From Deltaproteobacteria bacterium (lineage in GTDB: Bacteria; Desulfobacterota; Desulfarculia; JACQYL01): a stretch of DNA of 52,862 nucleotides. A program made the translations under genes and the position numbers. How positions within the stretch are numbered: the first letter of the stretch is position 1; every line of letters starts with the position of its first letter. Where the stretch lies: the NCBI GenBank assembly GCA_016208165.1, contig JACQYL010000118.1, positions 1 to 52,862 on the forward strand, given 5' to 3'. The notes beneath the pieces are model-generated. The model was not told where the DNA came from. It saw only the letters and a program-made list of their open reading frames with translations, and ran no database searches. Of the stretch, positions 1 through 52,862 are shown one piece after another.

Positions 1-582
1 AGATACGCGCGCACGGTTCCCTCAACCTGGATCAAAACACTACGCCGGCTGGTGTATCTCTTGACCAGCGTACCGGCGGTATACACTCGGCTGCATGGCA
101 TTGTGGGATGGCTGTCCGGCTGGAGAGCGCTCGAGGCCAAGCTGCTGGAAGAGGACGAAACGGTTCTCCATATGCCGCCGGATTATCTCACGGCCCTGTC
201 CGGGCTCGAAGCCCGAGTGGGTGTGGCGAACCTGGCTCGGCTCGACCGAGCGCCGCGAAACTATGTTGATTCGGCCGGGTATTACTTCAGGCATATTCCG
301 AAGCGGAGCGGTGTGAGGCTTCCTCCGGAAATGCCCGGCGCCACGTATTCGCACTTCGTCCTGAGGGTAAGGAACCGGGACGAATGGGTACTACATGGTC
401 TCCGAGCGGGAATCCAACTTGGAACCCTGTACGAATACAGCATGCCGGAGTTGCCCGATTATGGGAGTTCTTCCCCCGACGCCTTTCCGGAGGCCGGAAA
501 GCTCGCAAGACACACCCTGCATCTTCCGGTATGGGGAGGGGCGCGCCTGGCTTCCGAGGTCGTCGGGAGGCTGTTTCTGTAA
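1..582 (+). CDS. DegT/DnrJ/EryC1-type aminotransferase, C-terminal part (5' end outside window)
   Basis: The reading frame is open at base 1, so the gene begins upstream; the GTG at 52 is only an internal codon. The visible 193 codons look like the C-terminal domain of the PLP-dependent sugar aminotransferase family that acts on nucleotide-sugar ketones. The pattern YSHFVLRVRNRDEW, then LRAGIQLGTLYEY, then FPEAGKLARHTLHLPVW matches the small-domain end of that family, where a conserved LPL-type segment follows the 'sera' helix. The catalytic lysine and the PLP-binding core would lie upstream and cannot be checked. It is the only sugar-related gene visible. The family call is fairly likely; the substrate is unknown. 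Confidence 0.6.
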   Translation, partial: RYARTVPSTWIKTLRRLVYLLTSVPAVYTRLHGIVGWLSGWRALEAKLLEEDETVLHMPPDYLTALSGLEARVGVANLARLDRAPRNYVDSAGYYFRHIPKRSGVRLPPEMPGATYSHFVLRVRNRDEWVLHGLRAGIQLGTLYEYSMPELPDYGSSSPDAFPEAGKLARHTLHLPVWGGARLASEVVGRLFL

Positions 583-912
583 TCCGCGTGTGTGGCGGTC
601 AACCCGGAAATCTTCTGAACGGCGGATCATTATGATTTCTAAACCGCCCGTGCGGCGGTCAACCCACGTAGGGGCGGTTCGCGAACCGCCCCCCACCGCG
701 TGCGCGGCGGTCGGCTGGGAACGCCGAGCCCCGGCTCGGCCCATCTGTTTCTATGCCGCGTGTGCGGCCCTCTGTGTCGATGAGAGTGAGATCCCGGTAG
801 GGGCGAATCATCGTTCGCCCGCCGTTTCACCTCCACTGTGCGTCGGTGAAACGTAGGGGCGGGTTTAAAACCCGCCCGCGATCTTTCTAAATCGCCTGTG
901 CGGCGGTCAATT
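583..912. repeat. Array of REP-like palindromes and a CCGC-YGTGCGGCGGTCAAC repeat
   Basis: This gene-free stretch between convergent genes is made of short repeats. Palindromes following a GTAGGGGC-type start lie at 671-692 (perfect, 22 bases), 801-820 and 857-877. A different hairpin, GCCGAGCC/GGCTCGGC, is at 723-740. A second repeat related to CCGCCCGTGCGGCGGTCAAC recurs at about 584-603, 644-663, 696-714, 756-774 and 892-911. A GTTTCAC/GTGAAAC inverted pair is at 824-830 and 846-852. The arrangement resembles REP/BIME elements dispersed in many bacterial genomes. It may also terminate both flanking transcripts. No coding gene is supported here; bases 913-1066 hold nothing recognisable. Confidence 0.8.
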
Positions 913-1066
913 CACCGGACAAGGAACCTATTTTTCGAGTTGGTTCCGTGGCTCCGGCCATTTCCATGTGTTTACCCGCCGCGAATCGAAGCTGTTGTTT
1001 CGTAAAGACTGAGGAATTTCAAAGTCTTCGAAGAAGCGGATGTGGTTGATCGGGTCGGGTTCCTCG

Positions 1067-1681
1067 TCATCGGGAAGTCGGCTCACGATGAGACCCCGAA
1101 AGGTGATTTTCGAGTTCCTCCGAGGATATGACATGGGCGAAGCCATACGCCAGGTTGATCAAGCTGGCTGTGTGCAGTTCCTCATCGGCCGCGGCCGTGG
1201 CGTCGGCAACGAAGAATATGCGGTAATCGAGCATGAAACCGTCCCTGGCCGTGGTCTCGCAGCAACAGTTGGTCAGGACCCCGGTAATGACGAGGTCTTC
1301 GATGCCTAAAGCGCGCAACCGCCCGTCCAAATCGGTTCCGTGAAAGGCGCTGTAGCGGTTCTTTTCTATGATGGTTTCGTCGGGTCGGGGCTGTATGTCG
1401 TCCAGAAAACGCCACGGATCGGAACCATACTCGAGCAGATGCCCCCACCAGCGCTCGATCATGCCGCCGTCCCGTTCCGGATGTTGGTGTCCGTGACGGG
1501 AAAAAATTACGGGGATTTCACGCTTACGACAAGTGTCGACGATACGGCGTACGGCGCGTACAATATCCCCCGCGGCCCACGCGAAGTTCTTTTGCATATC
1601 GATCACCAGCAGGGCGGTCTTCTTCGCATCCGGCAGCGCCCTGCGAATGTTGTATTTCCGTATCTTGTCCATGGCGTCCAT
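1067..1681 (-). CDS. Isochorismatase-like cysteine hydrolase
   Basis: A 204-residue protein of the isochorismatase/nicotinamidase-like alpha/beta hydrolase family, probably cytosolic. The family triad is visible: Asp28 in ALLVIDMQ, Lys107 in IIEKNRYSAF and Cys140 in TNCCCETTARDGF; three cysteines are adjacent there, the middle one matching the usual nucleophile position. The length is typical. Start chosen at 1681 because AAGGAGG lies just upstream. The family hydrolyses amides or enol ethers such as nicotinamide, N-carbamoyl compounds or isochorismate; nothing here fixes the substrate. It stands alone, with no NAD or siderophore genes nearby. Family call strong, function unknown. Confidence 0.88.
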   Translation of the reverse strand: MDAMDKIRKYNIRRALPDAKKTALLVIDMQKNFAWAAGDIVRAVRRIVDTCRKREIPVIFSRHGHQHPERDGGMIERWWGHLLEYGSDPWRFLDDIQPRPDETIIEKNRYSAFHGTDLDGRLRALGIEDLVITGVLTNCCCETTARDGFMLDYRIFFVADATAAADEELHTASLINLAYGFAHVISSEELENHLSGSHREPTSR

Positions 1682-1931
1682 GCGGGCTCCTCCTTGATTC
1701 CCGAGTCGGTTCGATAGCCGCCCCTCCCGTCTTCAAGTGCTTCGGCGTCAACGGCTTCATAGTAGCCTAAACCATCCACGAATGAAAACCGCTTGTACGT
1801 CTCAGGCTCGATGCATGCGTACGCGCCGCGCCCCCAACTCCTTTCTCAGAGAAAACGCAGGGGCCTGCAGGGCCGCCTCGGCCGCCATAACCTGTTTTGG
1901 AGGGGCGTGCGTGAGTGTGGGGAGTTCGTAC

Positions 1932-2480
1932 ATGAAAAGCGGCAAGGCTGAAATGGGTTTCCAAGGCCGGCCGTCCTATGATATGAATAAATGGAAATCT
2001 GCCGATTTGGAGTTACAGGTGGAAACAGGTCACGGGGAAACGATCTGCGAGGAGATTGACGGGCGGCGGGTCCTGAAAGATCGTCGGAGGAAGCCCACCA
2101 ATCCCTTCGGGCCCTGGGCGTTTAAAGGACGGCGTAGAACGGTGCGGCGTCTGGAAGATCGCCGTCGCACACCTTGTGTGGATCAGTATGACCTGCGTCT
2201 GTTCCTGGTGTCCATTCTTATCGTGCTTTTATGTACAGCCGACGGACTGTACACAATTCTCCATGTTTCCAATGGCGCGGTGGAGGTGAATCCATTCATG
2301 GATTCGCTCCTTCGGATGGGTCCCGAATACTTTTTCTACATGAAATACATGCTGACCGCTCTGTGCGTCTTCCTGTTGGTGTTATACAGATACCACCCGG
2401 TTGCACGCATCATGATGATGGGCGTCGTTACGCTGTACGGTTTGCTCCTTTCCTATCATATCCTGTTGCTGGTCTGTTAA
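1932..2480 (+). CDS. Small membrane protein, DUF5658-like
   Basis: A 182-residue protein. The frame is open from 1737, but the upstream part is low-quality sequence, and ATG 1932 has GGGGAG about 8 bases before it, so I start there. The N-terminal half is hydrophilic and very basic (RRVLKDRRRKP, KGRRRTVRRLEDRRR) and probably cytoplasmic. The C-terminal half has three hydrophobic segments: LFLVSILIVLLCTADGLYTIL, then a MKYMLTALCVFLLVLY segment, then IMMMGVVTLYGLLLSYHILLL. The short ADG and EVNPFMDSLL motifs between them resemble the DUF5658 family. Function is unknown and neighbours give no hint. Confidence 0.65.
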   Translation: MKSGKAEMGFQGRPSYDMNKWKSADLELQVETGHGETICEEIDGRRVLKDRRRKPTNPFGPWAFKGRRRTVRRLEDRRRTPCVDQYDLRLFLVSILIVLLCTADGLYTILHVSNGAVEVNPFMDSLLRMGPEYFFYMKYMLTALCVFLLVLYRYHPVARIMMMGVVTLYGLLLSYHILLLVC

Positions 2481-2557
2481 CCGACGTCGGCGGATTCCAG
2501 AAGATCTCTCCTCATACGCCGTGAATGGATACGAAAAGTGATCGTTTGTCGTACGGT

Positions 2558-3523
2558 TCAGGAACGCCTGGAAGGCTCCGGAGGATAGGGCGGGGCTTCC
2601 TTTCCGTCGGGTTTGTGAGGATCCACATGCACGATCACGGCCTCGATCTGTTTGATTTCTCGAAGCAGACATTCCTCGACGCTTTTAGCTATGGAATGTC
2701 CTCCGGCGACGGTGATCTTCGGATCCACTTCAATGTGGATCTCCATCTGGATTTTTCCGGCCGAGGTCCTCGCTTTGATATCGTGCACGTCTTTGACGCC
2801 CTGACTTTCCCGCGCGCAGCTTCGGATCACCGAAATAATCTCATCGTTGGGAGCCGTGTCCGTAATTTCTTTGGCGGCGTCCCAGCAGATGGAAGCACCC
2901 ACGTAAGCGATCATGATGGCGACCACCGCGGCGGCGACGGGGTCCAGAAAGGCCAGGGATTTGTGCAAATGGCCTGCCCCCGCGCCGATCACGACGGCTA
3001 TGGAAGATAAGGCGTCCGACCGATGGTGCCATGCGTTACCGTGGATTACCGGACTTTGGATGCGTTTCCCAATGACGATGGTATAACGGTAAAGCCATTC
3101 CTTGGTCACAATGGAAAGGAACGCCACCCCGGCCGCATATATGCTGGGAACGGTTCTAACGCCGGAAATCCCACTTATAATGGCGGCTACAAGAATGTAG
3201 AGACCGGTTCCCGTCAGCACGACCCCTATGATCAGAGAAAAAAACGTCTCTATGCGGCCGTGACCAAAGGGGTGGCCGGTATCGGTAGGGCTTCTTCCCC
3301 ACTTGAGCCCTACGATCGTGACGATGTCGGTCAACAGATCTGAAATCGTGTGGACACCGTCGGCTATCAGAGCTTGGCTTTGGGCAAGAACCCCTACCGA
3401 TACTTTGATGACGGCCAATATCAGGTTGACGAACAGCCCAACGAACGTGACTCTCAGGCCACTTTTAAGCTCCGTTTTGCCTCGATTTTCGGGAGCAGGG
3501 TATTGGGCGGTAAATCCGGGCAT
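2558..3523 (-). CDS. Cation diffusion facilitator (CDF) transporter
   Basis: A 321-residue inner-membrane metal:proton antiporter of the CDF family, the usual length. It has the family's two metal-site motifs, HTISDLLTD in TM2 and HRSDALSS in TM5, about 90 residues apart, and a soluble C-terminal domain with DIKARTSAGKIQMEIHIEV and the VIVHVDPH ending typical of CDF cytoplasmic domains. The H-x(3)-D / H-x(2)-D pattern favours Zn, Fe or Cd, but the metal cannot be told from sequence. It lies 32 bases downstream of the kinase-like gene on the same strand and probably shares its transcript. The Shine-Dalgarno is poor (AAGGAT about 17 bases off), consistent with coupling. Confidence 0.93.
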   Translation of the reverse strand: MPGFTAQYPAPENRGKTELKSGLRVTFVGLFVNLILAVIKVSVGVLAQSQALIADGVHTISDLLTDIVTIVGLKWGRSPTDTGHPFGHGRIETFFSLIIGVVLTGTGLYILVAAIISGISGVRTVPSIYAAGVAFLSIVTKEWLYRYTIVIGKRIQSPVIHGNAWHHRSDALSSIAVVIGAGAGHLHKSLAFLDPVAAAVVAIMIAYVGASICWDAAKEITDTAPNDEIISVIRSCARESQGVKDVHDIKARTSAGKIQMEIHIEVDPKITVAGGHSIAKSVEECLLREIKQIEAVIVHVDPHKPDGKEAPPYPPEPSRRS

Positions 3524-3555
3524 GGAAGATGGGAAGATCCTTTTGTGAGTTTCGG

Positions 3556-4167
3556 TTACACGTTCAGAAGTTTGACGATCAGTTCTTCGGTCTTGCTCAT
3601 TCCCAGGCGACCGGTGTTGATCACCAGGTCGTACAGCAGGGGTGCATCGTGGTTTTCTGTCGAAAAGCAGTTCAGAAAAAGGGTTCTCTGCCGATCTTCC
3701 CGGGCTATGGCCTGTGCTGCCACTCTTTCCGTAACCCTATATTTCTCTATCAGGAACTGCTCTCTGTGTTTTCTGTCGGCAACGAGCAGAACGTGCAGCG
3801 TATTCGGCTGGTTCTGCAAGATATACTGACCGCCTCTTCCAAGAATGATCACATCACCTTGTTTGTGCAGTTCCAGAATGACTTCCCTGACAACGCCCAC
3901 GTAGCGGTCCGCGTCGATGTAGCCGCGTTCTTCCGAAAGCACCCGGTCGATAAACTTCTTGCTGATGAGGCTGTCCAGGAATTTCATCAGTTTTGAACCG
4001 CCGGATTTCTCAAAAGACAATACCCCTTCCGGAGAGACTTTCGCCTTGGAAGCCACCTGTTCCAGCATGTCTTCGTCCACAAGGCGATATCCGATTCTTT
4101 TTGCCAGTCTTTCTCCCAGGTCCCTTCCACCGGCTCCAAATTGTCGACTAATGGTAATTACAGCCAT
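3556..4167 (-). CDS. Cytidylate kinase-like family protein
   Basis: A 203-residue P-loop protein of the cytidylate-kinase-like family. It opens MAVITISRQFGAGGRDLGERLAK, where GAGGRDLG is the modified P-loop of this family (GxxxR instead of GKS/T), and has a central HVLLVADRKHR and a KYRVTERVAAQAI lid-like helix. Members are widespread in Desulfobacterota and clostridia and are often annotated as kinases, but the loss of the P-loop lysine makes true CMP kinase activity doubtful. Start is supported by AAGGAG 7 bases upstream. It is likely first gene of a pair with the CDF transporter. The functional link is unknown. Confidence 0.85.
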   Translation of the reverse strand: MAVITISRQFGAGGRDLGERLAKRIGYRLVDEDMLEQVASKAKVSPEGVLSFEKSGGSKLMKFLDSLISKKFIDRVLSEERGYIDADRYVGVVREVILELHKQGDVIILGRGGQYILQNQPNTLHVLLVADRKHREQFLIEKYRVTERVAAQAIAREDRQRTLFLNCFSTENHDAPLLYDLVINTGRLGMSKTEELIVKLLNV

Positions 4168-4598
4168 CTTGTTCTCCTTACAAAGACAGAATTAGCTCAA
4201 CACAGTTCCATCCCTATATGTGGTCGATAATGTTTCTGAATCATTTTGGCGTTAGTTTATCAAAAAATCCGCTGTCTGGGTAAAGTTTTTGGTGGCGGAA
4301 ATTCCGAAACGTCGGATTTGGACGATGTGGAGAAGAACAACGCGCATCGCGGGCGCGCCTCGGCGCCGGCTGTTCCGGGCCGGAGCCCGATAGTGAAAAA
4401 AAGGCAGAAAAAACTCGATATTTGTCTTTATACCAGGTTGTTCCTATGATGGATGAGAATACAGTGGCTCTGCCTGGAATTTCGGGTAACAGCGGCACTA
4501 TCAGCCGTTGATTCACACGACGTAAATCTGTATGATCGGTCAACATTGGTAGAGTGTCGAAAGATCAGGCAGAGATTGTTACTGGCAGAGGTTGGCGT
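4168..4598. other. Intergenic region between divergent genes
   Basis: About 430 bases separate the kinase-like gene from the secreted protein. The left part (to about 4260) is AT-rich and should hold the leftward promoter, though I could not assign clean -35/-10 boxes. At 4345-4395 there is a GC-rich inverted stretch (GGGCGCGCC, GGCGCCGGC and CGGGC/GCCCG). No coding frame in it is convincing. Confidence 0.4.
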
Positions 4599-5309
4599 AT
4601 GAAGAAGCTGGCAGTCCTGACGATCGTTTTGTTTGCGGTTCTGAGCGCGCCTGCATCCCACGCAGCATTTCCACCCGTTCCCGAGGATGCGGCAATCTAT
4701 CCCGTTGAGCATTTCACCCAGGTGGCGCTCATGTATTCCTGGGCCGAAGGCGGCGAATTGTACGTCCACTTCAGACTGCTTTCAGAGCGGTTTTTTGTGT
4801 GCGACGTTGGTTTTTCGATTCTACAAAACGGCAGCGAGCTGGGGAACCTCTCGCTTCTTGATGAAGACCAAGCTCCATTCTGCGGCTATTTCGATACCGA
4901 TCGGACGTTCATGATCGAAGATCCTTTCTCACGCCTCAAAGCGACGGAGCCTTTTACTCTGGAGCTTAGCGCCAACCGGATTTATACCCTCGATATAATG
5001 CCCATGAGCCCGCAGGCCGATATGCCTGAAAACGGAATATGGCGGGAGGCGAATGGTAAGATCAGCTTCTACCTGCAGAAATACGAAAATAAGTCAGCGG
5101 CTGTCGTGGCGACGACCGACGGCTGTGATAACATCATATTCATCGATCCCGACTATACGGACGGACTCACCGTTTCGAACGATCTGGGAAAGAATGGCTA
5201 CAGTTTCAACTTGATTCTGGTGACGCGCACCAGCGGGATCGCCGTGGCAAGGATGCCCAAAGGCACGATTATCGAGAATGTGTCCGTGGCATTCTTGGAG
5301 GCAAACTGA
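4599..5309 (+). CDS. Secreted protein of unknown function
   Basis: A 236-residue protein that I do not recognise. I start at ATG 4599, because MKKLAVLTIVLFAVLSAPASHA is then a standard Sec signal peptide with a cleavage site after SHA; the upstream in-frame start at 4554 would put 15 hydrophilic residues before it. The mature protein is acidic with several cysteines (CDVGF, FCGYF, DGCDN), suggesting a periplasmic or exported disulfide-containing domain, and is predicted by eye to be mainly beta. It is a single-gene unit: its own region upstream, a strong terminator downstream. Confidence 0.7.
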   Translation: MKKLAVLTIVLFAVLSAPASHAAFPPVPEDAAIYPVEHFTQVALMYSWAEGGELYVHFRLLSERFFVCDVGFSILQNGSELGNLSLLDEDQAPFCGYFDTDRTFMIEDPFSRLKATEPFTLELSANRIYTLDIMPMSPQADMPENGIWREANGKISFYLQKYENKSAAVVATTDGCDNIIFIDPDYTDGLTVSNDLGKNGYSFNLILVTRTSGIAVARMPKGTIIENVSVAFLEAN

Positions 5310-5339
5310 GTAACGCCTATCTGTGGACGACCATGACGG

Positions 5340-5366
5340 CCCGAACCTCGAGGTTCGGGTTTTTTG
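5340..5366 (+). terminator. Rho-independent terminator
   Basis: A perfect inverted repeat CCCGAACC-TCGA-GGTTCGGG at 5340-5359 is followed at once by six T residues. It lies 30 bases after the stop of the secreted-protein gene and is the most canonical terminator in the window. Confidence 0.93.
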
Positions 5367-5437
5367 TTCCTTGCGCTAAGTATTCAACTCCCGCCCCAAA
5401 ATGCGCACGGGGATAGGTCGGTTGGAAATCCGCTCGA

Positions 5438-6673
5438 TCAAACGAGTTCTAAGGGATGGACAACTCGAATGTGACGGTTGGCAGGGAAGTTGGACAGGGC
5501 CATACGGCACGAAGGGCAGGGTGTAGCCACCAGGTCCGCTTCCGTTTCCAGAATCGAGGCGATCTTCTTCGCCGTGATGGATTGTGATATTTGAGGTTCG
5601 TCAAACTGGAAGGAACCTCCCCCTCCGCAGCATGCATCCGCCTTCCTCATCTCCCGGAACTCAAGGCCTTCTATGGACTGAATCAATTTCCTCGGTTGTT
5701 CCTGTATTCCCTGCCCCTTGGCCAGATGGCAAGGGTCATGATAGGTTACCACCAGACGGTGCGAGGCTTTTGTCGAGGAAGAAGGCGCCAGGATAGGGTG
5801 GTCGGATAGGAACTCGTGAATATCACGTGTTTTCCCGGAGAGAATTCGGGCCTCCTCGACAGGCAATCCCAGGTGATCAAGCAGGTAGGGAATCTCCTTC
5901 TTGAAGGCGGAACCGCACGTGGGACAGTCGACGATAACGGCATCCACGTCCAGACGACTGAACAGCCGCACGTTCCGCCGAATGTTATGCAAAGCCTGAT
6001 CGTAGGCCCCCGCCGTGATCATAGGCATGCCGCAACACATTTGTTCGCGCGGAATCACTAGTTCCATTCCGGCGCCGGTAAGAGCCCTTGTCGTGGCCTC
6101 TCCTACTTCACCGAAAAAGAAGTGCGTGGCGCATCCATAGAAGTAAGCCACCCGGCCGCGGCGTTTCCCGATAGCCGGCGTAACAACGGGGCTGTGTTCG
6201 CCAAAAAACGTTCGGCTGAACGCCGGTAGCGAAACCGAGCGGCCTTCCGATTTCCAGGAAGGCATACCGCCGGCCATTTCAGAGCCGAACCTCGCGAATC
6301 GGGCCACTCCGCGCATAAGAGACGGATGCTCCATGATCTTGAACAATAGGGCCTTACGCCAGTCCATTCCCCGATGGAGAAGGGACGCTCGTCTCAGGTC
6401 CGTGTAGAGGTGAGCGCCGTGCACGCCGGCCGGGCAGGCTTGCACACATCGGCCGCAAAGAAGACACATCGAAACCATTTCCGCTGCCCGGTGCGATAAT
6501 TCGAACTCCTTCGATTGAATTCTGGCTGCCAGTTCTATCTTTCCGCGAGGAGAAAAAGGTTCGGTTCGAAGCTCGTCATAGACCGGGCACACGCCAAGGC
6601 ACGTGCCGCAGCGGTTGCACAGGTCAAGAGGGTTCCTCGAGATTGTCGATATGGACTTAGGGTTTACCGGCAT
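5438..6673 (-). CDS. glcF: (Fe-S)-binding oxidoreductase subunit, GlcF-like
   Basis: A 411-residue Fe-S protein like the glycolate oxidase iron-sulfur subunit. The frame is open to 6826, but ATG 6673 starts a normal family N-terminus and has AAGG upstream. Two [4Fe-4S] ferredoxin motifs are seen: C19-C22-C25-C29 (CNRCGTCLGVCP) and C70-C73-C76-C80 (CLLCGRCVQACP). Two CCG-type domains follow, with MCCGMPM and ACCGGGGSF. The family passes electrons from a flavin dehydrogenase of the GlcD type to a quinone or other carrier at the membrane. The likely flavin partner is at 26943, 20 kb away and on the other strand, so pairing is inferred. Lactate or glycolate are the usual substrates. Confidence 0.85.
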   Translation of the reverse strand: MPVNPKSISTISRNPLDLCNRCGTCLGVCPVYDELRTEPFSPRGKIELAARIQSKEFELSHRAAEMVSMCLLCGRCVQACPAGVHGAHLYTDLRRASLLHRGMDWRKALLFKIMEHPSLMRGVARFARFGSEMAGGMPSWKSEGRSVSLPAFSRTFFGEHSPVVTPAIGKRRGRVAYFYGCATHFFFGEVGEATTRALTGAGMELVIPREQMCCGMPMITAGAYDQALHNIRRNVRLFSRLDVDAVIVDCPTCGSAFKKEIPYLLDHLGLPVEEARILSGKTRDIHEFLSDHPILAPSSSTKASHRLVVTYHDPCHLAKGQGIQEQPRKLIQSIEGLEFREMRKADACCGGGGSFQFDEPQISQSITAKKIASILETEADLVATPCPSCRMALSNFPANRHIRVVHPLELV

Positions 6674-6857
6674 TACGGGGCCTTGCCGCCGTTCGTAGTT
6701 AACTCGACGATAACGAGTCGATGCATGTGCAATCGGGCTTTCCCTGACTCTAGTAACACCGATACAACCGGGATTCAAGTGCGGGCGCGGAGTGGGCCGG
6801 CAGAGCGCCGATCCTGTCGGGATCATCGAGGACTATGGAACGCGCGGTTAAAGTGGA

Positions 6858-6885
6858 CAGGGTCCGGTGAATATCCGGAACCCTG
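6858..6885 (-). other. Imperfect hairpin after the duplicated secreted-protein gene
   Basis: CAGGGTCCGG (6858-6867) and CCGGAACCCTG (6875-6885) form a stem with one bulged base. It lies 25 bases past the stop of the leftward gene at 6910. There is no T run after it on the minus strand, so it would be a weak intrinsic terminator or an mRNA 3'-end structure. Confidence 0.45.
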
Positions 6886-6909
6886 CCGCAAATCCGTTCA
6901 GATACCTGG

Positions 6910-7686
6910 TCAGAAAACCACTTCAATGGCCGGAGCCTGGAAATATTTGTAGATGTCTCCGGTCACTGGTATCTCACCCGGGGGTGTGAAAGCAAAGCTG
7001 CCTTCCTTGGCTGAAATCCCTATGGAAGAAGGCATTACGATCGCCTGGACGTCCGTGCTTACCGGAGCAAACGTTAGCCCGAGATGAGCTTCGGCTTTCA
7101 AAAGGTCGAATTCCGAGAAGCCGTCTTCCACGTCGGAGTCGAGAAAGGCGAAAAACGAAGCGCCACTATCGTCCGTCACGATGGCGATGGCGGACGTGGG
7201 AGTCACATTGTGGTAGGTCTGAAAATAGAGATTGAACAGGGGTGTGGCTCCCATGGGCGGCTGGTCCTTGTAAATGCCGTTCAAATCGGTAAATACCGTG
7301 TCCGGCGCTTCGGTCCACCGATAGATACTGAACGCGGCGATAACGCCTCCGGCGGTGAATACAGCCTCCGCCGTGGTGTCGCCTGAAAACGGCGACAAAG
7401 TGAGATGGGCGTCCGCGCCCCCGATTTCGTCTTCATCGAGACCGGCTGTGTACTCGGAGCCTAGAAAGGCGTAAAGCCGCTGTCCCGCATTGTGCGCACC
7501 TCCGGAATTGTCGAGAAGTACGGCTATGATGGCCTGAGACTCGTAGGTCTGCACGTAAAGCGCGTACTTGACATCCTCGGGATTACCGGAAGGAGCGACA
7601 TCCTTGTAAACGCCGTCAGGCACGGCCCAAGCCATGCCGGATAGCAGAAAGAAGAAGCATACGGTCAGTAGGACCTTGTTGTTCAT
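6910..7686 (-). CDS. Secreted protein with two tandem copies of one domain
   Basis: A 258-residue exported protein with signal peptide MNNKVLLTVCFFFLLSGMAWA. The mature part is an internal duplication: PDGVYKD...YALYVQTYESQAIIAVLLDNSG...YAFLGSEY at about residues 23-80 matches LNGIYKD...FNLYFQTYHNV...AIAIVTDDSG...FFAFLDSD at about 138-185, and each copy goes on to a similar EAHL-type segment (GGADAHLTL, KAEAHLGL). I know no named family for it. It has a strong ribosome site (AGGGAGGGA) and seems a monocistron. It lies beside the exosortase locus but carries no sorting tail, so it is probably simply secreted or periplasmic. Confidence 0.75.
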   Translation of the reverse strand: MNNKVLLTVCFFFLLSGMAWAVPDGVYKDVAPSGNPEDVKYALYVQTYESQAIIAVLLDNSGGAHNAGQRLYAFLGSEYTAGLDEDEIGGADAHLTLSPFSGDTTAEAVFTAGGVIAAFSIYRWTEAPDTVFTDLNGIYKDQPPMGATPLFNLYFQTYHNVTPTSAIAIVTDDSGASFFAFLDSDVEDGFSEFDLLKAEAHLGLTFAPVSTDVQAIVMPSSIGISAKEGSFAFTPPGEIPVTGDIYKYFQAPAIEVVF

Positions 7687-7790
7687 GGACTTCCCTCCCT
7701 TTAGACGAAGGCCCTCCGGGCGTTTCGCCTCTGAAGGCGTGTGATGTTTGGGGTTCGCTTCGGATTATGGAAGCAAGGTCGAGCGGGGCC

Positions 7791-8453
7791 CTATGCTCCG
7801 CAGCACAGTTTATATTTCTTGCCACTGCCGCAAGGACAGGGGTCGTTTCGCCCCACGGACTTGGATCGGCCGACCTTGGCCACGCCTTTAGCCAATCCTA
7901 GAATTTCCTTCTGGCAAAACAAGAACCAGATCAAAAAGGGAACGATAAACATACCCATGTGGGCGTAAAAGCGGTTGACCTCAAACAGAAGGGATCGTGT
8001 GGCATCGGAGTAGGGGATCAGCTTGGGATCGGGAGAGAGAGAGATGCCGGCGTAGGCGAGATCAACAAATGATTCCGCGCAGTGAACGCCGACCATGATC
8101 AGGAGAGCCCATAAGGATTTCTTGATTCTGCTCAAGAGCACAACGTCGGGAGTCGCTACGATCAGTGCGAGAGTGATGACCAGATTCATATAAACGAAAT
8201 AGGCGTCGTAACGAATGGCCTGAACTTTCTCGACGCCCTTAAACAGGAAGCCGGCAAAGGAGATTCCGGGGCGGGTAGATATTTGAAGGAGATTCTCATT
8301 CGTCATAAGCACCAGACTCTTGGCCGGAGCCAAAATGATCAAGGCGTACAAAGGAAAGAGAAAATGGTAGAGCGCAAAGCAAACCACTATGCCGAGGACG
8401 AACCTCGCCAGAAAGCGGACGACGGGTGTCTGATTACTTAGGCTGACGGACAT
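7791..8453 (-). CDS. Exosortase-associated membrane protein with C-terminal SEC-C zinc motif
   Basis: A 220-residue integral membrane protein with hydrophobic segments at about 14-40, 84-102, 112-130 and 165-181. Its last 20 residues are a SEC-C motif: [15 protein letters not shown] then LCC, with Zn ligands C206, C208, C217 and C218. SEC-C tails occur on SecA and many cytosolic proteins; having one on a membrane protein next to an exosortase is unusual. Its start overlaps the exosortase stop by 20 bases, so the two are translationally coupled and surely co-transcribed. A role as an exosortase partner, with the tail on the cytosolic face touching SecA or ribosomes, is inference. Confidence 0.75.
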
Positions 8454-8946
8454 AGATCAATAGCCACGCAACGAAAACCGCAAAGGTGACGATGACCATG
8501 GCCGGCTGCAAGATCTGCACGTGCATGGTCTGAAAAGAGTCCGGAAAATTCAGTTTGGTCAGGGCCAGGATCAGGATGCGCAAATAATTGAACCCGAGTA
8601 TTACCGGTATGCCGATCGCCAGCCCTAGGATCTTGCGTCCGATGCTCACCGGAAAGGGGATAATAGCGGCAACAAGGAGGATCAGCGAAGTCAGCCCGTC
8701 GCATCCGCGCGTGATCTCAAAGGCGAAACCGGGATGCCGCAGGATGTTTCCCTCCCACGAGAATCCCTGATAGAAGACGCTCATCACCGCATACACCGCG
8801 TGGGTCAAGAGAGCGAAGTAAGGCAGGAGAGAATCAAAATTGGTAACGAAGAGGTAATAGAGCACCGAGAAGATCAGCAGGAACAGGAGAATATATTTGG
8901 GAATCCAGTACCTTCTGGAGAAGGCATCCGGCTTTTCAGTGGGCAT
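8434..8946 (-). CDS. xrtH: Exosortase, XrtH-like
   Basis: A 170-residue membrane transpeptidase-like protein of the exosortase/archaeosortase family, short like the XrtH type. The family's catalytic triad is present: Cys82 in EITRGCDGL, Arg123 in GFNYLRIL and His142 in FQTMHVQIL. Several hydrophobic helices surround them (about 17-36, 40-60, 84-100, 103-128, 145-166). Exosortases recognise C-terminal signals made of a short motif, a transmembrane helix and a basic cluster, and cleave or transfer the protein for surface display. Two such candidate substrates are in this window, one directly upstream. Assignment to family is firm; the subtype H label rests on length and neighbour and is less sure. 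Confidence 0.85.
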
Positions 8947-8966
8947 GTTAAAGGCCTGTGGGCGAA

Positions 8967-9002
8967 CGCAAAAAAGGCGAACCGAAATTCGCCTTTTTTG
9001 CG
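8967..9002. terminator. Bidirectional terminator hairpin between surface protein and exosortase genes
   Basis: A perfect 15-bp stem (CGCAAAAAAGGCGAA / TTCGCCTTTTTTGCG) with loop CCGAAA. The A and T runs are inside the stem, so it can act in both directions. It lies 20 bases after the surface-protein stop and 20 bases before the exosortase start, so the exosortase pair must rely on read-through or a promoter of its own. The core AAAAGGCGAACC recurs at 20293-20304. Confidence 0.85.
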
Positions 9003-9022
9003 CTACGGTAATTTACGTTTGA

Positions 9023-10201
9023 TTAGCTGTTATGCGCGTGGCGACGACGGATGAAGTACAGGGTGGCCAGAATCATCAGAATTCCGGTCAAAGCCATGGT
9101 GAAATCCGTCATACCGGGCACCGGCTGTTCTTGCACGATGGGCCGGGTTACGCAGGCCAGGCACGGACCTGCCGACACGCCGGGGAAGTCGACGGAGTTT
9201 ACGAACACGTTGTTACAGATCGTTTGGCCTTCCTCGAGGGCGTCTATGATAATTCTATACGTGATCACCCTGTTTCCGCCCGCGGCCAGCGTCAATCCGC
9301 TCCATGTCAGCGTCTGACCGGCTACGGTGGGTTCGCCCGCGCTGGAAGAGCCGGCGACATAGGAGAATCCCACATCCAGGGTATCGACAATATTGATGAT
9401 GGTATCGGACTCACCGCTGTTGGTGGCCGTTACCGTAGCCGTGATTTCCTGTCCGGGCTCACCGGAGGAAGCGTTGAAAGACTTCTGACAGCTCAAAGCC
9501 GGGGGAGACGGCGGACTCACGATGGTGCCCGCTTCATCCTCGCCGGGACCGTCAATTTCGGAACCGGCTTTGACCTGGATTCCCCACTGGCTGCGGAAAT
9601 CGAGACCCGCGACGGCAACTCCGTGGATGGTTATAGTAAACTGACGGATCCAGTTGGCGGCGTTGGTCATGTCGATGTTGGTCGGAGTGACGGTGACACC
9701 CGCCGTGTTGGAAAATACGTTATTTCCACTCGTATTGGCCGGCTGGAAAATGATCTCGACGAGGGCGCCGTTGCTGCATCCAATAACGGCCGCACCCGGC
9801 TGACAAATGTTAATGGTGTACGCCTCTTGTGTCGGGCCTCCGTTTCCGGGTGCATCATCGTATTGGCATGGATCCGGACCCGCCGGGGGTTCACCGCAAT
9901 CCTGCTGCGGATCGTTGTCCACACACCAACCCGCCGGCGGCAGAATCGTGGAGCCGGCGTCTGCGTTTCCATTCCCTACGATGCCGTCCAACACGATGGT
10001 GACGTTGATCGCATCGTTGTCTTCGCTAGCGATTCCGGATACCTGGGAAATATCGAACCCGTTGGTGAAAGGACACTGGGTCGAGGCATTTTCCCCAACG
10101 CTATCCGAAAAGCTGAACGGGTAATCCTGAATACTCCATGCCGCCGGGCCATATAAGCACATCGTGGCGACTAAGAAGGTTAACAATAGAAGCTTCTTCA
10201 T
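9023..10201 (-). CDS. Exosortase-sorted surface protein with VPGM-type C-terminal signal
   Basis: A 392-residue exported protein. It has signal peptide MKKLLLLTFLVATMCLYGPAAWS, a cysteine-rich N-terminal region (about 24-225) rich in Gly, Asn and Asp, and a DUF11-like beta domain at about 235-325 (EPGQEITATVTATNSGESDT...IVDTLDVGFSYVAGSS). It ends with a tripartite tail at about 357-391: VPGMT, a hydrophobic helix (MALTGILMILATLYFI) and the basic RRRHAHN. This is the architecture exosortases recognise, and the exosortase gene is the next gene downstream. The motif VPGM differs from the PEP and IPTL classes I know. Start has GGGGAGGAAG upstream and a good promoter at 10285-10313. Probably a surface or biofilm-matrix protein. 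Confidence 0.82.
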   Translation of the reverse strand: MKKLLLLTFLVATMCLYGPAAWSIQDYPFSFSDSVGENASTQCPFTNGFDISQVSGIASEDNDAINVTIVLDGIVGNGNADAGSTILPPAGWCVDNDPQQDCGEPPAGPDPCQYDDAPGNGGPTQEAYTINICQPGAAVIGCSNGALVEIIFQPANTSGNNVFSNTAGVTVTPTNIDMTNAANWIRQFTITIHGVAVAGLDFRSQWGIQVKAGSEIDGPGEDEAGTIVSPPSPPALSCQKSFNASSGEPGQEITATVTATNSGESDTIINIVDTLDVGFSYVAGSSSAGEPTVAGQTLTWSGLTLAAGGNRVITYRIIIDALEEGQTICNNVFVNSVDFPGVSAGPCLACVTRPIVQEQPVPGMTDFTMALTGILMILATLYFIRRRHAHNS

Positions 10202-10593
10202 TTCTACTTCCTCCCCTGTTCTGTTAAAAGATACTAACTCCTATTTCTTTTCTCCTGGCGGCTAGACCACTTAAATGCACACCTTTTATAGACCAGATTT
10301 GAGCAAAAAGCAAGCTATTTGTGAATCACGTGCCGGAGAGCCGTATACGGACCGTCCGCCGTCGTATGCACTTAATGGCTCCGGCGCAAGGCGAGCGAAA
10401 GTGCTACCCGACCAAAGTAGATATATAGTGGATCCTTACGCAAGAATCAAGCACGGTCGCTTTATTCCGTTCCGGGCATGAGGCGCCGGCCTTACGGAAA
10501 GCGGCGATCACCAAGGCGGAATCAGGAACGGGAAGCACGGCTCGTCTATCCGTGGCCGATGGCCTGACCGATCCCGCAACCGGCGATCCCCCT
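10202..10593. other. Intergenic region with promoter and long imperfect hairpin
   Basis: The left end holds the leader and promoter of the surface-protein gene. Just upstream of that promoter, 10332-10385 can fold into a long imperfect stem: GCCGGAG (10332-10338) pairs with CTCCGGC (10379-10385), and inside it GTATAC pairs with GTATGC. It includes the perfect palindrome CCGTATACGG at 10341-10350. Its role is unknown. The rest, 10386-10593, has no convincing gene or signal. Confidence 0.5.
10285..10313 (-). promoter_or_regulatory. Sigma-70 promoter of the VPGM surface protein gene
   Basis: On the minus strand TTGCTT (10313-10308) is followed after 17 bases by TATAAA (10290-10285), a near-consensus vegetative promoter. 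It gives a 5' leader of about 75 bases before the start at 10201. Confidence 0.7.
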
Positions 10594-11256
10594 TCAATCG
10601 TTCGATGCCGTCCCCTGCTCCGCAGCGCCGGAAGTCCGCAGGGCGCTCACCAGAAAAAGAAGGGGCTCGTCCACATAGGAGAGTAATTGAAATCCGTGGC
10701 CGGCAAGCAGGCCTTCGGCTTCTTCCTTGCCCGGGAGGGGATCCAGGGGGAACGGGGCTCGCTCGATCAAATCAAGTACAAAGGCGCGTCCCATGGGGTG
10801 GCTGATCAGCAGTCTTCCCCCGGAATTCATCATCCTGTGAACGTTATCGAGGGCCGACGCCTTATCCGCGATGTTGGAGAAGCAGGCGTTGATATACACC
10901 ACATCCAGAATTCCATCCGGCAAATCCAGCGTGCTCACATCGGACAGGTGAGGTTCAATGTCCGGATTGTGGGTCCGGTTTCGCTCCATCATCTTTTGCG
11001 ACAAGTCACACGCAATGATCCTGCCGGGGCCTTGCGCCCGAATCATTGGAATCAACGTGCCCGGCCCGCTGCCCACATCGAGCACGGTTTCCCCCGGTTG
11101 TATGGCGCCGGCGGCAACGATGCGTTTCAATCGTTCCGGAACACCGGGTGGATACGGCGGTTCGAATACGTCCACCATCGCATCGAACACTTCCCTCTGC
11201 AGCCGGTTGATTCGCTCGAGTTCCTCGTTCGTAGAATCGTTCCCGTACTCGGACAT
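10594..11256 (-). CDS. Class I SAM-dependent methyltransferase
   Basis: A protein of about 220 residues with the Rossmann methyltransferase signature: motif I VLDVGSGPGTLIPMI, motif II IIACDLSQKMM, then LSDVSTLDLPDGILDVVYINACF (motifs III-IV) and a post-motif GGRLLISHPMGR. The C-terminal part is short. The frame extends to 11319, but that would overlap the der gene by 56 bases; ATG 11256 leaves a 7-base gap after the der stop and is preferred, although its ribosome site is weak. It is co-directional with der and probably translated from the same mRNA. The substrate (small molecule, lipid or quinone) cannot be told. Confidence 0.82.
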   Translation of the reverse strand: MSEYGNDSTNEELERINRLQREVFDAMVDVFEPPYPPGVPERLKRIVAAGAIQPGETVLDVGSGPGTLIPMIRAQGPGRIIACDLSQKMMERNRTHNPDIEPHLSDVSTLDLPDGILDVVYINACFSNIADKASALDNVHRMMNSGGRLLISHPMGRAFVLDLIERAPFPLDPLPGKEEAEGLLAGHGFQLLSYVDEPLLFLVSALRTSGAAEQGTASND

Positions 11257-11263
11257 GTGGCGC

Positions 11264-12613
11264 CTATGTGCGCTTTCGTCTGCGGCGTCGGGAAGGTTCC
11301 GACCGGGCTCTGAAAACAAGTCTCACCGGCGTCATTTCCAGATGGAAGCGGGCTTTGATCTGATTGGCCAGAAAACGCTCGTACGAAAAATGAACACCTT
11401 CGGGAGCGTTTGCGAAAATCAGGAAACTGGGGGGGCGGATTCCGGTCTGAGTGGCGTAATAGAATTTCACCGGACGGTTTCGGAATCGGGGCGGCGAATG
11501 CTTCGATACGGCCGATTGGATCAGATCGTTCAACTCCGGAGTGGCCACTCGGGTGGTATATTCCCGGTATAAGTCCAAGATGATATCGAACAGTCGGTGC
11601 AGGCCTTTACCCGTAAGAGCGGAAATAGGCAATATCGGAGCGTATGAAAGGTATTTCAGCTTACGTTCTAGTTCCTGCTTGTGCCGGTTCAGGTCCTTCG
11701 CTTCGCTTTCAAGAAGGTCCCATTTGTTCAGCAACAGGATGACCGCCATGCCTCGTTCGTAGGCGTAGCCGGAGATTCTCACGTCCTGCTCGGACACGCC
11801 TTCCGTGGCGTCGATCAGCAGGAGTGCAATGTGGCATTCCTCCATGGATTTCAGCGACTTCATTACGCTGTATTTTTCCAGACGAAGCCCCACCCGAGAT
11901 TTCCGCCGGATACCGGCGGTGTCTTTGAACAGGAATCGGTGACCGTCTTTCTCCACGATGGTGTCTATGGCGTCTCTGGTGGTCCCCGGAATGTCCGTCA
12001 CCAGCAGGCGCGGTTCGCCGAGAATGGAGTTGATCAGTGAAGACTTTCCCACGTTGGGCCGACCGACAACAGCCACTGAAATAGCCGCGGTTTCCTGTTC
12101 GATGGTTTGCGTTCGCTCGGGAAGCAACGTGACCAGATGATCCATCAACGAAGAAACGCCGTATCCGTGGGAGGAAGAGATCGGAAATATACTCTCCGCT
12201 CCCAGGCCAAAAAAATCATCCGCCAACCGTTCGTGTTCCGGACCGTCGACTTTATTGGCGCACACGATCAGCGGTTTTTCGGAGCGTGAAAGACGGAGGT
12301 AAATGTCCCTGTCGTCGTGGGTAAGGCCGGCGTTTGCATCCACAAGAAACAGAATGACGTCCGCTTCCTCGACCGCCAGCAGCGTCTGTTCGCGCATCTG
12401 CACGGACAGGGCGTCCTCGGAAACCGGCTCAAACCCTCCTGTATCCACGATGGTAAATTCATGGTCGTTCCAACGGGCCGGAGAATAGTTTCGGTCCCGG
12501 GTCACGCCGGGGGCGCGATCCACAATGGCTTTTCGAGACCGGCACAACCGGTTAAAAAGTGTCGACTTCCCTACGTTGGGACGTCCTACGATGGCAACTA
12601 GTGACGAGATCAT
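11264..12613 (-). CDS. der: Ribosome biogenesis GTPase Der (EngA)
   Basis: A 449-residue protein with two tandem GTPase domains and a C-terminal KH-like domain, the hallmark of Der, which is needed for 50S subunit assembly. Domain 1 starts at once with VAIVGRPNVGKSTLFNRL, followed by DTGGF and NKVD; domain 2 has VAVVGRPNVGKSSLINSIL, DTAGIRR and LNKWD; the KH-like tail includes KFYYATQTGIRPPSFLIFAN and ends in a basic RSEPSRRRRRKRT. The frame is open to 12712, but MISSLVAIVGRPNVGKS at 12613 is the normal family N-terminus. It is divergent from korD, about 135 bases away. Confidence 0.96.
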   Translation of the reverse strand: MISSLVAIVGRPNVGKSTLFNRLCRSRKAIVDRAPGVTRDRNYSPARWNDHEFTIVDTGGFEPVSEDALSVQMREQTLLAVEEADVILFLVDANAGLTHDDRDIYLRLSRSEKPLIVCANKVDGPEHERLADDFFGLGAESIFPISSSHGYGVSSLMDHLVTLLPERTQTIEQETAAISVAVVGRPNVGKSSLINSILGEPRLLVTDIPGTTRDAIDTIVEKDGHRFLFKDTAGIRRKSRVGLRLEKYSVMKSLKSMEECHIALLLIDATEGVSEQDVRISGYAYERGMAVILLLNKWDLLESEAKDLNRHKQELERKLKYLSYAPILPISALTGKGLHRLFDIILDLYREYTTRVATPELNDLIQSAVSKHSPPRFRNRPVKFYYATQTGIRPPSFLIFANAPEGVHFSYERFLANQIKARFHLEMTPVRLVFRARSEPSRRRRRKRT

Positions 12614-12749
12614 AAACACGACCCTAACGACGGCCGACGGGATTGTCAATCGTGTTTTTGCCTGCCCCTGAACCGTAGCCGGGGGCAAAGGACTTGACAG
12701 GTCAATCTGCAAACCGGTAGTCTCACACGCTCGTTCATGAGGTGATACT

Positions 12750-13091
12750 ATGCGATTTTGGCGACTTCCACTGGACGCAAAAGATCATTCCGTCCCAGTC
12801 GGAGAACTCCACATCATTGCGGATCGTTGCAAGGGTTGCGGGTTCTGTATTGAATTCTGCCCCAATAAAGTCCTCTTTGAATCCAAGATATTCAATGTAA
12901 AGGGATACCATCCTCCGGAGACGTTGCCCGGCCGGGAGCTCGAGTGCGTGAATTGCAACTTGTGTCAGGTCATCTGTCCCGAGTTCGCCATTTACAGCAC
13001 GCTGAAGCTTTCCAAGGAGCTGAGCAAAGAAGACATCATGCGATACAACGAGCTGATGAAGACACGGAGGAGAGACTATGTCCGTGAATGA
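12750..13091 (+). CDS. korD: 2-oxoacid:ferredoxin oxidoreductase, ferredoxin-like delta subunit
   Basis: A 113-residue 2[4Fe-4S] ferredoxin subunit, first gene of a seven- or eight-gene operon. Cluster ligands are C27-C30-C33-C37 (CKGCGFCIEFCP) and C66-C69-C72-C76 (CVNCNLCQVICP), with the long spacer (KGYHPPETLPGRELE) typical of KorD. It carries electrons from the TPP/Fe-S core of the enzyme to free ferredoxin. Its stop overlaps the korA start by 14 bases, so the two are translationally coupled. Confidence 0.93.
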   Translation: MRFWRLPLDAKDHSVPVGELHIIADRCKGCGFCIEFCPNKVLFESKIFNVKGYHPPETLPGRELECVNCNLCQVICPEFAIYSTLKLSKELSKEDIMRYNELMKTRRRDYVRE

Positions 13092-14235
13092 ACGGGCGGT
13101 GCTCACGGGCGAGCATTTCATGAATGGGGACGAGGCCAGCGCCGAGGGGGCGCTGGCGGCGGGCTGCGGTTTCTTTGCCGGATACCCGATCACTCCTGCC
13201 ACGGAGGTGGCCGAGCGAATGTCCAACCGCCTCCCCGAGATTGGAGGCGTCTTCATACAGATGGAAGATGAAATCGCTTCCATGGCGGCTCTCCTGGGCG
13301 CGTCCTGGGGCGGCGTAAAGGCGATGACGTCTACATCCGGCCCCGGCTTTTCTCTGATGATGGAGAACATCGGACTCGGTATGATGACGGAAACGCCGTG
13401 CGTGGTGGTGAACATCCAACGGGCGGGACCGTCTACGGGTTTGCCCACGTTGGTCGGGCAGGCGGATGTGATGCAGTGCCGATGGGGCTCCCATGGAGAT
13501 TACGGGGTGATCGCCTTGGCGCCGGGATCCGCTCAAGAGATGTTTGATCTCACCATTGAAGCCTTTAATCTTTCGGAAACGTATCGGCAGCCCGTATTCA
13601 TCATGTCCGATGAAATCGTAGGCCATATGTTTGAAAAGGTAGTGATCCCGCCCGCGGACCACATTCGATTGGTTCCCAGGCGTAAGCCTACAACAGAGCC
13701 GTGGGCCTGCATCCCGTTTCAGGCCGAAGATGGATTGGTGCCTCCCATGGCCTGTGCGGGAGAAGGATTCAGGGTGCATGTTACCGGGTTGACGCACGAC
13801 GAGATGGGCTATCCACACATCGTTCCTCCCACTCAGGAACGCCTTGTAAGGCGCCTGGTGGACAAGATCCGGCTGAATGCGCGGGATATTATCCGGTTGG
13901 AGTCCCATTTTCTTGAAGACGCGGAGACGGTGGTGGTCGCATACGGATGCGTGGCCCGGAGCGCGCGGGAGTCCGTTCAGCGGGCTCGTTCCAAAGGGCT
14001 CAAGGTGGGCATACTGCGACTGATCACGCTCTGGCCCTTTCCTACCGCTCTGATCCGGGAGCTGTCCAAAACAGTGCGAACGTTTGTGGTTCCGGAAATC
14101 AATTATGGGCAGATGGCCTACGAAGTGGAGCGATGTGCGGGGGATCGCGCTCAGACCGTACTGGTAGGAATGATGGGGGGAACCATGCACACGCCCACTG
14201 CAATTCTTGAAGTGATCGAGGAGTTTTCCAGATGA
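13078..14235 (+). CDS. korA: 2-oxoacid:ferredoxin oxidoreductase, alpha subunit
   Basis: A 385-residue alpha subunit of a 2-oxoglutarate-type ferredoxin oxidoreductase. It has the pyrimidine-binding transketolase-like domain: ASAEGALAAGCGFFAGYPITPATEVAERM near the N-terminus, QMEDEIASMAALLGASWGG with the catalytic-type glutamate, and the TSTSGPGFSLMMENIGLGMM signature. The C-terminal domain (ETVVVAYGCVARSARESVQ...LKVGILRLITLWPFP) matches the transketolase C-terminal fold. Overlaps korD at its start and korB by 4 bases (ATGA) at its end. 2-Oxoglutarate is the likely substrate from subunit order and length, but a branched or aryl 2-oxoacid is possible. Confidence 0.94.
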   Translation: MSVNERAVLTGEHFMNGDEASAEGALAAGCGFFAGYPITPATEVAERMSNRLPEIGGVFIQMEDEIASMAALLGASWGGVKAMTSTSGPGFSLMMENIGLGMMTETPCVVVNIQRAGPSTGLPTLVGQADVMQCRWGSHGDYGVIALAPGSAQEMFDLTIEAFNLSETYRQPVFIMSDEIVGHMFEKVVIPPADHIRLVPRRKPTTEPWACIPFQAEDGLVPPMACAGEGFRVHVTGLTHDEMGYPHIVPPTQERLVRRLVDKIRLNARDIIRLESHFLEDAETVVVAYGCVARSARESVQRARSKGLKVGILRLITLWPFPTALIRELSKTVRTFVVPEINYGQMAYEVERCAGDRAQTVLVGMMGGTMHTPTAILEVIEEFSR

Positions 14236-15125
14236 TTCGGCGTATGTCGGCCCTGGAGACGTTTGAAGCGTCGTGCCATCTCTCGCGGGACACGGAAAGG
14301 CATGGCGTCCATCCGGACGACGAATACCTGAAGCGCGGCCGAATTCCGCACATCTGGTGTTCGGGGTGCGGACTCGGAGTGGTGCTGAACGCGTTTATCC
14401 AAGCGCTCAAGGTGCGGGAGATTCCTCCTGACAAGGCGCCAGTAGTATCAGGGATCGGATGTTCGGGGCGCGCCGCCGGTTATCTCAATCTTGATACGTA
14501 TCACACGACCCATGGACGGGGGATTCCGTTCGCCACCGGGTTGGCTCTGGCAAGGCCGGATCTCACGGTGACGGTTTTCAGCGGGGATGGGGACCTCTTT
14601 GCCATTGGGGGCAATCACCTTATCCACGCGGCCCGGCGAAACGTCGACGTAAAAGTCATCTGTGTGAACAATTTCAATTACGGCATGACCGGCGGTCAAT
14701 CGGCTCCAACCACTCCGCTCGAATCTCGGACGTCCACCACACCGTATGGAAACGTCGAATATCCGTTCAACCTGGTAGGATTGGCGGGTGCGGCCGGCGC
14801 CGTATATGTGGCTCGTTGGACCACTTTTCATGTGCGTTTTCTGGTGGACAGCATTTCCGAAGCCCTTGCGAAGCCGGGTTTTACATTTATCGAGGTACTT
14901 GCGCCATGCCCGACCGGATACAACCGTCGCAATAAGTTGGGCCAGGGGTTGGATACCATGAAATTGTACCGCGAGAATAGTGTGATCCAGCATGGGATAC
15001 CGCCTCAACAGGCGGAATTGGATCTGCGGAGGCGCATCGTGGTGGGAAAGTTCGTTGACATGGAAAAGCCCACGTTCCGGCGAGAGTACGAAAATCTGGT
15101 CCAGCAGAAAGCGAGGAAGTCGTGA
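14232..15125 (+). CDS. korB: 2-oxoacid:ferredoxin oxidoreductase, beta (TPP-binding) subunit
   Basis: A 297-residue beta subunit. The TPP-binding motif is seen as GDGDLFAIGGNHLIHAARRNVDVKVICVNNFNYGMTGGQ, including the GDG start and NN end with YGMTGGQ. Cysteine motifs WCSGCGLG near residue 40 and GIGCSGRAAGYLN near 78 would bind the subunit's [4Fe-4S] cluster. A short extension of about 30 residues precedes the usual N-terminus (KRGRIPHIWCSGCG). Start and stop overlap korA and korC by 4 bases each, as in a tightly coupled operon. Confidence 0.94.
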   Translation: MIRRMSALETFEASCHLSRDTERHGVHPDDEYLKRGRIPHIWCSGCGLGVVLNAFIQALKVREIPPDKAPVVSGIGCSGRAAGYLNLDTYHTTHGRGIPFATGLALARPDLTVTVFSGDGDLFAIGGNHLIHAARRNVDVKVICVNNFNYGMTGGQSAPTTPLESRTSTTPYGNVEYPFNLVGLAGAAGAVYVARWTTFHVRFLVDSISEALAKPGFTFIEVLAPCPTGYNRRNKLGQGLDTMKLYRENSVIQHGIPPQQAELDLRRRIVVGKFVDMEKPTFRREYENLVQQKARKS

Positions 15126-15682
15126 CCGAGAAGAACGACGGTAAGCTTGAACTGCGCATGGCCGGGTTTGGCGGGCAGGGCATCGTCCTGGCCGGAAACA
15201 TTTTGGGGAAAGCCGCGGCTCTGTACGAGGGCCTCAACGCGGTGTTCACTCAAAGTTACGGACCGGAAGCCCGTGGAGGCTCTTGCAGTGCGGATGTCAT
15301 CATTTCGACCGAAGCCATTTACTATCCCAGAGTCGCACAGCCTAAGGTGCTGGTGCTGATGAGCGAGGACGCCAAGAATACCTACGGTCCGAATACGGCC
15401 GAGAACGGGAGCATCCTGATCGACGAAGACCTGGTTCAGCTTGAACAGCCGCCCAAAAACACCAGGTTGTACAAAATACCTTCCACTCGGATTGCCGAAA
15501 ATCTGGGCCGAAAGATCGTGGCCAACATCGTTATGTTGGGCTTCATCACCGCCGTCACGGGTATCATTGGTTACGAGTCCATGAAGAAAGCGATCCTGGC
15601 CAGCATTCCACCGGGAACGGAAAAGCTCAATCTGAGCGCCTTCGATGAAGGCTATAACTACGGTAATAGCAAGTATCCTTGA
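15122..15682 (+). CDS. korC: 2-oxoacid:ferredoxin oxidoreductase, gamma subunit
   Basis: A 186-residue gamma subunit, beginning with GTG in a GTGA overlap with korB and RBS GAGGAAG inside korB. It has the family's GFGGQGIVLAGNILGKAAALYEG start, QSYGPEARGGSCSADVIIS and the ANIVMLGF central strand. This subunit completes the KorDABC complex, which splits 2-oxoacid and CoA into acyl-CoA, CO2 and reduced ferredoxin. The next gene, the HdrA fusion, follows after 45 bases, so the reduced ferredoxin may be delivered directly to an Hdr complex. Confidence 0.93.
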   Translation: MTEKNDGKLELRMAGFGGQGIVLAGNILGKAAALYEGLNAVFTQSYGPEARGGSCSADVIISTEAIYYPRVAQPKVLVLMSEDAKNTYGPNTAENGSILIDEDLVQLEQPPKNTRLYKIPSTRIAENLGRKIVANIVMLGFITAVTGIIGYESMKKAILASIPPGTEKLNLSAFDEGYNYGNSKYP

Positions 15683-15727
15683 TGCATATCTGAACGGGAG
15701 TCAGAGGTCTAGGGTCTTCGGTTCCAC

Positions 15728-18175
15728 ATGAGAAGGAGATGGTGCGAGTTGCACGTAACACATGGTAAATTGAAAGAAAAGCCGAAAATTGGCGTCTTTG
15801 TATGTCATTGCGGACTGAACATCGGCGGCGTGGTGGATGTACAGAAAGTGGCCGATTTCGCCGCGACACTTCCGGATGTGGCATTCGCTTCCGCAAATCT
15901 CTACACGTGCTCTCAGCCGGGCCAGGAGGAGATAAAAAAGGCCATTCGGGAAAAGGATCTCAATCGGGTGGTGGTTGCCTCGTGCACACCCCGTCTTCAC
16001 GAACCCACTTTCAGGGCGGCGTGTGAGCAAAGCGGATTGAATCCCTATCTGTTCGAGATGGCCAACATCCGGGAACACTGCTCGTGGGTGCACCTCTACG
16101 ACAAAGAGGGCGCGACTCAAAAGGCCATGGACCTGGTTCAGATGGCCGTGACGCGATCGAGGCTTCTGGAGCCACAGGTCGAAAGCTCCGTTCCCGTAAT
16201 CGATCGGGCGCTGGTGATCGGCGGTGGAGTTGCCGGCATTCAGGCCGCCCTGGATTTGGCGGACTCCGGGTTCAAGGTCTACCTCGTGGAACGCACTGCG
16301 AGCATCGGCGGCCGTATGGCCCAGATCGACAAGACGTTTCCCACCATGGACTGTTCTATTTGTATACTCGCCCCGAAAATGGCGGAGGTGGGTCGGCATC
16401 CCAACATTGAATTGCTTACCATGAGTGAAGTGGAGAAGGTGGAAGGGTATGTAGGCAATTTTAGAGTGAAAGTAAGACGTAAAGCCCGTTACGTGACGGA
16501 TGACTGCACCTCTTGCGGGGATTGCGTCAAGGAATGCCCCCAACTTGCTCCCGATGAATTTAACGAGGGTCTCTCGACACGTCGCGCCATTTTCATCCCT
16601 TTCGCTCAGGCCGTGCCCTCGTCGTATGTGATCGACATGGATCTATGCCTGAATAAAGAAGGGATCGTGGCGTGCGACAAGTGTTTTCACGCCTGCAAAG
16701 CCCGTTGTATTGACTTCTCCCAAAAGGAGGAAGAACTCGAACTGGACGTCGGCGCCATCATCGTGGCCACCGGGGTGGATGTGTATGATCCTTCTCCCCT
16801 CACGGAAATCGGGTACCGCAGGTTTCCCAATGTCATTACCAGTCTTGAGTTCGAACGACTCATCAATGCCGGCGGTCCCTCTCAGGGAAATTTGATCCGG
16901 CCTTCGGACCAGACGGCGCCCAAAAGGGTGGCCTTTCTTCAGTGCATCGGCTCCCGATCCACTCGCGCCAACAAATATTGCAGCAATATCTGCTGCATGA
17001 ACACCATCAAAGATTCCCTGTTGATCAAAGAGCACTGGCCCGAAACGGAGATCAAAGTTTTCTATATCGATATACGCGCGTTCGGAAAGGGCTTCGAAGA
17101 CCTGTTTCGACGGGCAAGGCGGGAGGGCGTCGAATTCATTCGCGGCATTCCCGGAGAGATCATCGAGGACCCGGAAACCCACGACCTCACTCTTATCGGT
17201 GAAAATATGCTCCTGGGCGAGTGGTATAAGTACCAGGTGGATATGGCGATCCTGAGCGTAGGCATCGAACCCCGGAGGGACAGTAAGCATCTCCAGCAAA
17301 TCTTGAATCTTTCGACGGGGAAAGACGGCTTCTTTCTTGAAGCTCATCCCAAACTCAGACCGGTGGACACGGCCACGAGCGGCATCTTTTTGGCCGGCGG
17401 CGCGGAAGGACCGAAGGACATTAAGGACAGCGTCACTCAGGCCAGCGCGGCCGCCAGCCGGGCGGGCATTCTCATGACTCGGGGCGAGGTGAAGGTCGAG
17501 GCCATTACCGCTCGCGCGGACCCCGAGAAGTGCACCGGTTGCGGGATGTGCGTCGAAGTGTGCCCGTATAAGGCGATTCGTAAGGACGACGAAACGGGAG
17601 TCATCCATATTATTGAAGCCTCGTGCGCCGGGTGCGGAACGTGCGCCGCCGAATGCCGATTCGGGGCCATCAAAATGCGTCACTACAGCGACGAGCAAAT
17701 CTATGCTCAGATCGCTTCCGTAACCCGACAAGCCTCGGAAAAGAAAATCGTGGCTTTCTGTTGCAACTGGTGCTCGTATGCCGGCGCTGACTTTGCCGGG
17801 GTGAGCCGAATTCAATATCCTTCCCAGGTGCGCATTATTCGAACCATGTGCTCGGGAAGGGTCAGCATGGATTTCATCCGGTTTGCCTTTGCCCGGGGAG
17901 CCGGCGCGGTGCTGGTCAGTGGCTGCCACCCGGCGGATTGCCACTATATCAACGCCAACATGCAGACGGAAAAGCGGGTAAAGCGGCTCTGGAAGGAGAT
18001 GCAGAAAAAAGGGCTCGACGTTGATCGTTTACAGCTGGCTTGGATCAGCGCAGCCGAGGGGCGCCGTTTTGCGGGGGTCATCCAAAAGATGGCGGATCAC
18101 CTCGAGCAGGTTTCCGGGAAAGAGCTTCAAAAGACCCGTGCTGCATACGAGAAGTTTCTCGGGAAGGAGCCTTGA
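15728..18175 (+). CDS. hdrA: Heterodisulfide reductase subunit A fused to MvhD
   Basis: An 815-residue cytosolic flavin and Fe-S protein. Visible in order: an N-terminal HdrA region with VCHCGLNIGG and ASCTPRLHEPTFR; the FAD Rossmann motif VIGGGVAGIQAALDLADSG (about 161-179) with GGRMAQIDKTFPTMDCSICILAPKM; an inserted cluster motif CTSCGDCVKECP; a flavoprotein core with FLQCIGSRS and IFLAGGAEGPKDI; two ferredoxin motifs (CTGCGMCVEVCP and CAGCGTCAAEC, about 600-645); and a C-terminal MvhD domain (FCCNWCSYAGADFAG, CSGRV, GCHPADCHY). HdrA is the flavin bifurcation site and MvhD is its electron entry. Start: AAGGAG lies just inside the ATG 15728 and before TTG 15749, so TTG 15749 may be the true start. 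Cysteines stand where some relatives have selenocysteine. Confidence 0.94.
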   Translation: MRRRWCELHVTHGKLKEKPKIGVFVCHCGLNIGGVVDVQKVADFAATLPDVAFASANLYTCSQPGQEEIKKAIREKDLNRVVVASCTPRLHEPTFRAACEQSGLNPYLFEMANIREHCSWVHLYDKEGATQKAMDLVQMAVTRSRLLEPQVESSVPVIDRALVIGGGVAGIQAALDLADSGFKVYLVERTASIGGRMAQIDKTFPTMDCSICILAPKMAEVGRHPNIELLTMSEVEKVEGYVGNFRVKVRRKARYVTDDCTSCGDCVKECPQLAPDEFNEGLSTRRAIFIPFAQAVPSSYVIDMDLCLNKEGIVACDKCFHACKARCIDFSQKEEELELDVGAIIVATGVDVYDPSPLTEIGYRRFPNVITSLEFERLINAGGPSQGNLIRPSDQTAPKRVAFLQCIGSRSTRANKYCSNICCMNTIKDSLLIKEHWPETEIKVFYIDIRAFGKGFEDLFRRARREGVEFIRGIPGEIIEDPETHDLTLIGENMLLGEWYKYQVDMAILSVGIEPRRDSKHLQQILNLSTGKDGFFLEAHPKLRPVDTATSGIFLAGGAEGPKDIKDSVTQASAAASRAGILMTRGEVKVEAITARADPEKCTGCGMCVEVCPYKAIRKDDETGVIHIIEASCAGCGTCAAECRFGAIKMRHYSDEQIYAQIASVTRQASEKKIVAFCCNWCSYAGADFAGVSRIQYPSQVRIIRTMCSGRVSMDFIRFAFARGAGAVLVSGCHPADCHYINANMQTEKRVKRLWKEMQKKGLDVDRLQLAWISAAEGRRFAGVIQKMADHLEQVSGKELQKTRAAYEKFLGKEP

Positions 18176-18177
18176 TT

Positions 18178-18648
18178 ATGTCCGTCAAAAAGGTATGGAC
18201 CATATTCGATCGAAGCCAGCTTTATGAATGCTATGAGTGTTCCAGATGCAGTGGAAGCTGTCCGGCTACTCTGGCCCACCATGGCTTGGGACCGCGGAAA
18301 ATCTTGCTCAAATGCCTTCAGCAGGGCCAGGAGGCCGTCATCGAAGACCCCGCCATCTGGTACTGTACCACTTGTATGGTGTGCCAAGATCGGTGTCCGC
18401 AGGAAATCAACATACCGGAACTGTTGACCGGGCTCTGAAACATCGGCGCACAAAAAGGCAATGTTCCGGAAAAGGTAAAATTCGCCGTCGAGAAAATCGC
18501 CAAGACGGGAAGATCCCTGCTCACGTTCCGGGTCGAGCGTGAACGCGAACGTTACGGCTTGCCGCCTTTGCAGGAGATCGACACCGATGAAGTCTCCAGG
18601 ATTCTCACGGAGACGGGATTTTTCAAAGATCTGAAAATAGTTCTCTAA
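18178..18648 (+). pseudogene. hdrC: Heterodisulfide reductase subunit C interrupted by an in-frame TGA
   Basis: Codons 1-86 encode an HdrC-like dicluster ferredoxin: C18-C21-C24-C28 (CYECSRCSGSCP) and C63-C66-C69-C73 (CTTCMVCQDRCP), ending IPELLTGL. Codon 87 (18436-18438) is TGA. The same frame then runs on for 69 codons to TAA 18648, reading NIGAQKGNVPEKVKF...RYGLPPLQEIDTDEV...GFFKDLKIVL, which resembles the normal C-terminal part of bacterial HdrC. Both halves match in frame, so it is a single-codon lesion (CGA to TGA is simplest), a sequencing error, or recoding. No good SECIS-like stem follows. The truncated product would keep both clusters. It links HdrA to HdrB in the complex. If the TGA is real, annotate CDS 18178-18438. 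Confidence 0.85.
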
Positions 18649-18677
18649 CCTGCCAATTCGTATACGGAACCCGTAAG

Positions 18678-19601
18678 ATGTCATTAAAATACGCCTTTTT
18701 TCCCGGTTGCGTCATTCCGACAAAATATCCGCATTTTGAACGTGCTACAAGGGCTGTGGCCGAGATCTTGAATGTAGAGCTCGTGGACTTGCCTTTCAGC
18801 TGCTGTCCGCCCACTTCCAACATGAAACTCGTGCATTACGATTCATGGTTGGCCCTGGCGGTGCGTAACCTCTGTATAGCCGAAGAGCAGGGTTTGAATA
18901 TCTTGACGACGTGCACCGGCTGCGTCAGCACGCTCAAAGAGGCGAACCATATTATGCAGGAAAGGCCGAATCGGCGTCGCAAGGTGAACCGCATACTCAA
19001 GAAGGTTGGAAAACAGTACGAAGGCACCATACAAATCAAACACTTGCTGGACGCGCTCTATGACGACGTCGGTCTGGACGCCATTGCCGAAAAGTGCGTG
19101 TACAACTTGAATATGAAGATCGCGTGCCACTATGGCTGCCACCTGTTTCGACCCTCCTACATCCTTTATCCGGAATTCCTGTCTCCCGCGCACAGCTATG
19201 TACCCACCTCGATGGAAGAGATCATCGAGGTTTTAGGCGGGGAGCCCGTAGATTTCATGCGGAGGTTCTTGTGTTGCGGGTATCCTCTGGGTGCAAACGT
19301 GGACGAAGACGGTTCGTACGACATCCTTCGCGAGAAACTGCACTACATCAACGCCTCGAGCGCGGAACTCATTTCGGTTGCGTGCGCATCGTGCTTCGAG
19401 CAGTTCGAATTGGGCCAGGTGATGATCAAAAAGAAGTACAAAGAGAGCTATGAATTTCCCACGTTGTATATTTCTCAGCTGATAGGCCTGGCCATGGGGT
19501 TGGGGCACAAAGAGCTGGGGCTCAAAGAACACATCCATAAAGTCAAAAGACTTCTCCCCAAGCTGGAAGAACGGGGCGACGAGAAACGAGCCTCCATATA
19601 G
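18678..19601 (+). CDS. hdrB: Heterodisulfide reductase subunit B
   Basis: A 307-residue protein with the two CCG domains that bind the non-cubane [4Fe-4S] clusters in HdrB. Domain 1: FFPGCVIPTKYPHFE, then FSCCPPTSNMK, then TTCTGCVSTLKEAN. Domain 2: ACHYGCHLFRPS, then FLCCGYPLGANVDED, then ACASCFEQFELGQ. HdrB is the site that reduces a disulfide or other two-electron acceptor; in non-methanogens that acceptor is generally unknown. The full length and intact cysteines argue that the complex is functional, which makes the broken hdrC upstream suspicious as a sequence error. Follows hdrC after 29 bases in the same operon. Confidence 0.93.
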   Translation: MSLKYAFFPGCVIPTKYPHFERATRAVAEILNVELVDLPFSCCPPTSNMKLVHYDSWLALAVRNLCIAEEQGLNILTTCTGCVSTLKEANHIMQERPNRRRKVNRILKKVGKQYEGTIQIKHLLDALYDDVGLDAIAEKCVYNLNMKIACHYGCHLFRPSYILYPEFLSPAHSYVPTSMEEIIEVLGGEPVDFMRRFLCCGYPLGANVDEDGSYDILREKLHYINASSAELISVACASCFEQFELGQVMIKKKYKESYEFPTLYISQLIGLAMGLGHKELGLKEHIHKVKRLLPKLEERGDEKRASI

Positions 19602-19677
19602 ACGGGGTGCCGTCCAAGACGTGGTGAGGTCGACGGCGGGGCGGGGCCTTTGATATCCTTCAGGAGTACAATTTGCC

Positions 19678-20229
19678 GTGTACGAAAATCAGAAATACGA
19701 ACCCGGTAAGAGACGCAGGAAAGGCTTGGTCCACTCTGTCTTCGGAACAGGACCCGGCAAAACAAGCCGGGCCGTGGGTCTGGCCGTGCGAATGGTTGGC
19801 GCCGGCGGCAAGGTCACGTTCGTTCAATTCATGAAATCCGGGGATTCGGCGGAGGTGGGGGTCCTGAAACAACTGCCGGGGATGCAATACCTCTGTCCCG
19901 GGACGATGCCTTTCATTTTGCCCAAAGGACCCAAGGCGGAACACTACAATCATGCTCAGAAAGCGATGGCCTGGTCATATGAACACTCGCGGAACGAGTG
20001 TGACCTTCTGATCTGCGACGAGATTCTAGATGCTTTGTACTTCAATCTGGTGAAACCGGATCAGCTGAAGGAACTGATTGTGGGGAAACGGGAGGAAACG
20101 GAGCTGGTTCTCACTGGAGCCTTTTTGCCGCAGGAGGTCGCGGCGCTTTCGGACTATGTAACTCAATTGATCCAGATCAAGCATCCCTATTACACAGGCG
20201 TCGACGCGCGAAAGGGGATTGAGTATTAG
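19678..20229 (+). CDS. cobO: Cob(I)yrinic acid a,c-diamide adenosyltransferase (CobO/BtuR type)
   Basis: A 183-residue protein of the CobA/CobO/BtuR adenosyltransferase family, which makes adenosylcobamides from ATP and cob(I)amide. Start is GTG 19678, with AGGAG 9 bases upstream. The family P-loop, usually GNGKGKTT, reads GTGPGKTS here: the GxGxGKT frame is kept but the first lysine is Pro. Later motifs VTFVQFMKSG, DLLICDEILDAL and LVLTGAFLPQEV fit the family (usually DEINxAL and LILTGR). Lies 76 bases after hdrB and before a strong terminator, so it may be the last gene of the kor-hdr operon. The motif drift makes a changed specificity possible. Confidence 0.85.
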   Translation: MYENQKYEPGKRRRKGLVHSVFGTGPGKTSRAVGLAVRMVGAGGKVTFVQFMKSGDSAEVGVLKQLPGMQYLCPGTMPFILPKGPKAEHYNHAQKAMAWSYEHSRNECDLLICDEILDALYFNLVKPDQLKELIVGKREETELVLTGAFLPQEVAALSDYVTQLIQIKHPYYTGVDARKGIEY

Positions 20230-20290
20230 CCGCGCGGTATGGCGTGCGCTTGTTGTGCGGTCGGGCGTGTCCGAATAGGACAGCGGAACA

Positions 20291-20320
20291 CGAAAAGGCG
20301 AACCTCGGTTCGCCTTTTCG
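20291..20320. terminator. Bidirectional terminator between convergent cobO and surface-protein gene
   Basis: CGAAAAGGCGAAC / GTTCGCCTTTTCG forms a 13-bp stem around a 4-base loop (CTCG). It sits between convergent genes (stops at 20229 and 20340) and can end both transcripts. The stem core AAAAGGCGAACC matches the terminator at 8967-9002, which also lies 20 bases after a VPGM-signal gene. Confidence 0.87.
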
Positions 20321-20339
20321 TTGGTGCTACGCCTGATTA

Positions 20340-20972
20340 TCAAAGGCCGTGGGTATGGCGGCGCCGGATAAAGAGGACTGCGGCTACAATCAATAGAATG
20401 CCTGCAGCCGCCAGACCGCCTCCGGTCATTCCGGGGACCTGTTCCGGGTTGCCTCCACCATCCTCGGGGATCGTTCGGGAGAACACTCGGACCCGGTCTT
20501 CCTCATCCACGACACACGGTTGTTGATTTTCATCTACCTCGGGGGTGCCGATGGTTAGGAAGGCCGTGTTGTCTATGCTTCCGGTACTGTTAATCGTCCG
20601 CTTCCACGTGAACTGGATCGGAGGATCTCCAGGCTGAGGCACGGGAGGGTACCCGTCTTGAGGGAAAGCAGCCGACTGACTGCCCGTGGCGGGCCACCTG
20701 AGTCCGCTTTGGGGATCCGAGACGATATAATACGTCCAATCCCCACCCCCATCGGGAGGGTTTTCCACCGTCAGACAGTACGTTACCTCGGTGCCGGGTT
20801 CCACGATGAGATAGTGTTCCGTTCCGCACTCGTCGCCCAACCCCACCGTTTTTTCAAACCTGAGGTTCGGTACCACCGTGCAGTTGCTTGTCGCGCCGTA
20901 CACAATGCAAGGCAAAATCAAAAGATATAGAAAAGCAGAAAGAAACACCCATTTGTGAAGGCCTTTCATCAT
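20340..20972 (-). CDS. Second exosortase-sorted surface protein with VPGM-type signal
   Basis: A 210-residue exported protein with signal sequence MMKGLHKWVFLSAFLYLLILPCIVYG and one DUF11-like beta domain at about 33-150 (LRFEKTVGLGDECGTEHYLIVEPGTEVTYCLTVENP). The C-terminal tail at about 179-208 is VPGMT, a helix GILLIVAAVLFI, then RRRHTH. This matches the tail of the protein at 9023 (VPGMT ... GILxI.A...FIRRRHxH), so both should be substrates of the one exosortase in the window although 11 kb apart. Start has AAAGGAGAAG upstream. A probable promoter (TTGTTA, 17 bases, TAGAGC) and an AGATAC/GTATCT inverted repeat at 21058-21075 lie upstream. Confidence 0.82.
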   Translation of the reverse strand: MMKGLHKWVFLSAFLYLLILPCIVYGATSNCTVVPNLRFEKTVGLGDECGTEHYLIVEPGTEVTYCLTVENPPDGGGDWTYYIVSDPQSGLRWPATGSQSAAFPQDGYPPVPQPGDPPIQFTWKRTINSTGSIDNTAFLTIGTPEVDENQQPCVVDEEDRVRVFSRTIPEDGGGNPEQVPGMTGGGLAAAGILLIVAAVLFIRRRHTHGL

Positions 20973-21057
20973 AACGCTTCTCCTTTCTTCATGAGGAAGG
21001 CGCTCTTAACTTCTTTCTCTTGTTGCTCTATCGTTGCACAATCTTTTTAACAAATCA

Positions 21058-21075
21058 AGATACTTCTTAGTATCT
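21058..21075. promoter_or_regulatory. Inverted repeat upstream of the second VPGM gene (possible operator)
   Basis: AGATAC-TTCTTA-GTATCT is a perfect 6-bp inverted repeat with a 6-base spacer. It lies directly upstream of the likely -35 box of the leftward surface-protein gene, where an activator would bind. Chance occurrence cannot be excluded. Confidence 0.35.
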
Positions 21076-21152
21076 GGCGACATGCCAAGAAAAAGAAACT
21101 TTTGGTCCGAAGACCTAAAGCCTTTGCGGGATATAAAGAAGGGAGTTGTCCG

Positions 21153-21452
21153 CTATTCCTTATCCGTGTTTTTTGAAGCGGCAGTGTTGTTAAGGGCGGT
21201 GTCGATGAGTTCAAGCAAAGAGGTGAGCTTGGGTTTGGCGGGAGCATCAAACTGCTTTTTCCATTCCACCTCGGTCAGAATCTCTTTTAGAAAAGATTCC
21301 ACCGGAAATCGATCTCTCCAGCAAGCGAGGGCGCGGGTGCACGGCAGTCCCGAAACCTCAATCCGGCAATAAGCGAACGTAATCAAGGCGCCGAGTTTGG
21401 GACATCGGATTAGAAGTTCGTCATGTTGCTGATGCAAGGTCGATGATGACAA
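21153..21452 (-). CDS. Small conserved protein with cysteine-rich N-terminal half
   Basis: A 99-residue protein, start TTG 21452 chosen because GAGGG lies 5 bases upstream and no ATG follows. The N-terminal half has CPKLGALITFAYCRIE and GLPCTRALACWRDRFPVESFLKEIL, with four cysteines (CP, YC, PC, AC) arranged like a small metal- or cluster-binding site; the C-terminal half is helical and ends in a polar tail. I believe this is a real, recurring Desulfobacterota small protein, but I cannot name it. No signal peptide, so cytosolic. Confidence 0.6.
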   Translation of the reverse strand: MSSSTLHQQHDELLIRCPKLGALITFAYCRIEVSGLPCTRALACWRDRFPVESFLKEILTEVEWKKQFDAPAKPKLTSLLELIDTALNNTAASKNTDKE

Positions 21453-21488
21453 GAATCCCTCGTTACAAGAATGTATGACAAAAAGTAT

Positions 21489-21528
21489 GAAAAAGGGTTG
21501 ATTCGGGAGAGTATCGTTCTCCCGAATC
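21489..21528 (-). terminator. Rho-independent terminator of the TrpB2 gene
   Basis: On the minus strand an 11-bp perfect stem (GATTCGGGAGA / TCTCCCGAATC, 7-base loop, 21500-21528) is followed by AACCCTTTTT. It lies about 28 bases past the stop of the TrpB-like gene. Confidence 0.88.
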
Positions 21529-21556
21529 GGTTACTAAGCATAGTGTAGATAACAAC

Positions 21557-22930
21557 CTATTCAGCCGGTGGGAAACCCTTGATCGCTTCCAACGCCCGTT
21601 GAATCTCTTCGTCTGGAAGCTTGTAGTCGGTCAGTTTTCCGGAGAAGTATGCATCGTACGCCATCAGATCCACAATGCCGTGTCCGCTCCAGTTGGCCAG
21701 AATGACCTTTTCCTTGCCCTCTTCTTTTGCCTGCCTGGCTACGTCCAGGATACAAGCCAGGGCGTGGTTGGTCTCGGGGGCCGGTATGAAGCCTTCCGTT
21801 CTTGCCCATTGAACACCGGCTTCAAACGTTTTCAGGTTATCGTATGCTCTCGCTTCCACCAGACCTTCGTGAACCAGATGGCTGATGATGGGAGCCATGC
21901 CGTGGTAGCGAAGACCTCCGGCATGAATCGGAGCCGGGATAAAGTCGTGCCCCAGGGTGTACATGGCCAGGAGCGGGGTGGTTTGGAGCGTGTCGCCGAA
22001 GTCGTAAGCGAAAGGCCCTCGGGTCATGGTTGGACAGCTTGTGGGCTCGGCTCCAATAATCTGGATCTGTTTCCCACCGATCTTGTCCCGGACGTACGGC
22101 AGGCAGAGGCCTGCAAAATTGCTCCCCCCTCCGGCGCATCCGATCACCACGTCCGGATATTCGTTCAACATGCGCATCTGTTTTTGGGCTTCCAATCCGA
22201 TGATGGTCTGGTGCAGAAGGACATGATTCAACACGCTGCCCAAAGAGTATTTGGATGCTCCTCCGCTCGATACGGCGTCTTCAATCGCTTCACTGATCGC
22301 AATGCCCAGGCTTCCCGGCGAATCCGGGTTTTGTTGCAGAATCTTTCGTCCGGCATTGGTATCCGAACTGGGGCTCGCGACGCAATTCGCTCCCCAGGTC
22401 TCCATCATCAGGCGGCGGTACGGTTTCTGGTGGTAGCTGACTTTTACCATGTATACCCGGCATTCGATGCCGAAAAAATTACAGGCAAACGCAAGCGCGC
22501 TTCCCCACTGACCGGCTCCGGTCTCGGTGGCAATCCGTTTTGTTCCGGCCATCTTGTTGTAATAGGCCTGAGCAACGGCCGTGTTAGGCTTGTGTGATCC
22601 CGGAGGGCTGACTCCTTCGTTCTTATAATAGATACGAACCGGGGCTTTCAGCACCTTCTCCAAACGGCGCGCCCTGTACAAGGGGGTGGGGCGCCAAATC
22701 TTATAGATGCCAAGCACTTCTTCAGGAATGTCAATCCAACGCTCGGAGCTGACCTCCTGTTCAATTAATTTCATCGGAAAAATGGGGGCCAGATCGTCAG
22801 GACCCACCGGCTGACCAGTGCCCGGGTGCAATGGCGGCTTCATGGGAGTCGGCATATCCGCCAATATGTTGTACCATTGCGTGGGCATGTCAGCTTCATT
22901 GAGAAACACCTTTACCTGTTCCATGAACAC
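21557..22930 (-). CDS. trpB2: TrpB-like PLP enzyme (TrpB2 class)
   Basis: A 457-residue PLP-dependent protein of the TrpB2 type, longer than classical TrpB (about 400). The PLP lysine is in [21 protein letters not shown]; the phosphate-binding glycine loop is [14 protein letters not shown]; the family pair [16 protein letters not shown] and [18 protein letters not shown] is present. TrpB2 condenses serine with indole, often without a TrpA partner. No other trp gene is near, so indole salvage or a moonlighting beta-replacement is possible. The leader contains CACCCT/AGGGTG (23011-23032) as a small hairpin. A strong terminator follows, so it is monocistronic. Confidence 0.93.
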
Positions 22931-23612
22931 TCCTTCCCTATGGCCTCAGTGGTTATGTCGAATTAACCTCAGACTCACGTAACTCGTAACAAGTCCTTAA
23001 ACCGGCTTTCACCCTCAAATCCCTCAGGGTGTCTTTTCACACTATGGGGGTCCGGAACAACGACGATCTCCGGCGCCGTCTCTGACCTTTTCCGTAATGG
23101 ATTTCATCGCCGGATTTCCACAACGTTCGTTTTCAATCACTTGACAGCTCGTAGAGCCATGGGAACAGCGAATCAGGATTCATCGAACTTTTGCATCAAC
23201 CATGGTTTGTTGTCAAGCAACTGAGACGAATAGAGCGGATATTTAACGTCAGGATGCCGTTCAGGGCGTCATTATCCGCGGTCCCGGAAGGTTCAGAATA
23301 CACCCGGAAACGCGACCCATTTCAAGGGCCGTACACCGCGAAACGATTGCACACAATACCCCCGAGGAGATCGCTGTTTCGAGCCATCCCGGCGTAGCAA
23401 GCGTATGTCCCGATTTGCGGTCTCCCGCGGCGCCGCCAGGGATCCGGAATCCTATGGGTTCATTGAATTTTTTTGGATTCCGGATCTCACCACGTTCGTC
23501 CGGAATGAGGTCTCTGGAATTGCGACCCTGTCCCGTATCGCGGCGATTCCGCGATTCGAGGTACGGGACAGGGAAAATGAGTGTTTAGATCGTAGCAGGT
23601 GCGATACCCGGT
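22931..23612. repeat. Gene-free region with REP-like inverted repeats
   Basis: The right part is repeat-rich. A perfect 12-bp inverted repeat GATCCGGAATCC (23441-23452) / GGATTCCGGATC (23475-23486) overlaps a second, ATTCCGGA (23477-23484) / TCCGGAAT (23499-23506). A third long hairpin pairs 23526-23537 (CCCTGTCCCGTA) with 23562-23573, and contains an inner 7-bp stem ATCGCGG/CCGCGAT. The last sits 40 bases past the stop of the unknown gene at 23613 and could act as its terminator or mRNA stabiliser. The left part, 22931-23430, has only the leader of the TrpB2 gene and no convincing frame. Confidence 0.65.
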
Positions 23613-24677
23613 TCAGGTTTCCACAGTGAAGACGGCGGCCCATCCATCCGCTTCGATCCGGGATTCAGCTCCTTCATTTCCTTCGAGCTTTCCGAACAGC
23701 CATTGATCGAGACCCCGGTTTTGCACCAGCATGACCCTCACGGACAGGTCCTTGTCCGTATTCAATGGGAAACCGCCTTCCCCGGCCGCGGAAATAATGG
23801 ATTGGGAGGCCTCGGTGAAACGAACCGAGAGTATGTCCAGATCCCCGGCATTCAATTCAGCAAAAGAAGCTAGTCGAGCCAATTCATCGAAACACGAATG
23901 GAGTTGGCCAAGCAGCGGTTTCTCAATCTCTTCAAACGCATCTTCGAGTTGCGCCGGCCCATACCCTTCAAACAGAGGCAGCCTGAAACGAACCACTTCG
24001 ACGGATTCGAGATGGGCGGAAAGGTGGCGCGACAGAAATTGATTGTCTGTTACATAATGGGCAGCCGGCGGTCGCACGGGCCCATAGAAGTGCCCCCATG
24101 CCCTTAGCTGCCGTTTTAGAACCGCGTCGAAATCGACGGTGGCCTCGAAATCGAGGTTGGTCGAGAAGAGTTGCTCTGAGTCCGAGGCGTCGATAATGTC
24201 CTTTAGGGCGTCTTCCTTTGATCTTACCTCATGAAGTATGTCGCTGCATTCGCGCTCTGTCTTCCAGAGTCGGCGCGCGAGATGCAGAAGCAGCGTCCGG
24301 TTCTCGACCCGTTGACCGGCTCCGGAGGTTGTGTCAGAGCCAAATCGTCTGATTTCCTTCATTAAACTCGGCAGGTTCTGAGATTCGACGGAACGGACCT
24401 CGTCAAGCGCCTTGAGGGCGTTCCAGTCCATGGCCTCGTGGTCTCGAGCCCATCGTTCCCAGTCCCTAAGCAGCCTTCGGACCTCTTCCTCCGGCGCTCC
24501 TTCAGCGCGATGCACTCTAAGAAAAGAGTGTGTTTCAAATTCTTGAATTCGAGGGAAGGGCAACGGTCCCGGAGGAACAAAAATGAGTATCGGACGACAG
24601 TAGAAGGACCATCCGCAAACCGGTTGCTCTTCAAGAGGACAATCCACAATGTAAACAAAAGGGCGTGTTGAATTCAT
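23613..24677 (-). CDS. Protein of unknown function
   Basis: A 354-residue protein that I do not recognise. It has no signal peptide or membrane segment. The N-terminal 60 residues are hydrophobic-aromatic (FVYIVDCPLEEQPVCGWSF) and beta-like; the middle (about 62-180) is strongly helical and charged (EEEVRRLLRDWERWARDHE, LARRLWKTERECSDILHEV); the end has a possible beta domain (LDILSVRFTEASQ, LSVRVMLVQNRGLDQWLFG). Translational start at ATG 24677 has only a poor ribosome site. It stands alone between repeat-rich DNA and the dnaA upstream region. The coding frame is uninterrupted and codon use looks like its neighbours. Confidence 0.6.
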   Translation of the reverse strand: MNSTRPFVYIVDCPLEEQPVCGWSFYCRPILIFVPPGPLPFPRIQEFETHSFLRVHRAEGAPEEEVRRLLRDWERWARDHEAMDWNALKALDEVRSVESQNLPSLMKEIRRFGSDTTSGAGQRVENRTLLLHLARRLWKTERECSDILHEVRSKEDALKDIIDASDSEQLFSTNLDFEATVDFDAVLKRQLRAWGHFYGPVRPPAAHYVTDNQFLSRHLSAHLESVEVVRFRLPLFEGYGPAQLEDAFEEIEKPLLGQLHSCFDELARLASFAELNAGDLDILSVRFTEASQSIISAAGEGGFPLNTDKDLSVRVMLVQNRGLDQWLFGKLEGNEGAESRIEADGWAAVFTVET

Positions 24678-25285
24678 TTTCGTAGGTTCGTTCTCCCGTT
24701 CGAGAGTGGGAAACTATTCTTCAGTTTGTTTAACAGAGAGCCGCCGTGAAGGCAAAAGAATTCCTGTGACATTGAAAGTTCCGAAGGATTTCAGGATGTA
24801 ACATTCCTGCAACATTATTGCCAGATATATTTTCCCGGCCCAAGTTTGGGGGAGATCTCTTTTATCAAACATTATAGACGGTTGCACGATGCGTCGCGCC
24901 TGAGATCTGAAAAAAGGCGGAAAAAGATGTTACACGGAGGAAATGGGAGGATTTGAACAATGACAAAGTTCTTAACATTTGGGTCCGTGTATCGAAATCC
25001 CTTGGTAACTCTACGGAAGTAAGAGACCGTAAAATCCCCCGCAGTTCAAGGAGAAACGGAGGAGCTTCAATTTTTAGCTTGGTAATTCAATATGTTACAT
25101 TATGTGCGATTCCGTGGTCCGGGATTGGCGCTGATCACGATTAACCCTATTTGACAGGAATCGAAGCTTACTCTATTCATGATACATCTTCTTTCGGGCA
25201 ACCCAATCTTACAGACAGTTACTCTTCTTAGGCGTCCATTAATCGTTTAATCGTTGGCTTCAACCGACTTATGGAAGGCGATGTC
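24678..25285. other. Upstream region of the dnaA-like gene with three ATGTTACAT sites
   Basis: An AT-rich, gene-free stretch of about 600 bases between divergent genes. The 9-base motif ATGTTACAT or its complement occurs at 24796-24804 (ATGTAACAT), 24927-24935 (ATGTTACAC) and 25092-25100 (ATGTTACAT), with related GTGACATT and GCAACATT near 24766 and 24810. I found no DnaA box of the TTATCCACA type. A strong promoter lies at the right end. Confidence 0.45.
25151..25179 (+). promoter_or_regulatory. Sigma-70 promoter of the dnaA-like gene
   Basis: TTGACA (25151-25156), 17 bases, then TATTCA (25174-25179): consensus -35 and a good -10. It gives a leader of about 100 bases before ATG 25286. Confidence 0.75.
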
Positions 25286-26686
25286 ATGGAACAGCTGTGG
25301 ACTCAGCTAAAGGGATCGTTGAAGAGCCAGATGCCCCCGCACAGGTACCAGCTCTGGATCGAACCCATCAAATTTGTGGACGGTTCAGACGGAAAACTGA
25401 CGATCGGATGCCCTAACAGGTTTTTTATTAATTGGATTCGGGACAATTACCTGCCTGTCTTTCAGGAGGAGCTGTCCAGGGCCGTTGTAGCGCCTCCGGA
25501 GATACGCCTCGAGGTGTTAAAGCCGAAGGATATAAGACCTCGGAAGGACTCGGCGGAACCGTCAAGCCGAACAAACGGCTGCCAACTGATTCTGCCCGCC
25601 ATGTCGGAACCGATTTCCTGCAGGCCGCTTCTGAATCCGGCATTCACGTTCGACCGGTTCGTGACCGGAGCGAGCAATCATTTTGCTTACAATGCGGCAA
25701 AAAACGTTTCGGAAGGCATGGATCAAGGGGTGAGTCTGGTCTACTTATTATCCTCCACAGGTTTGGGCAAGAGTCACCTGTGTCAAGCCATCAGCAGAGA
25801 AATTCTCAGCCGGGAGCCCCAAAGCCGTGTGCATTATCTGACTACGGAAGACTTCATTAATGAAATGATTTTGTCGTTGAAACTGAAACGAATGGATACC
25901 TTCAAAGAGAAGTATCGACGCTGTTGTGATGTCTTGCTGCTCGAGGAAATCCATTTCTTGGGCGGAAAGAGTAAAACCCAAGATGAATTTGCGTTTACTT
26001 TGGATGCACTTATCAATTCGAACAAAAAGGTCGTGCTTACGAGTTCCAAGCTTCCGAAAGACATCAGCGACATGCATGACGGGTTACGCTCGAGGCTAAA
26101 CTCCGGGCTGATGGTCCGGATAGGTTCACCCGACTTTGAAACGAGGGTAAGGATTCTGGACAAGAAGGCAAGAACGTTCAAAGTCCCAACGCCCAGGGAA
26201 ATACTGGAGTTTGTAGCTGAACATATCCGGGACGATGTCCGGGAGCTGGAAAGCAGCCTGATCTGTCTGAATGCCAAGTCTTCTCTGGAAGGCCGACCTA
26301 TCAACCTGGAACTGGCCCAGGAGGTAGTGCAAGGCTTTGTGGAAAACAAGAAGTCGGTAAGTGCGGAAACCATTCAGGAATTTGTGGCCGGGCAGTTCAA
26401 CCTGGACGTCGAGGATTTGAAATCCAAATCAAGAAAGGCAAATATTGTCTTTCCTCGCTCCGTAGCCATGCATCTCTGTCGGAAATACACGAACTTCACT
26501 CTGGATGCGATTGGAAAAAGTTTCAACCGGAACCATGCCAGCGTACTTTATGCATTGAACTCCCTGCAGAAAAAGATGCGGAAGAACTACAAAACCAAAC
26601 ATCAGGTCAATCTTCTGGAGCGAAAGTTGAAAGACCTGTTTTTGGCGGAGACGCTCAGAGTCGGTAAGAATACCAGGGTCCACTGA
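25286..26686 (+). CDS. dnaA: Chromosomal replication initiator DnaA, divergent copy
   Basis: A 466-residue protein with full DnaA architecture: domain I (MEQLWTQLKGSLKSQMPPHRYQLWIEPI), linker, AAA+ domain III starting FTFDRFVTGASNHFAYNAAKNV, and DNA-binding domain IV (FPRSVAMHLCRKYTNFTLDAIGKSFN then RNHASVLYAL). Several motifs deviate: Walker A is SSTGLGKSHL (residues 156-165; usually GGVGLGKTHL), and Walker B is DVLLLEEIHFL (215-225; usually DVLLIDDIQFL), so both acidic residues are Glu. The arginine-finger segment RSRLNSGL is kept. ATG 25286 is preferred to 25271 because GGAAGG precedes it and the family begins MEQLW. No dnaN, recF or gyrB follows and no DnaA boxes are seen, so this may be a second, paralogous DnaA. 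Confidence 0.85.
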   Translation: MEQLWTQLKGSLKSQMPPHRYQLWIEPIKFVDGSDGKLTIGCPNRFFINWIRDNYLPVFQEELSRAVVAPPEIRLEVLKPKDIRPRKDSAEPSSRTNGCQLILPAMSEPISCRPLLNPAFTFDRFVTGASNHFAYNAAKNVSEGMDQGVSLVYLLSSTGLGKSHLCQAISREILSREPQSRVHYLTTEDFINEMILSLKLKRMDTFKEKYRRCCDVLLLEEIHFLGGKSKTQDEFAFTLDALINSNKKVVLTSSKLPKDISDMHDGLRSRLNSGLMVRIGSPDFETRVRILDKKARTFKVPTPREILEFVAEHIRDDVRELESSLICLNAKSSLEGRPINLELAQEVVQGFVENKKSVSAETIQEFVAGQFNLDVEDLKSKSRKANIVFPRSVAMHLCRKYTNFTLDAIGKSFNRNHASVLYALNSLQKKMRKNYKTKHQVNLLERKLKDLFLAETLRVGKNTRVH

Positions 26687-26942
26687 CGATCCTGTCCTCT
26701 CCTTTTTTCTGTCGGCGCGGCCGTTCAACCTTCTCGCCGCGCGCTTCAGCCCAGCCAGTCCGTTTGCCGCTTTCCATCGAATGTTTCGATATGGTATGGT
26801 GGATCTGTTAGCCCGTAGGTCGTGGTCTGTGGAGCATCGGAGCGCAGGGCGCCGAGCCCGATTCTATTCATAACAGCCGGCGAACGAGTACCCGGGGAGC
26901 CCGGCTTCCGTTATTTTCTTCCGCCAATGGTTATTCGAACGT

Positions 26943-28373
26943 ATGAAATCCTCAACGAGTGACATCAAACGAGAACTCGTCTCATTGCTGGGTGAAGACC
27001 GCGTATTGATCCGGAAAGAAGACCTGGCTGTATATGGATACGATGCCAGCGGACTCAGATTCATGCCCTGGGGCGTTGCCTTTCCGGACACGGCGGAACA
27101 CGTCGGCGCCATAATGCGCATGGCGAATGAAAGACGTTTCTACGTAATTCCCCGGGGTTCGGGAACGGGCATGACGGGAGGCTCTTTACCGGTGAAGTCC
27201 GGCCTGATCTTAGCCCTGTCGCGCATGAATCGAATCCTGCGACTGGACGAAGAAAACATGGTCGCTATTGTGGAGCCGGGCGTGATTACCGGCCACCTTC
27301 AGGAACAGGCTGAGAGGTGCGGCCTGTTCTATCCTCCGGATCCGGCCAGTCTTCACGTTTCGACGATCGGAGGAAATGTCGCCGAGTGCGCGGGAGGGGC
27401 GCGGGCCGTCAAGTATGGGGTAACGCGCGACTACGTGCTGGGTCTGGAAGCAGTCCTGCCGACAGGGGAACGGATCAAAACCGGTGTCGAGACGGCCAAG
27501 GGGGTGGTCGGCTACGATCTGACCCGCCTCTTGATCGGTTCGGAAGGTACGTTGGCCGTAATCACCAAAATCGCTCTTAAATTGATTCCGTTGCCCCCTC
27601 ACAGGAAAACGCTGGCAGCGTCTTTCCGGCGTCTGGACCAAGCCGCTTCCGCTGTTCGGGATATCATGATGTCCAGAATCGTGCCGTCCGTGCTCGAATT
27701 CATGGACAGGGCAACGGTGCACTGTGTGGAGGAACGCCTGAATCTCGGGTTGTACAAAGGCGCCGGAGCCGTGATTTTCGCCGAAGTCGACGGTCAGCAG
27801 GAAGACGTCAAACTTCAGGCCGCGAAACTCGAGGAAATTGCGATTCGCAACGAGGCCCATACAATTCGCATAGCGAGAGACCGATCGGAGGAAGAGGAAA
27901 TGTGGCGGTTTCGGCGTTCCATTTCCCCGGCCCTCTTTCACTATGCCCCTCACAAAGTCAACGAAGACATCGTGGTGCCCAGAAGCCGCGTCCCGGAAAT
28001 GGTGCTCAAAATCGAAGAGATTGGAAAAGAGGAGGATTTGTTGATCACCACGTTCGGGCACGCCGGAGACGGCAATCTCCATATCAATATCATGCTGGAC
28101 AAGCGGGATCCGGAGCAATCCAGGCGTGCGAGCAACATGGCCGATCGGATTTTTCGTGAAACCATTCGACTCGGAGGGACGTTGTCAGGAGAACACGGCG
28201 TCGGGATTACAAAAGCTCCTTTCCTGAGCATGGAGATCGACGACCTGGGTCAAGACGTCATGAAGCGCATTAAGAAGGCCTTCGATCCGAACGGGATTCT
28301 CAATCCGGGCAAGATCTTCCTCGAAGGCCGCAAAGAGGAGATGGTCTGGAAACTTTTCCATCTGGACGACTAG
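26943..28373 (+). CDS. glcD: FAD-linked oxidase, GlcD-like
   Basis: A 476-residue flavoprotein of the GlcD / D-lactate dehydrogenase (VAO) family. The FAD-binding motif is PRGSGTGMTGGSLPV, with CAGGARAVKYGVTRDYVLGLEAVLPTGE and GVVGYDLTRLLIGSEGTLAVIT; the C-terminal FAD-oxidase domain has FGHAGDGNLHINIM and GEHGVGITKAPFL. It oxidises a 2-hydroxyacid such as glycolate or D-lactate. The natural electron acceptor would be a GlcF-type Fe-S subunit; the only one seen is at 5438-6673. ATG 26943 is the obvious start, though its Shine-Dalgarno is weak. The membrane/TPR gene follows after 25 bases. Confidence 0.92.
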   Translation: MKSSTSDIKRELVSLLGEDRVLIRKEDLAVYGYDASGLRFMPWGVAFPDTAEHVGAIMRMANERRFYVIPRGSGTGMTGGSLPVKSGLILALSRMNRILRLDEENMVAIVEPGVITGHLQEQAERCGLFYPPDPASLHVSTIGGNVAECAGGARAVKYGVTRDYVLGLEAVLPTGERIKTGVETAKGVVGYDLTRLLIGSEGTLAVITKIALKLIPLPPHRKTLAASFRRLDQAASAVRDIMMSRIVPSVLEFMDRATVHCVEERLNLGLYKGAGAVIFAEVDGQQEDVKLQAAKLEEIAIRNEAHTIRIARDRSEEEEMWRFRRSISPALFHYAPHKVNEDIVVPRSRVPEMVLKIEEIGKEEDLLITTFGHAGDGNLHINIMLDKRDPEQSRRASNMADRIFRETIRLGGTLSGEHGVGITKAPFLSMEIDDLGQDVMKRIKKAFDPNGILNPGKIFLEGRKEEMVWKLFHLDD

Positions 28374-28398
28374 AACTCTCGGATCTTGATTTGGCGAT

Positions 28399-30426
28399 AT
28401 GATGAAGTCGGAGACAAAACCGAAGAAGAAGCAAAAGAAACAGACGCGAGGGAGGCTTTCCGTCGAAGAAACGGCAAACCGTACGTCGTTGCAGGCGCCG
28501 GCGTCCGTCGGAGGGGCGGAGAAGAAGGCCGTGTCCGCATCCGCGGTCGGGGTTTCGCGGTGGCGCCGCTTCGTCTGGATGTTACCGGTGTTGCTGGGGT
28601 TCCTTCTGTACAGCGGCATTTACGGCAATCAACTGGTACATTGGGACGACGTGAGCATGATCGAATGGGCCCAGAACGATCCCTTATCGTTGAGTTATGT
28701 CTGGGAGGTTATGACGAAGATCGGACGAACCTATCAGCCGTTAAGGGACATCTCCTATTCGATCGACGTAAGGCTTTTCGGGACGGACCTCTGGGGCTAT
28801 TTCCTCCACAACGTGCTGCTCTACTGCCTGAACATCTGGCTGGTGTACGCCATCGTCAGACGCCTGTTTCAGAGATTCGGCTCGACCCAAAACGCCCTGC
28901 GGCAAGGCCCGCTCGAGAACTCGAGCAGGGATCCGTTGTCCCCGGAAGGGGGCGTATTCGCTCCCCGGCTTGTGGCGGCGTTGACGGCCTGCCTGTTTGC
29001 GGCCCACCCTCTTCATGTGGAGTCCGTGGCCTGGCTGGCCGCGCGCAAGGAGGTTCTTTGCGGTCTTTTCTTCTTTCTCAGTTTCTGGTTTTTTCTCCGG
29101 ATAGACGCATGGACAGGATCGAAACGATATCTCGGCCTTGGAGCGAGCTTTGTTTCATACCTTCTGGCCTCGTTAAGCAAGCCCACCGCGGCATCGCTTC
29201 CGTTGGTGATCCTGGCGACCGATCTGATCCTTGTGCGGCCTTCCCTGGAGCAGTGGAAGAAACGAATCTGGATTCACATACCGTTTTGGGTCCCGGCCGT
29301 GGGAGCGGCGTTGTATTTCAGTTTTATCGCCGGAACCACGAAGACGATTCTGGCCGATTTACCCCTGCTGCAAAGGCTTATCGACGTAAATGTAGTCCTG
29401 TCGCACTATCTTAAAACGCTTGTTGCGCCCGTAGGGCTCTCCGCGAGGTATGCCTTTGACTGGAGCATACCGGTTACGGATCCGTCCGTCCTGATCGGCG
29501 CCGTTTTCCAACTGATTTTGGCGGCATGTTTTGTTCTGTTCCTACGTCGGAACCGGCTTGTGGCTTTCTGGATCGCGTGGTTCTATATCAACTTCTTGCC
29601 GACTTCCGGGATCATTCCGATTTCCATACAAGCGGCGGATCGATATATCTTCATATCCTCCCTGGCCTTCTGCTGTGTGGTAACCATGGCCGCCCTGAAG
29701 GTGAGCGATAAGGCCTTTGCCCGCTCAAAGGCGGTGGGCCGGAATGTGGGCCCGGCCTTTCTGGTGTGTGTGATTGCGATCTTTTCCGTGCTCTCGGTCA
29801 GACAATCCGGAATATGGCGCGATGACATGACCCTGTGGACGCATACGGCGGCGGTGAGCCCTTCGGATCTGTCCTATTACAGCCTTGGAGAAGCGTACCG
29901 GAGGAGAAACGACCTGGAACAGGCCAAACACTATTATCAGACGTCTTTGAACGCCAACCCCAGGTTTTTACAGGCTTTGAACGGACTTGGGAACATCATG
30001 CTATTAGAGAAAGATATCCGCAAAGCCGAATCCCTTTACCTCAAAGCCCTGGAAGTGGATCCCGAATACCGTCATGCGCACCGACATCTGGCCATCGTGT
30101 ATATTACCTTAAGGGACTTCGACCGGGCCCTGGTCCATGCGGAGCAAGCCTTTCGCGCTTACGAACATGACTCGGTTCTCCTGGACATGTTGTGCCTGCT
30201 CTATCTCAGGAAAGGCGATTCATATAAGCTGAGAGAGATGGCCACCAGACTGAATGCCTACGAGTCGGACCGGGTAAACGCCCTGATTTACCTGTTCCGT
30301 GCGTACCAAGGAATAGGTGACACGCAAGGCGCGATGAAATTCAGGTCCGAGGCGTATGAGTTGGACCCCGAGAAAGCACGAAAAACAGAGAGAATCACCG
30401 CTGCTGCGATGAAAGGTTATCGCTAG
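28399..30426 (+). CDS. TMTC-like polytopic membrane protein with C-terminal TPR repeats
   Basis: A 675-residue protein. The first 50 residues are basic and cytosolic (KSETKPKKKQKKQTRGR). About ten hydrophobic segments follow to residue 460, with the signatures of the GT-C glycosyltransferase-like TMTC group: YGNQLVHWDD near residue 75, AHPLHVESVAWLAARKEVLCGLFFFLSFWF near 200, LASLSKPTAASLPLVILATDLIL, and the DUF1736-like SHYLKTLVAPVGLSARY. The tail (about 490-650) is four to five TPR repeats (YYSLGEAYRRRNDLEQAKHYYQTSL and so on), predicted periplasmic. GT-C enzymes use polyprenyl-linked sugars; the bacterial TMTC-like proteins are mostly uncharacterised. Protein O-glycosylation is the natural guess. 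Confidence 0.82.
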   Translation: MMKSETKPKKKQKKQTRGRLSVEETANRTSLQAPASVGGAEKKAVSASAVGVSRWRRFVWMLPVLLGFLLYSGIYGNQLVHWDDVSMIEWAQNDPLSLSYVWEVMTKIGRTYQPLRDISYSIDVRLFGTDLWGYFLHNVLLYCLNIWLVYAIVRRLFQRFGSTQNALRQGPLENSSRDPLSPEGGVFAPRLVAALTACLFAAHPLHVESVAWLAARKEVLCGLFFFLSFWFFLRIDAWTGSKRYLGLGASFVSYLLASLSKPTAASLPLVILATDLILVRPSLEQWKKRIWIHIPFWVPAVGAALYFSFIAGTTKTILADLPLLQRLIDVNVVLSHYLKTLVAPVGLSARYAFDWSIPVTDPSVLIGAVFQLILAACFVLFLRRNRLVAFWIAWFYINFLPTSGIIPISIQAADRYIFISSLAFCCVVTMAALKVSDKAFARSKAVGRNVGPAFLVCVIAIFSVLSVRQSGIWRDDMTLWTHTAAVSPSDLSYYSLGEAYRRRNDLEQAKHYYQTSLNANPRFLQALNGLGNIMLLEKDIRKAESLYLKALEVDPEYRHAHRHLAIVYITLRDFDRALVHAEQAFRAYEHDSVLLDMLCLLYLRKGDSYKLREMATRLNAYESDRVNALIYLFRAYQGIGDTQGAMKFRSEAYELDPEKARKTERITAAAMKGYR

Positions 30427-30459
30427 CCTATCTGCGTCCAAGATGGATTGGGAGGTTTC

Positions 30460-31884
30460 ATGACGGAACAGTTGTTCAAGAAGCATCGCTTCAAATGTGT
30501 ATCTCCGTTGGATTATCGCTACTACGGCGGAGACGATACGATTTTTGACCGGCTTTCGCCGTATCTGTCGGAAGAAGCCAACATTTGTTACATCTTCAAA
30601 GTGGAACGCGCTCTGGCGCGATCCCTATCCAAGCGGGGTCTTGCGCCTGCGGAACTCCCGGGTAAAATCGACTTGGTTACGAAGGAAATCGATCCTGAGG
30701 AGGTCTACGAGGAGGATAAACGAGTTCATCATTACCTGAAAGCCGCGGTCAATGTGTTGAAAGCGCATCTTCCGGAATCGATGAGAGAGTATATACACTT
30801 GGGCGCCACGTCCTTCGACGTAGTGGATACCGCCAATGCGGCCAGATTGCGCGACTGCTACCTGGACGCCGTTCGGCCTGCGGCGCTCGCGTTCGAAACT
30901 GCTTTGATCGTTTTGGCCCGTAAACAAAAGGATACGGTTCAAGTTGGACGGACGCACGGCCGATTTGCTTCTCCCGTGACGTTCGGGTACTTCATTGCAG
31001 GGTACGTCGATCGTTTTGGCAAGAGTGTTCTAAAGATGGATGACGCGGCCCTGAATCTCGCGGGCAAGTTCTCCGGAGCTGTCGGTTCCTACAATGCCTT
31101 GTCACTTATGGTGGACGATCCGGCGGAAGTGGAGCGGGAAGTTCTGGGCGACCTGGGATTGGAACCCGCCATGCATTCCACTCAAATCGTGCAGCCCGAA
31201 TACGCCGCGTACTTCGGCTGCTCAGTGGCGGTTTCGTTTGGAGTTCTGGCCAATCTGGCGGACGATCTGCGGCATTTGCACCGCTCGGAAATCAACGAAG
31301 TCTACGAACCGTTCGGGGCGGCTCAGGTGGGCTCGTCGACCATGCCGCACAAAAGAAACCCATGGAATCTCGAGCACGTCAAAAGCCAGTACAAAGCCTT
31401 CATGCCGAGGGTCGTAACCATCCTGTTGGATCAGATCTCCGAGCATCAGAGGGACCTCACCAACAGCGCATCCGGCCGTTATATGCCCGAGATGCTGGTG
31501 GGATACTTTGATGCGCTGTCCAGGATGATCTGGGTTGTGGACGGACTGGACGTAAACCTTTCCGCCATCGAGAAGAACCTCGAAGCGGCCATGATGGAGA
31601 TCAGCTCCGAACCTCTGTACATTTCCCTGTCTTTGGCCGGACTGGATGACGCACATGAATGGGTGCGGAAGGCGAGTCACGGACGAAGTCCGAACGAAAC
31701 CGTTTTCCAGACGCTCGAACGCAACGAGGAGCTTCGAGAATACTTTAAGAAAGCTCCGAGCAAAGCGCTGGAAGCGGCTCGTGACCCAAGAACCTACACC
31801 GGACTGGCTAAGTCTCGCACGGCGGACATTTGCGATGCGTGGGAAAAACGCATGTTAAGCGAATGCGGCGAAGGAGAATCGTAA
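30460..31884 (+). CDS. purB: Adenylosuccinate lyase
   Basis: A 474-residue protein of the fumarase/aspartase superfamily, PurB type. The signature loop SSTMPHKRNPWNLEHVKS is at about 290-307; the substrate-binding HLGATSFDVVDTANAARLRD and the TVQVGRTHGRFASPVTFGY histidine motif are in place. It makes AMP and AICAR by fumarate release in purine synthesis. Start at ATG 30460 has GGGAGG 5 bases upstream; the TTG at 30448 seen in the longer frame is not needed. The DVVDTANAARLRD loop (usually SSDVVDTA) is a slightly unusual lyase variant, so a related argininosuccinate-type or 3-carboxymuconate-type activity is a remote alternative. Confidence 0.9.
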   Translation: MTEQLFKKHRFKCVSPLDYRYYGGDDTIFDRLSPYLSEEANICYIFKVERALARSLSKRGLAPAELPGKIDLVTKEIDPEEVYEEDKRVHHYLKAAVNVLKAHLPESMREYIHLGATSFDVVDTANAARLRDCYLDAVRPAALAFETALIVLARKQKDTVQVGRTHGRFASPVTFGYFIAGYVDRFGKSVLKMDDAALNLAGKFSGAVGSYNALSLMVDDPAEVEREVLGDLGLEPAMHSTQIVQPEYAAYFGCSVAVSFGVLANLADDLRHLHRSEINEVYEPFGAAQVGSSTMPHKRNPWNLEHVKSQYKAFMPRVVTILLDQISEHQRDLTNSASGRYMPEMLVGYFDALSRMIWVVDGLDVNLSAIEKNLEAAMMEISSEPLYISLSLAGLDDAHEWVRKASHGRSPNETVFQTLERNEELREYFKKAPSKALEAARDPRTYTGLAKSRTADICDAWEKRMLSECGEGES

Positions 31885-31968
31885 CTGAGTCCGGATACCC
31901 GTTTTCATGCGTTGCCGGCTGCGCCGGCTCGATTGTTCCTGCAAAGGTCAGGTAGGGAGTGACATTTG

Positions 31969-32394
31969 ATGAAATCGAGATTGGAATTATCCGTGAGGGA
32001 AATCGCGACGGATGGCTCGCTTGGCTTGGGAATTCAAGTGACCGCGATGGAGAAGGGCCTCGAAAGGAAAGTTCCTTTGATCCGGGAATGCGGTACTTAC
32101 GAGGAACTGAAGCAAGGGGTCGAGGAGTGCAAAAGCGCTCTGGATCAGCTCCTTGCCGAGGCGGAAGCCGTCCTCCGGGAGCATACGGCCACCGAGGGAG
32201 GAACTATTGAGGAAGCGTGGGGAGCTTTACAGAAATCCCAGGATGAGGACACCTTTGTTTGCCGCTTCAACGCCTTAGGTGAGAATACGCGTATCGAGCT
32301 TGCCGAGTACGTGCTTACAACTCAAAATATGTTTAAAGGATTTGCGTCCGTTTTTTCTAAACGGTATGACGAACAGACCCACGCGTTGTCGTAG
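31969..32394 (+). CDS. Small helical protein of unknown function
   Basis: A 141-residue cytosolic protein with no signal or membrane segment. I place the start at ATG 31969; TTG 31966 immediately before is the alternative, and GGGAG lies 8-10 bases upstream of both. It is almost wholly helical and acidic: LKQGVEECKSALDQLLAEAEAVLREH in the middle reads as a coiled coil. The last part, ENTRIELAEYVLTTQNMFKGFASVFSKRYD, resembles a compact helical hairpin. It follows purB after 84 bases but a functional link is not evident. Confidence 0.7.
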   Translation: MKSRLELSVREIATDGSLGLGIQVTAMEKGLERKVPLIRECGTYEELKQGVEECKSALDQLLAEAEAVLREHTATEGGTIEEAWGALQKSQDEDTFVCRFNALGENTRIELAEYVLTTQNMFKGFASVFSKRYDEQTHALS

Positions 32395-32639
32395 AGAGGG
32401 TCTATAATCAGCAATTTTGGCAATATCGGATACCGAACGGACGCGGCCGCAGGCGGATTTCCTCATGGGGCGATAAACGCGAACGGATTCAGGCATTGGG
32501 CGTCATTTAGAATGAGTTCCGTGAGCCTCAAGTTCTTTTGGGCGCTTTTTTATCGAAACTTTGTTTATTACCGGGAAGTATGTTAGAGTATGTATTACCA
32601 ACCCATCTAGGAACCCCCAAATACTGAGGAGTCCAAGAC

Positions 32640-33731
32640 ATGGCTTCATTTGCTCCACGGTCTTTGAGTCTTGTTGCGTCTTTATTTTTTTCCATACTCA
32701 TGGTTACCTCAGCGGTAGCCGAAACCCAGATGTTCAAAGCTTACGGGCGTGTCGAGAATCTCGAGGTAAATCGCTGGACACGGAAAGGGTACCTGAAGGT
32801 CTACGTTTTCGAGTCAAGCAGGACCACCAATTTCACCGTTGGCTTCAAGACCGAATACCAGCCGGACAGACCCCAAAACGGAGACACCGTCGAAATCGTC
32901 TATTTCAAGAAAAGCGGACAACTGGTCGCGCGTGAGGTGAAAGTTCGAAGCGATTATACGCCTCCACCTCCTTCCGCGGCAAGAGAGCAGAGTTCTCCAC
33001 CGCCTGCATCCGAACGGGCCTCTTTGGGACCCGTTCTCACTGCGGACCGGCCTATGAGCGGCACCGTGAAGGTCACCTCGAACTCATCGAATACCCGATC
33101 GGGACCCGGAACGCAGTATGGGATCGTACAGATCGTCTACAGGGGTACGGAATTGTCGATCGAGGGCGCCACGGGCGACTGGTACCTGGTAGCTTTGCCG
33201 GACGGACAGCGCTCGTGGGTTCACAATTCCCTGGTCAGCGGCGCAGGGTCTTCAGAGCCTGAGCCTGAGGCTAAGCCTGAGATGAGCACGAAGTCCATTC
33301 CCAAAGAGGAACAGGTGACCATTGGGGTCCTGGAATTCCAGAGTTTGAATGAAGAGGCCAAGAAGGACCAGTTGGGCAGAATGATTTCGGAGATATTCAC
33401 CACCTCGCTGGTAGATTCACGGGCGTTCAAGATTATCGAGCGCGAACAGTTGGACAAAGTGGTTCGGGAGCTCGAACTCAAGCAAACAGGGATGGTCGAG
33501 ACGGCAGCCCAGGCTGGAAAGCTTCTCGGCGCCAATGCGGTGATTACCGGAAGCGTGATGAAAATCGGCAACATCCTTCGTATCGACGCCCGCATCATCG
33601 ATACGACTTCAGCCCTGGTGATCAGTGCGGAAACCAACACCGGGGGCTACGACCTTGTGGAAATAGGACGGATGGCAGACAAAATCGTTCGTGAATTGGT
33701 GCAAGGATACTATTTCGAGGGCAAAAGCTGA
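32640..33731 (+). CDS. Exported SH3b-CsgG-domain protein
   Basis: A 363-residue protein with signal peptide (MASFAPRSLSLVASLFFSILMVTSAVA). Residues about 30-105 form a small beta domain; a Pro/Ser linker follows (PPPPSAAREQSSPPPASE). An SH3b domain sits at about 130-200 (VTSNSSNTRSGPGTQYGIVQIVYRGTELSIEGATGDWYLV, with W at the wall-binding position), and a CsgG-like domain at about 220-360 (TIGVLEFQSLNEEAKKDQLGRMISEIFTTSLVDSRAFKIIEREQLDKVVRELELKQTG, then LLGANAVITGSVMKIG). CsgG-fold proteins form outer-membrane pores or bind PBPs; SH3b binds peptidoglycan. It is the first of four such proteins in the next 17 kb. Confidence 0.8.
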   Translation: MASFAPRSLSLVASLFFSILMVTSAVAETQMFKAYGRVENLEVNRWTRKGYLKVYVFESSRTTNFTVGFKTEYQPDRPQNGDTVEIVYFKKSGQLVAREVKVRSDYTPPPPSAAREQSSPPPASERASLGPVLTADRPMSGTVKVTSNSSNTRSGPGTQYGIVQIVYRGTELSIEGATGDWYLVALPDGQRSWVHNSLVSGAGSSEPEPEAKPEMSTKSIPKEEQVTIGVLEFQSLNEEAKKDQLGRMISEIFTTSLVDSRAFKIIEREQLDKVVRELELKQTGMVETAAQAGKLLGANAVITGSVMKIGNILRIDARIIDTTSALVISAETNTGGYDLVEIGRMADKIVRELVQGYYFEGKS

Positions 33732-33896
33732 TTCCGAGCGATCGCTGAAGCTGAAGCGATGCTCACCGCAGGCCGGGACTCGAGCGGACATTTCGGGAAA
33801 TGGGCAACGGGTCTCGGATCACGGGGTGAGCGCCCCCGGCCTGTCGGGTTGTGATCGCGGACGAGAACGGTCTTCCGGAAATAGGGCTTTCCTGCG

Positions 33897-34496
33897 TCAT
33901 CCTATCCGAATGAGCGGGCGTACCCGTTCTTTTTTGAATTCCGTTATGGAGCCGTCCCGCATTTCAAGAATGCCCTGTTCCGCCAATCCCTCGAGAACGC
34001 TTCGTATTTCCTCCGGATCTTTTCCAATAGCTCCCGCCAGCTCACTTATGGGTTCTCGATCCGGCGGTAGGGGCCACTCTTCCATGAGATACAGAACGAT
34101 CCCGAGCCTGAATCGGGCTTGGGCGGTCTCCTCGAGAGCCAGGTTCGTCTGTTTGAGCCTTTCGGCCAATTCCTTCAGCATCAGCAGGGAGACCTCTTCG
34201 CTCTCCCGAAGAAGACTCCGAAACGTCTCGGCCTGGATCACGGCAATGTTGCTGTCCTCCAGTACACGGACCGAGGCGGTCCGCCTGTCGCTGATCAATG
34301 TCGCCATCTCGCCGAAGCATTCCCCCGGTCCCATCTCCGCCAGTACTTTTGTGACCCGGCCGACCCGCTTCAAGACCAGCGCCTTCCCGGAAAGGATGTA
34401 ATACATTTCCGTTGAGGCATCGCCCTCCCTGAAAATATAAGTGCCTTTGGGATACAGCCTTCCAAAACGACGGAACAAGCGCTCGTCCAGGATCAT
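33897..34496 (-). CDS. Crp/Fnr-like cyclic-nucleotide-binding regulator
   Basis: A 199-residue protein. The cyclic-nucleotide-binding domain (1-115) has a competent phosphate-binding cassette, GECFGEMATLISDRRTASVRV, with Glu63 and Arg72 where cAMP receptors contact ribose and phosphate. After a helix (EEVSLLMLKELAERLKQTN) comes a winged-helix-like segment (REPISELAGAIGKDPEEIRSVLEGLAEQGILE), so a DNA-binding role is probable. The longer frame to 35468 is not real; ATG 34496 gives the family N-terminus and overlaps the YihY stop by 4 bases. A CHASE2 adenylate cyclase lies 8.5 kb away and could supply the ligand. Confidence 0.83.
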   Translation of the reverse strand: MILDERLFRRFGRLYPKGTYIFREGDASTEMYYILSGKALVLKRVGRVTKVLAEMGPGECFGEMATLISDRRTASVRVLEDSNIAVIQAETFRSLLRESEEVSLLMLKELAERLKQTNLALEETAQARFRLGIVLYLMEEWPLPPDREPISELAGAIGKDPEEIRSVLEGLAEQGILEMRDGSITEFKKERVRPLIRIG

Positions 34497-35422
34497 TTGC
34501 GACCTCCGGAGTGGATCAGAGCTTTTTCCAGAAGAATGAGATCCCGTTTCTGGTAGGAGGAGATGAGTTCGGCGCAGAAAAGAAGGATCAGCGATACGTA
34601 AAACACCCAGATCACCAGGACAACCACGGTTTCCAAGGATCCGTATACGATGTTGTATTTGGCGCTCCTGGAGATGTACCAGGTGAATACATGTTTCGTA
34701 ACCTCCATCAGCCCCGAAAAGAGTGCGCTGCCCGCAAGCGCGCTGGTCATCGGGACTTTGGTCGTAGGAATCACTTTGTATACAAATGTAAAGAACGCCA
34801 CAAGCACGAGGTAGGGGAGCAAATAGCGAAAAATGCCGCTGTGGAAAATCGTCCGGAGGAGCCATCCACCCTCGACTACAAGAGAAGAATGTTCGAGTAT
34901 GGAAGCCGTGTACGTGATGACCACATTGGCAATCGCGATCCCCCAGCCGATGGGGATCATGGATAGGGCGAGCAATTTGCCTACGAAGTAGTTCTGTTTC
35001 CTCTGGGAACGGAAAATGATTCCAAGGGCGGTTTGCAGGGAATTGAAGATGAGGGAGGAGGACCAGATCAAGCCGATGATTCCGATCCAGCCCAACACTT
35101 TGCTCTTTTCTTCGATTTCTCCCAGTCGGCCTATCAGGTCTCCGGTGAAATACGGATGGAATTCGTGGATTACGCGGAAGAGTTCCGCCTGGATGGTCGG
35201 GTTCGAGCCGAAGACGATCCCGGCGGCCAGCAGCGTCACGATGAGCAGCGGAATGGCGGATAGTATGGCATAGAAAGCAATGGAAGCCGCCAGGTTCACA
35301 TCGCCGTTGTTCTGAAAGTTCTTGACGGCATTGATCAGAACATCCCAGGCCGAGGCGCAGGAGAGCAACAGGGAACGAAACGTGGCCCGGTAATTTCGGG
35401 AAGATCTGATGGCGCCCACCAT
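34493..35422 (-). CDS. YihY/BrkB-family inner-membrane protein
   Basis: About 309 residues with six hydrophobic segments and the YihY/BrkB signatures: AASIAFYAILSAIPLLIVTLLAAG in the first helix pair, FLPYFVL-like ...YLVLVAFFTFVYKVIPTTKV, and the closing YGSLETVVVLVIWVFYVSLILLFCAELISSYQ. The family is of unclear function, once misnamed RNase BN. ATG 35422 is preferred; the TTG at 35434 lacks a ribosome site as well. It is translationally coupled (ATGA) to the cyclic-nucleotide sensor downstream, an arrangement suggesting a shared regulatory or envelope-stress role. Confidence 0.87.
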   Translation of the reverse strand: MVGAIRSSRNYRATFRSLLLSCASAWDVLINAVKNFQNNGDVNLAASIAFYAILSAIPLLIVTLLAAGIVFGSNPTIQAELFRVIHEFHPYFTGDLIGRLGEIEEKSKVLGWIGIIGLIWSSSLIFNSLQTALGIIFRSQRKQNYFVGKLLALSMIPIGWGIAIANVVITYTASILEHSSLVVEGGWLLRTIFHSGIFRYLLPYLVLVAFFTFVYKVIPTTKVPMTSALAGSALFSGLMEVTKHVFTWYISRSAKYNIVYGSLETVVVLVIWVFYVSLILLFCAELISSYQKRDLILLEKALIHSGGRK

Positions 35423-35563
35423 GTTGGCAAACAAATGAATTCAGTTCCGGACTCGAGGTCGTGTCCATCTGTCCCGGAAGCCGATCTCTTATAGCCGGCG
35501 AGTCTGATCGTGCCTCGATCCGACGGCTCCCACCGACCCGCGAACACTACTCCGGTTTTTCGA

Positions 35564-36487
35564 TCAGGGACAGTAGGCCCGAAACCCTTCGCGTTCACCC
35601 TTCTTCAAATAGACATCCAATCGCTTCACTCGAGAGTCGTCCTTCAGGCGCTCGAGCGTATTCAGCAATTCGCGAACTTTGTCTTCGTGCCCCAGGTAGT
35701 AGTGAACATAGAAGGCGCGTTCGGCGAAATCCGCCGCCTGATCGAGCCTGCCCGACTGCTCGGCGAGAAGAGACAACAGCACCAGGTCTTCACCGATGCC
35801 GGGGGCGTAGGCGACCTTTTTGTCAAGTTCGAGAGCGCGTTGCGCACGTTCCAACGCGTCTTCGAGGCGACCCGTGGCTTGGAAGGCCCGGGCCATATGG
35901 AGTTCCAAAGCGGCGGACGCTCTCGGCGACACCTCCGGGCGTGAGCGTTTCTCCGCTTCCTCGAGTTCGCGAATCGCATCGTCGATCCGACCTTGTTCCA
36001 GATGCCAGTAGCCTTTGAGCGCGTACCACGAGGAGAGTTCTTCGTCTGTGAGGGGGCTCAATAGACGGGCTTCCTCCAGCGCCTTCACGGCCGCTTCCCA
36101 CTGGCGGGTCTTGATGTAAATCCGACCCCGGTTCAAGAGATTCGCAAACAGCGCCGAAACGTGGTTCCCCCTTTTGTTGATGTACTCGGCCTGGTCCAGT
36201 GACTTAAGGGCTTCCTCGGTGCGCCCCTGGGCGGCGTACAACACCGACAGACGGTTCAGATCCTGCCCTGTCCTCTCACGGTCATCCAATGAGCGATTAA
36301 CCTCCAGAGAGGCCAAAAAGAGGCCTTCGGCTTCATCGATGCACCCGTTTCGAAAAGCGGCTAATCCCTTTTCCGCATAGGTTGCCGCTTCCTCGAGACG
36401 GGGGGGCAGGGGCTGCGGCCCGCTCCCGCAAGCGGCCAACAACAGGCTGACGGCCGACACGGCGATAGCTGTCTTCCATCGCCTCAC
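35564..36487 (-). CDS. TPR-containing lipoprotein
   Basis: A 307-residue lipoprotein with signal MRRWKTAIAVSAVSLLLAACGSG and a lipobox LLAAC at 16-20; the Gly at +2 does not signal inner-membrane retention, so the outer membrane is likely. Residues 35-260 form about six TPR units (AATYAEKGLAAFRNG, DLNRLSVLYAAQGRTEEALKSLDQAEY and so on). Start is GTG 36487 with GAGGAG upstream, and overlaps the MlaD stop (GTGA). It is the last gene of the Mla-type operon, where other systems have MlaA, MlaB or MlaC; it could be the periplasmic or outer-membrane partner. Confidence 0.83.
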   Translation of the reverse strand: MRRWKTAIAVSAVSLLLAACGSGPQPLPPRLEEAATYAEKGLAAFRNGCIDEAEGLFLASLEVNRSLDDRERTGQDLNRLSVLYAAQGRTEEALKSLDQAEYINKRGNHVSALFANLLNRGRIYIKTRQWEAAVKALEEARLLSPLTDEELSSWYALKGYWHLEQGRIDDAIRELEEAEKRSRPEVSPRASAALELHMARAFQATGRLEDALERAQRALELDKKVAYAPGIGEDLVLLSLLAEQSGRLDQAADFAERAFYVHYYLGHEDKVRELLNTLERLKDDSRVKRLDVYLKKGEREGFRAYCP

Positions 36488-37476
36488 GGTTCAACTCCTC
36501 TAAGGTCCAGTTCCATCGGTCGCTCCACTTCCTGCGCCGGTAAATTCATTCGAATCAGCCGGTTGTTTTTCAGGGATTTCACTACGGCTTCGGTATCCTT
36601 GAGCGTTCCTCGGGCTCCGCGCAGCACAGGCGACACTTCGGCCACGGTGTCACGGACCTCCTGAATCAGAAGAGGGAGGGCCTTTGTTGTGGCGTCCACA
36701 TTAGCCATGATCTGCGGGAGGCTGCTCGCTGTTTCTTCGAGGTCGGCCAGCATTCTCTCGACCTGTGCGGACACGGTCACCAGGCGTTGGGATGTCCGGT
36801 CGAAGTTGGACAGAACGGGCTTGACCTCCTCGATCCGCTCGTTGATGCTCAAGTACAGCCGGTCGTCCTTAAGGAGTTTGCCGGCCGTTCCCTCGCCATT
36901 CCTAAGTCCGGACACGGTCGATCTGACTTCGCTGAGAAGGCCGAACAGGGGGCCGTCGGGGTCCTTTAATTGATGGGTGATCTCGGAAATGTCCGCGAGA
37001 ATTCTCGTGAGCGTGGCGAATTTTTCTTCCAACGCCAAAGAACTCAGGTAGTCGAGATAGTCCTGGAGGGATTTTTTGTCTTCGGAAGGAATACGGCTTT
37101 GTATGGGTAGTACGTTGCCGGACGGCGTTCCCGGTGTGAGCGATAGATACGAGCTGCCTAGTATGGGAGTGCCTTCCACCGCTAAAAGGGAGTCGGTCTT
37201 GATCTTGGGTCCCACCTCCTCCACAATCTTCAGGGTGAGCCGAACTTGATTGGACTCATCAATGTCTATGGACTTCACCCTGCCTACTTCGATTTCAAGC
37301 ATCTTCACTTTAGAACCAGGCTGGAGACCGTATCCTTCTTTGAAAACAGCGTAGTAGGTATCGTACCGTTTGAACCACGCTTTCCCTCTCCCTATGGTCA
37401 CTACGGAGACGACCACGAGAATCAGGATAAAGACCAGGAATGCGCCGACAATCTGATCCAGAAACCTGTACTTCAC
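36484..37476 (-). CDS. mlaD: MCE/MlaD-family phospholipid transport protein
   Basis: A 330-residue inner-membrane-anchored periplasmic protein. One N-terminal helix (about 10-29) precedes an MCE domain at about 38-115 (YAVFKEGYGLQPGSKVKMLEIEVGRVKSIDIDESNQVRLTLKI, then LAVEGTPILGSSYLSLTPG), followed by a long coiled-coil-like tail with a degenerate repeat (LSSLALEEKFATLTRILADISE, LPQIMANVDATTKALPLLI, VKSLKNNRLIR). MlaD-type proteins bind lipids as rings that span the periplasm. It lies between the pseudo-ATPase and the TPR lipoprotein, overlapping each by 4 bases. Confidence 0.88.
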   Translation of the reverse strand: MKYRFLDQIVGAFLVFILILVVVSVVTIGRGKAWFKRYDTYYAVFKEGYGLQPGSKVKMLEIEVGRVKSIDIDESNQVRLTLKIVEEVGPKIKTDSLLAVEGTPILGSSYLSLTPGTPSGNVLPIQSRIPSEDKKSLQDYLDYLSSLALEEKFATLTRILADISEITHQLKDPDGPLFGLLSEVRSTVSGLRNGEGTAGKLLKDDRLYLSINERIEEVKPVLSNFDRTSQRLVTVSAQVERMLADLEETASSLPQIMANVDATTKALPLLIQEVRDTVAEVSPVLRGARGTLKDTEAVVKSLKNNRLIRMNLPAQEVERPMELDLRGVEP

Positions 37477-38198
37477 GGCCGCACCTCCGTCGTCTCCGAG
37501 GATCCTGTGGCGATGTCCTTCAAGATGCGCCCCTCACTCACCTCAATCCGCCGCTCGCATATGGAACGCACCAAAGATTCGTCATCTTCGGAAATAAGAA
37601 AGGTTAACGTACCGTCCCGTTTTTTTTCGATCAGAAAATCACAAAGGTCCTTCAGGTCTTGCACGGATAAGTCCCTGCGTAACTTTTCGAAAACCACGAG
37701 AAAACAATCTTTCAGGAATTCCCGAACGATTACCGTTTTTCTACGGTGCTGGGCCTCGACCTCGGCCGGTCGGTAGTCCAGATACGGTACGAGGTCGAAG
37801 CGTTCCAAAAGAGGCATGGCCCGATGCACGGCCTCATCCGGTTTTCGGTTGTTGTGATACCGGTCAAACAGGGTTACGTTGTCTCTCAGGGTCAGATTGC
37901 TGATCAGGGCGCTTGTATGGGGTATATAGGCCACGCTTTTCCGGAGGGCCAGCAGGTTCCGTACGCGTCCAAAATCCACTTTCAGGCCCCGGACATAGAC
38001 ATCTCCTGAAGCAGGCGGCGCGATCAATGCAAAAAGGCGCAGCAGAAAGCTGTCGGAAAGGTCCTCCGCTTCAATGACACCCACGGATTCTCCGGCATGC
38101 AGGCCGAGAGTAATCCCGTCCAACACCGGCCGTCCCTGATGCAGAACCACAACGTCCCGGCATTCCATGATCAAATCGTCTGTCCAGGATGACATCAT
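37473..38198 (-). CDS. MlaF-like ABC protein lacking all ATPase motifs
   Basis: A 241-residue protein in the position and with the overall fold of the MlaF ATPase: RDVVVLHQGRPVLDGITLGLHAGES and TLRDNVTLFD are typical ABC N-terminal strands. Yet every catalytic motif is lost. Walker A is IEAEDLSDSFLLRL (expected GPSGSGKSTLL), the Q-loop glutamine is absent (SVAYIPHTSALISNL), the signature is EVEAQHRRKTVIVREF (expected LSGGMRKRVALARA), Walker B is CFLVVFEKLRRDL (no DE), and the H-loop is FLISEDDES. The frame is intact and coupled to both neighbours by ATGA overlaps, so it is a selected pseudo-ATPase and not decay. The start at 38198 follows from that overlap. Confidence 0.85.
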   Translation of the reverse strand: MMSSWTDDLIMECRDVVVLHQGRPVLDGITLGLHAGESVGVIEAEDLSDSFLLRLFALIAPPASGDVYVRGLKVDFGRVRNLLALRKSVAYIPHTSALISNLTLRDNVTLFDRYHNNRKPDEAVHRAMPLLERFDLVPYLDYRPAEVEAQHRRKTVIVREFLKDCFLVVFEKLRRDLSVQDLKDLCDFLIEKKRDGTLTFLISEDDESLVRSICERRIEVSEGRILKDIATGSSETTEVRP

Positions 38199-38998
38199 GC
38201 CATATAAAGCAAAGCTGTAATCGTCAGGTTCCAGATGAAACAGAGCAACAGGCAATAGACCGCTGCCTTACTGGTTTGAGGAGGAATCTGAGTAACCCCG
38301 GTTGTAGCTTGCAGTCCCAGGTTAAGACTCACCGAGGCGATAATCAATCCAAATCCAAGGCCCTTGACGAGCCCCGCCAGGAGATCCGTGCCGCCGACGG
38401 CGGCAGGCAATGTATTGACCATGTTGGAAAAAGGGATATCGGCGAGAAGCCAACCAAAGAAATATCCACCGATCATAGCACAGATGTCAAAATAGATGAA
38501 CAGACACAAAACCGACACGGTCATTCCGATGAGGCGTGGAACGGCGAGATAGTGCAGCGGGTGAATTCCATCCGACGACAACGCCTCGATTTCCTTCAAA
38601 ACGGACATATAGCCCGTTTCGACGGTAATGGCGACACCGGATCGGAGAATCACAAAAAACGCCGTCATAATCGGTCCGATTTCACGGATGATGATGATGA
38701 CGAGGAAACTGTTCAGTAGTTCGGCGCCTCCGACTCTTGCCAGATTCTCGAAGCCCTGGATGACAATCAGGCCCCCCAGGAGCACGGCGAGAAATCCCAG
38801 GATGGTCACGGACTGAACGGCGGTAAAATAAATCTGCTGCCGAATGATCTTTCGGATCACTCGCGTTCCCGTCCGCCGATACTGGAACGCCGTACGCCAG
38901 CAGTCATAAAAAAAGGCAAAACCGTTCAACGTGTTCGATAGAGCCCGGCCGACAGAGTGACCGAAAAAGCCGAAAAAATTCATGATTCGATCGGACAT
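38195..38998 (-). CDS. mlaE: MlaE-family ABC permease
   Basis: A 267-residue permease of the MlaE/YrbE family. It shows the IRQQIYFTAVQSVTILGFLAVLLGGLIVIQG N-terminal pair, the QSGVAI-like ILRSGVAITVETGYMSVLKEIEALSSDGIHPLHYLAVPRLIGM coupling region (EIEALxxxGIxPxxYLVxPR), and C-terminal helices LLAGLVKGLGFGLIIASVSLNLGLQATTG. It normally docks an MlaF ATPase through the EIEAL coupling helix. First gene of the operon: permease, pseudo-ATPase, MlaD, TPR lipoprotein. An AAAGG ribosome site precedes ATG 38998. Confidence 0.93.
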   Translation of the reverse strand: MSDRIMNFFGFFGHSVGRALSNTLNGFAFFYDCWRTAFQYRRTGTRVIRKIIRQQIYFTAVQSVTILGFLAVLLGGLIVIQGFENLARVGGAELLNSFLVIIIIREIGPIMTAFFVILRSGVAITVETGYMSVLKEIEALSSDGIHPLHYLAVPRLIGMTVSVLCLFIYFDICAMIGGYFFGWLLADIPFSNMVNTLPAAVGGTDLLAGLVKGLGFGLIIASVSLNLGLQATTGVTQIPPQTSKAAVYCLLLCFIWNLTITALLYMA

Positions 38999-39077
38999 GT
39001 CTTGGCCTTTGGCAGGGCTTGCCCACCGATGATTGGATGGTCGGAAAACCTTCCGGAAGAGCGTTTTTGACGAAAAC

Positions 39078-40241
39078 TTACATGGTCTTGGGCGAAATGG
39101 CTATCTTCAACCGATTTTGAGAGGCCTCCAGAATCCGGATGTTAAACGTTTCGAACTCCTTTAAAGCCAATTCATCCGCCAACTCCTGGGCCGTTCCCTG
39201 GAAGTCTACTTCCAGTTTGGCCGTTCCTTCCTGGAAACTTCTCTGATACACGTTCGACACGCCTCGGACCTGATCCTTCAGGATCCCTTTCAGCTTCACG
39301 AAATCAGCATAGCGGCCCACGTCCGTGATGTCCAGGGTGATTAGAGCAGAGCCCGAGATCTGCTGCGCCCAGGCGGCGACGATTTGGTCCGCCAACTTCT
39401 TGGAGAGAGCATCGGAGGCTTTCTGCAGGGCCTCGTTTCCTCCCGTCATGGGGTCGATGTGCGCCGCCGCGGCGCGGGCGCTCTCAGCCGCCAACACGTG
39501 CCCGTTATCCACCTGAATGGCCCGGGCGGATATTTCAGCACGACAGGAGTGCAGGTTGAAGTTGGCGATTTTGCCGCCATCCTTTGCTATCGCTCGTCCC
39601 ACGATCACCACCTCCGCGTCATAGTCACGACCCAGAGCGGCTGCTTCGCTGTCGGACGGACTGGGAGACAATTTGCGGCGGGGATTTTTCAAGGAATGAT
39701 CGACGACAACAAAGCTCTTGCTCAGGAAATACTGCTGCAAGGAAGCGTCCACGATGAATTGGCCCATACCCGAGGTTCCCTGCCACCAGGCGACAGGGGC
39801 TCCGCCGCTGACGTCCTGCTCGGCGATCATGAATAAAACTCGGGGCTTTCCCACGCGCACGATCACCCGATCGAGGTCTTCTTTTAAGGGCCCCATCCTT
39901 ACCGTCGCTTGAAGAGACACTCGTACCATCCCCTCATCTTTCGACTCTCCCAGCACTTTATAGTCCTGGATATAGCCCACGGACCGGGCATAAATTTCGT
40001 CCCGAATTACGCTGTAATTCTGGGTGATGGTTTCGGAGTCGATCAGAACTCCTACGCTCAGCTCAACAGCCTTGCGCTGCGCGTCCTTGATGGCCCGATC
40101 CCGGGCCAGAGCCTCGTCTCCGGCCAGGATGGCGCCTACGCCTTCGGCCGTTACCGTCCGTACCTCGACCGCATTCGCCCAGGCCGGGAGGCACCAGATA
40201 AAAGCGATGCAAACGAGCAGACACTTTTTGAATCCTTTCAT
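39078..40241 (-). CDS. FlgT-like / LPP20-type exported protein
   Basis: A 387-residue exported protein (signal MKGFKKCLLVCIAFIWCLPAWANA). The N-terminal domain, about 25-115, has ALARDRAIKDAQRKAVELSVGVLIDSETITQNYSVIRDEIYARSVGYIQDYKVL followed by VRVSLQATV, the pattern shared by FlgT-N and LPP20 domains. The middle domain (about 130-285) is CsgG/TolB-like (RVLFMIAEQDV, DYDAEVVIVGRAIAK), and a third small beta domain ends it (LKGILKDQVRGVSNVYQRSFQEGTAKLEVDFQGTAQELADEL). FlgT builds the H-ring at flagellar bases, but no flagellar gene is near, so another envelope role is likely. GGGAGG precedes ATG 40241. Third gene of a leftward operon with COG3014 and LpoB proteins. Confidence 0.75.
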   Translation of the reverse strand: MKGFKKCLLVCIAFIWCLPAWANAVEVRTVTAEGVGAILAGDEALARDRAIKDAQRKAVELSVGVLIDSETITQNYSVIRDEIYARSVGYIQDYKVLGESKDEGMVRVSLQATVRMGPLKEDLDRVIVRVGKPRVLFMIAEQDVSGGAPVAWWQGTSGMGQFIVDASLQQYFLSKSFVVVDHSLKNPRRKLSPSPSDSEAAALGRDYDAEVVIVGRAIAKDGGKIANFNLHSCRAEISARAIQVDNGHVLAAESARAAAAHIDPMTGGNEALQKASDALSKKLADQIVAAWAQQISGSALITLDITDVGRYADFVKLKGILKDQVRGVSNVYQRSFQEGTAKLEVDFQGTAQELADELALKEFETFNIRILEASQNRLKIAISPKTM

Positions 40242-40373
40242 GAGTTCCTCCCATGTCCGACGACTGATTTCCTGATGTTCACACCGGAAGAATTTCTCAA
40301 CATTACATCCGAATTGTTCAGCACGATCCCGGGGTCCTGTCTTGATCGAAAAAGCCGCCGCCCCTGTCGACGC

Positions 40374-42119
40374 TTACTTGACAGTGGTAAACGTGAAGAA
40401 ACGGTGCTCACCCGGCTTGGTGGTGACCGTACCGAGGTCGATGTTCTCCAGGATGTTTCCGGCGGAATCCGTGCAATTCACCTGAAGTGAATAAAGCCCC
40501 GGTGGAACCGCCAGTTTAGCCACACGGATCTCCGACGGCAACCCTTGCCAGAAGCGCAGGTCCGCCTTTTCGGAAAGAACCGCGTAGACGTTTCCGAGGG
40601 CTCCGATCACCCAACCCCAGGTATCTCCCCACTGATTTCGAGCCTGCTGCTCCGCAATCTTGGTGGCTGCATATTTCGCCGCTGCACGGGCGATGGCTTT
40701 AGCCATTATGCGGGTCTTGCGGTTCTCGAGATTAGCCTTTGCTATACGGCCTACAGGATCTCCCAACTCGGTATTTGCGGTCAGTATTTTCTCGCCGGCC
40801 GTGGGGCGGGCCACGATTTGGGAGCCCGCGATACGGCTCGTCCGATCCTGGTATACCGGGAAAGCCAATTTTACGATATGTCCATCCGGAAGAGGACTGA
40901 TGATACTGCGCTCCACTTTCACCGGAGATTTTCCGCTGAAATGAATGAACGTCAACTCCGATAACTTCTTTTTCTGGTCCACTGAAAGGTAAGGCACCTT
41001 GCCGTATTTTCGTGTGGCCTCTTTGAATTCGGCCGTTCCCATCCATTTGGCGACGGTGAGATAACTCGATTTGAGCAAATCGGGAGGCCCAACGAGGTAA
41101 TCGTTTCCATAGTCGGTTTCGTAAACGTCCAATGCTTTCCGGTAGGCGATGAACGCATCGTTCAGGTTGGCCGAGGTGGGATCGGTTTCGTACAACATCC
41201 CCACAAGCCATCGAGCAAATGCATCCTCTTTGTAGACGTTCTTCTTGTCTTCCGGATACTGGCTGTTGATGGCGGTCAGTTTGGAGTCCACTTTCCGGGC
41301 TTCCACTAGGGCGTCCTCGATACCGCCGCTCTTGACGTAGCCCAGGGCCCGGAACAGGTTGATCATGACCGATTCGAAATCTTCTCCACGATAAGGCGCC
41401 GCCAAATCGTTTACAATAAACGTGGACGCCTGGACGGTGAGTGATTTGGTGTACAGATCCTGCTCCAGACTTTCCGCTTCGGCGAGAATGGCTTGTCCGG
41501 TTTCGAAATCTCCGGCATAGAGATACGTCAGCCCGCTCTCGAGGAGGAAGAGCAGACGGTCTTTATCCCCGAATTGGGATTCGTTGAGCTTTAAAGCGGC
41601 GCAGGCTCCGCTATAATCGCCGCGTTCCATCAGAGGCACAACCTGGTTGTATACCGGAAGGTGGAACGTGTGGGGATCTTGTGCGACCGTTTCCTCGTAT
41701 TGGGAAGAGGAAGGGGCCTGTTCCTCCGTCTTCCGCTTCGCCTCTCCGCGGCTGCTCGAGCCGCGTTCAGCGGAAAAGGGGTCTTCCCTTCCGGTGCGGG
41801 GCGGCTCGACTCGCGCTTGCCGGCCCGGTTCCTTGCTTCCGGCACGATCCGTACCCGGCTCCATGGAAAAGGAGTCCGAGCGGGACGCTCCCTTCCGGAT
41901 GGCGCTTCGGCTCTGCTCCGCGGGCCGGTCCTCCCGGGCTTTCGGGGCTCTTTGGGTCCCTTCTTGAGAAAAGGAATCTTTTCGCTCCGGCCTGGGTTGA
42001 GCCGTACATCCCGCGAAACAAGGGTAAACGATCGCCGCTAGTAAAACGGCAAATAAGCCAAAGCTCTCGAAGAAGGTCTTTCTGAAAAAATGAGGGCCTA
42101 TCTTGAGCCTGTTGCCCAT
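40374..42119 (-). CDS. COG3014-family lipoprotein
   Basis: A 581-residue lipoprotein: an N-terminal hydrophobic stretch (FGLFAVLLAAIVYPCFAGC) with lipobox CFAGC, then a long low-complexity Arg/Glu/Ser/Pro linker (about 40-150), then a helical repeat region (about 155-335: VYNQVVPLMERGDYSGACAALKLNESQFGDKDRLLFLLESGLTYLYAGDFETGQAI) and a C-terminal beta domain (LPDGHIVKLAFPVYQ, SLQVNCTDSAGNILENIDLG). COG3014 proteins occur together with LpoB- and LPP20-like genes in several proteobacteria; their function is unknown. Start ATG 42119 has GGAG 10 bases upstream. It is the middle gene of the LpoB-COG3014-FlgT-like set. Confidence 0.8.
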   Translation of the reverse strand: MGNRLKIGPHFFRKTFFESFGLFAVLLAAIVYPCFAGCTAQPRPERKDSFSQEGTQRAPKAREDRPAEQSRSAIRKGASRSDSFSMEPGTDRAGSKEPGRQARVEPPRTGREDPFSAERGSSSRGEAKRKTEEQAPSSSQYEETVAQDPHTFHLPVYNQVVPLMERGDYSGACAALKLNESQFGDKDRLLFLLESGLTYLYAGDFETGQAILAEAESLEQDLYTKSLTVQASTFIVNDLAAPYRGEDFESVMINLFRALGYVKSGGIEDALVEARKVDSKLTAINSQYPEDKKNVYKEDAFARWLVGMLYETDPTSANLNDAFIAYRKALDVYETDYGNDYLVGPPDLLKSSYLTVAKWMGTAEFKEATRKYGKVPYLSVDQKKKLSELTFIHFSGKSPVKVERSIISPLPDGHIVKLAFPVYQDRTSRIAGSQIVARPTAGEKILTANTELGDPVGRIAKANLENRKTRIMAKAIARAAAKYAATKIAEQQARNQWGDTWGWVIGALGNVYAVLSEKADLRFWQGLPSEIRVAKLAVPPGLYSLQVNCTDSAGNILENIDLGTVTTKPGEHRFFTFTTVK

Positions 42120-42158
42120 ATGAAACGACTCCGGGATGAGAGGCGAGGCATCGGTGTC

Positions 42159-42776
42159 CTACAATTTGTATTTTGACCGTTTGACGTATTTCTTTATCTG
42201 TTTCTCTCCGATCCAGGCCTTCTTGTTGGATTCAAGGTGGATGAGTTCCAGATTCACCTGGTACAGGATGACGTACTGCCCTTCGATTTGATCCTTGATG
42301 GAATTCACCGATCCGGTGAGCATATAGTCCGCTCCCGCTTCCTCACTGAGGGATTTCGCCGTATCGGAACTGGTAAAACCCTGCTGCATATCGGCCTTTT
42401 CTTCACGCAGTTCCCTGCGCTCGTCCTTGGAGGCCACGAAATCGACCCGTCCGGAGTTAATGAGAGCCCGTTCGAGGTTTTTCACGAAGACCTGGGTATT
42501 GATATGTTCGTGGCTGCGGTTCAGCACCGTTCCGACAATGACAGTGGGGTTTTTGCCACTGTGACCCGACTTGAACGAATCCAGCCAGGGTCGGCCCAAA
42601 CAATCCAGAATCATCTCGTCCGCGACGAGCTGTGAATCGGAATCGTTCCACTTTCCGCTCAGATCGATGGTCTCTCCCACGTCGGTCCTGCGAACTTCAG
42701 GAGCTGAACTGCATCCCACGATCAGGAAAAGCCCCAGACAAAAGAAAAGCGCCTGTGTAGAAACCGACTGCTTCAT
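42159..42776 (-). CDS. lpoB: Penicillin-binding protein activator LpoB-family lipoprotein
   Basis: A 205-residue outer-membrane lipoprotein. Its signal MKQSVSTQALFFCLGLFLIVGCSSAP has lipobox LIVGC and Ser at +2. The mature part has the LpoB signature TDVGETIDLSGKWNDSDSQLVADEMILDCLGRPWLDSF, then VIVGTVLNRSHEHINTQVFVKNLERALINSGRVDFVASKDERRELREEK and GADYMLTGSVNSIKD. LpoB activates the bifunctional peptidoglycan synthase PBP1b from the outer membrane and has a CsgG-like fold. I chose ATG 42776 because GGGGAGG is just upstream; the longer frame to 42800 lacks a site. It is divergent from the adenylate cyclase across about 250 bases. Confidence 0.88.
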   Translation of the reverse strand: MKQSVSTQALFFCLGLFLIVGCSSAPEVRRTDVGETIDLSGKWNDSDSQLVADEMILDCLGRPWLDSFKSGHSGKNPTVIVGTVLNRSHEHINTQVFVKNLERALINSGRVDFVASKDERRELREEKADMQQGFTSSDTAKSLSEEAGADYMLTGSVNSIKDQIEGQYVILYQVNLELIHLESNKKAWIGEKQIKKYVKRSKYKL

Positions 42777-42814
42777 ATTGATTTCCTCCCCTGCTTCCAT
42801 TGAAAAACTTTTGT

Positions 42815-42842
42815 TTCACAAAAAGATAGCACGCTCTATAAT
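42815..42842 (+). promoter_or_regulatory. Distal promoter of the CHASE2 cyclase gene
   Basis: TTCACA (42815-42820), 16 bases, then a consensus TATAAT (42837-42842). An imperfect inverted repeat CTTTTG (42808-42813) / CAAAAAG (42819-42825) covers the -35 box and might be an operator shared with the divergent lpoB operon. Confidence 0.65.
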
Positions 42843-42955
42843 ACATATGCAATGCAAACATAAGGTGAACTGGAACCCTCGCCGGGACGGAGAGGGGAGA
42901 GGTCGTCTCCTTGGTGATCGAGTAAGGTGCGATCGGCCGAACGTCACGATTTTAT

Positions 42956-42984
42956 TTGACTTTTTCTCTGTAATCAACTATAAG
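42956..42984 (+). promoter_or_regulatory. Proximal promoter of the CHASE2 cyclase gene
   Basis: TTGACT (42956-42961), 17 bases, then TATAAG (42979-42984), 40 bases before the ATG 43024. With the distal promoter this gives two start points for the cyclase operon. Confidence 0.62.
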
Positions 42985-43023
42985 CCGAAATTCTTGAGAG
43001 CTCCACGACTCCGGGGAACTCAC

Positions 43024-45279
43024 ATGCGACGATTGCTCCTCAATACATCATGGTTGCAACTCCTTACCATCAGTCTGATCATTACTTCTCTGATCCTGGT
43101 TCTCTATTTTATCAAACCCGCGTTCACCGAAATTCTGGAATCGAAAACGCTTGACCTTCGTTTCTTGTACAGGGGACCGGTGGCGACCACGGGAACGGTG
43201 GTCTTGGCCAAGATCGATGAAAAAAGCCTGGATACCATAGGGAAATGGCCGTGGCCGAGAACTACGTTCGTCGGTCTGATCGAAAAGCTCGAGCAGGCCG
43301 GGGCCAGTGTCATGGCATTGGATGTGGGTTTTTTTGAACCCGATGAAGGCGCCGCTTTGGAAGTATTGAGGGATCTGGGGATGGAATTGGCATCCAAAGA
43401 CCTGCTTTCCACCGAGATCATGAACGTACTGGAGAAGCGCGCCGAGGTACTGGGTCCGGATTTCCAGTTTGCCGAGGCCGTCAAAAAGTCAAAGACCAAG
43501 GTCGTGTTGGGCTATTTCTTCCATCCGACGCCCGCCGGAATTTCCCACCTCGAGGAGGGCTCCGTCCAGGAAAAGCTCAAGCTTATCAGATCGTCGGCTT
43601 ACCGTATGATTCGGTACCGTTCCGAGGAGGCCAAATCCGTTCCTCTGATCGCCATGTATATGCCTGAAGCCAACCTTCCGGTGCTTTCTGAAGCGACCCG
43701 GTTCTCAGGATACTTTAATATCTTTCCCGACCCGGATGGGGTAGTCCGGTGGATGCCTCTGGTGCTTCGTTGTGAACGGTACCTGTTTCCTTCTCTCAGC
43801 GTGAGAGCCATCGAGGCCCACCATGGGGGAGGACCGTCCCGCCTCACGCTGTCTTCTTATGGCGTAGAATCGCTTCGAGTGGGCGAAACGGAAATACCGA
43901 CGGACGAACTTGGACGCATGATGATTCCCTACCCCGGCCCGCAAGGAGCGTTTGCCTCCTTTTCCGTTTCGGATATTTTGGAGGGCAAAGTGCCGAGGGA
44001 GCAACTCGAGAACAAAATCGTCGTCGTGGGCGCCACCGCGGTGGGTCTCTACGACCTTCGAGTCACTCCCTTCAGCTCTACGATGCCCGGGCTGGAGATA
44101 CATGCGGCCGTGATGGACAGTGTCCTCAGTAATCGTTTCCTGGTGCGGCCCCAATGGCTTTCCCTGTTCGATATCGCATTGATCGTTTTTGTGGGAGTGG
44201 GTTTGGGAACCTTGCTGTCGCGTCTCAGGGCCGTCGGAGGCGCGTTGTGCAGCGGAGCCTTTCTGATAGGCTATTCCGTTTTCGCCCAATTCATGTTCTC
44301 TTCCAGGGGTGTATGGATCAGTGTGGTATATCCGTGTCTGAATCTCATCCTGATCTATTCCTCGGTGACGGCGGTGCGTTACCTTAAGGAAGAGAAGGAA
44401 CGGCAGAAGGTAAAGCACGCCTTCAATCATTATCTTACCGCTTCAGTAGTCAACGAAATTCTCAGAGATCCGGAAAAGCTGAAACTGGGAGGAGACAAGA
44501 AGACGCTTACCGTTCTCTTTTCCGACATACGGGGATTCACCAGCATCAGCGAACGGTTGACTCCGGAAGACCTGGTCCGCCTGCTGAATCGTTACTTGAC
44601 CTTGATGACCGATATCGTCTTCAAGTACGAGGGGACGCTGGACAAATACATCGGAGATGCGGTAATGGCCATCTGGGGGGCGCCTTTGTGGCAGACTGAT
44701 CACGCTTCCCGCGCCTGCGATGCGGCGGTGGACATGATAATAGCTCTGAATCAGTTGCAGCCCCTTCTGGACGAGATGCAGATTCCCCAGTTCAGGATCG
44801 GCATCGGCATCAACACCGGCGATATGGTGGTGGGCAATATGGGATCGGACGAGCGCTTTGACTATACGGTCATGGGAGACAGCGTGAACCTGGGATCCCG
44901 TCTCGAAGGTACGAACAAAGAATATGGGACTAGTGTCATTATCAGCGGGAGTACGTACCAGAATGTGAAAGACCTTTTTCTTTGCAGAGAGCTGGATTGC
45001 ATCCGGGTGAAAGGGAAAACGGAACCCATCACGATTTACGAGCTTCTCGGGAGGTTGAGGGAAGGGTCGACCGAGCGGGATCTGGCGGACCGATTTCATG
45101 TGGCGCTTTCCCTCTACAAAACCCGAAATTTCAAAGAATCCGCGGAAAAATTCGAAGATATCATGAAAGCGTATCCGCAAGATAACCCGTCGAAGCTATA
45201 CCTGGAAAGATGCCGGCAATACCTGCTTCAGCCTCCTCCGGAGGATTGGGACGGCGTTTTTACAATGACTCATAAGTAG
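43024..45279 (+). CDS. CHASE2-sensor adenylate cyclase (class III)
   Basis: A 751-residue inner-membrane enzyme. After an N-terminal helix (about 12-30) comes a periplasmic CHASE2 domain to about 370 (VVLAKIDEKSLDTIGKWPWPR...GASVMALDVGFFEPDEG, and GLEIHAAVMDSVLSNRFL), then three membrane helices and a cytosolic class III cyclase domain (about 490-665). Catalytic residues: metal aspartates Asp501 (FSDIRGF) and Asp545 (YIGDAVMAIWG), adenine-selecting Lys541 with Thr615 (FDYTVMGDSVNLGSRLEG). A short TPR-like tail ends it. The frame is open to 42571, but ATG 43024 has GGGGA and begins the helix. It would turn an envelope signal into cAMP; the Crp-like gene at 33897 could be the reader. Confidence 0.9.
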   Translation: MRRLLLNTSWLQLLTISLIITSLILVLYFIKPAFTEILESKTLDLRFLYRGPVATTGTVVLAKIDEKSLDTIGKWPWPRTTFVGLIEKLEQAGASVMALDVGFFEPDEGAALEVLRDLGMELASKDLLSTEIMNVLEKRAEVLGPDFQFAEAVKKSKTKVVLGYFFHPTPAGISHLEEGSVQEKLKLIRSSAYRMIRYRSEEAKSVPLIAMYMPEANLPVLSEATRFSGYFNIFPDPDGVVRWMPLVLRCERYLFPSLSVRAIEAHHGGGPSRLTLSSYGVESLRVGETEIPTDELGRMMIPYPGPQGAFASFSVSDILEGKVPREQLENKIVVVGATAVGLYDLRVTPFSSTMPGLEIHAAVMDSVLSNRFLVRPQWLSLFDIALIVFVGVGLGTLLSRLRAVGGALCSGAFLIGYSVFAQFMFSSRGVWISVVYPCLNLILIYSSVTAVRYLKEEKERQKVKHAFNHYLTASVVNEILRDPEKLKLGGDKKTLTVLFSDIRGFTSISERLTPEDLVRLLNRYLTLMTDIVFKYEGTLDKYIGDAVMAIWGAPLWQTDHASRACDAAVDMIIALNQLQPLLDEMQIPQFRIGIGINTGDMVVGNMGSDERFDYTVMGDSVNLGSRLEGTNKEYGTSVIISGSTYQNVKDLFLCRELDCIRVKGKTEPITIYELLGRLREGSTERDLADRFHVALSLYKTRNFKESAEKFEDIMKAYPQDNPSKLYLERCRQYLLQPPPEDWDGVFTMTHK

Positions 45280-45293
45280 CACGGAGAAAGATA

Positions 45294-46991
45294 TTGGAAT
45301 TGAAACGTAACGCGCGGTTGTTTGGCCGCGTGATTGCCGCGTTCAGTATGTGCTTATTGCTATGGGCGGCGCAAGCGAGTCCTGTCGATCCGGCGGACGA
45401 AGATGCGACAAGCCTGCGTGACGCCCTCGATCTGTTAAACCAGGGTGGATTTCTGGAATCAATAGGGGCCCTTAAAGATCTCTCCCAGCGAGCGGGGGAT
45501 CCCGAGACCAAGGCTCAGTCCCTCGTCCACGTAGGCGATATATACAGCTACTTTCTGGACGATTACGATCAGGCGATGGCTGCGTATACTACCGCCATCG
45601 AGCAGTATGGAGGATTGGAAGAGACGGCCAATGCCTATTTCAACATGGGAATGATCCTTTTTGAACGAAAGCGTCCCAAAGACGCCATCGAGTATTTCGA
45701 AGCTTATTTGAAACACTTTCCGCAGGGAAGCCGTAGCCCGACAGCCGCGTTCATGTTGGAAGAGTGCAAGGCCGAGCCTTCGGAACCTCTTACGCCCGAG
45801 CCGGAGCCGGAGAAGACCGGCCCTGCTCCTCCCGCAACTCCTCCGGAAATCGCATCCGCTCCCAAACAGGCCCCGGTGCAGCCGCCTGAGGAGGTATACT
45901 CGAAGATCCCAACCGCAGAGAAAGAACCGTCTGTTCGCGTACTCGTTGAAGAAGGAGGGTCCTCGGTCACCGTATCGTCAAGCCGACCGCTATTGTTGTC
46001 AGACGACCGGGATCGTGATCGAAGCGTGCAACGCCCACCAGGATCGAAGACGCGCCTGACTGTTGGTAAACGGGGAGTGAAAATGGCGGACAACGGGTTC
46101 GAAGCGGAGCGGATTCGGGTGACCTCTCCGGACCCGAATGGCCGTGTCCGGTGCGCCGATCGAGAGTTCAGGGGCGACTTGCTGATGTACAAGAACTCCG
46201 GAAACGGAACCCTGGCCGTGGTAAACGTCCTCCCGCTGGAGCAATACCTGTACGGTGTCCTGCCTAAAGAAATTCCGGCGGGATGGCCGGAAGAGGCGTT
46301 GAAGGCTCAAGCCGTCGCGGCTCGTTCCTATGCCCTTTTCATGATCCGGAAGCGAGAGAATCAGCCGTATGACGTGGTCGCAACAGTCATGAGTCAAGTC
46401 TATGGAGGCGCTACGGCGGAACGACTCGAGACCAACCAGGCCGTTGACGCCACAAGGGGTCAGATTCTTGTGTATGGAGGAAACCCCATAATGGCCTATT
46501 TTCATTCCAACAGCGGGGGGCAGACCACAAGCGCAGGAGCTGTCTGGTCCGCCGACGTTCCTTATCTGAACGGAGTGACGGATCCATTCAGTAGGAGGGC
46601 GCCCAATAATAGCTGGAAGGATCGACTGACTCTGGACATGGTGCAGAAAAAGCTTTCGAAAGGCGGATATGATGTGGGCGCTATTTCCTCTCTCGAGGTG
46701 GCGGCATGGGATGCGTCCGGCCGGGCAAAGGAAATCCGAATTCATCATTCACGGGGCATAACGGTTCTGTCCGGAAACCAGTTTCGTCTGAAAGTGGGGG
46801 CCGAAAAGGTCAGGAGCACGCTTTTCAGACTGAGCCGAAACGCTTCCGAACTTGTGTTCGAGGGCAAGGGATTCGGGCACGGTGTGGGCATGAGCCAATG
46901 GGGCGCATACCAGATGGCTCTGGAAGGACATACGTACGATTCGATTCTGCGGCACTATTATGGCACGGCTGATTTGTCGCGCAAGTTGTAA
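45294..46991 (+). CDS. TPR-SpoIID/LytB-domain protein
   Basis: A 565-residue exported protein. Start is TTG 45294 with GGAG 8-9 bases upstream; the signal reads LFGRVIAAFSMCLLLWAAQASP. TPR-like repeats (about 35-160) lead to a Pro/Glu linker and then a SpoIID/LytB domain (about 265-560) with VVNVLPLEQYLYGVLPKEIPAGWPEEALKAQAVAARSYALF, SQVYGG, YFHSNSGGQTTSAGAVWS and the final FEGKGFGHGVGMSQWGAYQMA. SpoIID is a lytic transglycosylase that removes glycan strands stripped of peptides by amidases, and the E of LPKEIP is the expected catalytic residue. The amidase gene is two genes downstream, a matching pair. It follows the cyclase after 14 bases. Confidence 0.88.
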   Translation: MELKRNARLFGRVIAAFSMCLLLWAAQASPVDPADEDATSLRDALDLLNQGGFLESIGALKDLSQRAGDPETKAQSLVHVGDIYSYFLDDYDQAMAAYTTAIEQYGGLEETANAYFNMGMILFERKRPKDAIEYFEAYLKHFPQGSRSPTAAFMLEECKAEPSEPLTPEPEPEKTGPAPPATPPEIASAPKQAPVQPPEEVYSKIPTAEKEPSVRVLVEEGGSSVTVSSSRPLLLSDDRDRDRSVQRPPGSKTRLTVGKRGVKMADNGFEAERIRVTSPDPNGRVRCADREFRGDLLMYKNSGNGTLAVVNVLPLEQYLYGVLPKEIPAGWPEEALKAQAVAARSYALFMIRKRENQPYDVVATVMSQVYGGATAERLETNQAVDATRGQILVYGGNPIMAYFHSNSGGQTTSAGAVWSADVPYLNGVTDPFSRRAPNNSWKDRLTLDMVQKKLSKGGYDVGAISSLEVAAWDASGRAKEIRIHHSRGITVLSGNQFRLKVGAEKVRSTLFRLSRNASELVFEGKGFGHGVGMSQWGAYQMALEGHTYDSILRHYYGTADLSRKL

Positions 46992-47024
46992 TTCTCAATC
47001 GGGCTCCCGCAGAAAGGAGGCCTC

Positions 47025-49829
47025 ATGGTAACCTGCAGGAAAGTAATACTGGTCTCGCTCCCGCTGATCCTTTGCCTGTTTTGCGCGTCTTGCGTGGTCA
47101 GCACAAGTCAGACGGGAACAATGGTTGTTCAGAAGACCGAGGTACTGTTGAGTGGCGAATACCAGACCACCGAAGCGTACGAGAAACGGAAGCCAAAGAC
47201 CGTAGCGGTGCTGCCGTTTCTGAACGAAACCGGTAAGGAGGAAGCGCCGGAGGTGGTTCGCAGGTGTTTCTATAATCATTTCAGCTCGCTTCCTTATCTG
47301 GACATGGAATTGTTTCGAGTGGACTCGCTGCTTCGATCCAAAGGAGTGACGGATCCCACCAATGTCCAGAAGATGACTCCGCAGCAGCTGGGCGCCATAT
47401 TGAACGTCGATGCCGTGATCTATGGCACCATAACCCACTATAACCGCATCTACGCGGTGCTGGTATCGGACGTGGCCGTCGGCGCCATTCTCCGGATGGC
47501 GGACACGAAAACCGGGGAGGATCTCTGGACCGGCAAACACGTGGCCCACACACCCTCGGGCGGAATCGCCACCACCCCGGTAGGCCTCATTCTGACGGCG
47601 CTTTCAACGGCGTATAACCTGCGTGCGATCAACCTGTACCGAACGAGCGACGATCTGTTTAGAGAGATGGTCAAGGCCGTACCCAAGCCGACGCTGGCGG
47701 AGGCGGAAGCTCCTCCGAATATCATCATGCTCGCGCAGGATGGCGCGTTTTCCATCAAGAAGGCCGGGGATGTCATCAAAGTGGCCATGGAAGGCGACGC
47801 CGGAATGAGGGCGACTTTTGATATCGGAGATTTCAAAAAGGGATTGTTCATGAAGGAGGTGTCTCCGGGCAACTATGTGGGCGAATACCGTATCGTGCCG
47901 GGGGATAACGTGAAGGACGCTCTCGTTACGGGACATCTGCTGAATGAAGCCGGCGTCGCCGCCGAGTGGATCGATGCCCTGGGCAACGTGAACATCGATA
48001 CGACCCCGCCCAAACCTCCTGCCCAACTGACGGAAAGCAGCCGGGACAAAGCGGTCTATTTGAGCTGGGAACCGAATTCGGAGAGGGATCTGGCCAAGTA
48101 TCGCGTTTACCGGAGCGATACGCCGTTGACCGGGTATCAACTCCACAAGGAGCTGGAGAATACGGACTTCCTGGACAGCGATCTGACCAATTTCAAGCAG
48201 TTGCATTATAAGTTAACCGCCGTCGATGCGGCCGGCAATGAAAGCGAAACGAGTTCCATGGTTCAGGGCATGGGGGTGCCAAAAGGGCCGACGCCGGTGA
48301 GAGGCGAACTCAAGGAAAACACCAGTTGGTACGCAGCGGCCAGCCCTTACATCATCGAGACACCCGTTATCGTGCCGGACAAGATGCGCCTGGTCATCGA
48401 AGCGGGTACGACCGTGGTCAGCAAAGGCGCCGGCATCCGGATCTACGGAGGACTGACGGCGAAAGGATCGGAAAAACGGATCATCGCGTTCACAACGGAC
48501 GTACCCCTTGCGTGGGACGGGCTGTTGTTCGAAAATAAGGGTGCAAGTGAATTCGAGTTTTGCAGCGTACAGGGAGCGAAAATCGGGGCCCTGATCCGAT
48601 CCGGGTCACTGGCTGTTCGCGACTCGGAGTTTACCGGATGCACGGTGGCCTTGAAGGTCGAAGGCACGCACTCCAAGCCCGTCATCGAACGCAACAAGAT
48701 CATCAACAATATTGGGAACGCCGTAGAGGTCTCCTCCGGAGCGGAGCCTGTGCTCAATGGCAACCAGATATCGAACAACGGAGGAAAAGCACTGGATGTT
48801 GTGGCCGCCTCCCCGAAGTTGTCCAAAAACGAAATTATCCACAACAAGGGCGGAGGGCTCTTTTTCTTGAAGGCCGGTCCCATTATCCAAGAAAACGTTG
48901 TCCACGACAATGGGTCCGTTGATCTACTCAATCATCCGGGAAGCCAGACCATCGAAGCCGAGAGGAATTTCTGGGGTTCGAAATCCGGAGAAAAGATCAT
49001 AGGACGCATCAGCGGCCGTGTGAATTTCAGCCCCGTACTGGATGCCGCACCACCCGACGGCAAGCCGCTCAAGTTGTCGATAATGGAGAGCAATCTCCAG
49101 GGGAACATCACGCAGGATTCGTATCTGATACTGAGCAAAAGCCCCTATTCCGTGACCGGGGAGGCCGTTGTTGACGGGGGAGCCGTTCTGTATATCGAAC
49201 CGGGAGTGGTCCTGAAATACATGGCGCGGGAATCGGTGATCGAGGTGAAGGATGGAGGCGTTCATGCCCGAGGACGAGCGGACGCTCCCATACTGTTCGT
49301 GTCCGGAAGTTCTTCGCCGGGGCCGGGCGACTATGCTGCGGCGGTTCGCTTTCAGGAGATCAAGAAGAAAGGGCAGGGCGTCGGCGAGAGAATCGCGGAT
49401 AAGGTCAAAAGCATTTTGGGCGACCAGGAAGAAAGCTTTTTTGCTTACTGCGTGTTCGCCCACGCCGACACGCCGTTGGACGTATACTATGGGAGGCCGG
49501 ACATTACTTACAGTTTCATCGGATTCAACCGTCAGAGCGGCATCATTTGCCGCAACGATTCAAGGCCCAATATCGTGAGCAACACCTTGTACAACAACCT
49601 GGGAACAGCGGCTATCGAGTGTTACGGCATGACGAATCCCAGAATCAAGAATAACAATATCTTGGAGAACCCCTTTGCAGTGCAGAGTTTTTCCACCATA
49701 ACGCTGGATGCTCGTTCGAACTGGTGGGGCGCCGCACCGCCCAATGCGAACCTGTTTCTGGGCAATCTGGAGTATCAGCCGTACTTGACGGAACCGAATC
49801 CCGAGGCTTTCAATTATAGCTTCAAGTAG
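47025..49829 (+). CDS. GNA1162-FN3-beta-helix fusion lipoprotein
   Basis: A 934-residue lipoprotein (signal ILVSLPLILCLFCASC, lipobox FCASC). Domain 1, about 40-220, is DUF799/GNA1162-like, CsgG-type fold: KTVAVLPFLNETGKEEAPEVVRRCFYNHFSSLPYLDMELFRVDSLL and LGAILNVDAVIYGTITHYNR. Domain 2, at about 225-320, is beta-sandwich-like. Domain 3 is a fibronectin-III domain at about 330-410 (SWEPNSERDLAKYRVYRSDTPLTG). From about 440 to 925 it is a right-handed parallel beta-helix with repeated N-ladder turns (RNKIINNIGNAVEVSSGAEPVLNGNQISNN, NNILENPFAV). This combination is new to me. RBS AAAGGAGG precedes ATG 47025. Possibly a surface-exposed or periplasmic scaffold. Confidence 0.83.
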   Translation: MVTCRKVILVSLPLILCLFCASCVVSTSQTGTMVVQKTEVLLSGEYQTTEAYEKRKPKTVAVLPFLNETGKEEAPEVVRRCFYNHFSSLPYLDMELFRVDSLLRSKGVTDPTNVQKMTPQQLGAILNVDAVIYGTITHYNRIYAVLVSDVAVGAILRMADTKTGEDLWTGKHVAHTPSGGIATTPVGLILTALSTAYNLRAINLYRTSDDLFREMVKAVPKPTLAEAEAPPNIIMLAQDGAFSIKKAGDVIKVAMEGDAGMRATFDIGDFKKGLFMKEVSPGNYVGEYRIVPGDNVKDALVTGHLLNEAGVAAEWIDALGNVNIDTTPPKPPAQLTESSRDKAVYLSWEPNSERDLAKYRVYRSDTPLTGYQLHKELENTDFLDSDLTNFKQLHYKLTAVDAAGNESETSSMVQGMGVPKGPTPVRGELKENTSWYAAASPYIIETPVIVPDKMRLVIEAGTTVVSKGAGIRIYGGLTAKGSEKRIIAFTTDVPLAWDGLLFENKGASEFEFCSVQGAKIGALIRSGSLAVRDSEFTGCTVALKVEGTHSKPVIERNKIINNIGNAVEVSSGAEPVLNGNQISNNGGKALDVVAASPKLSKNEIIHNKGGGLFFLKAGPIIQENVVHDNGSVDLLNHPGSQTIEAERNFWGSKSGEKIIGRISGRVNFSPVLDAAPPDGKPLKLSIMESNLQGNITQDSYLILSKSPYSVTGEAVVDGGAVLYIEPGVVLKYMARESVIEVKDGGVHARGRADAPILFVSGSSSPGPGDYAAAVRFQEIKKKGQGVGERIADKVKSILGDQEESFFAYCVFAHADTPLDVYYGRPDITYSFIGFNRQSGIICRNDSRPNIVSNTLYNNLGTAAIECYGMTNPRIKNNNILENPFAVQSFSTITLDARSNWWGAAPPNANLFLGNLEYQPYLTEPNPEAFNYSFK

Positions 49830-49836
49830 ACTTTCC

Positions 49837-50848
49837 ATGGACCGAAGAGCATTTTTGCACAGGATGAGCCGATGGGGTTTGGCCGGGCTGGCGGGTATTG
49901 CCTATCCGGACACATTGGCTCGTCTGGTCTGGGCGGAGGATCCGTTCAGTATGGGGGAGCGGGGACAGAACCTGATTGCGGCCGGGAAGTACCGGGAAGC
50001 CATATCTATACTTCAACGGGCCGTGGCGCTGGATCCGGGCAGCGATCTCCCTCAAGCCCGTGGAAAAACAAAAGGAAGAAAAGCCCATGAGCCCCCTCGA
50101 GAAACAGGCGCAGCAAGAGGAAAAGGAAATGTTGCGCAAACTTCGGGACCGAACTGACGCTCTTTCTTTCCAAGTGGAACGGATCGTTCTGGATCCCGGA
50201 CACGGTGGATTCGACTCGGGGGCTGTCGGAAAAAACGGTCTTAAAGAGAAGGACGTGACCTTGGCCCTGGCCAATGGGCTTTTCGATAAACTAAAAAGAA
50301 AGAATCAGTTTCAAGTATTCAGCACCAGAGACGACGACTACTACGTGCCTCTGGGTGAAAGGACGGCCACGGCAAATCAACGAAAAGCGGACCTGTTCGT
50401 GAGCTTCCACATTAACGCGGCGGAAAACCGAAAGGCTAGCGGGTCCGAGACCTATTACTGTTCCGAAACGGCCAGCAATGAAGAGGCCGCCAGACTGGCG
50501 GCGTTCGAGAATTCGGTGCTGAGATTCGACGAGGAAGCGGCCAAGAAACCGGGTTTTTTGGACATCGAAGGGATATTGTTCGAGTTCGAGCGGAAGTTGT
50601 ACTGGGGGGACAGTAAGCAATTTGCTCACAAGTTCCAGGGACGCTTCGGGACACAGCTAGAATTGAAGGATCGCGGGGTGCAGTTAGCCAATTTTTATGT
50701 ATTGAGGCAGGCCAAGATGCCGGCCCTGCTTCTGGAAACGGGTTTCATTTCAAATCCGGATGAAGAGGAGTTGTTGGGACAGGAGCGATTTCGCGAAAAA
50801 ATCGTAGATGGGGCTTTCGGAGCTATCCTGGAGATGTCCGGTGCGTAA
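49837..50848 (+). pseudogene. Tat-exported N-acetylmuramoyl-L-alanine amidase split by a frameshift
   Basis: The N-terminal piece (49837 to about 50045) encodes DRRAFLHRMSRWGLAGLAG, a twin-arginine-like signal, plus a TPR (AAGKYREAISILQRAVALDPGSD). At about 50037-50060 the coding frame shifts by +1 to the frame ending at 50848, which encodes the Amidase_3 domain: VLDPGHGGFDSGAVG with the Zn histidine, VNLALA-like VTLALANGL, VSFHINA with the second Zn histidine, and LLETGFISNPDEE with the catalytic Glu. Together they form one normal amidase of about 335 residues, so one extra base (or two missing) is the parsimonious reading. ATG 50087 with AAAGGAAG upstream could restart translation and make a 253-residue cytosolic domain lacking its signal. 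Confidence 0.85.
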
Positions 50849-51704
50849 GTATCGCCAAAGAACTGCTCGTATCTTGAGTGCGGTTCTCGCCTGCGGTCTT
50901 TTGGCGCTAGGGCTTTCCTCCTTCGCTCGGGATCTCAACGACCTCCTGTTCGAGGGAGTGGATTTTGACTACCGGGGGGAAGTGGAAAAAGCCACGGCCA
51001 GCTTCGAGCAAGCTCTTGCCGTGGATCCCAAGAACGAATACGCGCTGACCAAACTGGGCATACTTTACTTCAAGCAGAAGATGATCGAGAAATCGATGGA
51101 CGCTTTCACTAAAGCGGTTGACGTGGACCCGAGGAATGTGGAGGCCCAAATCTGGGTCGGCATTCTTCACATGAAAAACGATGAGCTGGAGAAAGCCCAT
51201 CAAGCGTTCGAGGGAGTCATTCGCATCGATCCGAACAACGCTGCGGCGTATTACTATCTCGGAACCCTCTATAACTTTCGGCGGAACCGGGTTAAGGCTA
51301 TAGAATTATTAAAAAAATCCAGCGATGCCGACTCGATGGAGCCGGACACGCATTTCCGGCTGGCTCAAGCGTTCGATCTCGCGGGCATGGTCCATAACGC
51401 CCTGTTGGAGTATGAGCGTGCGTTGGATCTGAACCCGCGGCATACGAAAGCATTGAACGCCATGGGATGGATTCACTATAATCAAGGAGAGGTGGCGAAA
51501 GCCATCGAACTCTGGAAGAGGTCACTGTCCGAGAATGCCGCGGACCGGGATGCGGCGCTGAATCTGGCCAAGGCCTATAACTCTCTGGCCAAACAGGAAC
51601 TGGATGCGGGCCGCAAGGACGCTGCGCGGACCTACTGGCAGAAGACCCTTGAGGTCGATGAAGGAAATAAAGCGGCAAAATACTATTTGAAGCGATACAA
51701 TTAA
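50841..51704 (+). CDS. Exported TPR-repeat protein
   Basis: A 287-residue protein. Start GTG 50841 is taken because it overlaps the amidase stop (GTGCGTAA), has GGAG 8 bases upstream and gives a signal segment RQRTARILSAVLACGLLALGLSSFA; the longer frame from 50808 would precede this with unlikely residues. The rest is seven TPR units in succession (AALAVDPKNEYALTKLGILYFKQKMIEKSMDAFTKAVDVDPRNVEAQ-like, each ending DPxN or similar). It is a scaffold protein that probably organises the amidase, SpoIID or beta-helix proteins encoded just upstream in the same transcription unit. Confidence 0.84.
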   Translation: MRKYRQRTARILSAVLACGLLALGLSSFARDLNDLLFEGVDFDYRGEVEKATASFEQALAVDPKNEYALTKLGILYFKQKMIEKSMDAFTKAVDVDPRNVEAQIWVGILHMKNDELEKAHQAFEGVIRIDPNNAAAYYYLGTLYNFRRNRVKAIELLKKSSDADSMEPDTHFRLAQAFDLAGMVHNALLEYERALDLNPRHTKALNAMGWIHYNQGEVAKAIELWKRSLSENAADRDAALNLAKAYNSLAKQELDAGRKDAARTYWQKTLEVDEGNKAAKYYLKRYN

Positions 51705-51786
51705 TGAAAGGAGGAAAATTCGTTTCACTTACGTTTAACCAATTGAACTTCTTTCGTGTTTAACTTCAAGACAAGGAGAAAAAGAC

Positions 51787-52737
51787 ATGATTCGAAACGT
51801 CTTCATAGGTTTTTGTGCGCTGGTCTTGGCGTGTTCGCTCGCGTTCACTGCGCCGACTCAAGCAGAGTGGCAGTGGGGGTATGTGCAGGAATCGCCGACC
51901 GGAAGTGTCAATTGGGGGGATGGCAACATTACGGTGAAGGGCATAGGCGCTCCGCCGGAAAAATACATGGGAAAACCGGCCGCGCGGCCGATGGCCATTC
52001 GCGCCGCCACCTTGGATGGATACCGTAACCTTTTGGAGATCGTGAAAGGGGTCCAGGTGGACGGCAACACCACGGTCGAGGACTTCATGACCAAAAGCGA
52101 CGTGATCAACGCCACGGTCAAAGGCATGGTGAAGGGCGCCCGGATCACTGATACCAAGTACTTGGAGGACGGCACGGTTGAAATAGTCATGTTGATGAAC
52201 ATGTACGGCCGCTTCACCGACTCGATGCTCGGCGCAGCCGCTCCTTCAGCGCCGGCTCAACCTGTTCAGCCGTCCCAACCGGCTCAGCCTGCCGCTCAAC
52301 CGGCGCAGCCCGCCGTCCAACCGGCCCAGCCTGCGGCTCAGCCGGCTCAGCCCGCTGCTCAACCCGCCCAGGCGGAGCCCGTAGCCCAACCCGGAGTGGT
52401 GTACACGGGACTGGTTATCGATGCCCGGGGATTGGGAGTCCGTCCGTGCATGAGTCCCCGGCTGTTGGACGAGGATGGAAAAGAGGTCTACGGTTCCGCT
52501 TTTGTGGATCGTCAATGGGCGGTTCAGTATGGCATGGTCGGCTACTCCAAAGACTTGAACGCAGCTCAAAGCAACGAGCGCGTGACCAACAATCCGTTGA
52601 CCATCAAGGGAACGAAGGCCACCGGCGCGGCCAAGACGAATGTGATCATCAGCAACGAGGCCGCGGATTCTCTGCGTTCGGCTTCGGACAAGTTGTCCTT
52701 TTTAAAGCAGTGCCGCGCGATGTTCGTTCTGGATTAA
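51787..52737 (+). CDS. LPP20/FlgP-like exported protein with Pro-Ala-Gln repeat
   Basis: A 316-residue exported protein (signal MIRNVFIGFCALVLACSLAFTAPTQA). The N-terminal domain, about 28-145, is LPP20-like: ITVKGIGAPPEKYMGKPAARPMAIRAATLDGYRNLLEIVKGVQVDGNTTVEDFMTKSDVINATVKGMVKGARITDTKYLEDGTVEIVMLM. It is followed by a low-complexity spacer (about 151-201) of QPAQPA-type repeats, then a second small domain (GLVIDARGLGVRPCMSPRLLDEDGKEVYG ... ending CRAMFVLD). LPP20/FlgP proteins form outer-membrane rings at flagella or are of unknown role. Preceding bases 51705-51786 carry AAGGAGAAA before ATG 51787. Confidence 0.82.
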   Translation: MIRNVFIGFCALVLACSLAFTAPTQAEWQWGYVQESPTGSVNWGDGNITVKGIGAPPEKYMGKPAARPMAIRAATLDGYRNLLEIVKGVQVDGNTTVEDFMTKSDVINATVKGMVKGARITDTKYLEDGTVEIVMLMNMYGRFTDSMLGAAAPSAPAQPVQPSQPAQPAAQPAQPAVQPAQPAAQPAQPAAQPAQAEPVAQPGVVYTGLVIDARGLGVRPCMSPRLLDEDGKEVYGSAFVDRQWAVQYGMVGYSKDLNAAQSNERVTNNPLTIKGTKATGAAKTNVIISNEAADSLRSASDKLSFLKQCRAMFVLD

Positions 52738-52776
52738 TGAACCCGGACGTTTAAAAGACCTTTGGAGGGTACCGTC

Positions 52777-52862
52777 ATGAGGGGAACTAAGAGATCGTGG
52801 GTCGGCGCTCTATTGGTGGTGCCGGCTCTGTTTTTGGTCGTGTCTTGCGCCAAAGAGCCACA
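52777..52862 (+). CDS. Lipoprotein, N-terminal fragment (cut by window end)
   Basis: An ATG at 52777 with GGAGG 8 bases upstream starts RGTKRSWVGALLVVPALFLVVSCAKEP, a lipoprotein signal with lipobox VVSC. The reading frame runs off the window end at base 52862, so only 28 codons are seen. It is 39 bases after the LPP20-type gene and so probably in the same operon. Confidence 0.65.
   Translation, partial: MRGTKRSWVGALLVVPALFLVVSCAKEP

Follow-up and report, generated by a model that had tools for sequence, protein, structure and literature searches.

A described counterpart of the gene reported here is HdrC of the methanogen HdrABC complex (PDB 5odc and 7bkb, with electron-input modules), a subunit in which two CxxCxxCxxxCP motifs are followed by a C-terminal region and whose gene has hdrA and hdrB as neighbours. 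The gene described below shares this layout and these neighbours but, in contrast to the methanogen system, it is bacterial, scores below the equivalog cut-offs, adjoins genes for a 2-oxoacid:acceptor oxidoreductase, and is interrupted by an in-frame TGA. In-frame TGA codons in the Hdr system have a precedent, as HdrA and FlpD/MvhD (FrhD) are known selenoprotein families of the Deltaproteobacteria (PMC1794560, PMC13188914). Our case resembles these families in being an Hdr-system gene with an in-frame TGA in a genome holding selenocysteine (Sec) machinery, and differs from them in the gene concerned (hdrC), in the position, which is not a Cys, and in lacking both a SECIS element and any TGA-bearing homolog. 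A third class of comparable cases is that of nonsense-interrupted genes in metagenome-assembled genomes, with which hdrC shares a single in-frame stop, homology on both sides of it, intact orthologs, an undecayed downstream part, and other local assembly defects; no tested difference separates it from them.

The window (the whole stretch of 52,862 nucleotides that was analysed) is one contig, C118, of the draft genome of an uncultured anaerobe (5.69 Mb in 142 contigs, estimated to be 95.5% complete). The interrupted gene belongs to the following run of genes:

12750-15682, plus strand: korDABG-like 2-oxoacid:acceptor oxidoreductase genes (korD-, korA-, korB- and korG-like)
15728-18175, plus strand: hdrA2-FlpD fusion; the known Sec position of HdrA is occupied by Cys rather than Sec
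18178-18648, plus strand: hdrC-like gene for a heterodisulfide reductase subunit C homolog, with an interruption; its frame counts 156 codons when the TGA is disregarded
18178-18435, plus strand: N-terminal part of hdrC, 86 codons, with both 4Fe-4S motifs
18436-18438, plus strand: in-frame TGA, codon 87 of hdrC
18439-18645, plus strand: hdrC tail, 69 codons, matching the HdrC C-terminus, undecayed
18678-19601, plus strand: hdrB, with two CCG domains, intact
19678-20229, plus strand: cobO

The frame of hdrC opens with the ATG at 18178-18180 and closes with the TAA at 18646-18648. The two CxxCxxCxxxCP motifs of its product (C18-C28 and C63-C73) are both N-terminal to the TGA, which is located 14 residues past the last cluster ligand. 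The first-pass annotation had described a TGA interrupting the frame within an operon that is intact in other respects, at a position other than a CxxC ligand, and both statements hold, with the genes on either side being open. The product scores above the Pfam cut-off for Fer4_8 and matches the HdrC model TIGR03290 (E 3e-26, 92 bits) without reaching its equivalog cut-off of 160, which represents methanogen HdrC. Judged by these matches, it can be regarded as an HdrC homolog; a score below the cut-off does not imply action on CoM-S-S-CoB. The two 4Fe-4S motifs, the C-terminal region and the adjoining hdrA and hdrB genes expected of an HdrC are all present, the full length requiring that the TGA be read through. 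On the opposite strand, a long frame spans hdrC (18127-18684); it was rejected as a shadow, given that the relatives and the window do not jointly keep it open, and a scan for promoters and terminators around hdrC revealed nothing above chance.

The sequence following the TGA encodes peptides such as SLLTFR and YGLPPLQEIDTDEVSR. When the tail alone was compared with that of the nearest relative, 47 of 67 residues were identical (70%, E 7e-35 for the pair), bearing out the proposal that the 69 sense codons after the TGA resemble an HdrC C-terminus. In addition, the alignments with the solved HdrC chains 5odc_C, 8rvu_c and 8rvv_C cross the TGA and reach query residue 148. On the strength of these sequence comparisons, the tail is a true C-terminal part of HdrC, and its frame is not open by mere chance.

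Thirteen orthologs of hdrC (L054, L010 and L066-L076) and six more distant homologs, 19 sequences in total, were used to examine codon 87. In all 13 orthologs this position is a sense codon followed by a further 67-69 residues, so that none of them ends HdrC there. Relatives whose HdrC stops at this place had been named beforehand as a refutation of the first-pass reading, and this refutation fails. The residue is Arg in L054 and L070-L073, Met in L010 and L074-L076, Phe in L066-L069, and Lys in the six distant homologs; neither Cys nor Trp occurs at this position among the 19 homologs. Of the two residues anticipated at this codon, Arg or Trp, only Arg is encountered: L054, the closest relative, has it, as does one ortholog group. 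In the nearest relative the codon for this Arg is one substitution away from TGA. Searches of the class, of a sample of the phylum and of the genome contigs yielded no TGA-bearing hdrC among the orthologs, and those of the class and phylum found no relative nearer than the same class.

The tail exhibits no sign of decay. When it and the uninterrupted L054 tail (that of the nearest relative) are each compared with the other 12 orthologs, it has the higher number of matching residues in 11 cases, and only with L073 the lower (25 versus 26). Before and after the TGA alike, the window and L054 differ mainly at the third base of codons (in the tail, 16, 13 and 40 differences at first, second and third positions); dS estimated by NG86 is saturated for this pair and gives no dN/dS value. 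An undecayed tail leaves four possibilities: a stop of very recent date, one carried by a fraction of the population, one confined to the consensus, or one that is read through. Translation restart was also considered: the first 40 codons after the TGA contain no in-frame start, and ATG and GTG are absent in frame from the whole remainder of hdrC. As only TTG codons (18559 and 18568) are available in the tail, a second polypeptide covering it is not expected.

According to these data, the TGA of hdrC is very probably an ordinary single-base nonsense codon that is not recoded, originated either by a recent mutation (or strain variant) or by an error in the draft consensus. To assess how frequent such stops are, the genome was compared with the proteins of a relative's genome (G438), since codon-usage scans for interrupted genes had provided too little signal. 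The comparison covered some 227 homologous regions (215 kb) and yielded a single in-frame stop that is flanked by well-matching sequence and does not fall on a Cys, namely the hdrC TGA. That there is only one argues against TGA being recoded on a wide scale and against frequent point errors.

Other defects are present in the assembly. It contains 15 runs of N in 1.59 Mb, not all of which are necessarily assembly gaps. The single copy of selA that was found (C48:84608-85842, L056/L057) has an out-of-frame internal deletion near 84757-84772, where about 50 profile positions close to the N-terminus are missing and the frame changes, while the gene is intact in three other genomes. Similarly, a NuoF/HoxF-like gene on the minus strand of C109, near 31670 (L215), has lost about 50 codons out of frame directly after a G-rich stretch. 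The break in selA is probably an assembly defect; that it occurs in a genome in which several Sec genes exist suggests that breaks of this kind can be assembly defects. If those Sec genes function, selA must do so too.

The N-runs and the deletions in selA and in the NuoF-like gene count in favour of the explanation given above (a nonsense mutation or a consensus error). Against it, the known defects are gaps and deletions rather than substitutions, and point errors of this type are rare in the assembly (one such stop in about 227 regions). On balance, a local consensus error appears about as probable as a real nonsense change, whether a very recent mutation or a strain variant. In either case, hdrC would have been under selection until very recently, or would still be intact in most cells of the population. 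If the TGA is really present in the cell, translation would end at residue 86, originating a two-cluster fragment devoid of the C-terminal 44% of HdrC. The HdrABC complex, and with it the coupling to the 2-oxoacid oxidoreductase encoded alongside, would most probably suffer from such a truncation, and the fragment would not be expected to replace HdrC. No hdrC paralog in the genome exceeds 35% identity, and hence no close spare copy explains a loss of the gene.

The least improbable of the alternatives is that near-cognate tRNAs read through the TGA at a level that provides enough full-length HdrC, the stop being tolerated or even setting the subunit ratio. Low-level UGA readthrough is general in bacteria, and an undecayed tail is what this mechanism would produce, but a recent or consensus-only change accounts for the intact tail equally well. 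Moreover, the stop is found in no relative and thus shows no sign of conservation, and a TGA followed by A is not known as a strongly leaky context. Leaky readthrough is consequently considered very unlikely.

A second alternative is that the Sec machinery inserts selenocysteine at this TGA, HdrC being a selenoprotein like its sisters HdrA and FlpD. The genome encodes tRNA-Sec (77 bits) and SelB (384 bits), and so holds the machinery, even though selA carries the out-of-frame deletion mentioned above. It also appears to use selenocysteine in sister Hdr genes, as five likely Sec-UGA codons were identified from the alignment of a TGA with Cys, two of them in HdrA (C29:47625, L087; C5:2981, L104) and three in FlpD/MvhD domains (C5:1443 and C5:6122, L104; C72:18782, L107), to which the operon of hdrC is functionally related. 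Nevertheless, the hdrC TGA is aligned with Arg, Met, Phe or Lys and never with Cys, no relative shares it, and HdrC goes unmentioned in the two surveys of selenoproteins (PMC13188914 and PMC1794560). The search for sel genes that had been recommended finds selB and selA, next to tRNA-Sec, and would have misled on its own, given that the hdrC TGA fails the tests for Sec.

The RNA downstream of the TGA points in the same direction. The published bacterial SECIS model (PMC13188914) comprises an apical loop of 3-9 nt with a G in its first two positions, located 16-37 nt from the UGA, on an upper stem of 4-16 bp, with a minimum free energy of -7.5 kcal/mol or lower. The Sec sites of this genome and of G438, taken as internal controls, are followed by SECIS-like hairpins of -8.0 to -17.4 kcal/mol, all within the energy limit, whose apical loops are typically separated from the UGA by 22-27 nt, with a shorter distance of 13 nt for the best loop of C72. 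By contrast, the best hairpin of this type at the hdrC TGA reaches only -6.8 kcal/mol with an upper stem of 2 bp, short of both limits, and the downstream fold is no better than shuffled sequences (z 0.04). The AACAT/ATGTT hairpin noticed in the first-pass annotation does exist, and its 17-base loop is outside the model, so that the initial judgement that no convincing SECIS is present has been confirmed against both the published model and the controls. Hairpin energy by itself discriminates poorly, the median at randomly chosen sites of this operon being -8.4 kcal/mol; the non-Cys residue and the lack of TGA-bearing homologs weigh more. Altogether, insertion of Sec at this codon is extremely improbable.

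The proposal that the TGA is the true end, and that a short two-cluster HdrC works without the C-terminal part, is scarcely credible: both cluster motifs do precede the stop, as had been pointed out, while the sufficiency hinted at for such a product finds no support, as an HdrC that short is seen neither among the relatives nor among the solved structures. The 69 further codons keep the family sequence undecayed, a C-terminal region is present in all orthologs and in the solved HdrC chains that were matched, and hdrB starts only after the full-length end.

An isolated TGA in an Hdr gene is a tempting candidate for recoding where sister Hdr genes use Sec-UGA, and the internal controls, which point to an ordinary stop, advise caution in such cases; draft genomes of this kind can carry breaks in genes expected to be functional. 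That UGA is read as a sense residue in HdrC, whether as Sec without a canonical SECIS or by programmed readthrough, is highly unlikely; if true, it would represent a newly recoded site at a non-Cys position in a selenoprotein-rich anaerobe.

Two further observations concern the relatives. The nearest relative (contig JAOZOW010000053.1, L054/L137) has its genes in the same korDABG-hdrA-hdrC-hdrB order, with protein identities of about 70-82%, and the conserved run of korDABG-like, hdrA2-FlpD, hdrC and hdrB genes (12750-20229 in the window) may encode a 2-oxoacid-linked Hdr complex for electron bifurcation or confurcation. G438 exhibits similar sites with a TGA at a Cys position (L134, L141 and L151), and on the minus strand of L136, at 12195, an RnfB-like Fe-S domain (LAGAQ*GGCGYAGCEA) has an in-frame TGA opposite a Cys, which makes this protein a candidate selenoprotein.
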